A stretch of DNA of 64,000 bases. It comes from Geodermatophilus tzadiensis. Lineage in GTDB: Bacteria; Actinomycetota; Actinomycetes; Mycobacteriales; Geodermatophilaceae. The position numbers and the translations under genes were made by a program. The notes beneath the pieces were generated by a model that worked only from the letters and a program-made list of their open reading frames with translations, made no database searches and had not been told where the DNA came from. This document shows, piece after piece, positions 1-64,000 of this stretch (position 1 is the stretch's first letter; each line of letters opens with the position of its first letter). The stretch covers positions 248,001-312,000 of the forward strand of contig NZ_PVTG01000004.1 in the NCBI RefSeq assembly GCF_003002915.1. Direction: 5' to 3'.

Positions 1-2
1 TC

Positions 3-1469
3 GTGGACCTCGGCGCCGCCGCGCTGACCCCCGGGCTGACCGACGGCCACCTGCACCCGGTCATGGGCCTGCAGCTCACCGCCGACGTCGACCTCTCCAC
101 GGCCCGCTCCCTCGAGGAGGTGCACGAGCGGCTGGCCGCGGCCGCCGACGGGCGGCCCCGCGACGCCTGGGTGCGGGCCTGGGGCCTGGACCCGAACCTC
201 TTCGGCGGCCGGCCGGTCACCAACGCCCCCGTCGAGGCGGCCGTGGGCGGCCGCCCGGCCTTCGTCCGGCTCTTCGACGCGCACTCGGCCCTCGCCACCG
301 ACCGTGCACTGGCGATCGCCGGCGTCGACGGCCCGCGGCAGTTCGCGCAGCGCTCCAGCGTGGTGTGCGACGACGGCGGCCGCCCCACCGGGCTGCTGCT
401 GGAGTTCCCCGCGATGGACCTGGTGCAGGACCACGTCCCGCTCGACCCGGTCCCGCTCCGGGGCGCCCAGTTGCGCGCCCTGCTCGGCGAGATGGCGGCC
501 ACCGGCCTCACCGGCGGCCACGTGATGGACCTGCTCGGCGACAGCCAGGCCGTGGTCGCCGCCGCCGAGGACCTCGGCGACCTCCCGCTGCGGCTGCGCT
601 TCGCGCCGTGGTGTGTGCCCGGGGTGGACCCCGACGGGATGGCCGAGCTGGTGGACCTGCAGACCCGCCGCGGCCGGCGCTGGTCGGTCGGCGGGGTCAA
701 GTTCATGGTCGACGGCACGGTCGACAACGGGACGGCCTGGCTGGAGCAGCCCGACGCGCTGGGGGAGTCCACGGAGAGCTTCTGGCCCGACCCGGCCGAC
801 TACACCGCCGCGGTCCGGGCGCTGGCCGCGCTGGGGATCCCCACGGCGACCCACGCGATCGGCGACGCCGCGGTGCGGCACGTCCTCGACGCGCTCGCCG
901 GGCTGCCCCGCCCGCCGGCCGGGCCGCACCGGGTGGAGCACATCGAGACGCTGCCGACGGAGCTGGTGGGCCGGTTCGTCCGGCAGGGGGTCGTGGCCAG
1001 CATGCAGCCGACGCACTGCACGCACTTCACCCGCGCCGACCACACCGACAACTGGTCGGCCCGGCTCGGCCGGGAGCGGGCCGACCGGGCCTGGCGCTGC
1101 CGCGACCTGCGCGACGCCGGCGTGCCGCTGGTCCTCGGCTCGGACTGGCCGGTGGCGCCGTTCGACCCCCGCCGGGTGCTCGCCGACGCGCAGCTGCGCC
1201 GGCCCGCGGGCGAGCCGGACGTCGCACCGGTGCAGCCGCACCAGGGCCTCACGCCGCTCATGGCGCTGCAGGGCTACACGTCCGCGGCCGCCTGGGCCGC
1301 CGGGGAGGCCGGGGTCGCGGGCCGGGTCGAGGTGGGGGCGCGCGCCGACCTGACCGCCTTCGCCGTCGACCCGCTCGTCGCCGACCCCGACGAGCTGGCC
1401 GACGCGCCGGTCGTGGCGACCGTCGTGGACGGCGCCGTCGTGCACCGCAGCGCGCTGGTCGACGGTTAG
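3..1469 (+). CDS. Amidohydrolase, YtcJ-like metal-dependent hydrolase (5' end outside window)
   Basis: Probable zinc-dependent amidohydrolase acting on an unidentified C-N bond in the cytoplasm. The visible 488 residues begin just before the DGHLHP motif, which supplies the first two metal histidines. A VKFMVDG lysine near residue 233, the HAIGD and EHIE histidines near 284 and 313, and the GSDWPV aspartate near 381 follow in the order usual for the YtcJ (amidohydrolase 3) family. Members are usually about 530-550 residues, so roughly 40-60 N-terminal residues, including the small beta-sandwich strand, should lie upstream of the window. The stop overlaps the stop of the convergent tetR gene. 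Family call is firm; substrate is unknown. Confidence 0.85.
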   Translation: MDLGAAALTPGLTDGHLHPVMGLQLTADVDLSTARSLEEVHERLAAAADGRPRDAWVRAWGLDPNLFGGRPVTNAPVEAAVGGRPAFVRLFDAHSALATDRALAIAGVDGPRQFAQRSSVVCDDGGRPTGLLLEFPAMDLVQDHVPLDPVPLRGAQLRALLGEMAATGLTGGHVMDLLGDSQAVVAAAEDLGDLPLRLRFAPWCVPGVDPDGMAELVDLQTRRGRRWSVGGVKFMVDGTVDNGTAWLEQPDALGESTESFWPDPADYTAAVRALAALGIPTATHAIGDAAVRHVLDALAGLPRPPAGPHRVEHIETLPTELVGRFVRQGVVASMQPTHCTHFTRADHTDNWSARLGRERADRAWRCRDLRDAGVPLVLGSDWPVAPFDPRRVLADAQLRRPAGEPDVAPVQPHQGLTPLMALQGYTSAAAWAAGEAGVAGRVEVGARADLTAFAVDPLVADPDELADAPVVATVVDGAVVHRSALVDG

Positions 1470-2089
1470 GAGCCGGCGCCGCCCGGGGTCAGCCGGGCGG
1501 CGAGGTCGCGGGCCGCGGCCACCGCGCAGCGGCGGAACAGCTCGTCGTCCCCGGTGCACAGCCAGTTGACCGACAGGCCGAACAGCAGGCCCAGCGCCGA
1601 CTCGGCCAGCACCTCGACGTCGCCGGACCAGGTGCCGCCGTGCGCCTCGGCCACCCGGCGCAGCAGGTCGCGGACGTCGCCGCGGTACTGCTCGGTGGAC
1701 TCGCGCGCGGCGGCCCGCAGGTCGTCGTCCCGGCCGCCCATCATGGTCAGCTCCTGCAGCACGATCTCGGCCCCCGGGTCGGCGACGACGGTGTCGACGT
1801 AGCCGACCAGGGCGCGGGTCAGCACCTCCTCCGGGGTGCCGCCGGCCTCGACCGCGCGCCGCAGCAGCGCCGTCGACCGCGCGCGGTCGTCCTGGAAGAC
1901 CGCGCGCACCAGCTCGGTCTTCGAGCCGAAGGCGTAGTGCACCGCCCCGAGCGGGACACCGGCCTCCCGGGCCACCGCGCGGGTGGTGAGCGCCCACGCC
2001 CCCTCGCGCTGCATGACCCGCATGGCGGCCGCCACGAGCTGGGCCCGGCGCTGCTCGACGGGCAGGTGCGGGCGCCGCGCGCCGGTCAC
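1466..2089 (-). CDS. TetR-family transcriptional regulator of the adjacent exporter
   Basis: A 207-residue TetR-type repressor. The N-terminal helix-turn-helix lies at about residues 35-55 and contains the family-typical TTRAVAREAGVPLGAVHYAFGS stretch in part, with the YxxFxSK-like end of the recognition helix. The remainder is an alpha-helical ligand and dimer domain. The GTG start overlaps the exporter's TGA stop by 4 bp (GTGA), so the two are translationally coupled, with the exporter first. The 22-bp palindrome at 3677-3698, upstream of the operon, is the obvious operator, which suggests negative autoregulation relieved by an exported compound. Ligand unknown. A longer in-frame reading into the exporter region is not meaningful, because the exporter occupies that DNA in another frame. 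Confidence 0.9.
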   Translation of the reverse strand: MTGARRPHLPVEQRRAQLVAAAMRVMQREGAWALTTRAVAREAGVPLGAVHYAFGSKTELVRAVFQDDRARSTALLRRAVEAGGTPEEVLTRALVGYVDTVVADPGAEIVLQELTMMGGRDDDLRAAARESTEQYRGDVRDLLRRVAEAHGGTWSGDVEVLAESALGLLFGLSVNWLCTGDDELFRRCAVAAARDLAARLTPGGAGS

Positions 2090-3627
2090 CGGGCCACCGG
2101 CTCCGCGGCCGGCCGCTCCCGGGGCGCGGGGGCCGCCGGGGTCCCCGCCGGGCCGCGCAGCAGGACGACGGCCTGCACCGCGACGTACGCCGCCGTCAGC
2201 GCGGCGACGACCAGCACCGCGTGCATGCCGGTGACGAACGCCTGCCCCGCCTCGGCCAGCAGCGCCCCGGCGGCGTCCGCCGGCAGGCCGGCCGCGGCCT
2301 CCGTGGCGCCGCCCAGCGTCTCGCGCGCGGCGCCGGTGGCGTCCGCGGGTACGCCGTCGACGCCGTCGAGGTGCGCGGCGTACACCGCCAGGCCGAGGGT
2401 GCCCAGCACCGCGGTGCCCATGGCGCCGCCGAACTCGTAGGCGGTCTCCGACACCGCGGCCGCCGCGCCGGCGCGCTCGGGCGGCGCGGTGGTCAGGACG
2501 ACGTCGTTGGTCAGCGCCTCCGCCGCGCCCACGCCCGCGCCGATGAGCAGGCCGGCCGCGACCAGGACGGCCCGGTCGCCGTCCACCCCGAGCCCCGTAG
2601 CGGCGGCCAGCCCGGCCGCGGCCAGCGCCATCCCGCCGCCGATCACCCACCGCAGCGGCAGCCGGCGGGCCAGCCACGGGGCGGCCAGCGACCCGGCCAC
2701 GGTGGCGAGCGCCAGCGGCAGCATCCACAGGCCGGCCAGCAGCGGGCTCATCCCCAGCACCAGCACGAGGTACTGCGGGAGGAAGAACATGAGGCCGAGC
2801 AGCGCGAAGACGGTGAGCAGGTTCGTCGTCACCGCGACGGTGAACGCGCGGGAGGCGAACAGGCGCAGGTCGAGCAGCGGCTCGGCCAGCCGGCGCTGCC
2901 GGCGCACGAAGGTCCACAGCAGCCCCAGCCCGGCGGCGAGGGCGACGAGCACGGAGCCGCCGAGCCCGTCGTGGGCCGCGGTCTTCAGGGCGTAGACGAC
3001 CGGCAGCACGCCGGCGATCGACAGCACGGCCGACAGCGCGTCGAAGGGGCCGGGTCGCGGGTTGCGCGACTCGGGCAGCACGAGCGGGGCGCTGACCAGC
3101 AGCAGGACCATGACCGGGACGTTGGCGAGGAACACCGATCCCCACCAGAAGTGCTCGAGCAGCACCCCGCCGACGATCGGGCCGAGGGCAGCGCCGCCGG
3201 AGAACGCGGCAGCCCAGACGGCGATCGCCAGCCGCCGCTCGCGGGCGTCGGGGAACACCGAGCGCAGCAGCGCCAGCGTCGACGGCATCAGCGTGGCGCC
3301 GCCGAGGCCGAGCAGCGCCCGCGCCCCGATGAGCATCGCGGGCGAGGCGGCGAACGCCGCGAGCAGCGACGCGCACCCGAACGCCGCGGCACCCGCCACG
3401 AGCAGCCGGCGGCGGCCGATGCGGTCGCCGACGTTGCCCATGAGCACCAGCAGGCCGGCGAGCAGGAAGGAGTAGATGTCGACGATCCACAGCAGGCCGG
3501 TCGACGTGGGGCGCAGGTCGGCGGTGAGCGCGGGGACGGCGAAGCCGAGCACGGTCATGTCGACGCTGATGAGCAGGACCGGGAGTGCCAGGACGGCGAG
3601 AGCCGACCAGCGGCGGAGGGGGGTCAC
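2086..3627 (-). CDS. MFS multidrug exporter, DHA2 (14-TMS) family
   Basis: A 513-residue proton-coupled drug exporter of the inner membrane, with about 14 hydrophobic segments. Near residues 60-75 it has the loop motif GDRIGRRRLL (motif A), and motif C-like glycines follow in GGAALGPIVGG. This layout matches the QacA/SmvA-type DHA2 group. The GTG start is chosen because a GAGGAA ribosome site sits 3-4 bases upstream; an in-frame start 48 bases further out lacks support. The stop overlaps tetR by 4 bp. The perfect palindrome at 3677-3698 lies about 50 bases before the start, so expression is probably TetR-controlled. Substrate cannot be read from the sequence. Confidence 0.88.
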   Translation of the reverse strand: MTPLRRWSALAVLALPVLLISVDMTVLGFAVPALTADLRPTSTGLLWIVDIYSFLLAGLLVLMGNVGDRIGRRRLLVAGAAAFGCASLLAAFAASPAMLIGARALLGLGGATLMPSTLALLRSVFPDARERRLAIAVWAAAFSGGAALGPIVGGVLLEHFWWGSVFLANVPVMVLLLVSAPLVLPESRNPRPGPFDALSAVLSIAGVLPVVYALKTAAHDGLGGSVLVALAAGLGLLWTFVRRQRRLAEPLLDLRLFASRAFTVAVTTNLLTVFALLGLMFFLPQYLVLVLGMSPLLAGLWMLPLALATVAGSLAAPWLARRLPLRWVIGGGMALAAAGLAAATGLGVDGDRAVLVAAGLLIGAGVGAAEALTNDVVLTTAPPERAGAAAAVSETAYEFGGAMGTAVLGTLGLAVYAAHLDGVDGVPADATGAARETLGGATEAAAGLPADAAGALLAEAGQAFVTGMHAVLVVAALTAAYVAVQAVVLLRGPAGTPAAPAPRERPAAEPVAR

Positions 3628-3676
3628 GGGTTCCTCGGGACGGTCGTGGCGGGAGGGCCGCGACCAGCATCGCACG

Positions 3677-3698
3677 GACTTGGTCGATCGACCAAGTC
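3677..3698. promoter_or_regulatory. 22-bp perfect palindrome, probable TetR operator
   Basis: Two contiguous 11-bp arms, GACTTGGTCGA and TCGACCAAGTC, are exact reverse complements. The site lies about 50 bp upstream of the DHA2 exporter start and overlaps a possible TTGGTC -35 element on the minus strand. Its length and its place before a tetR-containing operon fit a TetR dimer site. Assignment to this TetR is inference from position. Confidence 0.75.
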
Positions 3699-3709
3699 TT
3701 GCCCCCTGC

Positions 3710-4561
3710 TCAGCGCCCGGCGAGGTGGTCGCCGCTGCGGGGGGAGGGGATCCGGGGTGCGGGGCCCGCCGACACGCCGCCCCGGGGAGGCTCGGGGAGG
3801 GTGGGCAGCAGGCCGGCGTCCCGGGCCCGCTGCACCGCCATCAGCCGGTCGCGCACGCCGAGCTTCCGGTACACGTGCTCGAGGTGCTTGTGCACCGTGC
3901 GGGGGGAGGTGTGCAGCCGGCGGGCGATGGCCTGCGCGGTGAGCCCGGACCCCAGGAGCGTGAGGACGGCGAGCTCCCGCTCGGTGAGGCGGGCGTCGCG
4001 CGCCCGGTCGCCCGATCCGTCCGGCAGGTCGCGGAGCACCCCGTGCTGGCGGACCAGCGCGCTCAGCGCCGGCAGCACCAGGGCGGCCAGTTCGGTGTCG
4101 GCGTCGCCGTAGTCGTCGTCGGGACGGCTGACCACGTAGGCCGCCATCCCGGCGCCGGTCCACAGCGGCAGGGCCAGCTGGCGGGCGATGCCGTGGGGCC
4201 GCGCGAACGCCGTCCACTCGGCCGCCATCGCCGCCGGGGCCACCTCGGGGGGCACCCGCCCGAGCACCTGGGGCGCCGCGCTGCCGGTGACGGCGTACCA
4301 GCGGATCAGCGGGTGGGTGGTGGCGTCCGGGCGGAAGTCGGACGGCGGCGCCATCGGCAGGTACCCGACCGGCCAGCCGCCCACGACGCGGTCCACCCAG
4401 CGGCGGTCGACGGTGTTCAGCGAGCAGCAGGCCGCACCGAAGGACGCCACGAGCAGGTCGGCCACCCGCGCGTGCGGGAACCCGCGTGTCCCGGGCTCGG
4501 CCTGCAGGAGGTCGCCGACGAGTTCCAGCCACGCTGCGTGACAGGTCGTGACCCGCGACAC
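3710..4561 (-). CDS. LuxR-family transcriptional regulator
   Basis: A 283-residue regulator with a C-terminal GerE/LuxR helix-turn-helix at about residues 208-268 (LTERELAVLTLLGSG, then SPRTVHKHLEHVYRKLGVRDR). The N-terminal 190 residues look like a GAF/PAS-type sensory domain, but no known ligand motif is visible, and there is no receiver domain or membrane segment. The start is set at the GTG at 4561 because a TACCGT -10-like hexamer (4569-4574) ends 7 bases upstream, which fits a leaderless message; an alternative GTG at 4630 would place the 18-bp palindrome inside the gene. It is divergent from the SARP gene and probably controls the shared intergenic region. Confidence 0.8.
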   Translation of the reverse strand: MSRVTTCHAAWLELVGDLLQAEPGTRGFPHARVADLLVASFGAACCSLNTVDRRWVDRVVGGWPVGYLPMAPPSDFRPDATTHPLIRWYAVTGSAAPQVLGRVPPEVAPAAMAAEWTAFARPHGIARQLALPLWTGAGMAAYVVSRPDDDYGDADTELAALVLPALSALVRQHGVLRDLPDGSGDRARDARLTERELAVLTLLGSGLTAQAIARRLHTSPRTVHKHLEHVYRKLGVRDRLMAVQRARDAGLLPTLPEPPRGGVSAGPAPRIPSPRSGDHLAGR

Positions 4562-4622
4562 GGAGCTGACGGTAGTGCGACGGTCGCTCGTGGTGCAGGG
4601 GCGAACGTCCCGCCGCCGTCCG

Positions 4623-4640
4623 CTACGCACATGTGCGTAG
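4623..4640. promoter_or_regulatory. 18-bp perfect palindrome between divergent regulators
   Basis: CTACGCACATGTGCGTAG equals its own reverse complement. It sits about 60 bp upstream of the LuxR start and about 45 bp upstream of a TAGCGT -10-like element (4678-4683) preceding the SARP gene. Position and symmetry suggest a LuxR-type dimer site acting on one or both divergent promoters. A second, weaker inverted repeat (GGACGG...CCGTCC, 4651-4668) lies next to it. Confidence 0.6.
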
Positions 4641-4755
4641 GCCTGCGTACGGACGGTCCCGGCCGTCCGGAGGTGGTTAGCGTCGTCCTCCTCCCGTCAG
4701 GAGCGGCGCCGTCGCTCCCCGTGCCCCCTGCCCGTCACGAGCGGAAGGACCCCGC

Positions 4756-5574
4756 GTGGACCGTCCTCCTGCCGCCCACGTCACGCTGCTCGACGGGTTC
4801 GGGCTGGACCTGCCCGGCCGTCCGCGGCGGTCGGCCGCCGACCAGCTGCCCCGAGCGGTGCAGCGGCTGGTCGCCCACCTGTGCCTGTCCTCGCGGCCGA
4901 CGCGGGTGGAGACGGCCGGGCACCTGTGGCCCGACGTCCCCGAGGACCACGCGCACGGGAGCCTGCGGTCGGCGCTGTGGCGGCTGAACAAGGCCGCACC
5001 CGGCCTGGTCGAGGCATCGGGGACGTGCCTCCGGCTGGCCGCGGGCGTCCGCGTCGACGTGCGCGACCTCAGCGACTGGGCGCGGCGGGCGGTGTCGCCG
5101 TCCGGAGGGCCCGACGACGTCGTCGCGCCGGACGCCGCCCTGCTGGGTGACCTCCTGCCCGGGTGGTACGACGACTGGGTGCTCCTCGAGCGGGAGCGGC
5201 TGCGCCAGCTGCGGGTGCAGGCGCTGGAGGCCGTGGCGGTCCGGCTGGCCTCGGCCGACCGCCACGCCGAGGCCCTGCAGGCGGCGCACGCCGCGGTCCG
5301 CGCCGAACCGCTGCGGGAGAGCGCCCACCGGGTGGTGGTCGGCATCCACCTGGCGCAGGGCAACGTGGCCGAGGCGGTCCGCGCCTACGAGGTGTTCTGC
5401 ACCCTGCTGGCCGACGAGCTCGGGGTGCTCCCGACCGCGCTCATGACCCGGCTGGTGGAGCACGTCCCGCGGGTGCGGCGGGCGCTCGCCGCGCAGCGCC
5501 TGCTCCGCGCTCCCGGCCGGCCCGCGCCGGTGGTCATCCGTTCGGGGGAGTGCGCCACGGAGCGTGACCGCTGA
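4756..5574 (+). CDS. SARP-type regulator (winged helix plus BTAD domain)
   Basis: A 272-residue AfsR/SARP-family activator. Residues 1-95 resemble the OmpR-like winged helix of SARPs (TLLDGFGLDLPG opening, RSALWRLN near the recognition helix). Residues about 103-250 form the bacterial transcriptional activation domain, ending in the typical AYEVFCTLLADELGVLPT stretch with TPR-like helices. There is no NB-ARC or ATPase extension, so it is a small stand-alone SARP. The GTG start has a GGAAGGA ribosome site 5-6 bases upstream. Such proteins usually activate secondary-metabolism or export genes; no biosynthetic cluster is visible beside it, so the target is open. Confidence 0.85.
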   Translation: MDRPPAAHVTLLDGFGLDLPGRPRRSAADQLPRAVQRLVAHLCLSSRPTRVETAGHLWPDVPEDHAHGSLRSALWRLNKAAPGLVEASGTCLRLAAGVRVDVRDLSDWARRAVSPSGGPDDVVAPDAALLGDLLPGWYDDWVLLERERLRQLRVQALEAVAVRLASADRHAEALQAAHAAVRAEPLRESAHRVVVGIHLAQGNVAEAVRAYEVFCTLLADELGVLPTALMTRLVEHVPRVRRALAAQRLLRAPGRPAPVVIRSGECATERDR

Positions 5575-5653
5575 GCATGGGGCGTTCCCCTCCACCGTGG
5601 CGCGCCGTGCCCGGAGGGGACCCGCGACGCCGCGGAGCACCCCGAGGAGAGAC

Positions 5654-5866
5654 GTGGTCGACGAGCCGAGTGCGGCCCTGCTCATCCGCGTCTGGCTCGA
5701 GGACGCCGGGTCGTTCCGGGCGCGGCTGCTCGCGCTGCACGACGCCACCGCGGACACGCCCGCGGAGGAGGTGACGGTCGCCGTCGCGTCCTCACCCGGG
5801 GACGTGCTCGACGCCGTCCGGGACTGGCTCGACGGGTTCACCGCCCGGGCCGGCCAGGGCGGCTGA
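5654..5866 (+). CDS. Small hypothetical protein (70 aa) downstream of the SARP gene
   Basis: A 70-residue acidic protein of unknown function. Start GTG 5654 is preferred because GAGGAGA lies 3-4 bases upstream; a frame-compatible start at 5564 would overlap the SARP gene and has no ribosome site. The sequence reads as a compact alpha/beta fold: a strand (ALLIRVWLE), a helix (FRARLLAL), a strand (EEVTVAVAS) and a final amphipathic helix (VLDAVRDWLDGF). It follows the SARP gene by 79 bases on the same strand and may be cotranscribed. I do not recognise the family. Confidence 0.65.
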   Translation: MVDEPSAALLIRVWLEDAGSFRARLLALHDATADTPAEEVTVAVASSPGDVLDAVRDWLDGFTARAGQGG

Positions 5867-5872
5867 CCCCGG

Positions 5873-6847
5873 TCAGGCCATGTCGACGGCGATCTTCAGC
5901 TGCCCCGGCCGCGGGGAGATCGCGGCGGTGAAGGCCGCCTGCACGTCGGCGACCGGGTGGACGTGGCTGACGTAGGCCTCCCGCAGCCCGGGGTGAGCCG
6001 CCAGGTACGCGCCGGCGTCGGCCAGCACCCGGCGCCGCTCCAGGGTGACGCCCGAGCGCAGGGTCAGGTTCTTGCGCAGGAAGGTCATCATGTCGAACGG
6101 GTACACCGGGTCGTCGGGCACGCCGAAGTAGAAGACCTGGCCGGCGGGCGCCACGGCGTCCAGGGCCGGCTGCAGCGTCGAGACCTGGTGGCCGACCGCC
6201 TCCACGACCACCGACGGCCGGTCGGCGTCGGACAGCCGGCCCGCCCACCGCTCGGCCCGGGCGGTGACCGTCTCGTCCACGCCGAAGACCGACGCCACGT
6301 CGCCGCGGTCGACCGGGTCCACGCCGGTCACCCGCGCCGCGCCGCGGGCCTTGAGCACCGAGCTGAACAGCAGGCCGATGGGGCCCTGGCCGATGACCGC
6401 GACCGCCTGCCCGGAGACGTCGCCGAGCTGCTCGACGGCGTAGAGCACGCAGGCCAGCGGCTGCAGCATCACCGCGGTGGTGGCCGGCAGCGCGGTGTCG
6501 TAGCGGGCGAGACCCTCGCCGTCGGTGACCACCAGCTCGGCGATGCCGTCGAACATCGACGCCCAGCCGACGACGAGGTCACCGGGGGAGTGCCCGGGGT
6601 GCCGGCTGGCGACGACCTCCCCGACGATCTCGTGCATCGGGAAGCCCGGCGCCCGGGTGGCGCCCCAGCCGTCCTCGGCGGCCGGGTGCGGCCACAGCCC
6701 GCCGCGGAAGTTGGGCAGGTCGCTGCCGCAGATCGCGCCGGCGCGGGTGGCCAGCAGCACGTGCCCCGGCGCCAGCGCGGCCGGGTCGGGCGCGGCGACC
6801 TCCACCTGCTCGAAGCGGAAGGGGCCGCTGAGCGTCTGTGCCCACAT
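5873..6847 (-). CDS. Zinc-type medium-chain alcohol dehydrogenase
   Basis: A 324-residue MDR-superfamily oxidoreductase. The GAICGSD cysteine and the MHEIVGEV histidine-glutamate pair correspond to catalytic-zinc ligands. The Rossmann motif VIGQGPIGLL lies near residue 150, with a TGVDPVD strand after it for NAD(P) ribose binding. The four-cysteine structural-zinc lobe of classical alcohol dehydrogenases is absent, as in the threonine-dehydrogenase/polyol-type subgroup with short lobes. The ATG at 6847 is chosen for the GGAGGA ribosome site just upstream; the 16 residues available further out are dispensable. Substrate unknown. A stem-loop separates it from ssb upstream. Confidence 0.82.
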   Translation of the reverse strand: MWAQTLSGPFRFEQVEVAAPDPAALAPGHVLLATRAGAICGSDLPNFRGGLWPHPAAEDGWGATRAPGFPMHEIVGEVVASRHPGHSPGDLVVGWASMFDGIAELVVTDGEGLARYDTALPATTAVMLQPLACVLYAVEQLGDVSGQAVAVIGQGPIGLLFSSVLKARGAARVTGVDPVDRGDVASVFGVDETVTARAERWAGRLSDADRPSVVVEAVGHQVSTLQPALDAVAPAGQVFYFGVPDDPVYPFDMMTFLRKNLTLRSGVTLERRRVLADAGAYLAAHPGLREAYVSHVHPVADVQAAFTAAISPRPGQLKIAVDMA

Positions 6848-6907
6848 GGTGTCCTCCGTCCGGCGCGGCGTGCCCGCACCGGGACGGTGCCACACCCGGG
6901 GACACGG

Positions 6908-6934
6908 GGTCCCGCGGTCGGTGACCGCGGGGCC
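6908..6934 (-). terminator. Stem-loop terminator after ssb
   Basis: A 12-bp stem (6908-6919 with 6923-6934, one G-U pair) closes a 3-base loop about 16 bases beyond the ssb stop codon. No T tract follows, as is common in high-GC actinobacteria. It would isolate ssb from the dehydrogenase gene downstream. Confidence 0.5.
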
Positions 6935-6950
6935 CCGGTCCTCCGTGGGG

Positions 6951-7466
6951 TCAGAAGGGCGGCTCGTCGCCGGCGTCGCCGGCCGGCGCCCCCCACGGGT
7001 CGCCGCCGCCGCGCCCGCCCCCGGTGCCCGGGCCGCTCTCGCCGGACCCGCCGCCGGGTCCGCCGAACCCGCCGGACCCGCCGCCGGGACCGCCGCCCGA
7101 GCGGGACGCCTTGGCGACGGTGGCCGTCGCGTAGCGCAGCGACGGGCCGATCTCGTCGACCTCCAGCTCGATGACGGTGCGGTTCTCGCCCTCCTTCGTC
7201 TCGAAGGAGCGCTGCTTGAGACGGCCCTGCGCCATCACCCGCGAGCCCCGGGTGAGGGACTCGGCGACGTTCTCCGCCGCCTGCCGCCAGACGCTGCAGC
7301 GCAGGAACAGCGGGTCGCCGTCCTTCCACTCCTGGGTCGAGCGGTCCAGGGTGCGCGGGGTCGAGGCGATGGTGAAGTTGGCGACCGCGGCGCCCGAGGG
7401 CGTCCAGCGCAGCTCGGGGTCGCTCGTCAGGTTGCCGATGACGGTGATGACTGTATCGCCGGCCAT
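6951..7466 (-). CDS. ssb: Single-stranded DNA-binding protein
   Basis: A 171-residue SSB. The OB fold occupies residues 1-110 ([59 protein letters not shown]). A long glycine-rich linker follows, and the C terminus ends in the acidic tip DEPPF, which binds partner repair proteins. It is not in the usual rpsF-ssb-rpsR ribosomal operon, so it is probably a second, dedicated ssb paralog. Its minus-strand promoter at 7515-7537 matches the RecA-NDp (PafBC-type) DNA-damage motif, and its neighbours are a RecD2 helicase and a phage-type recombination pair. Role inferred: coating ssDNA in damage-induced recombination. Confidence 0.93.
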
Positions 7467-7514
7467 GATCCGGTCCTCCGTGTCGTTCGGTGCACAGCTC
7501 AGGTGAGCGCCCGG

Positions 7515-7537
7515 AGGCTACGAGGAGCCACCGACAG
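7515..7537 (-). promoter_or_regulatory. RecA-NDp (PafBC-type) promoter of ssb
   Basis: Read on the minus strand: CTGTCGGTG, 8 bases, TAGCCT. The published mycobacterial motif for LexA-independent, PafBC-dependent damage promoters is TTGTCRGTG-N8-TAnnnT; this site matches 8 of 9 upstream bases, has the exact 8-base spacing, and matches all fixed -10 bases. The -10 ends about 48 bases before the ssb start. Confidence 0.75.
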
Positions 7538-7598
7538 TTCCCGGGGCCCGCGGCACTGTCACTGGCCGGTGTCACCATCGGCGGCCGGAGGGGTGACG

Positions 7599-9851
7599 GT
7601 GGGGGGAACGCAGGTGGGTGAGGCGCGGGCGGGCTCGGTGCTGGAGGCGACGCTGGAGCGCGTCACCTTCGCCAACGCCCAGACCGGCTACACCGTGGCG
7701 CGCGTGGACACCGGCCGCGGCGGTGACCTCGTCACGGTGGTCGGGTCGCTGCTGGGCGCGCAGCCGGGGGAGACGCTGCGGCTGCGCGGCCGCTGGGGGG
7801 CGCACCCCCAGTACGGCCGGCAGTTCCAGGTCGAGGACTACACCACCGTGCTGCCGGCGACGGTGCAGGGCATCCGCCGCTACCTCGGCTCGGGCCTGGT
7901 CAAGGGGATCGGCCCGCGGCTGGCCGAGCGGATCGTCGACCACTTCGGCACCGACGCGCTGCGGGTGATCGAGGAGGAGCCGGCGCGGCTGGCCGAGGTG
8001 CCCAGCCTCGGTCCCAAGCGCACCCGGTTGATCACCGAGGCGTGGGAGGAGCAGCGGGCCATCAAGGAGGTGATGGTCTTCCTGCAGGGCGTGGGCGTCT
8101 CGACGTCGCTGGCCGTGCGGATCTACAAGCAGTACGGCGGCGCCTCCATCGGCGTCGTCCGCACCGAGCCCTACCGGCTGGCCGCCGAGGTGTGGGGCAT
8201 CGGCTTCAAGACCGCCGACACCATCGCCGCCGCCGTCGGCATCCCGCACGACAGCACCCAGCGGGTCGAGGCCGGGGTGCAGTTCGTGCTCTCCGAGGCC
8301 ACCGGGCAGGGGCACTGCTTCCTGCCCGGGCCGGAGCTGGTCGCGCGCGCCGTCGAGGTGCTGCAGGTGCCCGCCACCCTGGTGGGCCACTGCCTGGCCT
8401 GCCTGGTCGCCGAGCAGGGCGTCATCCGCGACGAGCTGCCCACCGGGGACGGCGGGCCCCCCGAGGTGGCGTACTACCTGGTGCCCTTCCACCGCGCGGA
8501 GGTGTCCCTCGCCGCGGGGCTGCGGCGGCTGGCGACGGCCGACGACGACCGGATGGGGGCCTTCGCCCGGGTCGACTGGGACGCCGCGTTGGCCTGGCTG
8601 CACCGGCGCACCGGCGTCGAGTTGGCGCCCGGCCAGCAGGAGGCGGTCCGCCTGGCGCTCACCGAGAAGGTCGCCGTCCTCACCGGCGGCCCCGGCTGCG
8701 GCAAGAGCTTCACCGTCCGCTCGATCGTCACCCTCGCCGCGGCCAAGGGCGCCCGCGTCGTGCTCGCCGCGCCCACCGGCCGGGCGGCCAAGCGGCTCAC
8801 CGAGCTGACCGGCGTGGACGCGGTCACCGTGCACCGGCTGCTGGAGCTGCGCCCCGGCGGGGACGCCGCGTACGACCGCGACCGGCCGCTGGAGGCCGAC
8901 CTGGTCGTGGTCGACGAGTCCTCGATGCTCGACCTGCTGCTGGCCAACAAGCTGGTGCGGGCCGTGCCGCCGGGCGCCCACCTGCTGCTGGTGGGCGACG
9001 TCGACCAGCTGCCCTCCGTCGGCGCCGGCGAGGTGCTGCGCGACCTGCTCGCCGAGGGCACGCCGGTCCCGCACGTGCGCCTGACCCAGGTCTTCCGGCA
9101 GGCCAGCCGCTCGGGCGTGGTCACCAACGCCCACCGCATCAACGCCGGACACCTGCCGCAGGTCCGCGGCCTCGACGACTTCTTCCTGTTCGCCACCGAC
9201 GACGCCGAGGAGACCGCCCGGCTCGCCGTCGACGTCGTCACCCGCCGGATCCCGGCCCGCTTCGGCCTCGACCCGCGCCGCGACGTCCAGGTGCTCACCC
9301 CGGTGCACCGCGGGCCGGCCGGCGCCGCCGCGCTCAACGAGCAGCTGCAGGACGCGCTCACCCCGGCCCGGCCCGACCGGCCCGAGAAGCGCTTCGGCGG
9401 GCGGGTGTTCCGCGTCGGCGACAAGGTCAGCCAGATCCGCAACGACTACGACAAGGGCCGCAACGGCGTCTTCAACGGCACCCAGGGCCTCGTGACCGCG
9501 ATCGACCCCGTCGAGCAGACCGTCACCGTCGTCACCGACGAGGACGAGGAGATCACCTACGACTTCGGCGAGCTCGACGAGCTGGTGCACGCCTACGCCG
9601 TCACCGTGCACCGCTCCCAGGGCAGCGAGTACCCCTGCGTCGTCGTCCCGCTGACCACCAGCGCCTGGACGATGCTGCAGCGCAACCTGCTCTACACGGC
9701 CGTCACGCGCGCCAAGCGGCTGGTCGTGCTGGTCGGCTCGACCCGGGCCCTCGGCCAGGCGGTGCGCGCCGCGGGCTCCGGACGGCGGCACACCGCGCTG
9801 GCCGCCCGGCTGCGCGGCCGCCCGGCAGAGACCGACGCCGCGGCGGCCTGA
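7599..9851 (+). CDS. RecD2-like SF1B DNA helicase
   Basis: A 750-residue 5'-3' helicase of the RecD2 type, working without RecB/RecC. The N-terminal region carries helix-hairpin-helix motifs (VKGIGPRLAERIV, VPSLGPKRTRLI, VWGIGFKTADTI). The helicase core has Walker A GGPGCGKS near residue 363 (cysteine and serine replace the usual threonines), the Walker B motif DESSM, and C-terminal motifs VHRSQGSEYP and YTAVTRAKRLVV that follow an SH3-like insertion. The GTG at 7599 is chosen for GGAGG 7 bases upstream. It is divergent from ssb. RecD2 proteins act in mismatch, break and replication-fork repair; a role alongside the neighbouring ATPase and nuclease is inferred. Its length is normal for the family. 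Confidence 0.92.
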   Translation: MGGTQVGEARAGSVLEATLERVTFANAQTGYTVARVDTGRGGDLVTVVGSLLGAQPGETLRLRGRWGAHPQYGRQFQVEDYTTVLPATVQGIRRYLGSGLVKGIGPRLAERIVDHFGTDALRVIEEEPARLAEVPSLGPKRTRLITEAWEEQRAIKEVMVFLQGVGVSTSLAVRIYKQYGGASIGVVRTEPYRLAAEVWGIGFKTADTIAAAVGIPHDSTQRVEAGVQFVLSEATGQGHCFLPGPELVARAVEVLQVPATLVGHCLACLVAEQGVIRDELPTGDGGPPEVAYYLVPFHRAEVSLAAGLRRLATADDDRMGAFARVDWDAALAWLHRRTGVELAPGQQEAVRLALTEKVAVLTGGPGCGKSFTVRSIVTLAAAKGARVVLAAPTGRAAKRLTELTGVDAVTVHRLLELRPGGDAAYDRDRPLEADLVVVDESSMLDLLLANKLVRAVPPGAHLLLVGDVDQLPSVGAGEVLRDLLAEGTPVPHVRLTQVFRQASRSGVVTNAHRINAGHLPQVRGLDDFFLFATDDAEETARLAVDVVTRRIPARFGLDPRRDVQVLTPVHRGPAGAAALNEQLQDALTPARPDRPEKRFGGRVFRVGDKVSQIRNDYDKGRNGVFNGTQGLVTAIDPVEQTVTVVTDEDEEITYDFGELDELVHAYAVTVHRSQGSEYPCVVVPLTTSAWTMLQRNLLYTAVTRAKRLVVLVGSTRALGQAVRAAGSGRRHTALAARLRGRPAETDAAAA

Positions 9852-9917
9852 CCGGTCGCCGGCGTCCGGCCGCGGCAGCCACCGGGCGACGGCGGGCGCG
9901 CCGGGCGGGGGAGCAGG

Positions 9918-10481
9918 TCAGGACGTGCCCAGCCGGCGCACCTCCAGCGCCTGCTCGTACTGTTCCCGCCGGGCCTCCAGCGCCACCTGGGCCGCCATCT
10001 CCAGACCGGCGAGGGTCTCCTCCACCTGCTGCAGCCGCTCCCACCAGGTCCGCACCGCCTCCGGGCCGGCCAGGTCGACCGGCGAGAGGCCCAGCAGGCC
10101 GCGGATCGAGGCGTCGGCCTCCTCCAGCACGCCGGACTCGTCCTCCGGCGCGGCGGCCCGCGCCGCCCAGAACACCTCCGCCCACAGCGCGGCCACCGCG
10201 ACCCCGCCGGCCGGCGGCACGCGCTGCTCGAACGCCTGCCGCCGGCCGGCGGCGACCACGGTCAGGCGCAGCGTCAGGAACCGGCGGGTCAGCCGCAGGA
10301 ACTCCGGTGCGGAGGCCCGGCACCCCTCGGCGGTGCCGGCGCCGAGGACCCCCGCGCACAGGTCCTCGAGGCGCTGCGACGTCTCCCGGCTCCACTGCCA
10401 CAGGTCGTAGGGCGTCGCCCCCCGCAGCGAGGCCGCCTCCCCCGGGTCGCCGTCCGGACCGTCGTGGGAGGAGCCGCTCAC
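9918..10481 (-). CDS. Hypothetical alpha-helical protein between helicase and ATPase genes
   Basis: A 187-residue, predominantly helical, soluble protein I do not recognise. The N-terminal 20 residues are acidic and disordered. Notable stretches are TPYDLWQWSRETSQRLEDL, LTRRFLTLRLTVVAAG and a charged C-terminal helix (ALEARREQYEQALEVRRL) that may form a coiled coil. The start at GTG 10481 is supported by a TAGCCT -10-like hexamer (10489-10494 on the minus strand) ending 7 bases upstream, which suggests a leaderless message. It is convergent with recD2 and divergent from the Sak4-like ATPase. An accessory role in the recombination block is guilt by association only. Confidence 0.7.
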   Translation of the reverse strand: MSGSSHDGPDGDPGEAASLRGATPYDLWQWSRETSQRLEDLCAGVLGAGTAEGCRASAPEFLRLTRRFLTLRLTVVAAGRRQAFEQRVPPAGGVAVAALWAEVFWAARAAAPEDESGVLEEADASIRGLLGLSPVDLAGPEAVRTWWERLQQVEETLAGLEMAAQVALEARREQYEQALEVRRLGTS

Positions 10482-10641
10482 ACCACCGCAGGCTAGTGCC
10501 GGCGGCTCGCCCGGTCAGCGAGCCCCGCCGTCGCCTGTGGACGGCCGTTCCGCCGCCGCGGCGGAGGCGGAGTGCCCGTGGATTCCGCTCGGAGCGAACA
10601 CGCGGCGTGCGGGCCCGGCGAGCCGTCTTGACACCCCGGTT

Positions 10642-10664
10642 CTGTCGGTACCCGTCCCTAGATT
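10642..10664 (+). promoter_or_regulatory. RecA-NDp (PafBC-type) promoter of the ATPase-nuclease operon
   Basis: CTGTCGGTA, exactly 8 bases, then TAGATT. Against TTGTCRGTG-N8-TAnnnT it matches 7 of 9 upstream bases, the spacing and every fixed -10 base. The predicted transcript start near 10671 leaves a leader of about 32 bases carrying AAGGAG 6 bases before the ATG. A nearby TTGACA (10628-10633) has no correctly spaced -10. Confidence 0.7.
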
Positions 10665-10702
10665 GCGGATCGACATCTTCCCCGTGTCACAAGGAGTCCA
10701 CC

Positions 10703-12196
10703 ATGGCCGTCCCTGGCCTCAAGACCCGCAAGCCGACCGGCCGCGTGCCCTGGCCCTGCATCCTGCTGGAGGGTGAGGAGAAGTCCGGCAAGAGCTGGTC
10801 CCTGGCGCAGCTCAGCGCCTCGGACAAGATCGGCGCCCTGTACTGGATCGACCTCAACGAGGGTGCCGGCGACGAGTACGGCGCCATCCCGGGAGCGAAC
10901 TACCACCTGGTCGAGCACGACGGCTCCTACGCGCAGGTGCTCGCCGCCGTCCAGGCGGTCAAGGCGGAGGCGCGCCGTGCGGCCGACGCCGGCGAGCGGC
11001 CGGTGGTGCTGGCCATCGACACCGGATCCGCGATCTGGGACGGCCTGAAGGACTGGGCCAGCGAGCGCGCCGCGAGGTCGACCCGCAACCGCGAGCTGCT
11101 CAAGCGCGACCCCAACGCCGAGGTGACGATCAGCCAGAACCTGTGGAACGACGCCGGCGCCCGCTGGCGCAAGCTGCAGACCGAGCTGCTCACCTTCCCC
11201 GGCATCGTCGTGGTGACCGCCCGGGGCAAGGAGGTCACCGAGGTGGACGCCAACGGCCGCCCGATCGAGGGGCAGAAGACCTGGTCGGTGCAGACCCACC
11301 GGGAGTTCCCGTACGCCGCGAGCGTCTGGGTGCGGCTGCGCCGCGGCCGCCGGCCGCTGATCGTCGGCGCGCGCAGCGTGCACGTCGGCATCAAGCCCAA
11401 CGACGACCCGGCCCGGGAGGTCACCGCGACCGAGGCGAAGGGCCGGCTGCTGGAGTGGCTGGTCTTCGACGCGCTCCAGTGCGACCCGGGCACCGCGCAC
11501 GTGCGCGACCTCGTCTCCTTCCACGGCGGCGGGCTGCTCGAGCACGAGCGCACCGAGGAGGCTCGCGCCGACCGGACGCCCGACCGGCCGGCCACCCGGG
11601 CCGGCGGGCGGGGCGAGCCCGACGTCGCCGACCTGGTCGCGCGGATCGGCGACGCCCGGGACGACGACGAGCTGCGCGAGGTGTGGAGCCAGGGCAACCG
11701 CACCGGCCTGCTGCAGGTCGACGTGCCGACGGCCACCGGTCCCTACACGCTCGCCGAGCTCATCCGGGCCCGGCACGAGGAGCTCCTCGAGGCGGCGGCG
11801 CAGGCCCACCCGGCCGGGCGGCGCCGGGTCGCGGCCGGCGACCCCTCGGTCCCGCAGACGCCCCCGGCGGTGGTGCAGGCCGCCCAGGCGGCCGCCGCTG
11901 CCGCCCGGTCCGCCGCCGCGGCACCGCGGCCCGACGCCGAGCGGGAGGCCGCCCCGGCCAACCCGCTGCTGGAGTCCTCGCCGACCCCGGACGACCCCCG
12001 CGAGCGCCGGAGCACCGCCGCCCGCCGGGGCGTGCTCGCCAGCCTGGAGGCGCTGGGCGTGACCGAGGCGCAGATCGGCGAGCGCTTCGGCCGGCCGGTC
12101 GAGCACGTGGCGACCAGGCGGCTGACCGCGCTCGTCCGCGACGTGATCGCCACGCAGCGGGCCGCGGAGACGGGGCAGCAGGAGATCGTCGCGTGA
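10703..12196 (+). CDS. RecA-like ATPase, Sak4-type (phage-style recombinase/annealing ATPase)
   Basis: A 497-residue P-loop protein. Walker A GEEKSGKS lies at residues 24-31 and a Walker B strand VVLAIDT ends at D106. Between them, LYWIDLNEGAGDEYG resembles the minimal RecA-fold ATPases (AAA_24 / Sak4 group) found in phages. The conserved core ends near residue 270; the rest is an alanine-rich linker and a helical tail (GVTEAQIGERF...LTALVRDVIATQR) that may bind DNA or protein. AAGGAG lies 6 bases before the ATG. The nuclease gene follows after 61 bases, so they form an operon under a PafBC-type promoter. Phage Sak4 proteins work with SSB in strand annealing; that role here is inferred. Confidence 0.75.
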   Translation: MAVPGLKTRKPTGRVPWPCILLEGEEKSGKSWSLAQLSASDKIGALYWIDLNEGAGDEYGAIPGANYHLVEHDGSYAQVLAAVQAVKAEARRAADAGERPVVLAIDTGSAIWDGLKDWASERAARSTRNRELLKRDPNAEVTISQNLWNDAGARWRKLQTELLTFPGIVVVTARGKEVTEVDANGRPIEGQKTWSVQTHREFPYAASVWVRLRRGRRPLIVGARSVHVGIKPNDDPAREVTATEAKGRLLEWLVFDALQCDPGTAHVRDLVSFHGGGLLEHERTEEARADRTPDRPATRAGGRGEPDVADLVARIGDARDDDELREVWSQGNRTGLLQVDVPTATGPYTLAELIRARHEELLEAAAQAHPAGRRRVAAGDPSVPQTPPAVVQAAQAAAAAARSAAAAPRPDAEREAAPANPLLESSPTPDDPRERRSTAARRGVLASLEALGVTEAQIGERFGRPVEHVATRRLTALVRDVIATQRAAETGQQEIVA

Positions 12197-12257
12197 CCTC
12201 CGCCACCGGAGCGGGGCCGGTCCGTCCGGCCCCGCTCCCCTCCGGGGGAGGAGCGCG

Positions 12258-13307
12258 GTGACCGCCGTCCTGCCCGCCCGCCCCAGCGCCGCCGAGCGGC
12301 GGGCCGCGCCCAGCCTGGCCGCGGCCGTGCGCGACCTCGACCGCCGCCGGGCCCGCTCCCGCCAGCGGGTGATCGGCGCCTCCGAGCTCGGCGAGTGCCG
12401 CCGCCGGGCGGCCTACCGGGTCGCCCGGCGCCGGCCCACCAACACCCGCACCGGCCTGCAGGCCTTCCTCGGCACCGAGTTGCACCGCGGGGTGCTGCGC
12501 GCGCTGCGCCGCCAGTACGGCGGGCTGACCGAGGTCGGGCTGCGGGGCGAGCAGGTCAAGGGCCGCTGCGACTGGTGGCACGACCCGGTCGTGGAGGACC
12601 TCAAGACGACGTCCCGGTTCGGCTTCGAGCGGGTCCTCACCCGTGGCGTCCCGGTGCGGCACTGGTTCCAGGTGGCCGTCTACGCCTGGCTGCTGCGCAC
12701 CGGCCAGACCGCCGACCGCCGCCTGCCGGCCGGCGACGGCCAGGACGTCGAGGGGCTGCGGCTGCGCTACCTGTCGCGCGACTCCGGCGAGGACGTCGTC
12801 TTCGAGGCGGGGTCGGACCCGGCGCTGACGGCCGAGGCGCTCATGTGGCTCACCGACGTCTACGCCACCGTGGAGGACGACGGCGTCGACGCCGTCCCCC
12901 GCGACGGGTTCGGCCCCGGCGTGGACGCCATGTGCGACTGGTGCCCGTTCCTCGACCTGTGCTGGGGCCCGCCCGTGGACCCGGAGACCGAGGGCGAGGC
13001 CTCCCGCCAGTCCCGCCTGACGGTCACCGACGCCGACTACGTCCAGGCCGTGCACGACTACGACGCCTGGCGGGCGGCCGAGACCGAGGCCCGCCGGCAC
13101 AAGGAGTACGCGCGGGAGCGGCTGCGCGGCCGGTCGGGGCCCGCGGGCGGGCTGCACTGCGAGTGGTCCGGCGGCGCCCTCCGCACGCAGGTCGACAAGG
13201 ACGCCGCGGTCGAGCGGCTGGCCGACCTCGGCGAGGAGGTGCCCACGCGGACGGCGCGCAGCGCCCGGACGATCCGGGTCACCCGGACCGGCACCCGGCC
13301 CGGCTGA
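12258..13307 (+). CDS. PD-(D/E)XK exonuclease with four-cysteine Fe-S cluster, Cas4/RecB-like
   Basis: A 349-residue nuclease. The RecB-family motifs read H76, D105 (GRCDWW), E113-D-L-K115 and Q138xxxY142. Four cysteines frame the core: C47 before it, then C226-x2-C229-x5-C235 (MCDWCPFLDLCW), the arrangement that holds a [4Fe-4S] cluster in Cas4 and AddB nucleases. A basic helical tail extends from about residue 270. Start GTG 12258 has GGGAGGAG upstream. It is the second gene of the operon with the Sak4-like ATPase. There are no cas genes or arrays, so this is a DNA-end resecting nuclease of a recombination system, not a CRISPR component. Polarity is unknown. Confidence 0.85.
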   Translation: MTAVLPARPSAAERRAAPSLAAAVRDLDRRRARSRQRVIGASELGECRRRAAYRVARRRPTNTRTGLQAFLGTELHRGVLRALRRQYGGLTEVGLRGEQVKGRCDWWHDPVVEDLKTTSRFGFERVLTRGVPVRHWFQVAVYAWLLRTGQTADRRLPAGDGQDVEGLRLRYLSRDSGEDVVFEAGSDPALTAEALMWLTDVYATVEDDGVDAVPRDGFGPGVDAMCDWCPFLDLCWGPPVDPETEGEASRQSRLTVTDADYVQAVHDYDAWRAAETEARRHKEYARERLRGRSGPAGGLHCEWSGGALRTQVDKDAAVERLADLGEEVPTRTARSARTIRVTRTGTRPG

Positions 13308-13351
13308 GCCGACACGCCGGGAGACGACGGGCGGCGCCCCGAGGTGCACAA

Positions 13352-13367
13352 TCGAACGCACGTTCGA
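13352..13367 (+). promoter_or_regulatory. Perfect actinobacterial SOS box (LexA site)
   Basis: TCGAACGCACGTTCGA: both 6-bp half-sites of the actinobacterial LexA consensus TCGAAC-N4-GTTCGA are intact. It lies 20 bases upstream of the 86-residue gene and abuts a CACAAT -10-like hexamer (13347-13352), where LexA would block transcription. Confidence 0.85.
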
Positions 13368-13387
13368 ACCACTGCAGGAGGTCCGCG

Positions 13388-13648
13388 ATGAGCACCGTCC
13401 CCACGTCCCACCTGTCCGCTGGGGAGCCCGTCCTGACCAGCGACGTCGTCGGCACGGACTTCGGCCTGCCGCTGGTCCGGCCGACCCGGACCCGGCAGGG
13501 CAGCCGGGTGCGCGTCGTGCGCTCGCGCTGCCGGTCCCGCGGCGGCGTCGTCGTCTGGTTCACCGACGGCACCAAGACCCCGCCCCTGCACGGGCGCACC
13601 GGCTGGCTCGTCGCCGAGCCCGGGGAGCCCGCGCACGACGTGGCCTGA
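13388..13648 (+). CDS. SOS-controlled small protein (86 aa), unknown function
   Basis: An 86-residue, soluble, basic protein of unknown family. The middle (QGSRVRVVRSRCRSRGG then VVVWFTDGTKTPP) suggests a small beta-barrel or SH3-like fold with an arginine-rich strand, compatible with nucleic-acid binding; one cysteine is present. GGAGG lies 8 bases before the ATG. The perfect SOS box 20 bases upstream makes damage-induced expression likely. It follows the nuclease stop by 80 bases but has its own promoter region, so it is co-located rather than simply cotranscribed. It may be a recombination mediator, nuclease inhibitor or checkpoint protein; none of these can be chosen from sequence. Confidence 0.8.
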   Translation: MSTVPTSHLSAGEPVLTSDVVGTDFGLPLVRPTRTRQGSRVRVVRSRCRSRGGVVVWFTDGTKTPPLHGRTGWLVAEPGEPAHDVA

Positions 13649-13709
13649 TCCGGGGCGGAGGGTCGCTGGTCCCTGTGGCCGCGGCCCGCCGGGGAGCACG
13701 GTGGGCGGC

Positions 13710-14321
13710 ATGACCGAGGACGTGCAGCACTCCGTCCGCCCGGCCACGGCCGGGGACGTCGACCGGCTGACCCGCACCCTGGCCGCGGCCTTCGCCGACG
13801 ACCCGATGTTCTGCCACCTCCTCCCACCGGGGGTGCGCCGGCGGGCGGAGCGGGTGCGCCGTGCCTTCGCCATCGACGCCGCGCGCAGCCTGTCCCTCGG
13901 CGGCCTGTGGACCACGGCCGACGGGGACGCCGCCGCGGTGTGGTTTCCGCCCGGCGCCTGGCGGCCGGCCCCGCGGCAGGACCTCGCCGAACTGCCCGCC
14001 TGGCTGCGGGTCGGCGGGCGGCGGATGCGGGCCTTCCAGCAGGTGCGTTCGGCGCTCTACGCGCACCACCGCGACCTGCCGCCGCACCGCTACCTGCTCT
14101 ACCTGGGCACCCGGCCCGCCCGGCGGTCGCAGGGGCTGGGCGGCGCGCTGCTGCAGGTGGTGCTCGACCGCTGCGACGCCGAGCGGGTGCCCGCCTACCT
14201 CGAGGCCACCTGCGAGCGCAGCGTCCCGCTCTACCGGCGGCACGGGTTCGTCGGGCACGGCACCGTGGAGCCGGCCGGCGGCTGTCCGCCCCTGTACCCC
14301 ATGTGGCGCGACCCGCGCTGA
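13710..14321 (+). CDS. GNAT-family N-acetyltransferase
   Basis: A 203-residue acetyltransferase. The acetyl-CoA loop reads RPARRSQGLGGALLQVVLDRC (motif A, in part R/QxxGxG/A), preceded by YLLYLGT (beta-4) and followed by YLEATCERSVPLYRRHGFV, the usual C-terminal motif B. The N-terminal VRPATAGDVDRLTRTLAAAFADDP is typical of the group. A GTG three codons upstream (13701) with GGGGAG before it is an equally possible start. Substrate unknown; it stands alone on its strand between the SOS-box gene and the lipid-kinase-like gene. Confidence 0.85.
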   Translation: MTEDVQHSVRPATAGDVDRLTRTLAAAFADDPMFCHLLPPGVRRRAERVRRAFAIDAARSLSLGGLWTTADGDAAAVWFPPGAWRPAPRQDLAELPAWLRVGGRRMRAFQQVRSALYAHHRDLPPHRYLLYLGTRPARRSQGLGGALLQVVLDRCDAERVPAYLEATCERSVPLYRRHGFVGHGTVEPAGGCPPLYPMWRDPR

Positions 14322-14442
14322 GCGCATCAGGTCCCGCCGGAACGAGGAGGGATCCGACGCGGCGCCCGGACCGGCCCACCGGGCCGCGCCGGGGAGCACA
14401 CTGACCCGCCCGTGACCCCGTCCGTACGGGAGGCGGCCGCCG

Positions 14443-15798
14443 ATGCCCGCACCCCGACCTCCGCGCGGCCGCCGCCGCCGGCGTCGGACCGCCGCCGTGC
14501 TGGCGCTCACCGCCGCCGCCTGGGTGGCGGTGCTCGGCCTGGCGGCGGCGGTGGACGACTTCCCCCGCGGCCTGCTGCTGGCCGGGTGCGGTGCGCTCGT
14601 CGCCGCGGGCGCGTGGGAGGGGGTCCTCCGCCGCGGCTGGGGACGGGTCGCCGGCCTCGCCGTCGCGGGTGCGGCCCTGGGCGGCGGCGTCCTCCTGCTG
14701 ATGGACGAGGGCTACTCGCGCACCCTCCTCCTGCTCGGGCTCGGCGCCGCGGTCTGGCACGCGGCGGCCCGCTCGGCCTTCCGGCCCGAGGTCGAGCTCG
14801 CTCCCGCCACCCCGCCCCGGCGGCCGGTCGTGGTGGTGAACCCGCGGTCGGGGGACGGCCGGGCGGCGCGGACCGGGCTGGCCGCGGCGGCCCGTGACCG
14901 GGGCATCGCCGTGCTGGAACTGCAGCCGGGACAGGACCTCGCCGCGCTCGTGCGGAGCGCGGTGGACGCCGGGGCCGACGCCGTCGGCATGGCCGGCGGG
15001 GACGGCTCGCAGGCCGTGGTGGCCGCCGTCGCCGCTGACGCGGGCCTGCCCTACGCCTGCATCCCCGCGGGGACGCGCAACCACTTCGCCCTCGACCTCG
15101 GCGTGGACCGGTCCGACGTGGTGGGGGCGCTCGACGCCCTCGTCGGCGGCGGGGAGCGGGTCGTCGACCTCGCCGAGGTCAACGGCCGCGTCTTCGTCAA
15201 CAACGTCTCGCTGGGCGTGTACGCCGAGGCCGTCCAGCACCACCGGTACCGCGCGGCGAAGGTGCGGACCCTGCTGGGCACGGTGCCGCGCTCCCTGGCG
15301 GCCGGGGGCGGGTCGCGGGACCTGACGTGGACCACCCCGGGCGGCCGCCGGCTGCGCGGTGCGGCGGTGATCCTGGTGGGCAACAACCAGTACCGGCTGG
15401 GCGGGGCCGCGGGTGCGGGCACCCGGCCGGCCGTCGACCAGGGTCTGCTGGGCGTCACGGTGGTCGATCCGCCCGACGGGCGGACGCAGCCCCGGCGACG
15501 TCCCGTGCGCCAGTGGACGACCCCGGAGTTCCGCGTCGAGGCGCCGCAGCCCGTGCCGGTGGGCATCGACGGCGAGGCCGCCGTCCTGGAGGCGCCGGTC
15601 GTCTTCCGGGTGCGGCCGGCTGCCCTGCGGGTGCGGATCGCCGCCCACCACCCCGGCGCCTCGCCGTCGGCGATCGAGCCGGTGGGCGCGCTGGCCGCCC
15701 TCCGGGCCCTCGTGCGCATCGCCGCCGGAGGTGACCCCCGGCAGCTCCCGCCGCGCGTGCCTCCGGCCGTGCGCCAGCCCGGGCAGCCGGCCCGCTGA
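14443..15798 (+). CDS. Membrane protein with diacylglycerol-kinase catalytic domain
   Basis: A 451-residue protein. Three hydrophobic segments fill residues 16-110, then a DAGK/sphingosine-kinase-type domain starts at VVVVNPRSGDG (phosphate-binding entry). The signature GGDGS is in VGMAGGDGSQAVVAAV, followed by CIPAGTRNHFALDLG and NNVSLGVY, both highly typical of bacterial YegS/DgkB-like lipid kinases. It therefore probably phosphorylates a membrane lipid such as diacylglycerol, using ATP at the cytoplasmic face. The added N-terminal membrane domain is a common actinobacterial architecture. It is convergent with the transglycosylase gene, 15 bases apart. Confidence 0.85.
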   Translation: MPAPRPPRGRRRRRRTAAVLALTAAAWVAVLGLAAAVDDFPRGLLLAGCGALVAAGAWEGVLRRGWGRVAGLAVAGAALGGGVLLLMDEGYSRTLLLLGLGAAVWHAAARSAFRPEVELAPATPPRRPVVVVNPRSGDGRAARTGLAAAARDRGIAVLELQPGQDLAALVRSAVDAGADAVGMAGGDGSQAVVAAVAADAGLPYACIPAGTRNHFALDLGVDRSDVVGALDALVGGGERVVDLAEVNGRVFVNNVSLGVYAEAVQHHRYRAAKVRTLLGTVPRSLAAGGGSRDLTWTTPGGRRLRGAAVILVGNNQYRLGGAAGAGTRPAVDQGLLGVTVVDPPDGRTQPRRRPVRQWTTPEFRVEAPQPVPVGIDGEAAVLEAPVVFRVRPAALRVRIAAHHPGASPSAIEPVGALAALRALVRIAAGGDPRQLPPRVPPAVRQPGQPAR

Positions 15799-15813
15799 CC
15801 GGCGTCCGGGCGC

Positions 15814-16929
15814 CTACCCGGTGCCCTCCTCGGCGATGAGCTCGGCGACCTCCTCGGGCCGCTCGGAGCAGTCGTCGTCGGTGTCCGGCTGGTCCTGGGC
15901 GAGGCCGGTGATCCCGGCGTCCTCGACGGGCTGGAAGCCCTGCTGCTCGATGTGGCGGGGCACCCGGTTCTGCGCGTTGATCACGTGCGAGCGCGACAGC
16001 CACCCGAGGCCGTCGTCGACGTCGAAGTCGAGGCCGCCGCCGGGCGCCCGCTGCACGTGCCCCGGGGACGGCAGCAGCCCGACCAGCTGCACGGCCTCGT
16101 CGACCGACAGCGTGGACGGCGGGGTGTCGAAGTAGTACCAGCTGGCCGCGCAGATGCCGTAGACGCGCGGACCGAGCTGGGCGTTGTCGACGTAGAGCTC
16201 GAGCATCCGCCGGTCGTCGAGGACCACCGCCAGCTCCGCGGCCAGGCCGGCCTCGACGGCCTTGCGCCAGATGCTCATGCTCTGGTTGAGGAAGAGGTTC
16301 TTGGCCACCTGCTGGGGGATCGTCGACCCGGACGGGTCCTCCTCGCCGCGCAGGCGGGCCTCGGCGCGCCCGGACAGCTCGTCCCACGTGAAGGCGCCGC
16401 TGCGGTAGGGCAGCGCCTGGTCCTCGTGCGCGATGACGGCGGCGAGGAAGTAGCGGGACACGTGCTCGACCGGCACCGACTGCTGCACCGCGCCCTGCTC
16501 GTTGGCCAGCATGAACGCCGTCGTCGGCGGGTCGACCCAGCGCAGCGAGACCAGGACGAGCGCCTGCAGCACGAACGCGGCGAGCAGGACGCGGACGGCG
16601 CGGCGGCGCAGCCGGCGGCCCCGCCCGCGCCCCGGCTCCTCCGGGCGCGGGACCTCGTCCTCGCGCCGTCGCGGGTCCGGACGGCGGAACCGGCCCGGGG
16701 ACGCCGGTCCCGGGCCGGCGGGCTCCGCCGGCGGCGCCGGTCGCCACCGCGGGGGCGGTGCGGCCCACGGGTCGGGCGGCGGTGGGCCCGCCGCGGGGTC
16801 GCCGTACGGCGGGAACCGGTCGGCGTCGGCCGCCGGTCGCGCCAGGGGCCGGGTGGGCACCCGGTCGGTCCCCCGCCGACCGGGCGGCGGGTCGTCGGGC
16901 GGGCGGCGCCGCCGCGGCGCGAAGGGCAT
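15814..16929 (-). CDS. Monofunctional peptidoglycan glycosyltransferase (GT51), MtgA-like
   Basis: A 371-residue membrane-anchored enzyme that polymerises lipid II. Residues 1-110 are a proline/arginine-rich cytoplasmic tail; one transmembrane helix spans about 111-129. The GT51 domain shows VIAHEDQALPY (catalytic glutamate E169), GSTIPQQVAKNLFLNQ near 201-216 and ELAVVLDDRRMLELYVDNAQLG. No transpeptidase domain follows; the C terminus is short and acidic. GGGAGGA lies 8 bases before the ATG. It may supplement class A PBPs in glycan synthesis. Confidence 0.88.
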   Translation of the reverse strand: MPFAPRRRRPPDDPPPGRRGTDRVPTRPLARPAADADRFPPYGDPAAGPPPPDPWAAPPPRWRPAPPAEPAGPGPASPGRFRRPDPRRREDEVPRPEEPGRGRGRRLRRRAVRVLLAAFVLQALVLVSLRWVDPPTTAFMLANEQGAVQQSVPVEHVSRYFLAAVIAHEDQALPYRSGAFTWDELSGRAEARLRGEEDPSGSTIPQQVAKNLFLNQSMSIWRKAVEAGLAAELAVVLDDRRMLELYVDNAQLGPRVYGICAASWYYFDTPPSTLSVDEAVQLVGLLPSPGHVQRAPGGGLDFDVDDGLGWLSRSHVINAQNRVPRHIEQQGFQPVEDAGITGLAQDQPDTDDDCSERPEEVAELIAEEGTG

Positions 16930-17103
16930 GCGGTGCGTCCTCCCGTGACCTCCTGACCGGACCCCCAGGCTACCGGCGGATCACCGGCGGGCCGGTCACC
17001 CGGGACGTCCGGCCGCGTCCGGGTGCGTTGCCGCCCCGCCGGCCCGGGCGTACGTTGCGCCGCACCCCGGGCCCCGCACCACCCGGGGAGGGGGAGGGCA
17101 GCG

Positions 17104-18810
17104 GTGGACGCGTTCGACACCGACGTCCTCGTCGTCGGGGCGGGACCGACGGGCCTGACGCTGGCGTGCGAGCTGCGGCGGCGGGGCGTCGACTGCCGCG
17201 TCGTCGAGCGGGCGGCAGGGTTCCACCACCGGTCCCGCGGCAAGGGCCTGCAGCCCCGCAGCCTCGAGGTCCTCGACGACCTCGGGGTCGTCGACGCCGC
17301 GCTGGCGCGGGGACGGCGGGGCAGCCACCTGCGCCTCTACGTCGGGAGCCGGCTGACCGCCGAGGTGCGGGTGCCCGCCCGTCCCCCCGCCCCGGGCGTG
17401 CCCCACCCCGACCTGCTGGTCATCCCGCAGTGGGCCACCGAGGAGGTGCTCCGCGAGCGGCTGCGGTCCCTCGGCGGCGCGGTGGAGCTCGGGCGCGACC
17501 TGACCGCGCTCGAGCAGGACGGCGACGGCGTCACCGCGACGGTGACCGCCGTCGACGGCGCGGCGGCCACCCAGCGCGTCCGGGCGCGGTTCGTGGTCGC
17601 CTGCGACGGCGGGCACAGCGCCGTCCGGGACCTGGTGGGGCTGCGCATGGTGGGGACGGGCAGGCCCCAGCACTTCGTCCTCGGCGACGTGCGCGTCGAC
17701 GGCCTCGAGCTCGGGGTGTCCTACGCCTGGTTCGACGGAGCGGACTACCTGGCCGCCGACCCGCTGTCCGGGGAGGGCGTGTGGCAGGTCCAGGCGAGTG
17801 TGCGGCCCGCCGCGGACGGCAGTCTCGAGCCGGCGTCCCTGGAGCTGCTCCAGCGGCTGTTCGACCAGCGCGGGCTGCCCGGGGTGCGGCTGCACGACGC
17901 CACCTGGCTGTCGGACTTCTCGCCCTGGGTGGCCCTGGTGCAGCGCTACCGGGTGGGCCGGGTGCTCCTCGCGGGGGACGCCGCGCACGTGCACAGCCCG
18001 GCCGGCGGACAGGGGATGAACACCGGCATCCAGGACGGGTACGGCCTCGGCTGGAAGCTCGCCCTGGTGCTCGCGGGCCGGGCGTCGGACCGGCTGCTCG
18101 ACACCTACGAGGAGGAGCGCCTGCCGGTCGCCCGGGCGGTGCTGCGGGGCAGCGACGTCGGGCACAGCGCGGTGTTCTCCCCGTCACCGGTCGTGCGGCT
18201 GCTGCGCGAGCACGTGCTCGCCCCGCTCCTGCAGGTGGGCGCCGTGCAGCGGGCGATCCTGGACCGGGCGGCCGAGCTCGGGGTCGGCTACCGCACCTCG
18301 AGCCTGGCCCGGGAGGACCGGGCGCCCCTGCACAGGAGCCGGGACGTCGGCCTGCTCGGGTGGCTGCGGTTCCGGCGGGGTCCGCACGCCGGCGACCGGG
18401 CACCCGACGCCCGCGGCCGCGGGGCCGACGGGCGGCCGCTGCGGCTGTTCGACCACTTCCGGGGACCCCACTGGTCGCTGCTGCTGTTCCCCGGGACGTC
18501 CGCGGACCGGGCGGAGTGCACCCGGCTGGCCGGTGTCGCGCGGCGGGTGGCGGCGGCGCTGGACGGCGAGGTGCGGCCCTGCCTCGTGCTGCCCCCCGGG
18601 ACGCCGCCCGCGGACCCGGGGGTGGTGTCCTGCCACGACGTCGACGGCGAGGCGCACCGCCTCTACGGGGCCCGGGCCGGGGCGCTGTACCTGGTGCGGC
18701 CGGACGGCTACGTCGGTCACCGTGCGCAGCCGGCCGGTGAGCGGGGTGTCCTCGAGTACCTGGCCGCCGTGTACGACGGCGCCGCGGTGCGCGTGCCGGA
18801 ACCGCGGTGA
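17104..18810 (+). CDS. FAD-dependent aromatic monooxygenase (PheA/TfdB type)
   Basis: A 568-residue flavoprotein hydroxylase. The FAD motif VVGAGPTGLTLACEL is at residues 9-23, the second NAD(P)H/FAD motif CDGGHSAVRD near 161, and the third, VLLAGDAAHVHSPAGGQGMN, near 288. The C-terminal thioredoxin-like extension (from about 450) is typical of the phenol-hydroxylase and rifampicin-monooxygenase-like group. Probable reaction: NADPH-dependent hydroxylation of an aromatic compound. A GGGGAGGG run precedes the GTG start. The stop overlaps the next start by 4 bp (GTGA), so it is translationally coupled to an atypical SDR. Confidence 0.88.
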   Translation: MDAFDTDVLVVGAGPTGLTLACELRRRGVDCRVVERAAGFHHRSRGKGLQPRSLEVLDDLGVVDAALARGRRGSHLRLYVGSRLTAEVRVPARPPAPGVPHPDLLVIPQWATEEVLRERLRSLGGAVELGRDLTALEQDGDGVTATVTAVDGAAATQRVRARFVVACDGGHSAVRDLVGLRMVGTGRPQHFVLGDVRVDGLELGVSYAWFDGADYLAADPLSGEGVWQVQASVRPAADGSLEPASLELLQRLFDQRGLPGVRLHDATWLSDFSPWVALVQRYRVGRVLLAGDAAHVHSPAGGQGMNTGIQDGYGLGWKLALVLAGRASDRLLDTYEEERLPVARAVLRGSDVGHSAVFSPSPVVRLLREHVLAPLLQVGAVQRAILDRAAELGVGYRTSSLAREDRAPLHRSRDVGLLGWLRFRRGPHAGDRAPDARGRGADGRPLRLFDHFRGPHWSLLLFPGTSADRAECTRLAGVARRVAAALDGEVRPCLVLPPGTPPADPGVVSCHDVDGEAHRLYGARAGALYLVRPDGYVGHRAQPAGERGVLEYLAAVYDGAAVRVPEPR

Positions 18811-19799
18811 GCGCGGTCCCGCAGGAAGGCGCCGCCGGCGTGCACGCCGTCGTGGGAGCCGGCGGAGCGACGGGCCGGCGGCTGGTCGCCCTCCTGCACG
18901 CCGCCGGGCACCGCGTGCGGGCGGTCACCCGCGACGGCCGCGACGTCGGCACGCCGGGCGTGGAGACGGCGGCCGCGGACGCCGCCGACCCCGGGGGCCT
19001 GGCGGCGGCCTGCCGGGACGCCGCCACCGTCTACCACTGCGTCATGCCGGTGCTCGCCCGCTGGACCAGCCAGTTCCCCGTGGTCACCGACGCGCTGGTC
19101 GAGGCGGCGTCCCGGGTCGGGGCACGGCTGGTCTACGCCGACGACACGTGGATGTACGGGCGGGTCGACGGCCCGATGACCGAGGACACGCCGTGGCGGC
19201 CGGTGAGCGCCAAGGGCGTGCTCCGGGCGTGGCTCGCTGAGCGGGTCCTCGCCGCGGCCGCGGCCGGGCAGCTCCGGGCCGGTGTCGTCCGCGCGGGAGA
19301 GCTCTACGGGCCCGGCGTCCGGTCGCTGGTCGGCGCCAACGTGTTCCCCCCGGCGCTGCGGGGCTGGCCCGTGCAGTGGTTCGGGGACCCCGACCTGCCG
19401 CTGACCCCCACCTTCATCGACGACTTCGCCGCGACCCTGGCCGCCGTCGGGACGCGGGACACCTCCGACGCCGGGGTCTGGCACGTGCCGCACCCCGGGG
19501 TGACCACCGGCCGGGCGCTGGCGGCCGAGGCCTGCCGTCAGGCGGGCACGAGGCTCCGGCTGGTGCGGCACGGCAGCGCGCGGGTGCGCCTGCTGGGTTC
19601 CGTCCTGCCGCTGGCCCGCGAGGGCGCCGAGATGGTGTACCAGTTCGAGCAGCCGTTCGTCGTCGACGGCACGGCGGCCGGACGGGCCTTCGGGCTGACC
19701 CCGACCCCGTACGACGAGGGCGTGCGTCGCACGCTGGCCGCCGTGCGGGGTGCGGGGTGGGGGAGGGCCGGTCAGACGGTCTCGGGCACCCGCAGGTGA
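18807..19799 (+). CDS. Atypical extended-SDR / NAD-dependent epimerase-like protein
   Basis: A 330-residue Rossmann-fold protein of the epimerase/dehydratase group. The dinucleotide motif is GAGGATGRRL. The region that normally provides the catalytic serine reads LVYADDTWMYG, and the usual YxxxK is replaced by a segment around VSAKGVLRAW, so the classical Ser-Tyr-Lys triad is not visible. It may be a non-catalytic or redox-sensor member (NmrA-like), or use other residues. It is translationally coupled to the FAD monooxygenase and should act on the same substrate pathway. The last 28 bases overlap the convergent ABM-like gene. Confidence 0.75.
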   Translation: MSAVPQEGAAGVHAVVGAGGATGRRLVALLHAAGHRVRAVTRDGRDVGTPGVETAAADAADPGGLAAACRDAATVYHCVMPVLARWTSQFPVVTDALVEAASRVGARLVYADDTWMYGRVDGPMTEDTPWRPVSAKGVLRAWLAERVLAAAAAGQLRAGVVRAGELYGPGVRSLVGANVFPPALRGWPVQWFGDPDLPLTPTFIDDFAATLAAVGTRDTSDAGVWHVPHPGVTTGRALAAEACRQAGTRLRLVRHGSARVRLLGSVLPLAREGAEMVYQFEQPFVVDGTAAGRAFGLTPTPYDEGVRRTLAAVRGAGWGRAGQTVSGTRR

Positions 19800-20398
19800 G
19801 CGAGGACCAGGTCCATCTCGGCGACGTCGAGGACGTCGATGCCCATGATCCGCACCCCCTCGTCCCGGAGCATGCGCGCCTGCTCGCGCGTCTGCTCGAG
19901 GTGCTCGCGGCCGTCGTAGACGACCGTGCCGACGGCGCGCCCGTCCTCCCGGTCGATGAGGAGGCTGCAGCTGCAGAACCCGGGCATCTCCTGGATCCGC
20001 GGCAGCAGGCTGGTGCGGTACATGTCCAGCAGCTGGTCGGCCCGGCCCGGGTCGCCGCGGCTCCAGGTGACCCGCGCGCAGGCGCCGTCCCCGGTGGGGT
20101 GCTCGCGGTGCAGGACGGCGACCTCCCACTCCCGCACCTCGAGGTCGTCGTCGGCACCGAAGCTGTCGATGAGGTGCCGGCGCATCGGGTGGACGCGGTC
20201 CGCGCTGGCCTGCATCGCCTCCCGGTCGGCCCACGCCGACGTCACGATGCACCGGCCGGTCTCGTGGTCGCACATCATGGACAGGCCGGTGCAGCCGTCC
20301 ATGTCCCGCATCGCCGGCCACACCTCGTCCCGCACGTAGGCGATGGCGTCGTCGAGCGAGCCGGGGTTGCCGCGGATGGTGGTGGATCGGGCGTACAC
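19772..20398 (-). CDS. Tandem dimeric alpha/beta-barrel (ABM-like) protein
   Basis: A 208-residue protein that appears to contain two ferredoxin-like antibiotic-biosynthesis-monooxygenase-type repeats: residues 1-95 (ARSTTIRGNPGSLDDAIAY, then MDGCTGLSMMCD) and 100-208 (VTWSRGDPGRADQLLDM, then MPGFCSCSLLIDRE). Each shows the strand-helix-strand pattern of the fold. The GTG start at 20398 is supported by AGGAGGG five bases upstream. No catalytic residue can be assigned; members can be monooxygenases, heme-degrading enzymes or sensors. The gene end overlaps the SDR gene by 28 bases tail to tail. Confidence 0.65.
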   Translation of the reverse strand: MYARSTTIRGNPGSLDDAIAYVRDEVWPAMRDMDGCTGLSMMCDHETGRCIVTSAWADREAMQASADRVHPMRRHLIDSFGADDDLEVREWEVAVLHREHPTGDGACARVTWSRGDPGRADQLLDMYRTSLLPRIQEMPGFCSCSLLIDREDGRAVGTVVYDGREHLEQTREQARMLRDEGVRIMGIDVLDVAEMDLVLAHLRVPETV

Positions 20399-20540
20399 GT
20401 CGCCCTCCTCTCGGACCGGCGGCGACGCCCCTGCGGCGACGCCGCGCGGTCGAGGGTCCTCCCGTGCCGGACGGCGGACAACGGGTCCCCGCGCGGGCCG
20501 CCGTCGGCGCACGCCTCCCCGGGCGGCCTAGGCTGCGCCG

Positions 20541-21764
20541 GTGCGTCCCCTCCGTGCCCGCCGGCCGGAGGAGAGGAGTGCGGCGGGGCCGCGGGTCCTC
20601 ATCCCGCTCCTGGTGCTGGCCGCCGCCGTCGCGCAGGGCTTCGGGCGCTTCGGCTACGCGCTGCTGCTGCCCGCGGTCGACGCCGACCTGGTGCACTCCT
20701 ACGCCGTCGCCGGGCTGATCGGCACGCTGAACCTCACCGCCTACCTGGTCGGGACCCTGGTGGTCAGCCTCACCGCCGAGCGCCTGGCGCCGGCGACCTC
20801 CGTGCGGGTGGGCCTGCTGCTCACCACGGCCGGGCTGACGGTCCTCGCGCTGGCGCCCGCGGTGCCGGTGCTGGTGGCGGGCATGGTGCTGGCCGGCTTC
20901 GGCGGCGCCCTGATCTGGGTGCCGGCCCCGGGCATCGCCGGGGCGGCCGTGCCCGTCTCCCGCCGCGGCCTGGCCATCGGGATCACCGGCAGCGGCGTGG
21001 GGGTGGGCGTGGTGGCGAGCAGCGCCCTGACCGCGCTGGTCCACGCCGTCGCCGGCCCCGGCGCGTGGCGCCCGGTGTGGGCCGTCGAGGCGGTGCTGGC
21101 CGCCGTGGTCGCGCTCGCGGCGCTGCGGTGGCTGCGGCCGCCGGTCACCCCGGTCGCGGGGCGGGTCCGCGTCTCGGCGCTGCGCGCGGTGCCCGGCTGG
21201 GTCGGCTCGATGCTGTCCTACGGCGGGTACGGCCTGGCGATCGCCGTCTACATGACCTTCCTGGTCGCCGCCTACCAGGACGACGCCGGGTTCGGGTCCG
21301 GTCACGCCTCCGCGGTCTTCGCCCTCGTCGGTGTGTGCATCACCGCCGGCGGTGTGCTGGTGGGCCGGTGGTCGGACAGCGTGGGGCGGCGGGCGGCCAT
21401 GACCTGGACCTACGTCGGGATGACGGGCGCGATCCTGCTCGTGCCGGTGGGGGCCGAGCCCTGGGCGGTGCTGTCCGCGGTGGTCTTCGGCCTGGCGCTG
21501 TCCGGGGCCCCGGCCGTGCTCGCCGCCCACCTCTCCGACACCCTCGACCCCCGCCGGTTCGCCGCGGCCTTCGGCGCGGTCACCCTCGTCTTCGGGCTGG
21601 CCCAGCTGGTGGGCCCGCAGCTGGGCGGCTGGATCGCCGACCGGACCGGCAGCTTCACGATGGCGTTCCTGGTCGCCGCCGGTGCGTCGCTCGCGGCCGC
21701 GGTCGCGTCGGCCACCCTGCCGCGGCGCGGCGCCGCGCGCGCCCCCGCCCCGAAGGCGTCCTGA
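20541..21764 (+). CDS. MFS transporter, YbfB/YjiJ-like
   Basis: A 407-residue, 12-segment major-facilitator protein. The first helix contains AQGFGRFGYALLLPAV, a hallmark of the YbfB/YjiJ subfamily. A loop VGRWSDSVGRRAAM between the two halves is the repeated motif A. The GTG start is 6 bases after a TAGGCT -10-like hexamer (20529-20534), so the message is probably leaderless. Substrate is unknown; these proteins are often near aromatic-catabolism genes, and a monooxygenase lies 2 kb away. It faces the NRDE gene tail to tail. Confidence 0.82.
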   Translation: MRPLRARRPEERSAAGPRVLIPLLVLAAAVAQGFGRFGYALLLPAVDADLVHSYAVAGLIGTLNLTAYLVGTLVVSLTAERLAPATSVRVGLLLTTAGLTVLALAPAVPVLVAGMVLAGFGGALIWVPAPGIAGAAVPVSRRGLAIGITGSGVGVGVVASSALTALVHAVAGPGAWRPVWAVEAVLAAVVALAALRWLRPPVTPVAGRVRVSALRAVPGWVGSMLSYGGYGLAIAVYMTFLVAAYQDDAGFGSGHASAVFALVGVCITAGGVLVGRWSDSVGRRAAMTWTYVGMTGAILLVPVGAEPWAVLSAVVFGLALSGAPAVLAAHLSDTLDPRRFAAAFGAVTLVFGLAQLVGPQLGGWIADRTGSFTMAFLVAAGASLAAAVASATLPRRGAARAPAPKAS

Positions 21765-21781
21765 CCCGAGCGGACCCGGGA

Positions 21782-22468
21782 TCAGCCGGCGGTGAGGGTG
21801 TCCCAGGGGCGTCCCGTCCAGGGCTCCCGGCTCCAGCTCAGCCGGAGCCGGCCGGGGGCGGCCTCGACCAGCTGGCCGAAGACGGTCGCGAACACCCGGC
21901 CGTCCTCCGCGTGCCGCACCACGAGGGCGCCCGGGTCGTCCCGCGGCGGCTCGGCCCGCACCAGGCGGCGCCACCCCTCGGGCGGGTCGGCCGCCCGGAA
22001 GGCCTCCAGGTACCGCTCGGTCTTGCGGTCCTCGGGGCCTCCGGAGGTCACCATCACGGTGCCCTCGGGGTGCACGGTCTCCCGCAGCCGCTCGCCGTCG
22101 GAGTCCCAGGTGACGAGACGGTCGGGCGTCGCCAGCACGAGCAGGAAGCTCGCCATCCCCGCGACGTCGACGTGGTCGCGCCAGCCCGTGCCGTGGGTGA
22201 CGGCCAGCAGCGGCAGCACCCCCCGGCTCGCCGCCCCGGGGTCGGCCGCCGGCTTCTGCGGCCGGTTGAGCACCAGCGCGGTCGCCCCGGTGCCGACCCG
22301 GGTGGCGCACCAGGTGCCCCCGGCGAGGCGGTCCCGGCCCGCGACCACGTCGGGGCGGTCGGGCCACCAGCGACCGGGGTCGTCGAAGGGGCGGGTGGTC
22401 AGCTCGTCGCGCAGGGCGAGGAGCCGGACGGGCCGGCCCGGCGACCAGCGGACGACGACGGTGCACAC
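21782..22468 (-). CDS. NRDE-family (TANGO2-like) protein
   Basis: A 228-residue protein beginning V-C-T-V, whose cysteine at position 2 is the conserved N-terminal residue of the Ntn-hydrolase-like NRDE family. The name-giving motif is modified: LALRDELTTRPFDDPGRWW aligns with the usual NRDExxxRP(T/S). Further family features are GGTWCATRVGTGATALVLNR and a late VTWDSDGERL strand. GGGAGGA lies 8 bases before the GTG. In eukaryotes TANGO2 proteins have been linked to heme and lipid handling; the bacterial role is unsettled. The 250 bases upstream, shared with the SNF2 gene, hold no gene. Confidence 0.8.
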   Translation of the reverse strand: MCTVVVRWSPGRPVRLLALRDELTTRPFDDPGRWWPDRPDVVAGRDRLAGGTWCATRVGTGATALVLNRPQKPAADPGAASRGVLPLLAVTHGTGWRDHVDVAGMASFLLVLATPDRLVTWDSDGERLRETVHPEGTVMVTSGGPEDRKTERYLEAFRAADPPEGWRRLVRAEPPRDDPGALVVRHAEDGRVFATVFGQLVEAAPGRLRLSWSREPWTGRPWDTLTAG

Positions 22469-22637
22469 ACCGGCATCCTCCCGCGACGCGCGGGGCGACC
22501 CGCACCGCCGGTCGGACGGGCTCGGCGGGAATGCGGCACCCTGTAGGGCGTTGACACACCGAGGTGCCGAGCGCGCCGGCGGCGTCGAGTCCTGGGCTCC
22601 GCGGGCCGGCCGATCGCCCGGGCACCGGGTACGCCCC

Positions 22638-22658
22638 GCGGGACGACCGTCGTCCCGC
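22638..22658. promoter_or_regulatory. 21-bp inverted repeat in the SNF2-helicase leader
   Basis: Perfect 9-bp arms GCGGGACGA and TCGTCCCGC flank CCG. It lies 60 bp before the helicase start and about 80 bp after a TTGACA hexamer (22551-22556). It could be an operator or an RNA hairpin in the leader; the sequence alone does not decide. Confidence 0.4.
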
Positions 22659-22718
22659 CGCCGGGCCGTGCCGGCACGCCGCCGCGGCGACCGCGCGCGG
22701 CACGCAGAGGAGGAGTTC

Positions 22719-24860
22719 GTGGCTCGACCAGGCCGGCGCCAGACGGGCGCTCGCCGCACCACCCCGCGGCGGGACCGGCGGGGGCGCCCCGACGGCGACC
22801 TCGTCGCGGCCCTCGCCCGGGCCGCCCGCGAGGTCGAGGCGGCCGCCCAGCGCGGCCGCGTCACGCCGTCGGTGCGCACCCGGTTCCAGGCCGTCGCCCT
22901 GCTGCTGCGGGAGGAGCGCGCCCGCGTGCAGGCGGCGGCCGACGGCTCCCGCGCCGAGCAGCTCAAGCGCCTGGACGGCGTCGCGACGATCCTCGCGACG
23001 ACCGCCGTCCGGGACGCCGGGCTGCTCGCGCTGCTCGGCGACGACGCCGTCGTCTCCGACGCCGCCCGCTCGCTGCGGCGGGAGATGCTGCGTGACCTCG
23101 GCGTCGAGCCGGCGCCCGAGGAGGCCGCGCCGGTGCAGCCCGAGGCCGTGCCCGCCGGCCCCGACCGGCGGGTCGTGCCGCAGTCGGTGGTCTCCCGGCA
23201 GCTGGCCAACCCCTTCCTCGCCCCCGACTTCTCCGCGCTCCCGCAGCGGCCGGCCCGTCCGCGCCGGCTGGCCGGCTGGGAGCTGCTCGGCCCGCTGCTG
23301 ACCTCGTTCGAGCGCGCCGGGAGCGGGGCCCCGGCGTGCATGGCGCTCCCGGCGCCGACCGACCGGTTCACCCCGGCGGGCTCCGAGCTGATGCCGCACC
23401 AGGGGCAGGTCGTCGCCGCGGCCGCGGCCGGCCACCGGACCTTCCTGCTCGCCGACGAGCCGGGCCTGGGCAAGACGGCGCAGGCGCTGCTCGCCGCGGA
23501 GGCGGCGGGCGCCCACCCGCTGCTCGTCGTCGTGCCGAACGTCGTCAAGACCAACTGGGCGCGGGAGGCGGCCCGCTGGACGCCGCACCGCCGGGCCACC
23601 GTGGTGCAGGGCGACGGCGAGACGGTCGACGGCTTCGCCGACGTCGTCGTCGTCAACTACGAGGTGCTCGACCGGCACGTGGGCTGGCTCGGCGACTTCG
23701 GGTTCCGCGGGATCGTGGTGGACGAGGCCCACTTCATCAAGAACAAGGGCTCGCAGCGCTCCCGGCACGTCCTCGAGCTGTCCGCGCGGCTGCGGTCGCT
23801 CGGCCGGCGGCCGCTGCTCATGGCGCTGACCGGCACCCCGCTGATCAACGACGTCGAGGACTTCCGGGCCATCTGGCAGTTCCTCGGCTGGACCGACGAC
23901 GACGCGCCCCTCGGCGAGCTGCTGGACGCTCTGGAGGACACCGGCCTCACGCCCGCCGACCGGGGCTTCTCCGCCGCGGCGCGGCAGTGCGTGATCGACC
24001 TCGGCATCGTGCGCCGCCGCAAGGCCGACGTCGCCGCCGACATCCCGGCCCGCCGCATCGCCGACCTCCCCGTCGAGCTCGACGGGCCGGTCGGGCGGTC
24101 GATCCGCGCGGCCGAGCGGGACCTCGTGCGCCGGATGGTCGCCCAGTACGAGACGGCGCTGGCGGCCCGGTCGTCCGGCACCGCCACCGAGGTCGAGGGG
24201 ATCGACGCCGAGCTGGTGCGCCGGGTGGCCCGCTCGGAGCTGAAGGACGCGGCCGCCTCGACCGGCGAGAACGTGTTCGCCACCATGCGGCGCATCGGCC
24301 GGGCGAAGGCCGGGCTGGCCGCGGACTACGCCGCGCAGCTGGCGCGCAGCGCCGGCAAGGTCGTCTTCTTCGCCAAGCACGTCGACGTGATGGACGCCGC
24401 CGAGGAGGCCCTCGCCCGGCAGGGCGTGCGTTTCTCCTCGATCCGCGGCGACCAGACACCCAAGGTGCGGCAGGCCAACGTCGACGCGTTCACCTCCGAC
24501 CCGGACGTGGCCGTCGCGGTGTGCTCGCTGACCGCGGCCGGCGTCGGCCTCAACCTGCAGGTCGCCTCCAACGTGGTGCTGGCCGAGCTGTCCTGGACCG
24601 ACGCCGAGCAGACCCAGGCCATCGACCGCAGCCACCGCATCGGGCAGACCGAGCCGGTCACCGCGTGGCGGATCATCGCCGCGCAGACGATCGACGCCCG
24701 GGTCGCCGAGCTCGTCGACAGCAAGGCCGGCCTCGCCGCCCGGGCGCTCGACGGCTCGGACGAGCCGGCCGGCGCGCCGAACGACGTGCAGGTCGAGGTG
24801 CTGGTCGCCCTGCTCACCGACGCGCTGCGGGAGGCGGCCGGGGAGATCGCGGCCGTCTGA
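22719..24860 (+). CDS. SNF2-family DNA-dependent ATPase / helicase
   Basis: A 713-residue SF2 translocase. After a helical N-terminal region (1-215) come motif I DEPGLGKT near residue 246, motif Ia VVVPNVVKTNW, motif II DEAHFIKN near 333, motif III LTGTPLIND, and in the second RecA lobe SIRGDQ, SLTAAGVGLNLQVAS and motif VI QAIDRSHRIGQT near 636. The compact C lobe resembles SMARCAL1/HepA-type remodelers that displace proteins or anneal DNA. AGAGGAGGAG precedes the GTG start. It is alone on its strand, convergent with the glycosyltransferase. A DNA-repair role is plausible in this genomic setting but not shown. Confidence 0.9.
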   Translation: MARPGRRQTGARRTTPRRDRRGRPDGDLVAALARAAREVEAAAQRGRVTPSVRTRFQAVALLLREERARVQAAADGSRAEQLKRLDGVATILATTAVRDAGLLALLGDDAVVSDAARSLRREMLRDLGVEPAPEEAAPVQPEAVPAGPDRRVVPQSVVSRQLANPFLAPDFSALPQRPARPRRLAGWELLGPLLTSFERAGSGAPACMALPAPTDRFTPAGSELMPHQGQVVAAAAAGHRTFLLADEPGLGKTAQALLAAEAAGAHPLLVVVPNVVKTNWAREAARWTPHRRATVVQGDGETVDGFADVVVVNYEVLDRHVGWLGDFGFRGIVVDEAHFIKNKGSQRSRHVLELSARLRSLGRRPLLMALTGTPLINDVEDFRAIWQFLGWTDDDAPLGELLDALEDTGLTPADRGFSAAARQCVIDLGIVRRRKADVAADIPARRIADLPVELDGPVGRSIRAAERDLVRRMVAQYETALAARSSGTATEVEGIDAELVRRVARSELKDAAASTGENVFATMRRIGRAKAGLAADYAAQLARSAGKVVFFAKHVDVMDAAEEALARQGVRFSSIRGDQTPKVRQANVDAFTSDPDVAVAVCSLTAAGVGLNLQVASNVVLAELSWTDAEQTQAIDRSHRIGQTEPVTAWRIIAAQTIDARVAELVDSKAGLAARALDGSDEPAGAPNDVQVEVLVALLTDALREAAGEIAAV

Positions 24861-24876
24861 CCGGGCCGGACCGTCC

Positions 24877-26004
24877 TCAGCCGACGGGACGGGCCAGTGC
24901 GGTCAGCTGCCCGACCACCTCCCGCGGTGCGGGCATCGCGGCGATCTCCGCGGCGACCTCGCGGGCGGCCCGGGCAAGGCCCGGGTTGCGAACGAGCCGC
25001 TCGAGGTGGCCCGCCGTGATCTCCCGCGCCGGCACGGCCAGGCCCGCGCCGCGAGCGGCGACCAGACGGGCGTGGACGGTCCGGTCCCCGGCGCCGGGGA
25101 CGACGAGCTGGGGCACCCCGGCCGCGAGCGCCGTGAGCAGGGTCCCCGCCCCGCCGTGGTGCACGATCCCGCCGGCGGCCGGGAAGACGGTCGCGAAGGG
25201 CAGCCAGTCCACCGTCGCGACGTTGGGCGGCAGGGGCGCGCGGGCGGTGCGGCGGTCCGGCCGGACCAGGACGACGTCGACGTCGGCGTCCGCCGCGGCC
25301 GCCACCACCCGGCGCATCAGCGGGTCGGGCCGGGGGTCGTCGACGGTGCTGCGGGTGACGATCACCCGCGGACGCGGGCCTGGCCGGGTGTACTTCTCGG
25401 GCGCCGGGCGGTCCCCGGTCACCGGGACGTGGCGCATCGGGCACCCCCGGCTCGCGCGGGTCACGCTGGGCGGGGCGGTGACGAGCACCTCGGCCACCGC
25501 GGGGACGCGGTCGACGCCGTGCCGCCGCAGGATCGGGCCGAGCCGCGCCAGGGCGGACTCCCGCAGCTCCCGGGCGTCGAACAGGGCCATGTCGACCAGG
25601 ACGACGGGCACCCCCCTGCGCGCGGCCACCAGGGACCCCGCCACGGCCAGCGGCTCGTGCACGACGAGGTCGGGTCGCCACTCGTCGGCCAGCACCACGA
25701 GCCGGTCGGCCATCCGGTCGGCCACCGGGGCGAACAGGTGCCCGACCAGGACGGTGCCCGGGTCGCCCCGCGCGGAGCGGACGGCCAGCACCGGGTGCCG
25801 GAGGGCCGTGGGCAGGAACACCCGGCGGACGTCGAAGCCGGGGGCGACGTCGCGCACGTCCAGGCCGGCCGCGCGGACGGGCGCGACGGCGTCCGCGGCG
25901 GTGGCGACGACCACGTCGTGGCCCGCGTCGCGCAGTGCGCCGGCCAGCGGGACCAGCGGCAGCACGTGACCGACCATCGGCGAGGCGACGAGCAGCACCC
26001 GCAT
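24877..26004 (-). CDS. Glycosyltransferase, GT1 / macrolide-type
   Basis: A 375-residue GT-B-fold enzyme. The N-terminal domain opens MRVLLVASPMVGHVLPLVPLA, with the GHV/P acceptor-site histidine of the GT1 family. The C-terminal domain carries HHGGAGTLLTALAAGVPQLVVPG, the nucleotide-sugar signature of ErYCIII/UGT-like enzymes. It should move a sugar from an NDP donor to a hydrophobic acceptor in the cytoplasm. There is no obvious secondary-metabolite cluster; the ATP-grasp genes 57 bases upstream on the same strand could be in the same transcription unit, in the order ATP-grasp, CP ATP-grasp, glycosyltransferase. Confidence 0.85.
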   Translation of the reverse strand: MRVLLVASPMVGHVLPLVPLAGALRDAGHDVVVATAADAVAPVRAAGLDVRDVAPGFDVRRVFLPTALRHPVLAVRSARGDPGTVLVGHLFAPVADRMADRLVVLADEWRPDLVVHEPLAVAGSLVAARRGVPVVLVDMALFDARELRESALARLGPILRRHGVDRVPAVAEVLVTAPPSVTRASRGCPMRHVPVTGDRPAPEKYTRPGPRPRVIVTRSTVDDPRPDPLMRRVVAAAADADVDVVLVRPDRRTARAPLPPNVATVDWLPFATVFPAAGGIVHHGGAGTLLTALAAGVPQLVVPGAGDRTVHARLVAARGAGLAVPAREITAGHLERLVRNPGLARAAREVAAEIAAMPAPREVVGQLTALARPVG

Positions 26005-26060
26005 GCCGGGAGGGTGGCGCGGGCTGTGCCGGACCGGAACCCCCGCCGTCGCCGTCCTCC

Positions 26061-27431
26061 TCAGCCGACGACCCAGGTGTCCTTGCCGCCGCCGCCCTGC
26101 GAGGCGTTGACCACCAGCTCGCCCTCGGTCAGCGACACCCGGGTGAAGCCGCCGGGCAGCACGATCGTCTCCTCGTCGGTGCAGAAGGCGTACGGCCGGT
26201 AGTCCACGTGCCGCGGCACGAGCGCGCCGTCGACGACCGTGGGGTGGGTGGACAGCGCCACGGGCTCCTGGGCGATCCACTCCCCGGGCTCGGCCAGGAC
26301 GGCGGCGCGGGCGCGCTCGAGCCGGTCGGCGTCGGCCCGCGGGCCGATGAGCACCCCGTGGCCGCCCGAGCCCGACCGCGGCTTGAGCACCAGCTCGGGC
26401 AGCCGGTCGAGCGCGGCCCGGCACTGCGCGGGGTCGCCGAGGTCGTAGGCGGGCTGCGAGCGCAGCTGGGGCTCCTCGCCGAGGAAGAAGCGGACCAGGT
26501 CCTCGACGTAGGGGAAGGTGCGCTTGTCGTCGGCGACGCCGGTGCCGAACGCGTTGACCACGGTCACCGTGCCGGCCCGGAGCGGCCCGAGCAGCAGCTC
26601 GCCCAGCTCGTTCGGCGCGCCGTCGTCGTCGGTCAGCCGCTCCTCGCTGGTGCGCCGCCAGAGCAGGTCCACCCGGCGCCCGTCGGGCAGCAGCAGGTCC
26701 GTGCCGCGGGCGGTCAGCTCCGCGGGCAGCACGACCGGCGCGCCGACCATCTCCCCGAACCGGTCGATCTCCCAGGTCACCGCGCTGCGCGGCCCGTCGC
26801 CGAGCACGGCCACGACCGGGTCGGCGACGTCGGTGGCGGCGGCCAGCATCCGCCGCATCGCGTCCCGGGCGGCCTCCCGCACCGGCGCCGGACCCGGCTG
26901 CACGCCCAGGCGCGGCGCCACCAGGTCCCGCGCGGCCAGGGCGTAGGCCAGCAGCGACGGCGTCCGCACGTTGTCCTCCAGGACGACGAGCCGCCCGTCG
27001 GCGCCGCGGACGACGTCAGGCCCGGCCATGCCGATCCAGCGGCGCGGCGCCGGCAGCCCGGGGGCGAGGTACCGGTTGGTGTCGAGCACCGCGGCCGGGA
27101 CGACGCCGGCGCGGACGGCCTCGCGCGGCCCGTGCGCGTCGGCGACGAAGGCCTCCAGCGCCCGCAGCCGCTGGGTCAGGCCGGTGGCCAGCGACTCCCA
27201 CTCCGGCCGCGCCAGCACCCGCGGCACCGGGTCGACGGTGAACAGGTGGTCCTCCCCGGCGGGCCCGTGCCGCAGGTCCAGCTCGGCGGCCGCGCGGGCC
27301 ACGTCCGCGGCCAGCGCACCCGGGCCGTACGCGCGGACGGCGGCCAGCGCGGCCGCGGCGTGCGGCCGGTCGCCGCCGTCGGGCAGCAGCGCCTCGTCGA
27401 GGCTCGGTGTACGGCCGTCCCCGGGGTTCAC
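26061..27431 (-). CDS. Circularly permuted ATP-grasp protein
   Basis: A 456-residue protein of the circularly permuted ATP-grasp type 2 group. Recognisable stretches are LDTNRYLAPGLP, RWIGMAGPDVVRGADGRL with VLEDNVRTPSLLAYAL, and near the C terminus LVLKPRSGSGGHGVLIGP and HVDYRPYAFC. In known families such proteins form peptide-like amide bonds, but the usual partners (alpha-E domain protein, transglutaminase) are absent. Its GTG start overlaps the stop of the RimK-like gene by 4 bp, so the two ligases are made together, which suggests successive ligation steps. Product unknown. Confidence 0.8.
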   Translation of the reverse strand: MNPGDGRTPSLDEALLPDGGDRPHAAAALAAVRAYGPGALAADVARAAAELDLRHGPAGEDHLFTVDPVPRVLARPEWESLATGLTQRLRALEAFVADAHGPREAVRAGVVPAAVLDTNRYLAPGLPAPRRWIGMAGPDVVRGADGRLVVLEDNVRTPSLLAYALAARDLVAPRLGVQPGPAPVREAARDAMRRMLAAATDVADPVVAVLGDGPRSAVTWEIDRFGEMVGAPVVLPAELTARGTDLLLPDGRRVDLLWRRTSEERLTDDDGAPNELGELLLGPLRAGTVTVVNAFGTGVADDKRTFPYVEDLVRFFLGEEPQLRSQPAYDLGDPAQCRAALDRLPELVLKPRSGSGGHGVLIGPRADADRLERARAAVLAEPGEWIAQEPVALSTHPTVVDGALVPRHVDYRPYAFCTDEETIVLPGGFTRVSLTEGELVVNASQGGGGKDTWVVG

Positions 27432-28309
27432 GCGGCGGCTCGCCGCTGGGCAGCGCGCCGGGCGACGTCGAGGGCGGCGCGGGCCACCCACCGCCCCTGC
27501 TGCGGGTCGGTGACGTCGAAGCCGAAGGGCGCGTTGGCCTCCAGCGCGAGCAGCCGGCCGCCGGGCTCGACGAGCACGTCGACGCCCATCAGCCCGCCGC
27601 CGAGCGTGGCGACCATGCGCTGGGCCAGCTGCGCCATCTCCGGCGGCGCCTCGTAGACCCGCGGGTAGACCGTCCCGTGGGTCACCAGCGCCCCCTCCTC
27701 GCGGGACTTCTCGTAGACCAGGGAGGTGGTCGTGGGCGTGGCGAAGACCCGCGCGCACGCCGGCTCGGCGATCCACTCCTGCAGGAGGGAGGCGCCGCGC
27801 CGGTGACCGCCGGCCGCCTCGTCGGCCCGCCACGCCGCCTCGACCTGCGCGGCGGCGTCGAGGTCGCCGACCAGCTCGACGTAGCGGGCGCCGTCGCCGA
27901 GCGAGGGCTTGAGCACCATCTGCCGTCCGGGCATCGGCCACTCGCGGACCCGGGCGAGGTCCCACGCGGCGGGCTGCGGCACGCCGGCGGCGGCCCAGAC
28001 CGCGTGGGTCACCAGCTTGTCGGCGGAGGCGACCAGCGAGGTGACCGGGTTGAGCAGGGGCACGCCGGCCGCCTCGAGCAGGGTGGCCAGGGCGAACGTC
28101 GGCGCGTAGGCGACCACCTCCTCGACCAGCACGTGCGCGATGGCCAGGTCGTAGCGGCCCGGTGGCGGGCCGGCGACCGGCCAGTCGTCCGGGATCCGGG
28201 CCAGCCGCTCGACGTCGGCGCCCTGCTCCTCCAGCGCCCGCACCCAGGCGGCCGCGTAGCCGGCGTCCTCGTACCAGTCCTCGTCGGTGATCACCAGCAG
28301 CACGCGCAC
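27428..28309 (-). CDS. RimK-like ATP-grasp ligase
   Basis: A 293-residue ATP-grasp protein. An N-terminal Rossmann-like lobe (VRVLLVITDEDWYEDAGY) is followed by the ATP-grasp core: SADKLVTHAVWAAAGVPQP, MVLKPSLGDGARYVEL and the metal-binding end GVDVLVEPGGRLLALEANAPFGFDV. These match the RimK/LysX type, which joins a carboxylate to an amine. The GTG at 28309 has GGAGG about 5 bases upstream, in preference to a start 75 bases further out. It is the first gene of the coupled ATP-grasp pair and is divergent from the CE15-like hydrolase. Confidence 0.8.
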   Translation of the reverse strand: MRVLLVITDEDWYEDAGYAAAWVRALEEQGADVERLARIPDDWPVAGPPPGRYDLAIAHVLVEEVVAYAPTFALATLLEAAGVPLLNPVTSLVASADKLVTHAVWAAAGVPQPAAWDLARVREWPMPGRQMVLKPSLGDGARYVELVGDLDAAAQVEAAWRADEAAGGHRRGASLLQEWIAEPACARVFATPTTTSLVYEKSREEGALVTHGTVYPRVYEAPPEMAQLAQRMVATLGGGLMGVDVLVEPGGRLLALEANAPFGFDVTDPQQGRWVARAALDVARRAAQRRAAA

Positions 28310-28419
28310 GCGGCCTCCAGTGCCCCCGGACCCGGTTCCTCGAACCACGCGCCCGACGCAGCACGGACGCAACACGCGGAGCACCCTGCCGACACCTGCC
28401 GGCCCTAGCGTGCGCTCGC

Positions 28420-30345
28420 ATGACGCAGGTGCTGCCGGACGGGCGCACGGCCGCGGCCCGGCGGCGGCGCTACACCGCCGAGCTGGCCGGGGTGCTGCCG
28501 CCGAGCGCGCCCTTCGCGGCGTGGCTCGCCGCCGGTGGGGACCCGGCGCCGGACTTCGCCCGGCTCCCGGCGCGCACCGGGCTGTGGTCGCCGGTGGAGG
28601 GCGTGTCCGGACCGGCGGGGTGGCCGGCCCGGCGCGCGGTGCTGCGCGCCCGCTGGCGCCGGTGGCTGACCGGGGACCTGCCGCCCGCCCCGCGCCGCAC
28701 GGCCGCCCGCGTCGACCGGGCGCGCACGGCCGGCGGCGTGGCGGTCCGCGAGCTCGTCGTCGACGCGGGCCGGCCGGTGCGGGCGCGCCTGCTGCTGCCG
28801 GTGCCCCCGCCCGGCGTGCACCGTGACGTCCCCGTCTACCTGCTGCAGTCCAGCCACGGGACCTGGGCGGAGGCGGCGCTGGCCCGCGGGTGGGGCGCCT
28901 GCCTGGTGTCGGCCGCGGACGGCGACGACGACACCGAGGCCGTCGAGCGGGCGTTCCCCTCCGTGGTCGCCGGCCGGCTCGCCTGGCGGGCGTGGGCGCT
29001 GTCGCGGGTCCTCGACGCGCTGTCCGACCAGCCCGGGGTGGACGGCCGCCGGGTGCTGGTCGGCGGGCACAGCCGCAACGGCAAGACCGCGCTGCTGGCC
29101 GCCGCCTTCGACGACCGCTTCGCCGGGGTGGTGTCCAGCTCCAGCGGCGTGCTCGGCGCCATCCCCGCCCGGCTGTGCACCGACCGGCACTTCGGCGAGG
29201 GCGTGGAGCTGCTCACCCGGCACTACCCCGGCTGGTACCACCCGCGGCTGCGCTGGTTCGCCGGTCGGGAGCACCGGCTGCCCACCGACGCCCACGAGCT
29301 GCTCGCGCTCGCCGCGCCCCGGCCGGTGCTGGTCTCGGTGGCGGTCGAGGACCCGGTCGAGCGCGTCCCGGCCGCCCGCGCCGCGGTCGAGGCCGCGCGC
29401 GAGGCGTTCACCCTGCTCGGCCGCCGCGACGCCCTCGAGCTGGCGCTGCGCCCCGGCGGTCACCGGGCCGACGACTCCGCGGTGGCCGCCCAGCTGGACT
29501 GGGCGCAGTCGGTGCTCGGCGGCCCGCCCCGCCGCCGCGGGCAGGCGCCGGGAGCGCCGTCCCCGGTGCGGTGGCCGGCCGACCGGATCCGCCCGGGGGA
29601 GCGGCCGGTCCGCGGCGCGGAGCTGCGCGCCGCCGTCCGCGCCGCCCTGGGTCCCGCCGTCGAGGGCCCGGCGGCGACGGGGGAGGGGCTGCGGACACCG
29701 GACGGCGTCGCGGTGACCCTGCTGCCCCCGCCGGGCGGGGGGAGCGGCCGCGGACTGGTGCTCTGGCTCGGCCCGCCGTGCGCGGCCACCGGGTGGCGGG
29801 CGGGGTACGAGCAGGCCGAGCCGCTGCCCGCGCTGCTGGCCGCGGACGGCTGGACGGTCGCCTGCCACGACCCGGTCGGCAGCGGCTCCCGGCACGGTGA
29901 GCACCTCGGGTCGGGGTCCTCGCCGCTGGCCCGGATGACCGCCGACGCGGCCGCGGTGGCCGCCGTCGCGACCGCGGCCAGCGGGCACGACCGGGCGTGG
30001 GTCGCCGCCTACGGCACCGGGGCGCTGGTCGCGCTGCACCTGGCCGCGCTGGGGGACGCGCCGCTCGCCGGGGCGGTCCTCGCCGCCCCCAGCTGCGGGG
30101 AGCCGCTGCTGCGGGCCCGGCCGGCGTACACGCTGGCCGACCTGCTCGCCACGCTGGCCGACCGGCCCGCGGTGGTGCTGGACCCGGCCTGGGACCCCGA
30201 GGCGCCGGCCGGCGCGGTCGCGGCCGCCTGCCGGGCCGCCGGCGTGCCACGGGTGCCGCTGGCCGACTGGCACCGGCTCTCGGGCGCCACCCGCGCGGCG
30301 ATGGTCGCCTGGCTGGACGCGCACGGTCCCCGCGGCACCGGGTGA
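28420..30345 (+). CDS. Two-domain alpha/beta-hydrolase, CE15 glucuronoyl-esterase-like first half
   Basis: A 641-residue fusion. The first domain has the nucleophile elbow GGHSRNGKTALLAAAF (serine near residue 218), the GxSRxGK form seen in CE15 glucuronoyl methylesterases, and a GGHRADDS histidine near 348. The second half (from about 400) again looks like an alpha/beta-hydrolase, but its elbow reads AAYGTGALVALH, with threonine where the serine should be, so it may be inactive. No signal peptide is visible, which is unusual for a polysaccharide esterase; a small ester substrate is possible. A TAGCGT -10 hexamer ends 8 bases before the ATG, suggesting a leaderless message. Divergent from the ATP-grasp pair. 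Confidence 0.72.
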   Translation: MTQVLPDGRTAAARRRRYTAELAGVLPPSAPFAAWLAAGGDPAPDFARLPARTGLWSPVEGVSGPAGWPARRAVLRARWRRWLTGDLPPAPRRTAARVDRARTAGGVAVRELVVDAGRPVRARLLLPVPPPGVHRDVPVYLLQSSHGTWAEAALARGWGACLVSAADGDDDTEAVERAFPSVVAGRLAWRAWALSRVLDALSDQPGVDGRRVLVGGHSRNGKTALLAAAFDDRFAGVVSSSSGVLGAIPARLCTDRHFGEGVELLTRHYPGWYHPRLRWFAGREHRLPTDAHELLALAAPRPVLVSVAVEDPVERVPAARAAVEAAREAFTLLGRRDALELALRPGGHRADDSAVAAQLDWAQSVLGGPPRRRGQAPGAPSPVRWPADRIRPGERPVRGAELRAAVRAALGPAVEGPAATGEGLRTPDGVAVTLLPPPGGGSGRGLVLWLGPPCAATGWRAGYEQAEPLPALLAADGWTVACHDPVGSGSRHGEHLGSGSSPLARMTADAAAVAAVATAASGHDRAWVAAYGTGALVALHLAALGDAPLAGAVLAAPSCGEPLLRARPAYTLADLLATLADRPAVVLDPAWDPEAPAGAVAAACRAAGVPRVPLADWHRLSGATRAAMVAWLDAHGPRGTG

Positions 30346-30411
30346 CGGCGAGGGGCAGGTGGCCGCAGACTCGGGGGAGCGCCCGTCCCCTCCCCGAGCC
30401 CGAGGAGCGTC

Positions 30412-31806
30412 ATGACCACCTCGATCGAGCAGCCGCCCGCCGGCGCGCCGGACGCGACGGCGGCCCGGGCCGCGGACCACCTGTGGATGCACTTCGCCCG
30501 CCAGGGCCGCCACCCGGAGACGCCCGTCCCCGTGGTCACCCGCGGTGAGGGCGCCTACCTGTGGGACAACCGGGGCCGCCGGGTCCTCGACGGCCTGTCC
30601 GGGCTGTTCGTCGTCCAGGTCGGGCACGGGCGCCGGGAGCTGGCCGAGGCGGCGGCGGAGCAGGCCGCCCGGCTGGCCTACTTCCCGGTGTGGGGCTACA
30701 CCACCCCGGTGCAGGCGGAGCTGGCCGAGCGGGTGGCCGACCTCGCGCCGGGGGACCTCAACCGCGTCTTCTTCACCACCGGCGGCGGAGAGGCGGTGGA
30801 GTCGGCGTGGAAGGCGGCGAAGCAGTACTTCAAGCTGATCGGCAAGCCACAGAAGCACAAGGTGATCAGCCGGGCGGTGGCCTACCACGGCACGCCGCAC
30901 GGCGCGCTGGCGATCACCGGGCTGCCCGCCATGAAGAGGGACTTCGAGCCGCTGGCGCCCGGCGGGTTCCGGGTGCCCAACACCAACCTCTACCGCCACC
31001 CGGAGTTCGCCGACGACCCGAAGGCCTTCGGCCGCTGGGCCGCCGACCGGATCGAGGAGGCCATCCTCTTCGAGGGCGCCGACACCGTCGCGGCGGTGTT
31101 CCTCGAGCCGGTGCAGAACTCCGGCGGCTGCCTCACCCCGCCGCCGGGCTACTTCGACCGGGTCCGCGAGATCTGCGACCAGCACGACGTCCTGCTCGTC
31201 TCCGACGAGGTCATCTGCGCCTTCGGCCGGCACGGGACGACGTTCGCCTGCGAGAAGTTCGGCTACACGCCCGACCTGATCACCTGCGCCAAGGGCATGA
31301 GCTCCGGCTACGGCCCGATCGGCGCGATGATCGCCTCGGAGAAGGTCGTCGAGCCGTTCCTGCGCCCCGGCGTGGCCTTCCCGCACGGCTACACCTTCGG
31401 CGGCCACCCGGTCTCGGCCGCGGTGTCGCTGGCCAACCTCGACCTCATGGAGCGCGAGGGGCTCAACCAGCGCGTGCTCGACCACGAGGACGCCCTGGGC
31501 GCGACGCTGCGCCGGCTGCTGGACCTGCCGATCGTCGGCGACGTCCGCGGCGACGGCTACTTCTGGGCCGTCGAGCTGGTCAAGGACAAGGCCACCCGGG
31601 AGACGTTCGACGCCGCCGAGCGCGACCGGCTCGTCCGCGGCTTCCTGCCCGGCGCGCTGTTCGACAACGGCCTGTACTGCCGGCCCGACGACCGCGGCGA
31701 CGTCGTCGTCCAGGTCGCGCCGCCGCTGATCTGCGGCCAGGCGGAGTTCGACGAGATGGAGCAGGTCCTGCGGCACACCCTCACCGAGGCCCAGCAGCTG
31801 CTCTGA
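30412..31806 (+). CDS. Class III PLP-dependent aminotransferase
   Basis: A 464-residue omega-aminotransferase of the class III fold. Motifs in order: GEGAYLWDNRGRRVLDGLSGL near 45-65, FFTTGGGEAVESAWKAAKQY near 120, VFLEPVQNSGGC, LVSDEVICAFGR, and the PLP lysine in TCAKGMSSGY near 299. This resembles the beta-alanine:pyruvate/putrescine-like transaminases. GAGGAG precedes the ATG. Two same-strand genes follow (cyclase after 76 bases, ThDP enzyme with 4-bp overlap), suggesting a three-gene catabolic operon. Amino donor unknown. Confidence 0.88.
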   Translation: MTTSIEQPPAGAPDATAARAADHLWMHFARQGRHPETPVPVVTRGEGAYLWDNRGRRVLDGLSGLFVVQVGHGRRELAEAAAEQAARLAYFPVWGYTTPVQAELAERVADLAPGDLNRVFFTTGGGEAVESAWKAAKQYFKLIGKPQKHKVISRAVAYHGTPHGALAITGLPAMKRDFEPLAPGGFRVPNTNLYRHPEFADDPKAFGRWAADRIEEAILFEGADTVAAVFLEPVQNSGGCLTPPPGYFDRVREICDQHDVLLVSDEVICAFGRHGTTFACEKFGYTPDLITCAKGMSSGYGPIGAMIASEKVVEPFLRPGVAFPHGYTFGGHPVSAAVSLANLDLMEREGLNQRVLDHEDALGATLRRLLDLPIVGDVRGDGYFWAVELVKDKATRETFDAAERDRLVRGFLPGALFDNGLYCRPDDRGDVVVQVAPPLICGQAEFDEMEQVLRHTLTEAQQLL

Positions 31807-31882
31807 CGCCGGTCCCTCGCCCTGCGGGTGCGGTGGTCTGCTTGGCTGTCGCCGTTGCTGCCCCCACGCCCGAGGGACGTCG

Positions 31883-32659
31883 ATGTCGATCCTGTCCACG
31901 CTGGCCGAGGCCCTGACCAGCGGCCGCGTCGAGGTCGTCGACCTCACCGCGCCGCTGTCGGCCGACACGCCGGTCATCGCGCTGCCGCCGCAGTTCGCCC
32001 AGACCGCGCGGTTCGAGCTCGAGGAGCTCAGCCGCTACGACGACCGCGGCCCGGCCTGGTACTGGAACAACTTCCGCACCGGTGAGCACACGGGCACGCA
32101 CTTCGACGCGCCCAACCACTGGGTCACCGGCCGGGACGGCGACGACGTGGCGTCGGTGCCGGCGCGGCGGCTGCTCGCCCCGGCCGCGGTGCTGGACTTC
32201 TCCGCGCAGGCCGCCGCCGATCCCGACTTCCTGCTGGAGGTCGAGCACGTCCGGCAGTGGGAGGAGCAGCACGGCCCGCTGCCCGACGGCGGGTGGCTGC
32301 TCTACCGCACCGGATGGGACGCCCGCTCGGCCTCGCAGCAGGACTTCCTCAACGCCGACGACACCGGGCCGCACACCCCCGGCGTTGCCCCGGCGTGCGC
32401 CCGGTGGATCGCCGAGGAGTCGCCGGTGCTGGGCCTGGGCGTGGAGACGGTGGGCACCGACGCCGGCACCGCGCACTCCTTCGACCCGCCGTTCCCGTGC
32501 CACGCCGCCCTCATGGGCAGCGGGAAGTACGGCCTCACCCAGCTGCAGAACCTCGCCGCGCTCCCGCCGACCGGGGCCCTGGTGCTCGCCGCCCCCCTGC
32601 CGATCGTGTCCGGCTCCGGGTCCCCGGCGCGGGTGCTCGCGCTCGTCGAGCGCGGATGA
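31883..32659 (+). CDS. Cyclase-family metal hydrolase (KynB-like fold)
   Basis: A 258-residue protein of the cyclase/kynurenine-formamidase family. The metal motif GEHTGTHFDAPNHW lies near residues 67-80, the place and form typical of KynB and isatin hydrolase, and LLYRTGWDARSASQ and VGTDAGTAHSFDPP follow as in the family. It would hydrolyse an amide or cyclic ester using divalent metal. A tryptophan 2,3-dioxygenase gene lies 1.7 kb away on the other strand, so arylformamidase is one possibility, but its operon partners (aminotransferase, ThDP enzyme) point elsewhere. Its ATGA overlap couples it to the ThDP gene. Confidence 0.8.
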   Translation: MSILSTLAEALTSGRVEVVDLTAPLSADTPVIALPPQFAQTARFELEELSRYDDRGPAWYWNNFRTGEHTGTHFDAPNHWVTGRDGDDVASVPARRLLAPAAVLDFSAQAAADPDFLLEVEHVRQWEEQHGPLPDGGWLLYRTGWDARSASQQDFLNADDTGPHTPGVAPACARWIAEESPVLGLGVETVGTDAGTAHSFDPPFPCHAALMGSGKYGLTQLQNLAALPPTGALVLAAPLPIVSGSGSPARVLALVERG

Positions 32660-34302
32660 GCGCGGCCGGCGGCACCGTCGCGCAGGCGGTCGGCGCCGCG
32701 CTCGTCCGCTGCGGGGTCGGTGCCGTCTTCGGCGTGGTGGGCTCCGGCAACTTCGCGGTGACCAACGCGATGGTCGCCGCGGGGGCGCGGTTCGTCGCCG
32801 CCCGGCACGAGGGCGGCGCCGCCACCATGGCCGACGCGTACGCCCGCACGAGCGGGGGCGTGGCCGCGGTCAGCCTGCACCAGGGCTGCGGGCTCACCAA
32901 CTCCCTGACCGGGGTCACCGAGGCGGCCAAGAGCCGCACGCCGCTGGTGGTCGTGACGGCGGAGGCGACGTCGCCGCGGTCGAACTTCGCCGTCGACCAG
33001 TGGGCGCTGGCCGAGGCGGTCGGGGCGGTGCCGGTGCGGGTCACCGCGGCGGACGACGCCGTCGCGCAGGCCGCGGCCGCCGTCGCCACCGCCCGCGACG
33101 ACCGGCGGGTCGTCGTCCTGAACCTGCCGCTCGACGTGCAGGCCCTCCCGGCGTCCCCCGGGGAGCCGCCGGTGGCGGGCACCCCCTCGCCGGTGCCGCC
33201 CGACCCGGCCGCGGTGCAGCGGCTGACCGATGCGCTGCGGGCCGCGCGCCGGCCGGTGTTCGTGGCCGGCCGCGGGTCGCGGGGACCCGGGTCCCGCGCG
33301 GCGCTGGAGGAGCTGGCCGACCGCTGCGGTGCGCTGCTGGCCACGTCGGCGGTCGCCCGGGGCCTGTTCCGCGGCAGCGCGTGGGACCTCGACGTGTCCG
33401 GGGGCTTCGCCACGCCGCTGGCCGCGGAGCTCGTCTCCGCCGCCGACCTGGTCGTCGGCTGGGGCTGCGCCCTCAACACGTGGACCACGCGGCACGGGCG
33501 GCTGATCGCCGACGACGCCGTCGTCGTCCAGGTGGACCTCGAGGCCGACGCGATCGGCGCGCACCGCGACGTCGCCCTCGGCGTCGTCGGCGACGTGCGG
33601 GCGGTCGCCGCGGCGGTGACGGCGCAGCTCGGCGAGCCGGCCACGGGGTACCGGACGCCGGAGGTGCGGGAGCGGATCGCCCGGCGCGGCCGGTGGCGCC
33701 ACGAGCCGTTCGAGGAGGCCGGGGAGGCGGGGCACGTCGACCCGCGGACGCTGACCATCGGCCTGGACGACCTGCTGCCGGCCGAGCGCGTGGTCGCCGT
33801 CGACTCCGGCAACTTCATGGGCTACCCGAGCGTGTTCCTCGACGTCCCCGACGAGTCCGGCTTCTGCTTCACCCAGGCGTTCCAGTCGGTGGGGCTGGGC
33901 CTGGCGACCGCGATCGGCGCGGCGCTGGCCCGCCCGGACCGGCTGCCGGTCGCCGCGCTCGGCGACGGCGGCGCGCTCATGGGCGCCGCCGAGCTGGAGA
34001 CGGTCGTCCGGCTGGGCCTGCCCATGGTGGTCGTCGTCTACGACGACGCGGCCTACGGCGCCGAGGTGCACCACTTCGGCCCGCACGGGGACGTGCTGGA
34101 CACGGTGCGCTTCCCCGAGACGGACTTCGCCGCGATCGCGCGCGGGTACGGCTTCGACGCCGTCACGGTGCGCGGCGTAGAGGACCTCGCCGGCGTGGCG
34201 GCCTGGGTCGCCGGCCCGCGGAGCGCGCCGCTGCTCGTCGACGCCAAGGTGGCGCGCGAGCGGCCGTCGTGGTGGCTGGAGGAGGCCTTCCGCGGTCACT
34301 GA
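32656..34302 (+). CDS. Thiamine-diphosphate-dependent enzyme (acetolactate-synthase/benzoylformate-decarboxylase superfamily)
   Basis: A 548-residue ThDP enzyme with three domains. The Pyr domain has the activating glutamate in AARHEGGAATMADAYAR near residue 50. The central domain follows at about 190-320, and the PP domain contains ALGDGGALMGAAELETVV with a YDDAAYGAE end; the usual asparagine pair of the GDGx(25-30)NN motif is DD here. The group includes decarboxylases and carboligases acting on 2-oxo acids. It is coupled by a 4-bp overlap to the cyclase. Together with the upstream transaminase, which would make an aldehyde or oxo acid, it could process a 2-oxo-acid intermediate; the substrate is not inferable. 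Confidence 0.85.
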   Translation: MSAAGGTVAQAVGAALVRCGVGAVFGVVGSGNFAVTNAMVAAGARFVAARHEGGAATMADAYARTSGGVAAVSLHQGCGLTNSLTGVTEAAKSRTPLVVVTAEATSPRSNFAVDQWALAEAVGAVPVRVTAADDAVAQAAAAVATARDDRRVVVLNLPLDVQALPASPGEPPVAGTPSPVPPDPAAVQRLTDALRAARRPVFVAGRGSRGPGSRAALEELADRCGALLATSAVARGLFRGSAWDLDVSGGFATPLAAELVSAADLVVGWGCALNTWTTRHGRLIADDAVVVQVDLEADAIGAHRDVALGVVGDVRAVAAAVTAQLGEPATGYRTPEVRERIARRGRWRHEPFEEAGEAGHVDPRTLTIGLDDLLPAERVVAVDSGNFMGYPSVFLDVPDESGFCFTQAFQSVGLGLATAIGAALARPDRLPVAALGDGGALMGAAELETVVRLGLPMVVVVYDDAAYGAEVHHFGPHGDVLDTVRFPETDFAAIARGYGFDAVTVRGVEDLAGVAAWVAGPRSAPLLVDAKVARERPSWWLEEAFRGH

Positions 34303-34315
34303 GCCCGCGCGGTGC

Positions 34316-35164
34316 TCAGCTGCCGATGTGCGTCCGCACCGTGTAGAGCTCCGGGAAGAAGGTGAGGTCCAGCGCCCGGCGGAGGAAGCCGACGCCCGAG
34401 CTCCCGCCGGTGCCGGGCTTGAAGCCGATGGTCCGCTGCACGGTGCGCAGGTGGCGGAAGCGCCACAGCTGGACGGCGTCCTCGAGGTCGACGAGGTCCT
34501 CGCAGGTCGCGTACTCCGCCCAGTGGGTCGTGGTGTCCTCGTAGATCGCCTTGTACACGGGGACCAGCGCCGGCTCCTCCACCCAGGCCCGGCGCACGTC
34601 GCGGTGCAGGACGTGCTCCGGGACGGGGTGGCCGGCCCGGGCCAGGTGGCGCAGGAAGGCGTCGTAGACCGTCGGCGCCGCGAGCTCGGCGGCGAGCAGG
34701 TCGTGCGCGTGCGGCCGCGCCTCGAACACCTTCAGCACGCGCTCGTTCTTGTTGCCGAGGACGAACTCGACGGCGCGGTACTGGTGGGACTGGAACCCCG
34801 ACGCGTTGCCCAGGACGCCGCGGAACTCGGTGTACTCGCTGGGGGTCAGGGTCGCCAGCACCGACCACTGGTCGGTGATCGTGTGGAAGACGTGCTTGAC
34901 CCGGGCCAGGCCCTTGCGGGCGCGGCGGACGTCGTCGGCCTCCAGGTACGCGCGGACGGCGCGCAGCTCGTGCAGCGCGAGCTTCAGCCACAGCTCGGTG
35001 GTCTGGTGCTGGATGATGAACAGCGGCTCGTCGTGGTGGTCGCTGATCGGGTGCTGCGCCGACAGGAGCACGTCGAGGTCGAGGTAGCTGCCGTAGTCCA
35101 TCCGGTCGCGGAAGTCCGTCGCCATCCCCTCCTCGATGGCGCGGACGCCGTCCTCGATCGCCAT
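34316..35164 (-). CDS. kynA: Tryptophan 2,3-dioxygenase
   Basis: A 282-residue heme dioxygenase that opens tryptophan to N-formylkynurenine. Key residues align with the well-studied Xanthomonas enzyme at a constant offset of two: H53 in IIQHQTTELWLK, Y111 and R115 in SEYTEFRGVLG, and the proximal heme histidine H238 in LWRFRHLRTVQR. The substrate loop TIGFKPGTGGSSG is intact. GGGAGG lies 5 bases before the ATG. No kynureninase gene is visible; the only candidate formamidase here is the convergent cyclase-family gene. Regulation is not evident beyond a 10-bp palindrome CCCGATCGGG (35227-35236) upstream. Confidence 0.95.
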   Translation of the reverse strand: MAIEDGVRAIEEGMATDFRDRMDYGSYLDLDVLLSAQHPISDHHDEPLFIIQHQTTELWLKLALHELRAVRAYLEADDVRRARKGLARVKHVFHTITDQWSVLATLTPSEYTEFRGVLGNASGFQSHQYRAVEFVLGNKNERVLKVFEARPHAHDLLAAELAAPTVYDAFLRHLARAGHPVPEHVLHRDVRRAWVEEPALVPVYKAIYEDTTTHWAEYATCEDLVDLEDAVQLWRFRHLRTVQRTIGFKPGTGGSSGVGFLRRALDLTFFPELYTVRTHIGS

Positions 35165-35280
35165 GGCGCCTCCCTCTCCTCGTGCCGGCCGCCATCCTCG
35201 TCCGGTGCCGCCGTGCGCGGGGAGCACCCGATCGGGGCCGCGGTGTGTGACAGTCCCCCGCTGCGACCGGAGGAGGAGAC

Positions 35281-35523
35281 GTGCGGGCACGGACGGTGTG
35301 GGGTGTCGTGTGGATCGTGGTGGGGCTGGCGGTGTCGCTCGGCGGGATGGTGCTGGCCGTCGTCGACCCCGGTCGCGCCGTGCTCGGCGGCATCGGCTTC
35401 GGGGTCGGGATCCTGCCGTTCGTGATCGGCCTGTTCCTGGTCCGGCACGCGCTGCCCGAGGCCGGGGACGGCGGGGGGCGGCCGTGGGACACCTCGGGCA
35501 GCCTCTGGGACCTCTTCAGGTAG
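35281..35523 (+). CDS. Small two-helix membrane protein (80 aa)
   Basis: An 80-residue protein with two transmembrane segments, about residues 5-27 (VWGVVWIVVGLAVSLGGMVL) and 33-54, and a short acidic, glycine-rich cytoplasmic tail ending WDTSGSLWDLFR. A strong GGAGGAGGAG ribosome site precedes the GTG start. The 3' end overlaps the convergent monooxygenase gene by 8 bases. Family not recognised; it is divergent from tryptophan dioxygenase, with no clear link. Confidence 0.7.
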   Translation: MRARTVWGVVWIVVGLAVSLGGMVLAVVDPGRAVLGGIGFGVGILPFVIGLFLVRHALPEAGDGGGRPWDTSGSLWDLFR

Positions 35524-36832
35524 CCCCCCGTCCGGCCTGTGCCGCCTCGCGTGGTGCGGTCAGCGGCGCGGACCTCGCGTGCTCGGGGAGGACCCCGAGG
35601 CCGATGACGCGCGCCGGGATCCCCTGCAGGACCGGCCAGCGCTGCAGCAGCCGGAGGACGCCCGGCGTCGCGGCCGGCCGGTCCCCGGCGAGCAGGCGGT
35701 CGACGAAGCGCTGCTGGACGAGCCGCTGCACCCGTTGCGTCACCACGGTGGGCAGCACCCGCCGGCGGTGGACGCGGGCCAGGACGCGGGAGGGGACGCT
35801 GCCCCGGCGCACCCACGGTGCCAGCAGTCGGGCCGCGGCCGCGGCGTCCTGCACGGCGAGGTTGACGCCGACCCCGCCGATCGGGGACATCGCGTGCGCG
35901 GCGTCCCCGATGAGCAGCAGGCCCGGCAGGTGCCACCGGGACAGCCGGTCGAGCTGGACCGACAGCAGCCTGACGTCGTCCCAGGACTGCAAGGCGGCGA
36001 CGGACGCCTCCATGCCGGGCAGCAGGCGCAGGAGGTCGGCGCGGAAGGCGGCCAACCCCGCCGCCCGGACCTCGTCGACGGTGCCCTTGCGCACCAGGTA
36101 GGCGCTCTGCCAGTACTCGCCCCGGTCGATGAGGACCAGCAGCCGCCCGCGCGTGAGCCGCCCGACGCCTCCGAAGGGCGGCGCCGCCGACCCGGCCGCC
36201 TTGGGCAGCCGGAACCACAGCACGTCCATCGGTGCGCCGAACTCCCGGACCGCCAGGCCCGCCTCCGCGCGCAGGCGCGAGTCCCGCCCGTCGGCCGCCA
36301 CGGTGAGGGCAGCGGACACCTCGCCCGTGGCGCCGTCCGCCGTGGTGTACCGGACGCCGGTGACCCGGCCGTCCTGCCGGAGCAGCGCCACCGCCTCGGC
36401 TCCCATGAGCAGCCGGAAGTGCGGGGAGCGGGCGGCCTGCCCGGCGAGGAAGGAGAGGAAGTCCCACTGCGGCACGAAGGTGAGGAAGCGGTAGGGCCCC
36501 GGGAGGCGGCGGAAGTCGGCCAGGGTGAACTCGCCCTCGTCGGTCGTCACCCCGAGCCGCTCGACCTCCTGGTGCGGCAGCTCCAGGAACGCCTCGGCGA
36601 GCCCGAGCTCGCCGAGCAGCCGCAGCGTGGAGGGGTGGACGGTGTCGCCCCGGAAGTCGCGGAAGAAGTCGGCGTGCTTCTCGAGGACCACGACGTCGAC
36701 GCCGTCGCGGGCGAGGAGCAGGGCGAGCACCAGCCCCGCCGGGCCGCCTCCCACGACCACGACGTCGGACCTCGACCGGTGCGCGGTCGGGGCTGCGGTG
36801 CTGCTGCCGGATCCGGCTGGCGTGCTGCTCAC
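35516..36832 (-). CDS. FAD-dependent monooxygenase (UbiH/PHBH type)
   Basis: A 438-residue class A flavoprotein monooxygenase. FAD motifs: VVVVGGGPAGLVLALLLAR near 24-42, an AADGRDSRLRAEAGL segment near 188, and LLLIGDAAHAMSPIGGVGVN near 305. FRGDTVHPSTLRLLGELGL is typical of the PHBH-like branch. It should hydroxylate an aromatic or polyene substrate with NAD(P)H. The first 20 residues are low complexity and may be dispensable. GGAGGAG lies 6 bases before the GTG start. Stand-alone gene. Confidence 0.87.
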   Translation of the reverse strand: MSSTPAGSGSSTAAPTAHRSRSDVVVVGGGPAGLVLALLLARDGVDVVVLEKHADFFRDFRGDTVHPSTLRLLGELGLAEAFLELPHQEVERLGVTTDEGEFTLADFRRLPGPYRFLTFVPQWDFLSFLAGQAARSPHFRLLMGAEAVALLRQDGRVTGVRYTTADGATGEVSAALTVAADGRDSRLRAEAGLAVREFGAPMDVLWFRLPKAAGSAAPPFGGVGRLTRGRLLVLIDRGEYWQSAYLVRKGTVDEVRAAGLAAFRADLLRLLPGMEASVAALQSWDDVRLLSVQLDRLSRWHLPGLLLIGDAAHAMSPIGGVGVNLAVQDAAAAARLLAPWVRRGSVPSRVLARVHRRRVLPTVVTQRVQRLVQQRFVDRLLAGDRPAATPGVLRLLQRWPVLQGIPARVIGLGVLPEHARSAPLTAPREAAQAGRGAT

Positions 36833-36962
36833 GGGGTCTCCTCCCGGTCAGCGGCTGTCCAGCGGCCCGAGGGCCGGGTGCTGCACGGCGTCAACGTAGC
36901 CGTGGTGCCCGGCGGCGGGTCCCCGATCGATCGCGCCCCGGTCCGCCGGACGCGGCCGGTCC

Positions 36963-38168
36963 TCAGTCCGCCGGGTCCGGCGCGGAGGGTGGGGTTCCGG
37001 TCGGCGGCTCCGGCCGGGGAGGCGCCTCCGCGGCCCCGCCGTCCGCGCTGTCCGCCGGTGGGGGGCGGTGCGCCTCGGCCAGCTGAGCGCGTGCCGATGC
37101 CGCGTCGGCGACGGCCCGGTCCCGCGCCTCCTCCGCGCGCAGGCGGTCCCGGCGGCTCTCCTCGGCGCGGCACTCGGCCTGCTCGGCGCGGTCCTCCTGG
37201 GCCCGCGCCCGCTCGGTCGCGGCGTCGGCCCGGGCGGTCGCCGCCTGCACCCGGCCCTCCGCGGCCGTGGTCTCCAGCCGCGCGGCCGCCGCCGCCTGCT
37301 CGGCGCCGCCGACCGCCCGCGCCGCCTCCGCCCGGACGCGCTCGGTCTCGGCACGGGCGGCACGCTCGGCCTCCAGCGCCCGGTCGCGCGCCGCCTCCGC
37401 GGACGCCGCCCGCTCCTGCGCCGACGCGGCGTCGGCCAGCGCGCGGTCCCGGACCTCCTCCGCCCGCGCGGTCCCGTCACGGGCCGACTCCGCGTCGCGC
37501 TCGGCCGCCGCGCGTCGAGCCTCGGCGTCGCGCCGCCCCGCCTCGGCCCGCGCGGCGGCCGCCCCGGCGGCGTCTGCATCGGCGCGCGCCTGCTCCGCGG
37601 CCGCCTGGGCGGCGCCGGCGGTCTCCCGGGCGGTGGCCGCCTCGTCCCGGGCCGCCGCCGCCCGGTCCCGGGCGGCAGCCGCCTCCTCGCGGGCGCCGGC
37701 GGCGTCTGCATCGGCGCGCGCCGCGACCTCGAGGGCCTCCCGGGTCGCCTTCTCGGCGACCGCGCGCCGTCGGTCGGCGCGGGACGCGCGCTGCTCGGCC
37801 TCGGCGACCTCGCGGCGCGCGTCGGTGCGGACGGCGGCCCGCTCGGCCTCGAGCAGCTCCGCGTCGGCGGCCCGGGTCAGCGCCTCCCGGGCCCGGCCCA
37901 CCTGGTCCTCGATCGCCGCCAGCGTCTGGCGGAGCCGGTCGGCGACCTCGGTCAGCGTCGCGGCGGCCGGCGCTCCGGGCTGCGGGGCGGCGGGCGCCTC
38001 CGCGGCGGCCGGCGCGCGCCCGGCGGCCTCCGCGCGGCGGGCGGCGAAGGCGGTCGTGCGGTTGTGGTCGGGGCGGGCGCAGTACGACGACCGCCCGCCG
38101 GTGGGTGGGGGCGGGGCCACCGGGCGGTCGCAGTCCGGATACGCGCAGATCGCCGAGGCCTCGGTCAT
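36963..38168 (-). CDS. Alanine-rich coiled-coil protein with N-terminal zinc-finger-like motif
   Basis: A 401-residue protein. Residues 1-40 hold C8, C13, C30 and H35 (AICAYPDCDRPV ... SYCARPDHNR), a small zinc-binding-like module. From about residue 75 to 375 it is almost entirely a charged, alanine-rich helix with heptad character, predicting a long coiled coil; the tail is proline-rich. The architecture recalls KfrA- or plasmid-segregation-type DNA-binding coiled coils, but I see no helix-turn-helix. It is divergent from a tyrosine recombinase across 105 bases containing an inverted repeat, so the two may be a functional pair. The ATG at 38168 is chosen to begin just before the cysteine motif. 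Confidence 0.75.
   Translation of the reverse strand: MTEASAICAYPDCDRPVAPPPPTGGRSSYCARPDHNRTTAFAARRAEAAGRAPAAAEAPAAPQPGAPAAATLTEVADRLRQTLAAIEDQVGRAREALTRAADAELLEAERAAVRTDARREVAEAEQRASRADRRRAVAEKATREALEVAARADADAAGAREEAAAARDRAAAARDEAATARETAGAAQAAAEQARADADAAGAAAARAEAGRRDAEARRAAAERDAESARDGTARAEEVRDRALADAASAQERAASAEAARDRALEAERAARAETERVRAEAARAVGGAEQAAAAARLETTAAEGRVQAATARADAATERARAQEDRAEQAECRAEESRRDRLRAEEARDRAVADAASARAQLAEAHRPPPADSADGGAAEAPPRPEPPTGTPPSAPDPAD
37564..37722. repeat. 27-bp direct repeat within the coiled-coil gene
   Basis: The same 27 bases occur at 37564-37590 and 37696-37722 (core GGCGGCGTCTGCATCGGC), 132 bases apart, a multiple of three. They encode the same ARADADAAGA segment, marking internal duplication of the coiled coil. 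Confidence 0.8.
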
Positions 38169-38255
38169 GCGGCCGAGTCTCTCGTCGTTCGTGTCGTGAC
38201 GCACGAGCGGACGAACGACCGTACGACGGCGCAAGTCCGCGGAGTTGCACGGAAC

Positions 38256-38280
38256 ACTCCATAATCAGCTGTTATGGAGT
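38256..38280. promoter_or_regulatory. 25-bp inverted repeat over the recombinase promoter and start codon
   Basis: Arms ACTCCATAA and TTATGGAGT flank TCAGCTG. The left arm supplies CATAAT, a near-consensus -10 hexamer (38260-38265), and the right arm contains the ATG at 38274, so the message is probably leaderless. On the other strand GATTAT may serve the divergent coiled-coil gene. Protein binding here would switch off both; it could be an autoregulatory operator or a recombinase-bound site. Confidence 0.6.
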
Positions 38281-39332
38281 CCTCGTGGAACGGCGGCGGA
38301 GCGGTCGGCCCCCATCCGTCGGGAGCGGTCGTCGCCGGGCCGACGCGACCGGGGGAGGGCGACGTCGACCCCGCGGCAGGAGGCCTGGTGCTGCCCGGGG
38401 ACGTCGCGGCGGTGGGGCGCTACCTCACCGCCGCGAGGTCCGAGGCCACCCGCCGGGCCTACGACGCGGACTTCCGCGCCTGGTCCACCTGGGCCCGGCA
38501 GCGCGGCTTCTCCCCGCTGCCCGCGGCCGACGCGGCGGTGGCGGCGTACCTGGCGGCGCTGAGCGACGCGGGGGCGAGCCCGCGCACGATCGCCCGCCGG
38601 CTGTCCGGCATCGGGCACGCCCACCGCGAGGCCGGGCACCCCAGCCCGTCGGAGCACCCGGGCACGCGCGCGGTCCTCCGGGGCATCCGGCGCACCGCCG
38701 CCCGCGACGGCCGCCGTCCCAAGAAGGCCCGGGCGCTGGACACCCAGACCATCCGGGCACTGGTCGAGGACCTCCCGGACGGCGTGGCCGGCCTGCGCGA
38801 CCGGGCGATCATCCTCACCTCCTTCGCGCTCGGGCTGCGGGCCTCGGACGTCTGCGGGCTGGACGTGGGCGACCTGGCCCCCTCCGGGCACGGCGGCCTG
38901 GACGTCACCATCCGCTGGTCGAAGACCGACCAGGAGGGCGCCGGTGAGGTGCTGGCCCTGGCGCCCGGCGTGCGGGCGCGGACGTGCCCGGTGCGCGCGC
39001 TGCACGCCTGGGTCGAGGCGGCCGACCTCGGCGGCTCGGGGCCGCTGTTCCGCAGCGTCGGACGGGGCGCGCAGCCCCGCATCGGCCGGACCCGGATGGC
39101 CCGCTCGTCGGTGCGGCTGGTCCTGCGCCGGGCCGCCGAGCGGGCCGGCGTCCCGCTCGAGGGGCTGAGCCCGCACAGCCTGCGCCGGTCGTTCGCGACC
39201 GAGGGCTACCGGGCCGGGGTCAGCGAGCGGGAACTGGCCCGCACCGGCCGGTGGGCCTCGGTGACCACCATGCGGGGCTACGACTCCAGCAGCCGCTGGG
39301 CGGACCCGGCGTCGGCCCGGCTCGGTCTGTGA
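38274..39332 (+). CDS. Tyrosine recombinase / integrase
   Basis: A 352-residue phage-integrase-family recombinase with complete catalytic residues: R in FALGLRASDVCGL, K in IRWSKTDQEG, H-x-x-R in LSPHSLRRSFATE, W in TGRWASVTTM (the usual H/W position) and nucleophile Y in MRGYDSSSRW. A SAM-like core-binding domain (YLTAARSEATRRAYDADFRAW) spans about 45-150; the first 40 residues are glycine-rich and disordered. No excisionase, tRNA or prophage gene is nearby. The ATG lies inside the right arm of a 25-bp inverted repeat. It is divergent from the zinc-finger coiled-coil gene. Confidence 0.9.
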   Translation: MESSWNGGGAVGPHPSGAVVAGPTRPGEGDVDPAAGGLVLPGDVAAVGRYLTAARSEATRRAYDADFRAWSTWARQRGFSPLPAADAAVAAYLAALSDAGASPRTIARRLSGIGHAHREAGHPSPSEHPGTRAVLRGIRRTAARDGRRPKKARALDTQTIRALVEDLPDGVAGLRDRAIILTSFALGLRASDVCGLDVGDLAPSGHGGLDVTIRWSKTDQEGAGEVLALAPGVRARTCPVRALHAWVEAADLGGSGPLFRSVGRGAQPRIGRTRMARSSVRLVLRRAAERAGVPLEGLSPHSLRRSFATEGYRAGVSERELARTGRWASVTTMRGYDSSSRWADPASARLGL

Positions 39333-39463
39333 GCGGACCCGGTCGGGGGCGCCGCCGGTCGCGGGCGGCTCGGGTCGAGCCGGTGGGCAGATCCTCGTAG
39401 GGTCGCCGTCGAGTCGCCGCGCTCCCCAGGACCCAGTGCCCCGATCCCCGAGAGAGGGCCCGC

Positions 39464-40567
39464 ATGAGGATCACCGCCGCCGTCGTCGACGAGCTGCACG
39501 GCCCCTTCGTCGTCCGGGAGGTCGAGCTCGACGAGCCCGGCCCGGGGGACGTGCTGGTCCGGGTGGCCGCCACCGGCTTCTGCCACACCGACGGCATCGC
39601 CCGCGACGGCGACCTGCCCTTCCCGCTGCCCGGCGTGCTGGGCCACGAGGGCGCCGGCACGGTGGTGGCGGTGGGGGAGGGGGTCACCGGCGTCCGCGAG
39701 GGCCAGGACGTCGTCCTCGGCTGGCCGTGGTGCGGAGCCTGCCGCAACTGCCAGGCAGGGGAGCCGCGCTACTGCCTGCGCACGGGGGAGCTGGTCGCCG
39801 GGGGGCGCCGCCTCGACGGGGCGTCGGCGCTGCGCGACACCGACGGGTCGCCGCTGGCCAGCCACTTCTTCGGGCAGTCGTCGTTCGGCACCTACGCCAT
39901 GACCACCGTCTCCTCGCTGGTCCCCGTCCCCGCCGGGCTGCCGGTGGAGCTCCTGGGTCCGCTGGCCTGCGGGCTGGCCACCGGCGCCGGCGCGGTGTTC
40001 AACACGCTGCGACCCGAGCCGGGCAGCTCGATCGTCGTCTACGGCGCCGGCACCGTCGGGCTGGCCGCGGTGATGGCGGCCCGCAACTCCGCGGCGACGA
40101 CGATCATCGCGGTCGACCGGCACGCCGGCCGGCTGCGGCTGGCCGAGGGGCTGGGCGCCACGCACACCGTCGACGCCACCGACACCGACCCGGTGCAGGC
40201 GGTGACCGACATCTGCGGCGGCCCCGCCGACGCGTCGATGGACTGCACCGGCAACACCACGGTCGTCCGGCAGGCGATCGACTCGGTGGGCATGCTCGGC
40301 ACCGCCCTGCTCATCGGCGGTGCCCCCGCGGGGGCCGAGTTCAGCGCCGACCACCTGACCACGCTGTGGGGCAAGACCGTCCGCGGCACCCTCGGCGGCA
40401 GCGGCCACGGCCAGCGGCTGATCGCCGCCCTCATGGACCTGCACGCCCAGGGGCGGTTCCCGTTCGACCAGCTGGTGCAGTACTTCCCGCTGGACCGCAT
40501 CGAGGACGCCGTCGAGGCCTCCTACAGCGGCGCGGTGGTCAAGCCCATCCTGACCATGCCGCACTGA
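39464..40567 (+). CDS. Zinc-dependent alcohol dehydrogenase (MDR family)
   Basis: A 367-residue classical MDR dehydrogenase. Catalytic zinc ligands: C40 in TGFCHTDG, H61-E62 in VLGHEGAG, and the cysteine of PLACGLATGAG. The structural zinc site is C90-GA-C93-RN-C96-x7-C104, all present. The NAD motif is VVYGAGTVGLAAV. This pattern matches aryl-/benzyl-alcohol-type dehydrogenases. GAGAGGG precedes the ATG. A perfect 14-bp tandem duplication covers its stop codon; with one copy removed the frame would run on into the enoyl-CoA hydratase gene. It probably shares an operon with that gene. Confidence 0.9.
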   Translation: MRITAAVVDELHGPFVVREVELDEPGPGDVLVRVAATGFCHTDGIARDGDLPFPLPGVLGHEGAGTVVAVGEGVTGVREGQDVVLGWPWCGACRNCQAGEPRYCLRTGELVAGGRRLDGASALRDTDGSPLASHFFGQSSFGTYAMTTVSSLVPVPAGLPVELLGPLACGLATGAGAVFNTLRPEPGSSIVVYGAGTVGLAAVMAARNSAATTIIAVDRHAGRLRLAEGLGATHTVDATDTDPVQAVTDICGGPADASMDCTGNTTVVRQAIDSVGMLGTALLIGGAPAGAEFSADHLTTLWGKTVRGTLGGSGHGQRLIAALMDLHAQGRFPFDQLVQYFPLDRIEDAVEASYSGAVVKPILTMPH

Positions 40568-40578
40568 CCATGCCGCAC
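40551..40578. repeat. Perfect 14-bp tandem duplication at the dehydrogenase stop codon
   Basis: TGACCATGCCGCAC occurs twice in direct succession (40551-40564 and 40565-40578). The second copy begins with the TGA that ends the dehydrogenase gene. Because 14 is not a multiple of three, the extra copy shifts the downstream frame relative to the upstream gene. Confidence 0.9.
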
Positions 40579-40635
40579 CGACCACCTGCTCCCGCGTCGA
40601 CGGCGAGCCCGGTGGACCGGCACGAGGGAGGGCGG

Positions 40636-41409
40636 ATGGCCGAGTTCCTGCGGGTCACGGTGCACGACCGGGTGGGGTGGATCGAGTACGACCGCCCACC
40701 GGTCAACGCGTTCCACTGGGAGATGCTCCGGGAGGTCCCGGAGGCGCTGGAGCGGCACCTCGCCGACCCCGCCGTCCGGGTGGTGGTGGTCGGCAGCGCC
40801 CTGGACGCCCACTTCAGCGTGGGCGCCGACCTGCGGGTCTTCGCCGACACCGACGACGAGGGCATGCGCCGCTGGGTCGACCTGTGCCACGACCTGGTGC
40901 GGAGGATGCGCGCGTCGCCCAAGCCGCTGCTGGCGGCGGTCCACGGCACCGCGGTCGGCGGCGGGCTGGAGATCGTGCTGCACTGCGACGTCCGCTTCGC
41001 GGCGAGCACGGCCCGGCTCGGGCAGCCGGAGATCGGCATCGGCTTCATCCCGCCGGTCGGCGCCACGCAGGCGCTGGCCCGCCTGCTGGGCCGGCCCCGG
41101 GCCCTGCGCCTGCTCTACGACGGCACGCTGCTGAGCGCCGAGGAGGCCTCCGCCATCGGCCTGGTCGACGTCGTGGTGGCCCCCGAGCGGCTCCGCGAGG
41201 AGGTGCAGGCCTACGCCGAGGGGCTGGCCCGCAAGCCCGCGCGGGCGCTGGCGGCGATCCGGCGCTGCGTCACCGAGGGCGCCGACCTGCCCTTCGACGA
41301 GGGCCTGGCCGTCGAGCGGGAGGAGGCGGTGGCCCTCGGCGCGACGGCGGACTTCCGCGAGGGGCTGGACGCCTTCCTGGCGCGGCGGCCCCCGGTCTGG
41401 TCGGACTGA
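40636..41409 (+). CDS. Enoyl-CoA hydratase/isomerase family protein
   Basis: A 257-residue crotonase-fold protein. Oxyanion-hole segments are SVGADLRVF (near 60) and VHGTAVGGGLEIVLHCD (near 100), the latter also holding one glutamate, and the second catalytic glutamate is in ARLGQPEIGIGF. Both acidic residues of true hydratases are therefore present. GAGGGAGGG lies just before the ATG. It follows the alcohol dehydrogenase by 68 bases on the same strand, which suggests oxidation of an alcohol or acyl-CoA in a beta-oxidation-like route. Confidence 0.88.
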   Translation: MAEFLRVTVHDRVGWIEYDRPPVNAFHWEMLREVPEALERHLADPAVRVVVVGSALDAHFSVGADLRVFADTDDEGMRRWVDLCHDLVRRMRASPKPLLAAVHGTAVGGGLEIVLHCDVRFAASTARLGQPEIGIGFIPPVGATQALARLLGRPRALRLLYDGTLLSAEEASAIGLVDVVVAPERLREEVQAYAEGLARKPARALAAIRRCVTEGADLPFDEGLAVEREEAVALGATADFREGLDAFLARRPPVWSD

Positions 41410-41438
41410 CCGGAGGCCGCTCCGCGGGCGCGTCGGGG

Positions 41439-42269
41439 TCAGCGCCGGGCGGGCACGCGGTCGACGTCCGTCCCCGGCTCCGCGGCGACGGCCGACGCCG
41501 GCGCCCGCCGCCAGGCCGCGCGGTCCCCGACGACCACGAGGGCCACGGTGACGACGAGGACGCCGAAGTAGACGTGGGCCGCGCGGTCGGCCGCGGCGCC
41601 CGTGTAGCCGAGCATGCCGAAGGTGAACGCGCCCTGGCTGGCGTGGAAGAGGACCGCCATGAGGAGGCTGCCGCCGGTGCGGTTGACCAGCCAGACGTAG
41701 AGGAAGGCGATCACCACGGTCGAGGGCAGGCCGATCCAGCCGAGGTTGCCCAGCGGCACCAGCGGCACGTGCCACCCCGCCGTCAGCAGGCCCAGCACCG
41801 CGGCCGCCGCGAGCGGGGACCGCCGGCGCTGCAGCAGGGGCAGCGCGTAGCCGCGGAAGCCGGGCTCCTCACCCAGCGGGCTGTCCGTCGGGTTCACCAG
41901 GCGCAGCGCGAGGGTCAGCGCCACGTCCGCCCAGACGATCGACGACCAGTCCGGCGCGGGCGCACCGAGCCAGTCGGTGAGCAGGCCGGTCACGAGCACC
42001 AGCACCACCGGCAGCCCGAGCGCGACGACGTACCAGACCCAGCCGACCCGCCACCGGAGCAGCCGCGCGCCGAGCTCCCGGAACCCCGGCCGGCCCTCGG
42101 CGACCGCGATGACCACGAGGGCGGCGACGAGGGGACCGCCGGGGAAGAACGGGGTGCCGAGGGACAGCCCTGCGGTGTGGACGAGCCAGGGTGTCCACGA
42201 CACCACGTAGGCGAGGACGAAGAAGCTGGTGAGTCGGTGCTGTCGCACCCACGACGCGGTGCCGGACAC
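41439..42269 (-). CDS. CPBP-family intramembrane metalloprotease
   Basis: A 276-residue polytopic membrane protein of the CAAX-protease/bacteriocin-processing (Abi) family. The catalytic motif EExxxR appears as GEEPGFRGYALP, with GWHVPLVPLG and VLFHASQGAF giving the two metal histidines. Seven to eight hydrophobic segments are visible. GTG 42269 is chosen for GGAGG five bases upstream. Substrate unknown; there is no bacteriocin gene beside it. Confidence 0.88.
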   Translation of the reverse strand: MSGTASWVRQHRLTSFFVLAYVVSWTPWLVHTAGLSLGTPFFPGGPLVAALVVIAVAEGRPGFRELGARLLRWRVGWVWYVVALGLPVVLVLVTGLLTDWLGAPAPDWSSIVWADVALTLALRLVNPTDSPLGEEPGFRGYALPLLQRRRSPLAAAAVLGLLTAGWHVPLVPLGNLGWIGLPSTVVIAFLYVWLVNRTGGSLLMAVLFHASQGAFTFGMLGYTGAAADRAAHVYFGVLVVTVALVVVGDRAAWRRAPASAVAAEPGTDVDRVPARR

Positions 42270-42394
42270 GAGGACCTCCGAGGGGGGTGGAGCGGGACGG
42301 GTCGAGCGTTCGCCGTGCGGCGGGGCCGGGGCAGCAGGACAGCCCTCGACCCCGCCGAGGGCTGTCCCCGTGGTCGGTCCGGGTGTCGCGGCCG

Positions 42395-42901
42395 TCACGC
42401 CGGCCGCTCGGCGGGCGAGGAGCCGGCCGGCGCGACGTCGTCGTGCAGGAGGGCCATCCGGTCGAGGAACCAGAGCTTGCCGGCCGTCTGCACGCCGAGT
42501 CCGAACAGCACCATCCAGCCGTTCCGCACGACCAGTCCCCGCACCACGAAGGGCACGCCCAGCGCGCTGACGGCGCCCAGCACGTTCGGCGCGGCCCGGT
42601 GCCGCGGCGGGACCGGGACCGTCCTGCGCCGCGCCCAGTCGGTCTCGCCCAGCACCGCCCGGGACGCCCAGTGGTCCAGCGAGCGCGGCGGGGGGAACGC
42701 CCGCGGGTTGACCGCGGTCCAGGCGCACACCGCGCCCACCGGCACGAGGCACCACCGGCCGATCCGGGTGCGCGACCAGATCGCGCCGACCAGCAGCGAC
42801 GGGACGGGGATGCGGGTGTAGACGCTCCACGGGTTCGCGTGGCGCTGCCAGGTGTCCTCGTCCAGGCCGAAGGCCCGGGCCATCGTCGCGTCCAGCGTCA
42901 T
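42395..42901 (-). CDS. Membrane protein, DUF6653-like
   Basis: A 168-residue protein with two to three hydrophobic segments (PSLLVGAIW, WCLVPVGAVCAWTAV, and NVLGAVSALGVPFVVRG). The conserved-looking stretch RHANPWSVYTRIPVPSLL, with FLDRMALLHDD at the C terminus, recalls the uncharacterised DUF6653 family; this recognition is from memory and moderate. AGGAGGG lies 8 bases before the ATG. Same strand as, and 125 bases upstream of, the CPBP protease gene. Confidence 0.65.
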   Translation of the reverse strand: MTLDATMARAFGLDEDTWQRHANPWSVYTRIPVPSLLVGAIWSRTRIGRWCLVPVGAVCAWTAVNPRAFPPPRSLDHWASRAVLGETDWARRRTVPVPPRHRAAPNVLGAVSALGVPFVVRGLVVRNGWMVLFGLGVQTAGKLWFLDRMALLHDDVAPAGSSPAERPA

Positions 42902-43118
42902 GTCGGTGCCCTCCTGTTCGGTGCCGCCGCGTCGGCGGCGGCTGCTCCGGCGACGGCCGGGCCGCGGGCGGTCGGGTGCGCGGTGCGGGACACGACGGCC
43001 TCCCGGGGACTCGGGTCGACGTCGCCGAGGCTCCTCGCCGGGCAGGTCCGCCCACCAGCGGGCTGACCCGGGTGTGCACCCAGGGCTGACCCGGTAGCGC
43101 CCGGTGCCCGCCGCCGGG

Positions 43119-44957
43119 TCAGGTGGCCGCGGCGGCCGCCCGGGTCGGGTCGGCCGCCGCGCGGGGGAGCGGGGCGGGCGCGCCCGCACCCGTCGCACCG
43201 ATCGGCAGCTCGGCGATCAGCCGCGTCCCGCCGCCCGCCGGGCTGGTGAGGCGCAGCCGACCCCCCGCGGCCGCCAGGCGGTCGACGAGGCCGCGCAGCC
43301 CGCCCCCGTCGAGGTTCGCGCCGCCGACGCCGTCGTCGGCGATCTCGACGACGAGCACCCCGTCGGCGACCCGGACGTCGATGCGCACCTCCCCGGCCGC
43401 CGAGTGCTTCGCGGCGTTGGCCAGGCCCTCCGACACCACGAAGTAGGCGGCGTGCTCGAGGGCGGCGGGCAGCCGCCCGGGCGGTGCCGCGGTGACCACG
43501 GCCGGCACCGACGAGCGCTCGGCGAGCGCGGTCAGGGCGGGGCCGAGCCCGCAGTCGGTCAGCAGCGCCGGGTAGATGCCGCGGGCGAGCTCGCGCAGCT
43601 CCTCCAGCGCCCCGGCCAGCTCGTCGGCGGTCTCGCGCAGCAGCGCGTCCACCTCGTCGAGCGCCCGGGAGGACAGCCGCCCCTGGGCCATCCTGAGCAG
43701 GAGGGCCACGTTCACGAGCCGCTGCTGGGCGCCGTCGTGCAGGTCGCGCTCGACGCGGCGGCGCGCGGCGTCGGCCGACTCGACGATGCGCGCCCGCGAG
43801 GCCTGCACCTCGCGCAGCCGGGCCCGCACCTCGGCGTGCAGCCGCTCGTTCTCCAGCGCCATCCCGGCGCCGGCCGCGACGGCCTCCACCAGCTCCGGCT
43901 CGCCCGCCAGCGCCGCGTCGTGGGTGAGCGCGGCGATCCGGGACCCGGCCCGCTCCAGGTACGTCACCGCCCGGCCGGGGCCGGGCGGCTCCACCGGGAC
44001 CGGGTCGCCGGCGGCGTCGACGAACCTGCCGCGCTCGGACAGCCAGTAGGCGACCTGCACGGTCGGGTCGTGCAGCGTCGCCACGAGCACCTCGCGCAGC
44101 CGCTCGGACCCGGGCGGGCCCGCGCCCAGCTCGACGATCATCCGGCTCACCGCCGAGCGGTCCAGCCGGCTGCGGACCAGCCCGAACAGCAGGGCCAGCG
44201 GCCAGACGACCAGCACGACGCGGGCGGCCCAGGTGAACACCACCCGGACGTCGGGGTGGATGCCGACCACGAACGCGCTGCGCTGCGCCATCAGCGCGAG
44301 GACCACCAGCACGCCGCCCAGCAGCCCGGGGCCGATGGCGCGCCGCTCAGCGGTGCCCGCCCGCCGCCACCGGCCCCACACGATCGCGAGGACCGCTCCG
44401 CACAGCGCCAGCACGACGACCTGGACCACGACGTCCACGGGGTCCGGGCTGCCCGCGGTGGCCGGCACGATCACCAGCCCGTTGGGCGGGAGCCCGGCCG
44501 GGGCGCCGCGCGTCGCGCCGAGCAGCAGGAACACCGCGTCCAGCGGCGTGGCGAGCAGGTAGCCGGCGACGACGGTCCCGCGCTGCAGGCGGGTCCCCGC
44601 GCGACCGGTGGGGAAGGTGACCAGCAGGTGGACGAAGACGCTCAGGTAGAGCGACCCCAGCAGCACCCCGACGGCGAAGCCGACGTCCGAGGCGACCGCC
44701 ACGGCGAACCGGCCGAGCACGGCGAAGCCCAGCACGACCATCAGCGGGCCGGTGCGGTTGTCGGGGTGCCGCGACCAGGCGAGCAGCCCGATCCCGATGA
44801 AGGACCAGCCGACGGCGAGGTTGAGCACGAGGGTCGGCGCCGCCAGCGCGGCCGGCACGTCGTACCCGCCCCAGAGGAGGGCCACCCCGGCGCCGGCGCC
44901 GGCGGCCAGCCCGGCAGCGGCGACCGCGGCCCGGCCCCGGCGGCCCGGCGGCCTCAC
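43119..44957 (-). CDS. Membrane sensor histidine kinase (HisKA_3 type)
   Basis: A 612-residue kinase. About seven or eight transmembrane helices fill residues 10-265, with a conserved-looking HPDNRTGPLM loop; a GAF-like segment spans about 280-375. The dimerisation helix carries RVERDLHDGAQQRLVN with the phospho-histidine, and the ATPase domain has EGLANAAKHSAAGE (N box) and ADDGVGGAN (G1). The GTG start overlaps the stop of the receiver-only gene by 4 bp. The paralogous kinase at 58068-59825 has the same layout. Signal unknown. Confidence 0.9.
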   Translation of the reverse strand: MRPPGRRGRAAVAAAGLAAGAGAGVALLWGGYDVPAALAAPTLVLNLAVGWSFIGIGLLAWSRHPDNRTGPLMVVLGFAVLGRFAVAVASDVGFAVGVLLGSLYLSVFVHLLVTFPTGRAGTRLQRGTVVAGYLLATPLDAVFLLLGATRGAPAGLPPNGLVIVPATAGSPDPVDVVVQVVVLALCGAVLAIVWGRWRRAGTAERRAIGPGLLGGVLVVLALMAQRSAFVVGIHPDVRVVFTWAARVVLVVWPLALLFGLVRSRLDRSAVSRMIVELGAGPPGSERLREVLVATLHDPTVQVAYWLSERGRFVDAAGDPVPVEPPGPGRAVTYLERAGSRIAALTHDAALAGEPELVEAVAAGAGMALENERLHAEVRARLREVQASRARIVESADAARRRVERDLHDGAQQRLVNVALLLRMAQGRLSSRALDEVDALLRETADELAGALEELRELARGIYPALLTDCGLGPALTALAERSSVPAVVTAAPPGRLPAALEHAAYFVVSEGLANAAKHSAAGEVRIDVRVADGVLVVEIADDGVGGANLDGGGLRGLVDRLAAAGGRLRLTSPAGGGTRLIAELPIGATGAGAPAPLPRAAADPTRAAAAAT

Positions 44958-45325
44958 GACGCCGTCCGCCCGCCGGTCAGCAGCTGCCGCAGCAGCGCTC
45001 CGCTCAGCTCGGCCTTGGCGATGAACCCGCGGGTGCCGCTGCTCCCGACCCGCTGCCCGTAGTCGGCGCGCGACCGGCTGGACACCAGCACGACCTCCGG
45101 CGGGGAGGGCTGACCGGCCAGCGCCGCCGCGACGCCGAACCCGTCGACGTCGGGCAGCTGCACGTCGAGCAGCACCAGGTCGGGGCGCAGCTCCCCGGCC
45201 GCCTGCAGCGCGCCGCGGCCGTCCCCCGCCTCCCCGACGACGTCGAAGCCCTCGTCGACCAGCAGCCGGCGCGCGAGCGACCGGAACGACGGGTGGTCGT
45301 CGACGATGAGGACCCGGATCGGCAC
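44954..45325 (-). CDS. Stand-alone receiver-domain response regulator (CheY-like)
   Basis: A 123-residue receiver domain without an output domain. Acidic pocket VLIVDDHPSF, phospho-acceptor aspartate in LVLLDVQLPDVDG, switch SSRSRADYG and lysine in FIAKAEL are all present. It is the first gene of a coupled pair with the histidine kinase (4-bp overlap). The GTG at 45325 is tentative: AGGAGG directly abuts it, too close for a normal ribosome site. It could be a phosphate sink or feed a protein partner, while the divergent LuxR-type regulator provides the DNA output. Confidence 0.82.
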   Translation of the reverse strand: MPIRVLIVDDHPSFRSLARRLLVDEGFDVVGEAGDGRGALQAAGELRPDLVLLDVQLPDVDGFGVAAALAGQPSPPEVVLVSSRSRADYGQRVGSSGTRGFIAKAELSGALLRQLLTGGRTAS

Positions 45326-45433
45326 CTCCTCATGGTCGCGACGCGCCGGTCGCGGGGATACAGGGCCAGCCCCGTACCCGTCGCGGGACGCGGGCTCCTT
45401 GACAGCCCCCGCGAGCAGCTCGACGTTGTGCGC

Positions 45434-46111
45434 GTGTCGTCCACCCGGCCGGCCCCGGCGCCTGCCCTGCGGGTCGTCGTCGCCGACGACGCGGCACTGT
45501 TCCGGGAGGGCCTGTCCCGGCTGCTCGCCGAGGCGGGCTTCGCCGTCACGGCCGCCGTGGGGGACGCCGGCGCGCTGCTGGCCCACGTGGCCGCCGACCC
45601 CCCGGACGTCGCGCTCGTCGACATCCGCATGCCGCCCACGCACACGACCGAGGGCCTGGAGGCGGCGCGCACGCTGCGCGCCCGGCACCCGGGGACGGGG
45701 GTGCTGGTGCTGTCGGCGCACGTCGAGACCGGCTACGCGCTGCAGCTCATCGAGAACGGGGCGACCGGCGCGGGGTACCTGCTCAAGGAGCGGGTCGCCG
45801 ACGTGACCGAGCTCAGCGACGCCGTCCGCCGGGTCGCCGCGGGTGGGCTGGTGGTCGACCCGGGCGTGGTCGCCACGCTCGTCGGCCGCCGCCGGGTGCA
45901 CAGCCCCCTCGACGCGCTGTCGGAGCGGGAGCGCGAGGTGCTCGCCGTGATGGCGGAGGGGCGCTCGAACCAGGCGATCGGGGAGCGGCTGTTCCTCAGC
46001 CCGAAGACGGTCGAGGCCTACGTGCGGTCGGTGTTCACCAAGCTGGGCCTGCACCAGGGGGTCGACGACAACCGGCGGGTGCTCGCGGTGCTGGCGTTCC
46101 TCCGGCGGTGA
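45434..46111 (+). CDS. NarL/LuxR-type response regulator
   Basis: A 225-residue regulator. Receiver domain: VVVADDAALFREGLSRLL, phospho-aspartate in ALVDIRMPP, then the insertion-bearing THTTEGLEAARTL typical of this actinobacterial subgroup, and lysine in LLKERVADV. Output domain: LSEREREVLAVMAEGRSNQAI, then SPKTVEAYVRSVFTKLGL. GTG 45434 is preferred because TTGACA (45399-45404) and a weak GACGTT -10 at 17-base spacing predict transcription starting right at this codon; GTG 45428 is the alternative. Divergent from the kinase/receiver operon and probably its target or output. Confidence 0.87.
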   Translation: MSSTRPAPAPALRVVVADDAALFREGLSRLLAEAGFAVTAAVGDAGALLAHVAADPPDVALVDIRMPPTHTTEGLEAARTLRARHPGTGVLVLSAHVETGYALQLIENGATGAGYLLKERVADVTELSDAVRRVAAGGLVVDPGVVATLVGRRRVHSPLDALSEREREVLAVMAEGRSNQAIGERLFLSPKTVEAYVRSVFTKLGLHQGVDDNRRVLAVLAFLRR

Positions 46112-46384
46112 GCGGGACGCCGACGGACCGGCGGGCCGCCACGACGGGGGGCGATCCTGCCCCGGTGCCGGGGTGGCCCGGTGCCCGCCGGCGCCGCCAC
46201 GGGCACCGCGTCGTCCGTCGCCGCTCCCGAGGAGGTCCGGCACGGGCACGGAGGACGCCCCCGTGGACGTGGCGCCCTCCGCCCCCGGGTCGATCGAGGC
46301 GTCCACCGGCGCCGGGCACGTCACCGTCCGGCCCCGGTGCGGGAGCACGGCGGCGCCCCGTCGACGGCCCACCTGCGAGCGGGA

Positions 46385-46747
46385 TCAGGTCTTGGCGTAG
46401 GTCTCAGCGGTCTTGCTCTCGAACTCCAGCGCCACGACCGGCTCGTCGCCCACCACCCAGGCGTCGTGGCCCGGAGCGAGCCGGTAGCCGTCACCGGGGC
46501 CCAGGTCCGCCTCGGTGCCGTCGGTGGCGGCGATGTGGATCCTGCCCGACACCACGTACCCCAGGTGCGCGGCCTCGCAGTGCTCGGTGCCGGCGAGCGG
46601 CTTGATGCACTCCGACCACCGCCACCCCGGCTGCACGGTCAGCCGGGCGACGGTGGCGTCACCCAGGTGCACGACGTCGACGGCGGTCTTCTCCGGGGTC
46701 CGGGACTCGTCGGGGCGGTCCAGGCTCCTGGTCTCGATGCTGGCCAT
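46385..46747 (-). CDS. Cupin-domain protein
   Basis: A 120-residue single-domain cupin. Motif 1 appears as PGWRWSECIKPL...EHCEAAHLGYVVSGRI, and motif 2 as GPGDGYRLAPGHDAWVVGDEPV; histidines and a glutamate suitable for metal binding are present but not in a strict canonical spacing. ATG 46747 is chosen for GGAGGA 8 bases upstream; an ATG five codons earlier is possible. Function unknown. The 273 bases between this gene and the response regulator hold no gene I can support. Confidence 0.75.
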   Translation of the reverse strand: MASIETRSLDRPDESRTPEKTAVDVVHLGDATVARLTVQPGWRWSECIKPLAGTEHCEAAHLGYVVSGRIHIAATDGTEADLGPGDGYRLAPGHDAWVVGDEPVVALEFESKTAETYAKT

Positions 46748-46969
46748 CGGGCGGTCCTCCATCCCGCCGGACGTGGGAGTGCCCATCCGGCGACCGGCCC
46801 GCGGTGCTGACGGCCGGTCGAGCACACCCGCCCGTCGGGCGACGGTGTCCGGCTGAGCGCACTGTCCTCGGGCCCCGTGCGGGGGTCAACGGGCCGGCGC
46901 GCGTCCGGCCGACGGCGCCCGTCCGAGGGACACGACGGCGGTGGGTCGGGGCCGGCCGGACCGTCGGGG

Positions 46970-47686
46970 TCAGCCGGCGGGGACGAGCTGCCGGGGACGC
47001 CGGCGGGGGAGCACGTGCGGGAGGCCGCGGCCGACCATGCCGAGCGTGCTGCCGAGGCGCTGGGGCCAGGAGGGGTCGGGCAGCGGGGCCGGCACGGCCA
47101 TGTCCGCGACGTCCACGACGAACGTCTGCACCGCGCCGATGCCCTCGAGGTCCTGGGGGACCTCCCGCACCGGCAGCTCGGCGGCGGCGGTGCCCCCGCT
47201 GCGGAACAGGTCGTCGGAGACGAGCAGGTACTCCGGGACCTCGACGGGGTTCTTGAGCAGCCGGTGGACGTAGATGACGTCCAGGCCGACGAGCTTCTTC
47301 CGGCGCCGGATCGTCTGGGTCGCGACCTCCCCGACGTGCGCGACGAACTTCAGCGTCAGGTCGCTGGTCCGCGTGCAGCTCCCGCACGGGCACATGTTGA
47401 GCTCGACGAACCGGCGCTCCACGTGGAAGGCGCGGTGCATGGCGACGACGGCGCGGGTGGTGGCCGACAGCGTCGCCGGGCCGTCCAGCCCGTCGACGTC
47501 CCGGGAGAGGAACGCCGCGTCGCCCTCGATCTCGATCAGGTCGAAGTCCCGTGCCGCACCGACGACCCGGTCGAGCATGCGCCGCGTGGCCGCCTCCGCG
47601 TGCCCGAGGACGCTGCGGTGGTACTGCATGTACTGCGTGTACCCGCCGATGTCGGCGATCAGGAGCAGCGCACGCCGGGTCGCCAT
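46970..47686 (-). CDS. DUF2652-type protein with class III nucleotide-cyclase-like fold
   Basis: A 238-residue protein. The opening LLLIADIGGYTQYM and the later EIEGDAAFLS echo the two metal-binding strands of class III adenylate/guanylate cyclases (FxDIxGFT and GDxxxA); the aspartates D12 and D56 are in place. Two cysteine pairs (MCPCGSCTR) follow near residue 115. I recall this pattern as DUF2652. Purine-selecting and transition-state residues of true cyclases are not identifiable, so activity is unproven. It lies 55 bases downstream of the PIG-L/cNMP gene on the same strand and near an MFS-cNMP gene, which gives its cyclase likeness functional meaning. Confidence 0.7.
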   Translation of the reverse strand: MATRRALLLIADIGGYTQYMQYHRSVLGHAEAATRRMLDRVVGAARDFDLIEIEGDAAFLSRDVDGLDGPATLSATTRAVVAMHRAFHVERRFVELNMCPCGSCTRTSDLTLKFVAHVGEVATQTIRRRKKLVGLDVIYVHRLLKNPVEVPEYLLVSDDLFRSGGTAAAELPVREVPQDLEGIGAVQTFVVDVADMAVPAPLPDPSWPQRLGSTLGMVGRGLPHVLPRRRPRQLVPAG

Positions 47687-47741
47687 GCCGGACCCTAACA
47701 GCGCGTGCGGCCCCGACGGCGGCGTCGTCGCACGGCCCGGA

Positions 47742-48896
47742 CTAGTCGTCGAACAGGGAGGTCTTGAGCTCCCGCTCCGGCAGGACCTGGATGAAGTACT
47801 CGACGCCGAACATCTCCCGGAGGATCGACTCGGGGAACATCTCCGGGTCGATGGGGTACTGCGACCGGTGCGCGGCGGTGGCCCGGATCTTGTGGCCGAC
47901 GAAGTCCGAGACGTCGATGCACGTGCTCACCCGGGCGTCGATCCGGTCCCCCGAGGGGAGCGACCTGGTCCGCAGGTGGACCTGCTCCTCCCCTCCGCCG
48001 AGGACGGCGGGGTCGGTCGCCAGGAACGTCAGGCTCGTGACGTCGTCGACGGCGACGACGTGCGCGTTGCGCGGCCGGCCGGTGGCGATGCCCTGCTCCC
48101 CGACGAACTCCCCCGGGCCCGACCGGTCGACCACCCGGACCCGGCCGTCCTCGCCCTCCCGCCGGATCTCGACGGAACCGGACAGCAGGAAGTACATCGC
48201 GGTCGCGGCCTCGCCCTGCTCGATGAGGTAGGTGCCGGAGGGGAACCACTCGACGGTGACGAAGTCGGCCGCGTACCCGAGCGCCGTCGTCTCGCGCGAG
48301 AAGACGGACAGCGCGCGGACGAAGTCCCTCGTACCCGTGAAGCGGGTCGTCAGCTCGACGACCCAGGTGGCCAGCCGGTCGCGCAGCAGCATGCCGCTGC
48401 GCGGCAGGTGGCAGTGGAACAGCCGCACCGGCGTGGCCGGCCGCAGCTCCCGGCAGGCCGCGGTGACCGCCGCGCCGACGGCGACGTGGTCCGGGTGACC
48501 GGAGAACCCGTCCGGGCCGAACGTGACCACCACGTCGGGGTCGGCGTCCCGGATGAGGTCCCGTACCAGGTCCACCAGGACCGGGCCGTCGATGTCGGCG
48601 AGGCCGCCGTCCGGGTGGTCGAGACACCGTGCCGCGGTGAGCCCGAGTTCCGCTCCGGCCGCGGCGAGCTCCGCCTCGCGGACCGCCTCGAGGGTGGCCC
48701 GGGTCGCCACGCCGGCGTCCCGGATCTGGCCGGCCCCGCCCCGGGTCAGCGAGACCACGCGGACGTCGGCGCCGGCACCGGCGTACTTGGCGAAGGTGCC
48801 GCCGGCACAGATGGTCTCGTCGTCGGGGTGGGCGAAGACGCCGAGCACGCGCGGACGCTGCCGACCGGGAGCCCGGACCAGGGGGTCGGGAGCCAT
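47742..48896 (-). CDS. PIG-L (LmbE) deacetylase with inserted cyclic-nucleotide-binding domain
   Basis: A 384-residue fusion. The PIG-L zinc deacetylase motifs are AHPDDET at 22-28 and GHPDHVAVG at 133-141. Around residues 205-300 a cNMP-binding beta-roll interrupts the fold: PSGTYLIEQGEAATAMYFLL, then the phosphate-binding cassette GEFVGEQGIATGRPRNAHV, including the arginine before N-A. The PIG-L C-terminal motif IDVSDFVGHKIRATAAHRSQ then resumes at 327. Known PIG-L enzymes deacetylate GlcNAc-type substrates (MshB, Mca, teicoplanin-type). Allosteric control by a cyclic nucleotide is the natural inference. First gene of an operon with the DUF2652 gene; divergent from the MFS-cNMP gene. Confidence 0.85.
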   Translation of the reverse strand: MAPDPLVRAPGRQRPRVLGVFAHPDDETICAGGTFAKYAGAGADVRVVSLTRGGAGQIRDAGVATRATLEAVREAELAAAGAELGLTAARCLDHPDGGLADIDGPVLVDLVRDLIRDADPDVVVTFGPDGFSGHPDHVAVGAAVTAACRELRPATPVRLFHCHLPRSGMLLRDRLATWVVELTTRFTGTRDFVRALSVFSRETTALGYAADFVTVEWFPSGTYLIEQGEAATAMYFLLSGSVEIRREGEDGRVRVVDRSGPGEFVGEQGIATGRPRNAHVVAVDDVTSLTFLATDPAVLGGGEEQVHLRTRSLPSGDRIDARVSTCIDVSDFVGHKIRATAAHRSQYPIDPEMFPESILREMFGVEYFIQVLPERELKTSLFDD

Positions 48897-49080
48897 GCAC
48901 CACCGCCGACTCTGCTGCTCGGGGACGTGGCCGGGACCTGCGGACCGGCCTCCGGTCGGGGGCGCACCGTACCGGTCCCGGGAGGCGACGGGCCGGTCCG
49001 GTGCGCGGCCGGCTGCACCGCCTCCGGTCGGCGGCCGCGGCTCACCCGGGGACCGCGTCTGCGCTGCTAGCGTCCACGCC

Positions 49081-50769
49081 GTGCCCGGTGCCTACCGCGA
49101 GGCGTTGGCATCGGTGACCCGCAACCGCAACCTCCGGCTCGCGCAGTCCTCGTCGTTCTCGGCGTGGACGGGCGAGTTCCTGTTCCTCACCGCGATGACG
49201 GTCTACGCCTTCGACACCGACGGGGCGGTCGGCGTCGGCGTGGTCGGGTTCCTGCGGGTGCTGCCGGCGACGGTCGCGCTGCCCTGGCTGGGCGCGCTGG
49301 CCGACCGGGTGCCGCGCCGCCGGCTGCTCGTGGGGACGTGCGGCCTCCGGGCGGCCACCGCCGCGGGAGCGGGGCTCGCGGCCGCCGCCGACCAGCCGAC
49401 CGCGGTGTACGCGCTGCTCACCGTCTCCACGGTCTGCCACGCCGCCTACCGGCCGGTGCTCGGCGCGCTGCTCCCCACGCTGTGCACCACGCCGGAGGAG
49501 CTGGCCGGGGTGAACGCGGTCCGCGCCGTCCTCGACGGCCTGGCGGCGCTGGTCGGCCCGCTGCTCGCCGCCGCGCTGCTCGCGCAGGCCAGCCCGGCCG
49601 CCGCGTTCGCCGCGGTGGCCCTGCTCTCCGGCGTCGCGGGGGTGCTGGCGGCCGGGCTGCGCTACGAGTCGGGGCGACCGGCGGCCGGCGCGCCCGCCGA
49701 GCGGACCCGGGTGGTCGCGGACGTCGTCGACGGGCTGCGCGAGCTGCGCCGGCACCCCCGGGCCGCCGAGGTGATCGTCCTGGGGGGCGTGCAGTGCGTC
49801 GTCCGGGGCGCGCTGACGGTGCTGGCCGTGGTGGTCGCGGTGGACGTCACGGACCTGGGCCGCCCGGGCGTCGGGCTGCTGTGGGCGGCGTTCGGGGTGG
49901 GCGGCCTCGTGGCGGCGACGGCGTCGATCGGCGCCGCGGGCAGCGCCCGGCTGGGCACGCTGTTCGGCGCCGGGATCGCGCTGTGGGGGGTGCCGCTCGT
50001 CGTCGTCGGGCTGGTGACGAGCAGCTCCGTGGCGGTCGGCGCGTTCCTGGTCGTCGGCGCCGCCAACGCACTCGTCGACGTCACCGGGTTCACGCTGCTG
50101 CAGCGGCTCGTCCCCGACCGGACGCTGGCGCGGGTGCTGGCCCTGACCGAGGCGGTGTTCTCCCTGACGGTGGCGCTCGGCTCGCTGGTGGTCCCGCTCC
50201 TCGTCTCCGCGCTGGGCGACACCGGCGCCCTCGCCGTCACCGGCTGCCTCCTCCCGGTGGCGGTCGCCGCGCGGTGGGCGGCACTGCGGGCGATCGACGC
50301 GGACATCGGCACGCGGCGCGACCGGATCCTGCTGCTGCGCCGGGTGGGCATGCTCCGGCTGCTGCCGGTGCCGGCCATCGAGGGCCTGGCGCTGCGGCTG
50401 CGCCGGATCCGTGTCCCGGCGCGGACCGACGTGTTCCGGGCGGGGGACCCCGGCGACGACTTCTACGTCGTGGAGTCCGGCTCCGTGGCCGTGGTCGCCG
50501 ACGGGCGGGAGATCCGCCGGTTGGGGCCCGGCGACGCGTTCGGCGAGATCGCGCTGCTGCGCTCGGTCCCGCGGACGGCGACCGTGCGCGCGCTCGTCGA
50601 CACCGAGCTCGCCGCCCTGAGCGGTCCCCAGTTCGTCGCGGCGGTCACCGGCTTCTCCGCGACCTCCTCGACCGCCGAGCAGCTCGTCCGTGGGTACCTC
50701 ACCGAGGACCTGCACCGGCACGCGGTCCCCCCGCGACCCGACCCCGACAGCAGTCCGGACCCCGCCTGA
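49081..50769 (+). CDS. MFS transporter fused to a C-terminal cyclic-nucleotide-binding domain
   Basis: A 562-residue protein. Residues 1-420 are a 12-helix MFS domain (GALADRVPRRRLLVGTCGLR is motif A). At about 440-530 follows a full cNMP-binding domain: VPARTDVFRAGDPGDDFYVV and the intact phosphate cassette FGEIALLRSVPRTATV. Such fusions occur in actinobacteria with transport function untested. The GTG start follows a TAGCGT -10 hexamer (49066-49071) by 9 bases, suggesting a leaderless message. Divergent from the PIG-L/cNMP operon, so both cNMP-binding proteins share the 184-base control region. Confidence 0.87.
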   Translation: MPGAYREALASVTRNRNLRLAQSSSFSAWTGEFLFLTAMTVYAFDTDGAVGVGVVGFLRVLPATVALPWLGALADRVPRRRLLVGTCGLRAATAAGAGLAAAADQPTAVYALLTVSTVCHAAYRPVLGALLPTLCTTPEELAGVNAVRAVLDGLAALVGPLLAAALLAQASPAAAFAAVALLSGVAGVLAAGLRYESGRPAAGAPAERTRVVADVVDGLRELRRHPRAAEVIVLGGVQCVVRGALTVLAVVVAVDVTDLGRPGVGLLWAAFGVGGLVAATASIGAAGSARLGTLFGAGIALWGVPLVVVGLVTSSSVAVGAFLVVGAANALVDVTGFTLLQRLVPDRTLARVLALTEAVFSLTVALGSLVVPLLVSALGDTGALAVTGCLLPVAVAARWAALRAIDADIGTRRDRILLLRRVGMLRLLPVPAIEGLALRLRRIRVPARTDVFRAGDPGDDFYVVESGSVAVVADGREIRRLGPGDAFGEIALLRSVPRTATVRALVDTELAALSGPQFVAAVTGFSATSSTAEQLVRGYLTEDLHRHAVPPRPDPDSSPDPA

Positions 50770-50895
50770 CACCCGCCGGGCGTGCGGACCATCACCCCCG
50801 ACGTGCGACCCGCGCCGGTGGCCCGGTCGTACGGTGGGAGCGGCGCCGAGACAGCGCCCTCCCCGCCCGCCACCGAGGAACACAGGAGAGCACCG

Positions 50896-51165
50896 GTGTC
50901 CCGCCGACCCGACCCCCTCGAGCCGGGCCACCGCGCCCTCGGCCGCCAGGCGGGCCGCGGGCCGGCACCGGCACGGACCTGGCCCGGGCGCCTGGTGCGC
51001 CACCTGGCGCTCCTCGACTCCTGGTCCCCGGACCTCGCCCACCTGAGCTCCCCGCGGGCCGCCCGCCGCCACCTGCGGGACCAGTGGACCCGCTCCGGCG
51101 ACCTCACCGGGCCGCAGGCCGGCGCCCTGGTCGTCCTCGACGAGACGACGGCCTGGTCGGACTGA
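50896..51165 (+). CDS. Small hypothetical protein (89 aa)
   Basis: An 89-residue basic, soluble protein of unknown family. AGGAGAG lies 7 bases before the GTG start. The C-terminal half (HLALLDSWSPDLAHLSSPRAARRHLRDQ in part, then GDLTGPQAGALVVLDE) looks helical; the N terminus is disordered and arginine-rich. It follows the MFS-cNMP gene by 126 bases on the same strand and may be independently transcribed. Confidence 0.6.
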   Translation: MSRRPDPLEPGHRALGRQAGRGPAPARTWPGRLVRHLALLDSWSPDLAHLSSPRAARRHLRDQWTRSGDLTGPQAGALVVLDETTAWSD

Positions 51166-51344
51166 CGCACGCCGCCGGCTGAGCCGGGGACCCCGGCGTC
51201 TCCGCCGGCCCTCCCGCGCGCCGGGTCGCTGCCGCGCACGCGACCTCACCGAGCGCAGTCGTTCCAGTGGCGTGGCCCCGGGAGCCGTCCGATCCTGGTC
51301 GCGCGCCCGGCCTCACCCACTCGTCGTTCCACGAGGGAGCGGAC

Positions 51345-52868
51345 ATGGCACACGGCCCCGCCGACAGCGGCGACCTCCACAAGGGACTCAAGCAGCGCCA
51401 CCTCACGATGATCGCGATCGGCGGTGTCATCGGCGCGGGCCTGTTCGTCGGCTCGGGGGCGATCATCGGCGAGGTCGGACCGGCGGCGTTCCTCACCTAC
51501 GCCCTCACCGGCGTCCTGATCGTCATGGTCATGCGGATGCTCGGGGAGATGGCGGTGGCCAACCCCTCGACCGGGTCCTTCGCCGACTACGCCCGGCAGT
51601 CGCTCGGCGGCTGGGCCGGCTTCAGCGTGGGCTGGCTGTACTGGTACTTCTGGGTCATCGTCGTCGGCTTCGAGGCCGTGGCCGGGGCGGCGATCCTGCA
51701 GCGCTGGCTGCCCGACGTCCCGCTGTGGGTGATGGCGCTCGTCCTGATGGTGCTCATGACGGCCACCAACCTGTTCTCCGTGGCCTCCTACGGGGAGTTC
51801 GAGTACTGGTTCGCCGGCGTCAAGGTCGCCGCGATCGTCGCGTTCATCGCCCTCGGCTCGCTGTTCGTCCTGGGGCTGTGGCCGGGCCGCGACCTGGACT
51901 TCTCCAACCTCACCGAGCACGGCGGCCTGTTCCCCAACGGCGCCGGCACGCTCGTCTCGGGCATCGTCATCGTGGTCTTCTCGATGGTCGGCGCCGAGAT
52001 CGCCACCATCGCCGCCGCCGAGTCCGCCGAGCCGGAGCGCGGCATCGCGCGGGCGACGAACTCCGTGGTCTTCCGGATCCTGATCTTCTACGTCGGCTCG
52101 ATCTTCCTGCTGGCCACCATCCTGCCGTGGAACTCCACGGAGCTCGGGGACTCGCCGTACGTGTCCGCGATGGAGGAGATGGGGATCCCGGCGGCGGCCG
52201 ACATCATGAACGCGGTCGTGCTCACCGCCGTCCTGTCCTGCCTGAACTCCGGCCTGTACACGGCCTCGCGGATGCTGTTCGTGCTCGCCGCCCGGCACGA
52301 GGCACCGGGCCGGATGCTCAGGATCAACCGGCGGGGCGTCCCCGCGTGGGCGATCCTCGCGTCCAGCGTCGTCGGGTTCCTCTGCGTGATCGCCGCCTAC
52401 GTCTCGCCGGACACCGTGTTCCTGTTCCTGCTCAACTCCTCCGGCGCGATCATCCTGTTCGTCTACCTGCTGATCACCCTCTCGCAGCTGCGGATGCGGC
52501 CGACGATCCCGCCGGAGCGGCTGCGGGTGAAGATGTGGGCCTACCCCGTGCTGACCCTGCTCACCGCGGCCGCGATCGTCGCGATCCTCGTGCAGATGGG
52601 CGTCCGGGACAGCACCCGCTCGCAGCTCCTGCTCAGCCTGCTCGCCTGGGCGCTGGTGCTCGTCGCCTACGCCGTCCGGCGCAGGGTCATCGGTGCGGCC
52701 CACCTGACCGAGGAGGGGATCGCCGCGGAGACCCGCGCCGACCGGTGGATGCACGAGCACGGCGCCGTCGTCGACGCCGAGGTGGACGCCGCCGTGGGGG
52801 AGGGCCGGCTCGACCCCCGCGTCATCCGGCGGATGGACGAGGAGGGCTATCCCAACGAGGCGCCCTGA
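51345..52868 (+). CDS. Amino-acid permease, APC superfamily (GabP-like)
   Basis: A 507-residue, 12-helix amino-acid permease of the AAT group. The first helix carries HLTMIAIGGVIGAGLFVGSG, the classical substrate-binding unwound segment (GxxIGxGLFxGxG), and AGAAILQRWLPD and EIATIAAAESAEPERGIARA follow as in GABA/aromatic permeases. GAGGGAG lies 6 bases before the ATG. The last 60 residues are a cytoplasmic, acidic tail. Substrate is unresolved; GABA, proline or aromatic amino acids are all possible. Convergent with the ThrE-like gene, 9 bases apart. Confidence 0.9.
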   Translation: MAHGPADSGDLHKGLKQRHLTMIAIGGVIGAGLFVGSGAIIGEVGPAAFLTYALTGVLIVMVMRMLGEMAVANPSTGSFADYARQSLGGWAGFSVGWLYWYFWVIVVGFEAVAGAAILQRWLPDVPLWVMALVLMVLMTATNLFSVASYGEFEYWFAGVKVAAIVAFIALGSLFVLGLWPGRDLDFSNLTEHGGLFPNGAGTLVSGIVIVVFSMVGAEIATIAAAESAEPERGIARATNSVVFRILIFYVGSIFLLATILPWNSTELGDSPYVSAMEEMGIPAAADIMNAVVLTAVLSCLNSGLYTASRMLFVLAARHEAPGRMLRINRRGVPAWAILASSVVGFLCVIAAYVSPDTVFLFLLNSSGAIILFVYLLITLSQLRMRPTIPPERLRVKMWAYPVLTLLTAAAIVAILVQMGVRDSTRSQLLLSLLAWALVLVAYAVRRRVIGAAHLTEEGIAAETRADRWMHEHGAVVDAEVDAAVGEGRLDPRVIRRMDEEGYPNEAP

Positions 52869-52877
52869 CCGGCGTGG

Positions 52878-54281
52878 TCAGTCGGTGGTCATCGCCCGGC
52901 GGCGGACGCGGAGGTCGTAGCGGTCCCGCCGCGCACCGACGGGCCGGCCGAGGTACTCGCCCAGCGTGACGCCGGCGGCCAGGGCGAGCCCGACCGCCGC
53001 GGCCCCGACGAGGGCGGCGAGCCCGCCCTGGACGTCGGAGTCCACGACGATCGCGAACAGGCCCTGGTAGATCGTCAGGCCCGGCAGCAGCGGGACGATG
53101 CCGCACACCGCGACGAGCAGCGGCGGGACGCGGAGCCGGTCGGTCAGCACCTCCCCGCAGAACCCGAGGACGACGGCCGCGACCCCGCTGGCCACCGCGG
53201 GACCGGTCCCCAGGTCCCCGGCCGCCCACGTCGTCGCCCACGCGAGCGCCCCGGCGACCGCGGCGAGGACGACGGCGCGCGGCCGGGCGTGGCAGCCCAG
53301 TGCCCAGGAGCCGGCGATCCCGGCCGACGCGGCCAGCGCGACGCCGAACGGCACGGCGCCCGGCGAGGGGTCCACGACGGTGAGCGGGAGGTCCGCGCGC
53401 CGGGCGACGTCCAGCACGCCGGCGATGCCCACGACGATGCCGGCGGTCAGCGTCAGCACCTCGAAGGCCCGGGCCGCGGCGGTCACCGGGAACCCGCTGA
53501 TCGCGTCCTCCGCGGCACCCACCAGGGACAACCCGGCGAGCAGCACGACGATGCCGGCCGCGACCACCAGTGAGCTGCGCACGTCGACGTCCCCGGCGAG
53601 GAGGAGGACGGCGACACCCGTCGCGAGCGCGGCGCCGGCCGCCTGCTGGAAGAACAGCGGCAGGCTGCGCCGGTTGAGCACCCGCATGACCTGCTCGATC
53701 AGCGCGGTGGTCAGCGCACCGACGAGGGCCTCCGCCCACCCGCCGCCGAGCAGGACCGCGAGCGAACCGGCGACACCGGCCCAGCCCAGCGTGCTGACGC
53801 TGCGGCGGTACGTGGGCGGCGCCGACACGGTCCCGTCCAGCCGGCGGTGCGCCTCCTCGACGTCGAGCTGGCCCGTGCCGACCGCACGGGCCAGGTCGGT
53901 GATCCCCTGCAGCCGCGTGTAGTCCAGCCGGCTCGTGCGCACGGTCCGCATCGCGGTGAGCGGCACCGCGTTCTCCCGGTCGTAGCTGACCGTGATCGAC
54001 GTGAAGGTGACGTCGACCTGGCAGTTCGTCAGCCCGTAGCCCGCGGCCACCCGCAGCACCGTCGCGGTCACGTCGGCCGCGCCGGCGCCGACGGCCAGCA
54101 TCGCCGCCCCGATGCGCAGCGCCAGGCCGAGCGCGGCGTGCGCGGTGAGGTCGTCCATCCGGCTGGGCTGCGCCCGCAGGCCGATCGGCGCGGTGGGCGG
54201 GGAGCTCCCCGCGATGGCCCGCCACGCCCGCTCCGGGATGCGCGCGTAGGCCGAGCGGCGGGACCGGGGACGGGCGGACAC
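52878..54281 (-). CDS. Threonine/serine exporter, ThrE-like
   Basis: A 467-residue membrane protein. The N-terminal soluble domain (about 45-160; LRIGAAMLAVGAGAADVTATVLRVA, in part, and CQVDVTFTSITVSY) and the following ten hydrophobic segments match the two-part Corynebacterium ThrE architecture (ThrE/DUF1212 then DUF3815 halves fused). It exports threonine and serine by proton motive force in the characterised protein. The start is the GTG at 54281; the first 40 residues are variable. It is next to an amino-acid importer of opposite orientation. Confidence 0.85.
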   Translation of the reverse strand: MSARPRSRRSAYARIPERAWRAIAGSSPPTAPIGLRAQPSRMDDLTAHAALGLALRIGAAMLAVGAGAADVTATVLRVAAGYGLTNCQVDVTFTSITVSYDRENAVPLTAMRTVRTSRLDYTRLQGITDLARAVGTGQLDVEEAHRRLDGTVSAPPTYRRSVSTLGWAGVAGSLAVLLGGGWAEALVGALTTALIEQVMRVLNRRSLPLFFQQAAGAALATGVAVLLLAGDVDVRSSLVVAAGIVVLLAGLSLVGAAEDAISGFPVTAAARAFEVLTLTAGIVVGIAGVLDVARRADLPLTVVDPSPGAVPFGVALAASAGIAGSWALGCHARPRAVVLAAVAGALAWATTWAAGDLGTGPAVASGVAAVVLGFCGEVLTDRLRVPPLLVAVCGIVPLLPGLTIYQGLFAIVVDSDVQGGLAALVGAAAVGLALAAGVTLGEYLGRPVGARRDRYDLRVRRRAMTTD

Positions 54282-54318
54282 GCCCTCAGGCTAGGTCGGT
54301 CCCCTCCGGCTCATCGGT

Positions 54319-54339
54319 CGTCCCTCGGGCCCAGGGACG
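54319..54339. promoter_or_regulatory. Inverted repeat between divergent exporter and SDR genes
   Basis: CGTCCCT and AGGGACG flank CGGGCCC, 38 bp from the ThrE-like start and 52 bp from the SDR start. Symmetry and location suggest an operator, but no regulator gene is adjacent, so this is tentative. Confidence 0.3.
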
Positions 54340-54390
54340 GCGCGGTGCGGTCGCGGGCGCCGTCGGGTGGTCGCTGGCAGGGTGGACGGC

Positions 54391-55299
54391 ATGGCCGCCT
54401 CCTCTCCCGTCGTCGTGGTGACCGGTGCGAACGGGCTGGTGGGCGCCGCGGTCTGCCGGGCGCTCGTCGAGCGGTCGGCCCGGGTGCGCGCCGTCGTCCG
54501 GCGCGCCGGCAGCGCGCCCGCGCTCGACGGGGTCACCGAGCACGTCGGCGACTTCGCCGACGAGGCCCTCGCCCGCGCGGTGACCCGGGGCGCCGACGCG
54601 GTCGTCACGACGGTGCACCCGATGGGCTCGTCCCGCGAGGTGCAGCACCGGGTGGGCGCGGAGGGGACACCGGTCCTCGCCCGGGCGGCCCGGGACGCCG
54701 GCGTCGCCCGCCTCGTGCACCTGTCCACGGCCGGGGTCTACGACCGCTCCGCCGGTGTGGGGGACGTCGCCGAGGACGGTGCCCTCCTGCCCGGGGGCAG
54801 CGGCGACTACCCCGACACCAAGAACGCCACCGACGCCGCGCTGGCGCGGGTCGGCGGGCTCACGACCGTGCTGGTCCGCCCGCCGGCGGTCCTGGGCGCC
54901 GGCGACACGTCGGTGTGGAACACGCTGCGGCCGCGGGAGGTCCGCGACGGCGAGCGCCGGGCGAACCCGACGGCCACCTGGGCCTGGGTGCACGTCGACG
55001 ACCTGGCGGCCTTCGTCGCGGACGTGGCCACGGGTGCCGTCGCGACCGCCGACGACCCGGAGCGCGGCCCCGTCGCCGGCGGCACGACCCCGGTGATCGT
55101 CGCGGGCGAGCCCGCGACGTGGCGCGACTACCTGGGCGCGGTGACCGACGCGCTGGGTGTCACGCCCGAGTGGACCGACGAGCCCGTGTGGACCGGGCAG
55201 CTGCGCACCGACCGCGCGCGGGCGTGGGGCTGGACCCCGCGGGTGGGCCTCGCGCAGGCCCTCGACGAGCTGCGGCGCGGCCTGACGACGGCTCCGTGA
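54391..55299 (+). CDS. NAD-dependent epimerase/dehydratase-family (extended SDR) protein
   Basis: A 302-residue Rossmann oxidoreductase. The nucleotide motif is VVTGANGLVGAAV, and the catalytic features are intact: serine-threonine in HLSTAGVYDRS and YPDTKNATD giving Y-x-x-x-K. The ATG at 54391 is chosen because the motif starts soon after; a GTG 24 bases upstream is possible. It may act on a sugar nucleotide or a small ketone. Isolated gene, in contrast to the degenerate SDR at 18807. Confidence 0.85.
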   Translation: MAASSPVVVVTGANGLVGAAVCRALVERSARVRAVVRRAGSAPALDGVTEHVGDFADEALARAVTRGADAVVTTVHPMGSSREVQHRVGAEGTPVLARAARDAGVARLVHLSTAGVYDRSAGVGDVAEDGALLPGGSGDYPDTKNATDAALARVGGLTTVLVRPPAVLGAGDTSVWNTLRPREVRDGERRANPTATWAWVHVDDLAAFVADVATGAVATADDPERGPVAGGTTPVIVAGEPATWRDYLGAVTDALGVTPEWTDEPVWTGQLRTDRARAWGWTPRVGLAQALDELRRGLTTAP

Positions 55300-55422
55300 C
55301 GGTCCGGGGATCCCGGGGCCGTTCCGGAGCGAGCGGGCGCCGGGACGACGTCGAGGGCGCAGCGTCCGGCATCGTCGGCGGGCCGAGGACCCGGGACGCC
55401 GTGCGCCGCGGCGCCCCGGCGG

Positions 55423-56601
55423 TCACCAGGTCGGCAGGCTGTCGGGGTACAGCAGCCTGACGACGCCGGCCCAGAGGTCGTCCGCGGGGACGGCCTCGCC
55501 GTCGGCCGCGTTGACCATGACCACCACGCTCGCCTCCTGATCCGGCAGGTGGGTGACCACGTCGCTGTAGCCGAAGATCGAGCCGTTGTGGCCGACCCAG
55601 TCCCCGAGCCGGAGGACGCCGAGGCCGTACTGCACCCGGACGCCGGTCGAGGTGAGCGGCGTCCACTCCTGGCGCAGCCGGGCGGTCTCCGGGGCGAGGC
55701 CGGCCCCGGTCGCCAGCTGCTCGGCGTAGCGGACCATGTCCGGCACGGTGGAGACGACCGCACCGGCGGTGTACGGGACCTCAGGGCTGCTGAGCGTGAC
55801 GTCGCGCGGCTCCGCTCCCGGGGGCGTCGGTGCCAGCTCGCTGTCGGTGTTCACGTAGCCGCGGGCGAAGGGCTCCGGCAGGGCGGCGGTCGTGGGGTAC
55901 GACGTCTCCGGGAGGCCGAGCTCCTCGATCACCGACGTGGTGACCTGCTGCGCCGAGCGGCCGGTGACCCGCTCGAGGACCAGTCCGAGCAGGACGTACT
56001 CCGAGTTGGAGTACACGGTCGCCCGGCCGGGTGGGGTGGCCTCGTCGGCGTGCGCGCGGATGATCTCCAGGACGTCGTACGGGGACCACCCCGGCAGGAG
56101 CGGATCGGCGGCGTACCGCGCCAGGAACTCCTCGTCCGCGACGAAGTCGTACACGCCGCCGCGCATGCCCAGCAGGTGCGCGACGGTGATCTCGTCGCCG
56201 TGGGGGACGTCGGGGACGTACTCGGCCAGGCGGTCGTCGAGGGACAGCCTCCCCTGGTCCACGAGGCGCAGCACGGCCTGGGCGGTGAACGTCTTGGTCA
56301 CGCTGGCGATGCGGTAGTGCACGTCGGGAGTCATCGGGGTGCCCGCGGTGTCCGCGGTCCCGTAGGCCCGCAGGTAGCTCCCCCGGACCGGGTCGGAGAT
56401 GCCCACCACCGCACCGGTGACGCCGTCGGTCAGCGCGGCCCGGGCCAGCTCGTCGACCTGGGCGGCGAGACCCGGGTCGAGGGCCGCGGCCGGGGGATCG
56501 GCGGCCGCGGCCGGGGGAGCGGGGGTGGCGGTGAAGCCGGTCGTCCCGGCTCCGGCGAGCAGGGCGAGTGCCAGGGCGGCGGGGCGCATCCATCGGCGCA
56601 C
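55423..56601 (-). CDS. Secreted serine hydrolase, class C beta-lactamase fold
   Basis: A 392-residue exported hydrolase. A signal peptide covers residues 1-34 (RPAALALALLAGAGTTG, alanine-rich end). Active-site motifs: S-V-T-K in YRIASVTKTFTAQAVL, Y-S-N in ATVYSNSEYVLLGL and H-N-G in DWVGHNGSIFG. Such proteins act as D-aminopeptidases, esterases or DD-carboxypeptidases rather than true beta-lactamases. It follows a paralog (56636-57925) by 34 bases; the pair probably arose by tandem duplication and forms one operon. GGAGGAG precedes the GTG start by about 9 bases. Confidence 0.88.
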   Translation of the reverse strand: MRRWMRPAALALALLAGAGTTGFTATPAPPAAAADPPAAALDPGLAAQVDELARAALTDGVTGAVVGISDPVRGSYLRAYGTADTAGTPMTPDVHYRIASVTKTFTAQAVLRLVDQGRLSLDDRLAEYVPDVPHGDEITVAHLLGMRGGVYDFVADEEFLARYAADPLLPGWSPYDVLEIIRAHADEATPPGRATVYSNSEYVLLGLVLERVTGRSAQQVTTSVIEELGLPETSYPTTAALPEPFARGYVNTDSELAPTPPGAEPRDVTLSSPEVPYTAGAVVSTVPDMVRYAEQLATGAGLAPETARLRQEWTPLTSTGVRVQYGLGVLRLGDWVGHNGSIFGYSDVVTHLPDQEASVVVMVNAADGEAVPADDLWAGVVRLLYPDSLPTW

Positions 56602-56635
56602 GAGGAACAGCTCCTCCCGTGGGGGAACGGTGTGG

Positions 56636-57925
56636 TCATCCGGCGTAGAGCTCGTCGATCACCGCCCGGGCCAGCTCGACGGCCGGGTCCTCGCCGTCGG
56701 GTGCCGGGGCGGTGGAGGTCCAGGTGACGACGGTGATGTCCCGGACCGGGTCGTGACCCATGAAGGAGTTGGTCCCGGGCAGCTCACCGGTGTGCCCGTA
56801 CACGGGCCCGAACCGGGCCAGGCCGAGCCCGTAGCCGGGGCCGGCCGGGTCGTCGGGGTCCACCGGCCGGACGCTGGCGAGCCGCTGCTGCTGCAGCCGC
56901 GGGCTGAGCAGGTCCCCGTCGACCAGTGCCTCGACGTAGTCGGCGAGGTCCGGCGCGGTGGAGATCCCGGCGCCCGCGGTCCACCCCCAGGAGGGGTTGG
57001 TGTCGGTGACGTCCAGGGGCTCGAGGGTGCCGGCGCGGGCCGCGGCCTGGACCTCCGGTGGGAGCACCAGGCTGTCGATGGTCTCCACGTTCGTGCCGAA
57101 GGTGTACATCTGCGGGTGCGGCTCGGGGATCGCGGCGTCGGTGACCGCCGGGAAGGAGGTCTCGCCCAGCCCCAGCGGGTCGAAGAGCCGCTCCTGGAAG
57201 GCCTGCTCCACCGGGACCCCGGTGAGCTGCTCGATGATCAGGCCCAGCAGCACGTAGTTGGTGTTGGAGTACAGGAACCCCTCGCCCGGGGGGAAGGCGG
57301 GGGGCTCGGCGAGGCCGATCGCGAGCAGTTCCTCCGGGTCCCACACCCGGCCGGGGTTGCTGTCCATCTGCTCGTTGAGTTCGAGGTCTTCGGTGTAGTT
57401 GGCCAGGCCGCTGGTCATGTCGAGCAGCTGGGCGATGGTGATGTGCTCCCCGTTGGGCACGTCCGGGCGGTACCGCGACACCGGGTCGTCCAGGCCGATC
57501 CTGCCCTCGTCGACCAGCTGCAGGACCACCGTGGCGGTCCAGGTCTTGGTGTTGCTGCCGACCCGGACGTGGTCGGCGAGCGTGACCGGCTCGGTGCCGT
57601 GCCAGGTCCGGGTGCCCATCGTGGTGGCCCAGTCGCCGAGCTCGGGGGACCGCACGAGGACGACGGCGCCGGTGACCGCCAGGTCCGCCACGAGCCGGTC
57701 GAGCTCGGGCTGGACCGCCGCGGCGTACGCCGGGACCTCCGCCGCCGCCGACGCCGCCGCCGACGCCGCCGTCGCGCCGCCCGGCGACGCGTGCGCCGGG
57801 GCGGGGGCCACGACCAGCACCGCGGCCGCCGTCGTCGCGACCCAGGCGGCCAGCGGACCGGGTGTCCGGCGGGGGCCCCCGCCGGTGTTCCAGCGCAACG
57901 GGAGGGCAGCCGCTCGGCGAGTCAC
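56636..57925 (-). CDS. Secreted serine hydrolase, class C beta-lactamase fold (paralog)
   Basis: A 429-residue protein. The N terminus has a basic stretch and a hydrophobic signal segment AAWVATTAAAVLVVAPAPAHA, followed by a low-complexity alanine-rich stretch from a 12-bp repeat. Motifs: S-N-T-K in VRVGSNTKTWTATVVL, Y-S-N in FLYSNTNYVLLGL and H-T-G in YGHTGELPG. Start GTG 57925 is tentative; a TTG at 57961 is the only longer option. First gene of the tandem pair. The histidine kinase 143 bases away on the other strand may sense the cell-wall state, but that is speculation. Confidence 0.85.
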   Translation of the reverse strand: MTRRAAALPLRWNTGGGPRRTPGPLAAWVATTAAAVLVVAPAPAHASPGGATAASAAASAAAEVPAYAAAVQPELDRLVADLAVTGAVVLVRSPELGDWATTMGTRTWHGTEPVTLADHVRVGSNTKTWTATVVLQLVDEGRIGLDDPVSRYRPDVPNGEHITIAQLLDMTSGLANYTEDLELNEQMDSNPGRVWDPEELLAIGLAEPPAFPPGEGFLYSNTNYVLLGLIIEQLTGVPVEQAFQERLFDPLGLGETSFPAVTDAAIPEPHPQMYTFGTNVETIDSLVLPPEVQAAARAGTLEPLDVTDTNPSWGWTAGAGISTAPDLADYVEALVDGDLLSPRLQQQRLASVRPVDPDDPAGPGYGLGLARFGPVYGHTGELPGTNSFMGHDPVRDITVVTWTSTAPAPDGEDPAVELARAVIDELYAG

Positions 57926-58067
57926 GGAGGCGACCCTGGCGACGTCGGGACGGCCGGGCAAGGGACCGGGGTGGCCCGCTCACCTGGACCTGGGTACAGG
58001 GTCGGGCCGGGGTCGTCGCCGGTGCGACGAGGCACCGAGCGCACGCCGCCGGTGCCATGCTGCACCG

Positions 58068-59825
58068 GTGGCCCGACGGGGAGGTGTCCGATCGCCGCTG
58101 GTCCGGGCGCTGCGGGTGGGCCTGGCGCTGATCGGCGCGTGCGGTGCCGTCGTCGCCGGCATCGAGATCGCCCTGTTCGCCGACCAGCGCGTCGTGCCGT
58201 GGGAGCTGCTCGCGCTGTTCCCGGCCGGGGGGCTCGTCTGGCTGGCCGCGGGTCTGGAGGCGTGGCGGCGCCGGCCGAGCAACCGGACGGGCCCGATCAT
58301 GGTGATCGGGGCGCTGTCGTGGTTCGTGGCGGCTCTCGCCAACACCGCGACGCCCGTCCTGGTGGCGGTCGGGATCGTCCTCGCCACCACCCCGCTCGCC
58401 GTCGTGGTGTGGCTGCTGCACGCCTTCCCGTCCGGCCGCCTCCGCTCGCGCACCTCCCGCCTGACGGTGCTGGGGGCCTTCGGGGTGTCCCTCGTCCTGC
58501 AGGTCCCGGGTTACCTCTTCGACCCGGCTGCCAGCCCGGGCGGGGTGCTCTCCGTCGGTTCCCGGGCGGACCTGCTGCAGGCCGGCACGTGGCTCCAGCG
58601 GGGCGCCGGGATGGTCGTCGTGCTCACGACCGCGGGCGTCCTCGTCAGCCGGCTCCGGACCGCGACGCCCGGCCAGCGGAGGGTCCTGCTGCCGCTGTAC
58701 GCCTACGGGGTCCTGGCGGTCCTGGTGATGCCGCTGGGTCCCCTCCTGGGCCCGTCCGCCGGTCTCTCGGCCACCCAGGTGGCCGTGCTCCAGATCGCGC
58801 TGCTGGCCGGGGTGCCCGTGGCGTTCGCGGCGGCGATGCTGCGCGGCGGGTTCGCGAGGACGGCCGGGGTCCAGGAGCTCGCCGCCTGGCTGGCGTCGTC
58901 CGCCGCCACCCCGGAGCGGCTGGCCGGCGCCCTCGGGCGCGCCCTCGGGGACGCGTCGGTGCAGGTCGTCTACGCGTCGCGGGACGGGCGCGGCTTCCTC
59001 GACGGGAACGGCGCCTGGCTCGATCCGTCGGCACTGGGCGAGCACCGCGGCCTGGTCGGCATCGAGCTCGGGTCGCGACGGATCGGCGCGATCGTCTACG
59101 ACGCGACGGTCGTCGACGACGCCGAGCTGGTCCGGGGGGCGGGCCAGGTGGCCGCCCTCGCGATCGACCACGACCGGTTGACGGCCGAGCTGCGGGCCAG
59201 CCACGCCGACCTGCGGCAGTCGCGTGCCCGCCTCGTCGAGGCGGGCGACCGGGTGCGGCAGCGCATCGCCCAGGACCTGCACGACGGTCTGCAGGTGGAG
59301 CTCGTCCTGCTGGCGCTGGAGGCACAGCGACTGGCTTCCCTCGACGGGTCGGCCGGTCTCCCCGACGCGGCGACGCGCCTCCGTGTCGGCATCGACGGTG
59401 CCGCCCGGCACCTCCGGGGGATCGTGCACGCCCTGATGCCGGCCGCCCTCGTGGAGCGGGGCCTGACCGCGGCGATCGAGGACCTGGTCGACCGCGTGCC
59501 GCTGCCCACCCGGCTGGCGGTGGCCGAGGTCGACGGGCGCCTGCCGGCGACGGTCGAGCGGACGGCCTACTTCGTGGTCGCGGAGGCGCTGACCAACGCG
59601 GTCAAGCACGCCGCGGCCGACACGCTGACCGTCACGCTCGAGCACGCGGCGACGCGGCTCGTCATCGGCGTGACCGACGACGGCGTCGGCGGCGCGACCC
59701 CGGAGGGCGGTGTGGGGCTGCACGGCCTCGCCGACCGGGTCGACGCCCTCGGTGGCCGGTTCACCATCGAGAGCCCGGCCGGCGGGGGCACCCACCTGCT
59801 CGTGGAGCTGCCGTGCGGGTCGTGA
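58068..59825 (+). CDS. Membrane sensor histidine kinase (HisKA_3 type), paralog
   Basis: A 585-residue kinase with about eight hydrophobic segments in residues 12-265, including the RPSNRTGPIMVIG loop shared with the kinase at 43119. A short sensor-like region spans about 275-375. The phospho-histidine is in RIAQDLHDGLQVEL, and the ATPase domain shows EALTNAVKHAAADT and TDDGVGGATPEGGVGLHGL. GTG 58068 has no ribosome site but a weak -10 (CATGCT) 7 bases upstream, so translation may be leaderless. The end overlaps the response regulator by 13 bases. Confidence 0.88.
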   Translation: MARRGGVRSPLVRALRVGLALIGACGAVVAGIEIALFADQRVVPWELLALFPAGGLVWLAAGLEAWRRRPSNRTGPIMVIGALSWFVAALANTATPVLVAVGIVLATTPLAVVVWLLHAFPSGRLRSRTSRLTVLGAFGVSLVLQVPGYLFDPAASPGGVLSVGSRADLLQAGTWLQRGAGMVVVLTTAGVLVSRLRTATPGQRRVLLPLYAYGVLAVLVMPLGPLLGPSAGLSATQVAVLQIALLAGVPVAFAAAMLRGGFARTAGVQELAAWLASSAATPERLAGALGRALGDASVQVVYASRDGRGFLDGNGAWLDPSALGEHRGLVGIELGSRRIGAIVYDATVVDDAELVRGAGQVAALAIDHDRLTAELRASHADLRQSRARLVEAGDRVRQRIAQDLHDGLQVELVLLALEAQRLASLDGSAGLPDAATRLRVGIDGAARHLRGIVHALMPAALVERGLTAAIEDLVDRVPLPTRLAVAEVDGRLPATVERTAYFVVAEALTNAVKHAAADTLTVTLEHAATRLVIGVTDDGVGGATPEGGVGLHGLADRVDALGGRFTIESPAGGGTHLLVELPCGS

Positions 59826-60460
59826 TCGGCGAGGACGAGGCGCTGTTGCGCAGCGGGCTCACGCACGTGGTCCAGGCGGGCGGGTTCGACGTCGTCGCTG
59901 CCGTCGGGGACGCGGACGAGCTGGTCCGCAGCGCGGCGGAGCACGTGCCCGACCTCGTCGTCACCGACATCCGGATGCCGCCCGACCGCAGGGACGCCGG
60001 CCTGCGGGCGGCGGTGCGGATCCGGCGGGAGCACCCCGGGATCGCCGTCCTCGTGCTGTCGCAGCACCTCCAGCGCGCCTACGCCGTCGAGCTGCTGGGC
60101 GACCGCTCGGCGGGCGTCGGGTACCTCCTCAAGCAGCGGATCGCCGACGTCGACGCGTTCACGGAGGACCTCCGCCGCGTCGCCGCCGGGGGCACCGTCC
60201 TCGACCCCGAGGTGGTGGGCCTCGTGGTCGCCCGGGCGCGGGGGCACCACCGCGCGCTCGACCGGCTGACCCCGCGCCAGCAGCAGGTGCTGGCCCTGAT
60301 GTCGGAGGGCCGGACCAACGCGTCGATCGCCCGCACCCTGTCGATCACCGAGCGGGCGGTCGTGCAGCACACGTCCCACATCTACGACGAGCTGGGCCTG
60401 GCGCCCAGCGACGACGACCACCGGCGGGTGCTGGCGGTGATCCGCTACCTCTCGTCCTGA
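59813..60460 (+). CDS. NarL/LuxR-type response regulator, paralog
   Basis: A 215-residue regulator. Receiver: VVIGEDEALLRSGL (acidic pocket), phospho-aspartate in VVTDIRMPPDRRDAG, and lysine in LLKQRIADV. Output: LTPRQQQVLALMSEGRTN and SITERAVVQHTSHIYDELGL, a NarL-type helix-turn-helix. The GTG start lies inside the kinase gene (13-base overlap), so the two are translated together. The MPPxxxDAGL insertion is shared with the regulator at 45434, showing a common origin of both two-component systems. Confidence 0.9.
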   Translation: MRVVIGEDEALLRSGLTHVVQAGGFDVVAAVGDADELVRSAAEHVPDLVVTDIRMPPDRRDAGLRAAVRIRREHPGIAVLVLSQHLQRAYAVELLGDRSAGVGYLLKQRIADVDAFTEDLRRVAAGGTVLDPEVVGLVVARARGHHRALDRLTPRQQQVLALMSEGRTNASIARTLSITERAVVQHTSHIYDELGLAPSDDDHRRVLAVIRYLSS

Positions 60461-60593
60461 GCGGCTCTGCACCCAGGAGGACGGGCAGGTCGCGCGGTGC
60501 AGGCGCGGGACTTCGGGCTGTGGCGTCGTCGGGTCGGCGTGGTCAGGCTCCTGGGCACAGGCTGCACCGGGGACGTCGTCGGGAGGGCGCGGT

Positions 60594-61314
60594 GTGAGCG
60601 GGAGCCGACCGTCACGAGCGGCCATCCCCCACCAGGGGTCGGGCAGCCACGAGTCCCTGGACGCGCCGCTGCCGGGAGGAGCGGAGCGCCCGACGTCCGG
60701 CGAGGTGGCGCAGCGGCCCGACGGACCGCCGAGCACGGAGCTCCGGGTGCACGGGGTGAGCGGTACGCCGCCGACGGCGCCCGACATGCTCGGCCGGTCC
60801 GACGTGTGGCGCCGACGGGACGGGCGACGGGGTGGTCGTCGCGGCTCACAGCCAGGGCTCGGTGCTCGCGGCGGCGGCCGTCCTGCAGCTGCCTCCCGAC
60901 TCCCTCGCGGGCGCGAGCCTGCTCACCTTCGGATCGCCGCTGAGCAGGCTTTACGGACGCTGGTTCCCGGCGTACTTCGGCCCCGCCCAGCTCGACGCCC
61001 TCCGCACGGCGCTCGGCCCGGGGAGGTGGCGCAACCTGTACCGACCGACCGATCCCATCGGCGGCTGCGTCGTCGAGGAGGGCGGAACGGTGGACCGACG
61101 GCTGCCGCACGACCCCTGGTCCTTCGACCGCCGGCCGGGTCAGCCGACCCCGGACGCGATCCGGGGACACTCCGACTACCAGCACGACGCGGCCTGTGCG
61201 GAGGAGGTGGCCCGCCTGCGACCGCACCGGGCCGCATCCCGGGCGTCCGGCCTCCCGGGCGCCGCGGTGCCGCCGGGGCCGGTGGGTGCGGAGGCGCCTC
61301 GAGCCCCGTCGTGA
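60594..61314 (+). pseudogene. Membrane alpha/beta-hydrolase gene with internal deletion and frame change
   Basis: Two ends of one protein family in different frames. From the GTG at 60594 (GGGAGGG upstream), the first about 75 residues end with ELRVHGVSGTPPTAPDMLG, the typical opening of large actinobacterial integral-membrane alpha/beta-hydrolases. Near 60800-60826 the match stops, and in the +1 frame DGVVVAAHSQGSVLAAAAV (nucleophile elbow) and a complete C-terminal end follow to 61314. Intact family members are several hundred residues longer, with membrane helices between these parts; here that middle is missing. I infer an internal deletion; a new 160-residue protein from GTG 60832 cannot be excluded. 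Confidence 0.65.
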
Positions 61315-61323
61315 GCCGGTCGG

Positions 61324-62934
61324 TCAGCGACGACCACCGCCGTGCTCCTCGAGCGGGACGAACTCCTCCCGCAGTCGGTACTTCTGGATCTTGCCCGACC
61401 CGGTCAGCGGGAACGCCTCGGGGAACCGCCAGTGCCGCGGCGTCTTGTGCGGGGCCAACCGCTGCCGGCAGAAGGCCTCCAGCTCGGCCTCCGTGGGCCT
61501 GGCCCCGGGGGCCGGCCGGACGAAGGCGGCGACCTGCTCACCCCACACCGGGTCCGGGACCCCGACGACGGCGACCTCGGCCACGCCGGGATGGGCGGAC
61601 AACACGTCCTCGATCTCGCGCGGGTAGACGTTCTCGCCCCCGCGGATGATCATGTCCTTCAGCCGGCCGGTGATCCGGCAGTAGCCGCGCTCGTCCATGG
61701 TCGCGAGGTCGCCGGTGTGCAGCCAGCCGTCGGCGTCGATCGCGGCGGCAGTCTGCTCGGGCGCGTCGAAGTACCCGGCCATCACGTGGTACCCCCGGGT
61801 GCACAGCTCCCCGACTGCGCCCGGGGCCACGGTGCTGCCGTCCGTCGGGTCGACGATCGCCACCTCGGTCGCCGGCAGGGGACGGCCCAGGGTCTCCGCC
61901 CGGTCGTCCGGGCTGTCGTCGGCTCGGGTCATGGTGATGCCGGGGGAGGCCTCGGTCTGGGCGTAGATGATGTGCATCGGCACCCCGAGGAGCTGTTCGA
62001 CGCGGCGCTGCAGGTGTGGCGGGACGGGAGCACCGCCGGACAGCGCCCAGCGCACGGACGAGGTGCGGGTGGGGGAGAAGTCGGGGTGCGCCAGCAGCGC
62101 GACGACCATGGTCGGGACGCCGACGAACCCGACGCTGCGTTCCTGCTCGATCAGGTGCAGTTGCAGGCCCGGGTCGAAGAACGGCGGGAGGACCTGGGTG
62201 CCGAGACTGGCGATCGAGGACAGGGTGGCCAGCACGCAGCCCGCGGTGTGGAACAGCGGCATCGGGTTGACGACCGCCTCACCCTCGCGCATCCCGAGGA
62301 CCTCGACGTAGGACAGCCGCGCGTTGTTGGTCAGGCCGCGGTGGTGGAGCACCGCGCCCTTGGGCAGCCCGGTCGTGCCGGAGGTGTACTGGACCTGCGC
62401 CGGGTCGTCCGGGGACACCGCCGGCAACGCCTCGGTGGGGCTCCCCGACCGGCAGTAGGCGTCCCACTCCTCGAACAGGACGCTCTCGCGCAGGTCCGGC
62501 AGGTCCGGCTGCACGGCGGCGAGGGTGTCGGCCATCGGGTTGCCCCGGTACTCACGCAGCAGGAACACGCCGGACGCGCGGGACTGCCGCAGCACGTGTC
62601 GCAGCTCGTCGGCGCGCAGCGCCGGGTTCACCGTCACGAGGGTCAGCCCGGCCAGGGCCGCGGCCATCTCCAGGACGATCCACTCGGGGACGTTGTTGGC
62701 CCAGACCGCCACCCGCTCGCCCGGGGCGAACCGGCCGAGCAGGGCCCGCGCGGCTCGCTCGGCGTCGGACAGCAGCTGCGCATAGGACCACCGACGGCGG
62801 TCCCCGTCGGCCACTCCCTCGACCAGCGCCACGGCGTCCGGGGCCCGCTCGGCAGCGCTGCGCAGCAGGTCGCCGACGGTCTGCTCGCGCACCGACTCGG
62901 GGTGCTCGGCAGGCCAGTACGCGGTCGTGAGCAC
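61324..62934 (-). CDS. Acyl-CoA synthetase / AMP-dependent ligase
   Basis: A 536-residue ANL-superfamily enzyme that activates a carboxylate with ATP and CoA. Motifs: QYTSGTTGLPKGAVLHHRG (A3, P-loop-like), IYAQTEASP (A5), GWLHTGDLATMDERGY (A7), GRLKDMIIRGGENVYPREIED (hinge A8, in part) and the catalytic lysine in GSGKIQKYRL (A10). This is typical of medium/long-chain fatty-acid or cyclohexanecarboxylate-type ligases. The GTG start has GGGAGG 8 bases upstream. A sigma-70-like promoter candidate (TTGAAA-17-GACCAT) lies at 62971-62999. Substrate unknown. Confidence 0.92.
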   Translation of the reverse strand: MLTTAYWPAEHPESVREQTVGDLLRSAAERAPDAVALVEGVADGDRRRWSYAQLLSDAERAARALLGRFAPGERVAVWANNVPEWIVLEMAAALAGLTLVTVNPALRADELRHVLRQSRASGVFLLREYRGNPMADTLAAVQPDLPDLRESVLFEEWDAYCRSGSPTEALPAVSPDDPAQVQYTSGTTGLPKGAVLHHRGLTNNARLSYVEVLGMREGEAVVNPMPLFHTAGCVLATLSSIASLGTQVLPPFFDPGLQLHLIEQERSVGFVGVPTMVVALLAHPDFSPTRTSSVRWALSGGAPVPPHLQRRVEQLLGVPMHIIYAQTEASPGITMTRADDSPDDRAETLGRPLPATEVAIVDPTDGSTVAPGAVGELCTRGYHVMAGYFDAPEQTAAAIDADGWLHTGDLATMDERGYCRITGRLKDMIIRGGENVYPREIEDVLSAHPGVAEVAVVGVPDPVWGEQVAAFVRPAPGARPTEAELEAFCRQRLAPHKTPRHWRFPEAFPLTGSGKIQKYRLREEFVPLEEHGGGRR

Positions 62935-62970
62935 GGCTCGCCTCCCTCGCTCCGCCCCCGTTCCGCACGC

Positions 62971-62999
62971 ATGGTCGGGCCCACGTTCCGTGTTTTCAA
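62971..62999 (-). promoter_or_regulatory. Candidate sigma-70-type promoter of the acyl-CoA ligase
   Basis: On the minus strand TTGAAA (62994-62999) is followed after 17 bases by GACCAT (62971-62976). The predicted start near 62964 leaves a 30-base leader with GGGAGG. The -10 match is weak. The 249-base divergent region otherwise shows nothing I can support. Confidence 0.35.
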
Positions 63000-63183
63000 G
63001 GCATCCCCGGCTGCCGGCGAGCGCACCCCGCCGTCGTCACCGGGGACCGCGGCAACCGGGCGGCTCCGCCCCGTAGCGCCGCCCCGGGGCGTCGGACGGG
63101 GGAGCGGCTCCCGGGACGAGGCTTCTCCCTGTCCGCCTCGGCCGGGTTAAGGGTGGGCACCCCTGCGGAACCGGAGGTTCGTC

Positions 63184-63501
63184 ATGCGGATGATGCTCAA
63201 GGCCGTCGTGGACACCGAGGCAGGCAACGAGGCGTTCCGCAACGGCTCCATGATCAAGGCGATCGAGCAGATGGTGCAGGAGCTCCACCCCGAGGCCACC
63301 TACTTCACGGCATCGGACGACGGGCAGCGGTCCTGCCTCGTGGTGTTCGACATGGCCGACTCCTCGCAGATCCCGGTCATCTCGGAGCCCCTGTTCCACG
63401 GCGCGCGGGCTCGGGTGACCCTCACGCCGTGCATGGACCTCGGCGACCTCCAGGCGGGGCTGTCCCGGGTCCCTGCCGACGTGACCTCGAGGGGGACCTG
63501 A
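63184..63501 (+). CDS. Hypothetical protein with ferredoxin-like fold (105 aa)
   Basis: A 105-residue soluble protein. The order strand (MRMMLKAVVDTE), helix (SMIKAIEQMVQEL), strand (EATYFTASDDGQRSCLVVFD), helix (SSQIPVISEPLF), strand (ARARVTLTPCMD) and helix suggests a single ferredoxin-like alpha/beta domain, as in small ABM- or YCII-like proteins. CGGAGG lies 6-7 bases before the ATG. No catalytic residue can be named; family not firmly recognised. Divergent from the ligase gene. Confidence 0.7.
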   Translation: MRMMLKAVVDTEAGNEAFRNGSMIKAIEQMVQELHPEATYFTASDDGQRSCLVVFDMADSSQIPVISEPLFHGARARVTLTPCMDLGDLQAGLSRVPADVTSRGT

Positions 63502-63526
63502 TCCTCGGTCACCCCGGGGGTGTGCC

Positions 63527-63712
63527 GTGACCGGCGACCGCCGGCTGCTCCGTGCCGCCATCGGCGCTCTCGCCGTCGGAGCGCTCGGCTCGGTGATGAC
63601 GTCGATGGTCGAGGCCGTCACCCGGGCGGGTGCCGGGTCCGGGCCTACTGCCCCGTGGTCGTGGCGGCCAGGTCGCCGAGCGGGTGCGTTCCCCGGTCCG
63701 TCGTCGCGATGA
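63527..63712 (+). CDS. Possible small membrane peptide (61 aa)
   Basis: A GTG-started frame with one hydrophobic stretch (LLRAAIGALAVGALGSVMTSM) and a low-complexity tail. It overlaps the convergent partial gene by 68 bases and has only a weak ribosome site, so the tail at least is doubtful. It is listed because nothing else explains 63502-63644. Confidence 0.25.
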   Translation: MTGDRRLLRAAIGALAVGALGSVMTSMVEAVTRAGAGSGPTAPWSWRPGRRAGAFPGPSSR

Positions 63713-64000
63713 CGGTCGGCAGCACCGACCGGTAGACGTCCGGGTACACGAGGACGATCACGGTCGGTGCCTCGAGGCCCGCCGCGGCCGAGTCCAGCGG
63801 CAGCTCGTCGAGGTACCGGCGCGCCGCGTCGTCGTCCCCCCACACCTCGACGCCGAGCACCCGGGACCCGGACGGCCACGCGCGGCGGTGCAGGCACGGG
63901 CCCTCGGGGACGAGCCGGACCGGCGGGAGCAGCCGCTGCAGGCGGGCCAGCTCCTCGGGGCCGGCGTCGGTCCAGCAGAGGTGGATGACGAGCAGCGACA
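63645..64000 (-). CDS. Hypothetical protein, partial (5' end outside window)
   Basis: The last 118 codons of a minus-strand gene that enters from beyond the window. The visible part reads SLLVIHLCWTDAGPEELARL and continues with LLPPVRLVPEGPCLHRRAW, a strand VLGVEVWG, DDAARRYLDELPL and PTVIVLVYPDVYRSVLPTVI, an alternating alpha/beta pattern. There are no membrane segments in this part. Family not recognised. The in-frame GTG at 63860 is not taken as the start because coding character continues upstream without a stop. Confidence 0.55.
   Translation of the reverse strand, partial: SLLVIHLCWTDAGPEELARLQRLLPPVRLVPEGPCLHRRAWPSGSRVLGVEVWGDDDAARRYLDELPLDSAAAGLEAPTVIVLVYPDVYRSVLPTVIATTDRGTHPLGDLAATTTGQ

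Follow-up and report, generated by a model that had tools for sequence, protein, structure and literature searches.

A cluster of genes on the chromosome of Geodermatophilus tzadiensis may be a damage-regulated cassette for end processing and strand annealing that is kept together and moves within the Geodermatophilaceae, a reading to which we assign an even chance. It would bring together the helicase RecD2, a duplicate of the host SSB, a nuclease resembling Cas4/AddB, an ATPase from a family of actinophage recombinases and a small protein under SOS control. The first-pass annotation of the locus had proposed a domesticated recombination or end-repair system, an overall reading that is supported by the co-occurrence, order and joint absence of the genes, with the activity itself being presumed.

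Repair systems are commonly regarded as vertically inherited core functions and phage annealing systems as viral. Here, a recombinase of a phage family is part of what seems to be a repair cassette open to exchange, with control sites of the PafBC and LexA types, in a genus that includes extremely radiation- and desiccation-tolerant strains. Annealing proteins contribute to genome reassembly in Deinococcus, and the cassette offers a concrete test case for whether RecA-independent annealing aids genome reassembly in actinobacteria. Carriers and their close non-carriers, such as the sister genomes G447 and G457, provide built-in natural controls, and the cassette may yield a recombineering tool for actinobacteria.

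Gene Content of the Locus

In the window (the whole 64-kb stretch of G. tzadiensis DNA that was analysed), the genes for an SSB, RecD2, a Rad51-fold ATPase and a Cas4-like, Fe-S-type nuclease, as well as that for a protein of 86 aa, lie at the positions given earlier. The gene calls and profile matches bear out the earlier count of five DNA-metabolism genes and one unknown protein in 6.7 kb. The earlier remark that no phage structural gene is near also agrees with inspection of the gene calls by eye, in which none was recognised in the window. Among the matches listed, no convincing repeats were found at the cassette ends. A tyrosine-recombinase-like gene is located at 38388–39332 of the window.

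The ATPase and Its Relatives

The Rad51/RecA-fold ATPase (10703–12196, forward strand, 497 aa) belongs to an actinophage recombinase family. In a profile search against PHROG it matched phrog_1366 (E 1e-49), and its score against Pfam AAA_24 was below the cut-off (25.6 bits, cut-off 27). Among the matches listed (40 of 147), actinophage "RecA-like" recombinases share 51–55% identity over 84–91% of a 316-aa query. Examples in phrog_1366 are the "RecA-like DNA recombinase" proteins of Mycobacterium phages Jeon and Dorothy and Gordonia phage Phabuloso, which are called recombinases by annotation. The Walker A motif is GEEKSGKS, of which E26, K27, G29 and K30 are invariant across 37 sequences. The family is a phage one, the gene lies outside any recognisable prophage, and the core is under purifying selection (dN/dS 0.21), all of which is in keeping with the term "domesticated" that had been applied to it. 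An intein insertion was found in copies of the ATPase.

A phylum-wide search with phrog_1366 matched 308 of 396 genomes, and most of these matches were discounted as RecA/RadA-type P-loops. Among the matches listed, four were strong (E 1e-86 to 4e-44) and the rest were at E 1e-9 or weaker; the weak ones were left uncounted since nearly all fell over positions 17–98 and 13 of 14 control genomes matched as well.

The AlphaFold2 model of the ATPase (pLDDT = 83.8) has a helical C-terminal extension up to residue 497, and the viral relatives likewise carry C-terminal extensions of varying length. When the model was compared with the PDB by Foldseek, ranks 1–13 were all RAD51/RadA (E 4e-7 to 6e-6), with several RAD51-paralog complexes among the top matches, and the Sak4 structure 8rc5 appeared at rank 42 (E 3e-5, target TM 0.51). 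As the target TM-scores of the RAD51/RadA matches were about 0.4–0.5 only and F1 and type III secretion ATPases appeared from rank 14 onward, the fold supports a RecA-like class more surely than a function.

The earlier description of the ATPase as Sak4-like is upheld in one respect: it has the RecA/Rad51 core fold of Sak4-type annealing proteins, with 8rc5 among the Foldseek matches. In sequence, the description fails. A profile comparison with HK620 Sak4, the sole Sak4 member compared, gave an hhalign probability of 2% over 20 columns around Walker A, and identity with HK620 Sak4 was rejected, the likeness being confined to fold. Moreover, the helical extension departs from the core-only architecture given for Sak4 in PMC5928155. 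The same paper states that HK620 Sak4 is stimulated by its own SSB and that as many as 80% of sak4 genes adjoin an ssb. The Sak4 and SSB modules of HK620 and S. aureus phage 52A thus resemble the cassette in having a RecA/Rad51-fold ATPase with a clustered SSB gene; unlike them, the cassette lies on a chromosome and also has promoters of the damage type, RecD2, a nuclease resembling Cas4 and the SOS-controlled small protein.

Phage-type relatives of the ATPase adjoin helicases (SNF2-type in 19 and UvrD-type in 10 among 88 clustered loci), some neighbour HNH and WhiB genes, and one has a YqaJ exonuclease gene next to it and an SSB gene close by. No homologs of the nuclease or the small protein were present around the phage relatives (0 of 92 fetched loci).

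These comparisons bear on a different role, in which the ATPase is a RecA paralog, not an annealase, and joins RecD2 and SSB in a fork-restart or RecA-modulating complex that remodels forks or RecA filaments. The RAD51/RadA folds, several of them RAD51-paralog complexes, are compatible with such a complex, as are the modulation of fork progression and RecA activity described for B. subtilis RecD2 in PMC12143592 and the occurrence of the cassette's promoter type at dnaB, radA and ruvC. However, the RAD51 fold match does not discriminate, and the relatives of the ATPase are phage proteins, one of which has the phage annealing arrangement with YqaJ exonuclease and SSB. A fork or RecA role is considered doubtful.

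Companion Proteins

The ssb gene (6951–7466, reverse strand) is the left end of the cassette and encodes a 171-aa protein with the C-terminal tip DEPPF (Pfam SSB, E 8e-29). Over 117 aa, the protein shares 87% identity with the replicative SSB of the genome (contig C22), whose gene by eye adjoins rpsF- and rplI-like genes; five SSBs from phages or elements are less similar, four at 73–80% and one at 51%. It is therefore host-type, contrary to the earlier view of the SSB as a phage-style member of the set.

The recD2 gene (from 7599 or 7614 to 9851, forward strand) encodes an SF1B helicase/translocase that is a RecD2 by TIGR01448 (827 bits, cut-off 500), with PF14490 (HHH_RecD2) and PF18335 (SH3) also above cut-off. 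A cellular RecD2 had been placed beside the set; the gene is indeed present, but since it co-occurs with the set it is no bystander. Its dN/dS is 0.19.

The nuclease (12258–13307, forward strand) matches PDDEXK_1 (28.6 bits, cut-off 22) and the Cas4-type family phrog_1706 (E 2e-15), and its dN/dS is also 0.19. Residues C47, C226, C229, C235, H76, D105, D114-x-K116 and Q138-x3-Y142 are the same in all 10 aligned sequences, and we take them to be the PD-(D/E)XK catalytic residues and an Fe-S cysteine signature. At the level of sequence, the nuclease has the PD-(D/E)XK motifs and four cysteines of the AddB/Cas4 type. It shares the catalytic motifs and a one-plus-three cysteine arrangement with AddB/Cas4/Dna2-type Fe-S nucleases, and differs from them in being stand-alone, paired with the ATPase and outside CRISPR or AddAB sets. 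Searches with tblastn gave no match in phages and one weak, partial match in plasmids; a pattern scan of viral contigs found nothing.

The small protein Sml (86 aa; 13388–13648, forward strand) belongs to no family in Pfam, NCBIfam, PHROG or PADLOC and had no tblastn match in phages or plasmids. Alignments revealed a near-invariant core, VVWFTDGTKTPPxHGRT. Sml is predicted to be mostly beta by AlphaFold2 (pLDDT = 75; other four models, 45–65) and weakly resembles uL2/tudor-type chains (best E 0.05). PDB sequence searches with the ATPase, the nuclease and Sml returned nothing significant.

A 187-aa protein, U187 (9918–10481, reverse strand), is a loose companion of the cassette. It had no match in Pfam, NCBIfam or PADLOC and one PHROG match at E 0.09. 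The gene is present in 10 of 20 loci (L009–L028), in two different positions, and is weakly constrained (dN/dS 0.73).

Predicted Damage Control

From its promoter sequences, the cassette looks like it is under DNA-damage control through PafBC-type and LexA-type sites. Three damage-response sites had been claimed; sites do precede ssb, the ATPase and sml, and by type they are two PafBC sites and one LexA site.

The site before sml (13352–13367, forward strand; TCGAACGCACGTTCGA) is a perfect copy of TCGAACN4GTTCGA, which we take to be the actinobacterial LexA box, and its place in the promoter is that of a LexA (SOS) regulon member. The 4.87-Mb genome has seven such perfect sites in all. Allowing at most one mismatch raises the count to 33, whereas a reversed control pattern then gives seven. 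At the same stringency, 16 of 25 sml copies have a box within 450 nt, including all eight copies that have no nuclease gene in their locus (one of these boxes is 396 nt off, and three of the copies are from one clade). The nine box-less copies begin about 18–93 nt downstream of the nuclease gene.

The PafBC/RecA-NDp-like elements precede ssb (7515–7536, reverse strand; TGTCGGTGGCTCCTCGTAGCCT) and the ATPase–nuclease pair (10643–10664, forward strand; TGTCGGTACCCGTCCCTAGATT). Both match TGTCRGTN9TANNNT, a pattern picked after the two sites had been seen, which has 11 matches genome-wide and none for its reversed control. The other nine sites precede four genes or gene pairs above NCBIfam cut-offs (ruvC; ybaB, then recR; radA; and pup, an equivalog-domain match), two below cut-off (dnaB, truncated by the locus end, and a RecB/AddB/Cas4-type nuclease), and three genes without a family. 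The longer TTGTCRGTGN8TANNWT, presumably the published-type PafBC/RecA-NDp consensus, occurs with one mismatch at two places in the genome, neither of them the ssb or ATPase site; these have two mismatches each.

Across loci, the best match to this consensus is 38–39 nt upstream of the ATPase start codon (21/21) and 47–49 nt upstream of ssb (20/20), with 1–4 mismatches. Over the 41 sites, which are not independent since the loci are related, four have one mismatch, 19 have two, 12 have three and six have four. Two or fewer mismatches were therefore found in 23 of 41 sites, as compared to 9 of 8200 mononucleotide shuffles and 5 of 2554 window tiles. At the motif level, ssb and the ATPase thus carry the RecA-NDp-type promoter of the PafBC regulon. 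The kinds of promoter, box and target genes are those of the mycobacterial PafBC (RecA-NDp) and LexA regulons, to which the cassette adds a phage-family recombinase as a target; a literature search found no report of such a target. For recD2, a three-mismatch match seen by eye was not counted and no damage promoter of its own was established.

An inverted repeat, GACAT-N7-RTGTC (10672–10688, forward strand), is conserved 5' of the ATPase in the leaders listed side by side. It may form an mRNA hairpin; single-sequence folding was no better than for shuffles.

Proposed Sequence of Events

PafBC is reportedly triggered by ssDNA (PMC11804915), an activation published for mycobacteria. Broken or stalled DNA would expose single strands and activate both PafBC and RecA/LexA. 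PafBC would then promote transcription of ssb and the ATPase–nuclease pair, and Sml would be produced upon LexA release or by read-through from the nuclease gene. The ends would be opened and trimmed by RecD2 and the nuclease, and the SSB paralog, as expected of its family, would coat the single strands. By the precedent of Sak4 and phage systems, the ATPase may swap with SSB and anneal or pair homologous strands, and RuvC and RadA, encoded by genes with a PafBC-type promoter, would assist in completing the joints. We infer all of these biochemical steps, and induction by damage, from gene identities, fold, promoter motifs, co-occurrence, order in differing surroundings and purifying selection, each of which is directly observed.

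Distribution and Apparent Exchange

The close form of the ATPase is present in 26 of 112 Geodermatophilaceae genomes from three genera: 23 of 26 Geodermatophilus genomes and two other genera. RecD2 is present in 24 of 24 other genomes with the close ATPase and in none of six without it. In the genomes tested, RecD2, the nuclease and Sml were found solely alongside the ATPase, and all four are absent from three Geodermatophilus genomes that nest separately among carriers in a 13-gene tree (a 12.5-kb concatenation to which G439 contributes only 4.4 kb, with G456 left out and weak deepest nodes, 41–65 in the nucleotide tree). This tree was used in place of one from the single radA locus, in which other genera fell inside the genus. 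Conserved co-occurrence in related genomes had been named as a test of the first-pass annotation, and the genes do co-occur, largely keep their order and vanish together.

While ssb, recD2 and the ATPase are together in 18 of 19 loci, with gene order largely kept, their surroundings differ. Pairs of loci have 4.6% of flanking genes in common around the cassette (19 loci) versus 76% around the radA core region that served as a control (27 genomes), and 268 of 342 ordered pairs have no flanking gene in common versus 0 of 702 for the control. For the cassette genes, distances between genomes correlate poorly with core-gene distances (r 0.40–0.53; core slices, 0.80–0.95), which suggests exchange, and from these sequence comparisons the cassette seems to have been exchanged within the Geodermatophilaceae.

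A patchy, exchanged distribution would also be expected of an anti-phage or anti-plasmid defence cassette, in which helicase, nuclease, SSB and ATPase would degrade or disable invading DNA and the damage-type promoters would sense phage replication. The three-genus spread, the variable flanks, the discordant distances and the intein in the ATPase all fit this explanation. Against it, no specific PADLOC model for known anti-phage defence was matched: the ATPase, ssb, U187 and Sml have none, the nuclease matches a Cas4 model weakly (E 0.002), and RecD2 matches helicase models, including RecD-like and type IV CRISPR RecD ones, which are taken as generic. In addition, the ATPase occurs in 23 of the 26 Geodermatophilus genomes, and the promoter type is common to the cassette and repair genes. 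Defence is judged unlikely.

The variable surroundings, together with relatives of the ATPase and Sml in phages or a viral-labelled contig, might also be explained by a selfish or passive cassette, linked through co-movement in a rearrangement-prone region with no joint function. We regard this as quite improbable, given that the promoter sites are conserved at fixed spacing, detached sml copies have LexA boxes, sml was found in carriers only, the cassette genes are under purifying selection, and, by eye, no transposase or integrase is among the two nearest genes per side in 17 listed loci except L022.

Since the proposed repair cassette is linked across differing surroundings and has damage-type switches, it resembles a travelling DNA-repair kit. 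Tentatively, a bolder form of this reading can be put forward: a self-contained repair cassette that moves horizontally. Its phage-type recombination system would have been captured by radiation-tolerant actinobacteria, placed under both damage-response arms and handed on whole from one species to the next, and it would put broken chromosomes back together through annealing that needs no RecA. The LexA-controlled small protein would be a new partner of this system or a brake on it.

According to PMC4119925, two Geodermatophilus strains withstand gamma rays, mitomycin C and desiccation to a high degree. One type strain with gamma and mitomycin tolerance measured there, DSM 44209 (locus L013), lacks both the nuclease gene and sml next to its ATPase gene, and the nuclease is therefore dispensable for that tolerance. 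Because of this absence and the F1-type fold matches, the repair reading was given lower weight and the defence and fork or RecA explanations more. The nuclease is also missing from one carrier clade (G443, G444 and G446) and sml from G447. Second weak matches, to the nuclease in G456 (E 3e-4) and to sml in G444 (E 6e-4), were left uncounted. In G453, the ATPase–nuclease pair, ssb–recD2 and sml are on three contigs, and in L022 a tyrosine recombinase sits between the nuclease gene and sml.

Composition and linkage of the cassette

The cassette lies in a 4.87 Mb genome of the family Geodermatophilaceae and is composed of an ssb paralog (6951-7466, - strand), recD2 (about 7599-9851, +), an ATPase gene (10703-12196, +), a nuclease gene (12258-13307, +) and sml, which encodes a small protein of 86 aa (13388-13648, +). 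A gene for a 187-aa protein with no assigned family (9918-10481, -) is positioned between recD2 and the ATPase gene. This gene was seen at 10 of 20 cassette loci and, among the loci compared, takes one of two alternative places: the recD2/ATPase gap or after the nuclease gene and sml. With a dN/dS of 0.73 it is weakly constrained; the ratios are 0.19 for recD2 and the nuclease, 0.21 for the ATPase core and 0.34 for ssb and sml.

Within Geodermatophilus, ssb, recD2 and the ATPase gene are found together in 18 of 19 loci, with six called genes between recD2 and the ATPase gene in L026. The ATPase gene adjoins the nuclease gene in every locus that has the latter (17/17), and sml is within the locus in 15 of 19. 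In G453, the set is split across three contigs with all parts present. The flanks, taken as the genes up to 4 kb beyond the cassette, have 4.6% of genes in common per ordered pair, with 268 of 342 pairs sharing none, as compared to 76% and 0 of 702 pairs for the radA region that served as a synteny control (27 genomes). Some neighbors recur, so the setting of the cassette is scrambled rather than random.

A protein of 370-410 aa with a CAYPDC-type motif at its start adjoins a tyrosine recombinase at 36963-39332 of the window, 23 kb from the cassette. The same pair is located between the nuclease gene and sml in G. siccatus (L022, 10593-12883) and could be mobile.

Distribution and exchange

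The ATPase was identified in 26 of 112 family genomes, namely 23 of the 26 genus members (the window's own included), two genomes of other genera (G502 and G506) and G422. At 41% identity, the G422 protein was treated as a different copy and excluded, leaving 25 close carriers. The first-pass annotation had read the cassette genes as one unit, and they do co-occur in related genomes: the nuclease is present in 22 close carriers, sml in 24 and both in 21, and neither was found elsewhere among the 112 family genomes. Apart from the window's genome, all 24 close carriers tested have the cassette RecD2, and none of six genomes without the close ATPase does.

Three genus members (G439, G455 and G457) have no ATPase, nuclease, sml or cassette RecD2. 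On a 13-gene tree they branch separately among carriers, G457 pairing with G447 (support 100 for nucleotides, 100 for proteins), G439 with G452 (94 and 98) and G455 on its own branch. This topology requires three or more events in which the entire set disappeared or arrived; a single deletion would be enough for a loss in genomes with linked genes.

Nucleotide distances of the ATPase core, recD2 and the nuclease correlate poorly with core-gene distances (r = 0.40, 0.40 and 0.53), whereas r was 0.80-0.95 for five slices of the core set, each about as long as a gene. G440 is nearest to the window by core genes, recD2 and the nuclease, yet at least four other ATPases lie closer to the window's than the one from G440. 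The set thus seems to have been exchanged within the family.

In the wider order, the ATPase has matches with E ≤ 1e-8 in 30 of 397 genomes, of which 11 are not Geodermatophilaceae. The loci of seven of those 11 were retrieved; in the five inspected, the gene is found amid many small ORFs, with an integrase recognized by eye in three. The ATPase gene of G753 has next to it one for a YqaJ exonuclease, a Pfam match above cut-off, and an SSB gene lies some 5 kb off.

The ATPase

The ATPase matches phrog_1366, a phage family with no assigned function, at E 1e-49; Pfam AAA_24 scored 25.6 bits, below its cut-off of 27. Its near relatives in named genomes (n = 20) are 19 Geodermatophilus and one MAG labeled Frankiales. 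A tblastn search matched 147 phage records, 128 from Mycobacterium phages and 12 from Gordonia phages. The 40 of these that were listed are 51-55% identical and mostly annotated as RecA-like recombinase or AAA ATPase, with one Sak4-like annealing protein. A profile scan identified 124 relatives on viral contigs, of which 80 were retained.

The AlphaFold2 model (pLDDT = 83.8) was matched by RAD51/RadA chains of the PDB at ranks 1-13, by F1 and type III secretion ATPases from rank 14 on, and by Sak4 (8rc5) at rank 42. A comparison of profiles with HK620 Sak4 gave an alignment limited to the Walker A loop. The ATPase is thus a RecA/Rad51-fold relative of phage recombinases, and its earlier description as Sak4-like holds for fold and gene company but not for sequence.

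An intein with LAGLIDADG features lies exactly within Walker A (GEEKxGK^S) in the ATPases of L027 and G502, the intein-bearing genes, from two genera, being L027:6930-9458 (+) and L225:4144-6636 (-). LAGLIDADG_3 is above cut-off in the L027 intein. The two inteins, both LAGLIDADG-type and roughly 330-345 aa, are diverged.

Nuclease, SSB paralog and Sml

Nuclease residues H76, D105, D114-x-K116, Q138 and Y142, along with cysteines 47, 226, 229 and 235, are kept in 10 of 10 aligned sequences, which we take to be the AddB/Cas4 pattern. The SSB paralog ends in DEPPF. Its identity is 87% with the SSB encoded on contig C22 of the same genome, but 73-80% with four SSBs from phages or elements and 51% with another such protein, which makes duplication of a host gene its probable origin.

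The core of Sml is nearly invariant, and its predicted fold is mostly beta, with only weak structural matches. One distant relative (64% identity) was found amid many small ORFs on a 113-kb viral-labeled contig (L138/L320), with no LexA box detected in the 450 nt upstream.

Damage-type control sites

In mycobacteria, PafBC acts at the RecA-NDp promoter, a type that extends to other Actinobacteria (PMC6789036, PMC8223512). The pattern TGTCRGTN9TANNNT, picked after sight of the ATPase and ssb sites of the window, has 11 hits in the genome versus none for the reversed control. A PafBC consensus of the published type (TTGTCRGTGN8TANNWT) at one mismatch misses both window sites. The case for PafBC-type sites is drawn from the kinds of gene that the sites accompany across the genome and from conservation. 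The best match to this consensus, with 1-4 mismatches, is 38-39 nt before the ATPase gene in 21/21 loci; for ssb, the distance is 47-49 nt (20/20 loci).

The LexA box (TCGAACN4GTTCGA) before sml is one of seven perfect sites in the genome. A box with no more than one mismatch is present within 450 nt of 16 of the 25 sml copies (24 genomes), and these 16 include all eight copies without the nuclease gene in their locus (396 nt away in G454; G443, G444 and G446 form one clade). The remaining nine start about 18-93 nt after the nuclease gene and may be transcribed as part of the PafBC operon. G448 carries two copies on C17, at 462843 and 509795, 47 kb apart; the one beside the nuclease gene has no LexA box and the distant one has a perfect box 226 nt upstream. 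The earlier proposal of damage-response sites serving ssb, the ATPase gene and sml is therefore upheld, with PafBC-type sites before the first two and a LexA box before the third.

An inverted repeat, GACAT-CTTCCCC-RTGTC (10672-10688), lies downstream of the PafBC-type -10 element, ahead of the ATPase start, and is strongly conserved in the leaders of the relatives' loci (L009-L028). The ssb leader has a separate small hairpin, GCTC-ACCT-GAGC.

Possible role

As judged from sequence, the parts are those expected of a cassette that damage would induce to process ends and anneal strands. Annealing assisted by SSB has been described for Sak4 of HK620 (PMC5928155) and Sak of phage 80alpha (PMC11846896). 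The main alternatives are that the set modulates forks or RecA instead of annealing, or that it serves in defence instead of repair. The case for a general role in radiation tolerance is weakened by the three genus members without the set and by L013, recorded as DSM 44209, which has no nuclease gene beside the ATPase gene; DSM 44209 is the type strain that was measured as gamma-tolerant (PMC4119925). No nuclease was found in G446, a genome that appears to match L013. Among the open-access papers listed, titles and opening lines of abstracts gave no description of such a unit. Phage annealing sets are known; we rate as new the apparent turning of such a set into a chromosomal cassette under damage-type control.

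PafBC-type sites elsewhere in the genome

Nine PafBC-type sites lie outside the locus. Genes downstream of these that match above NCBIfam cut-offs are ruvC, ybaB (with recR next), radA and pup; matches below cut-off are dnaB and a RecB/AddB/Cas4-type nuclease. Three sites precede genes without any NCBIfam match, L183:1059-1493 (-), L177:1603-1902 (+) and L179:1311-1457 (-), which may be unrecognized damage-response genes. Adjacent PafBC-type and LexA-type elements are found at dnaB, which has an apparent intein (G000:C22:24885-24927, L187), and at ruvC (G000:C3:208098-208138, L178). Given the site preceding pup (G000:C13:58393-58414, L184), damage may induce the pupylation system of Geodermatophilus.
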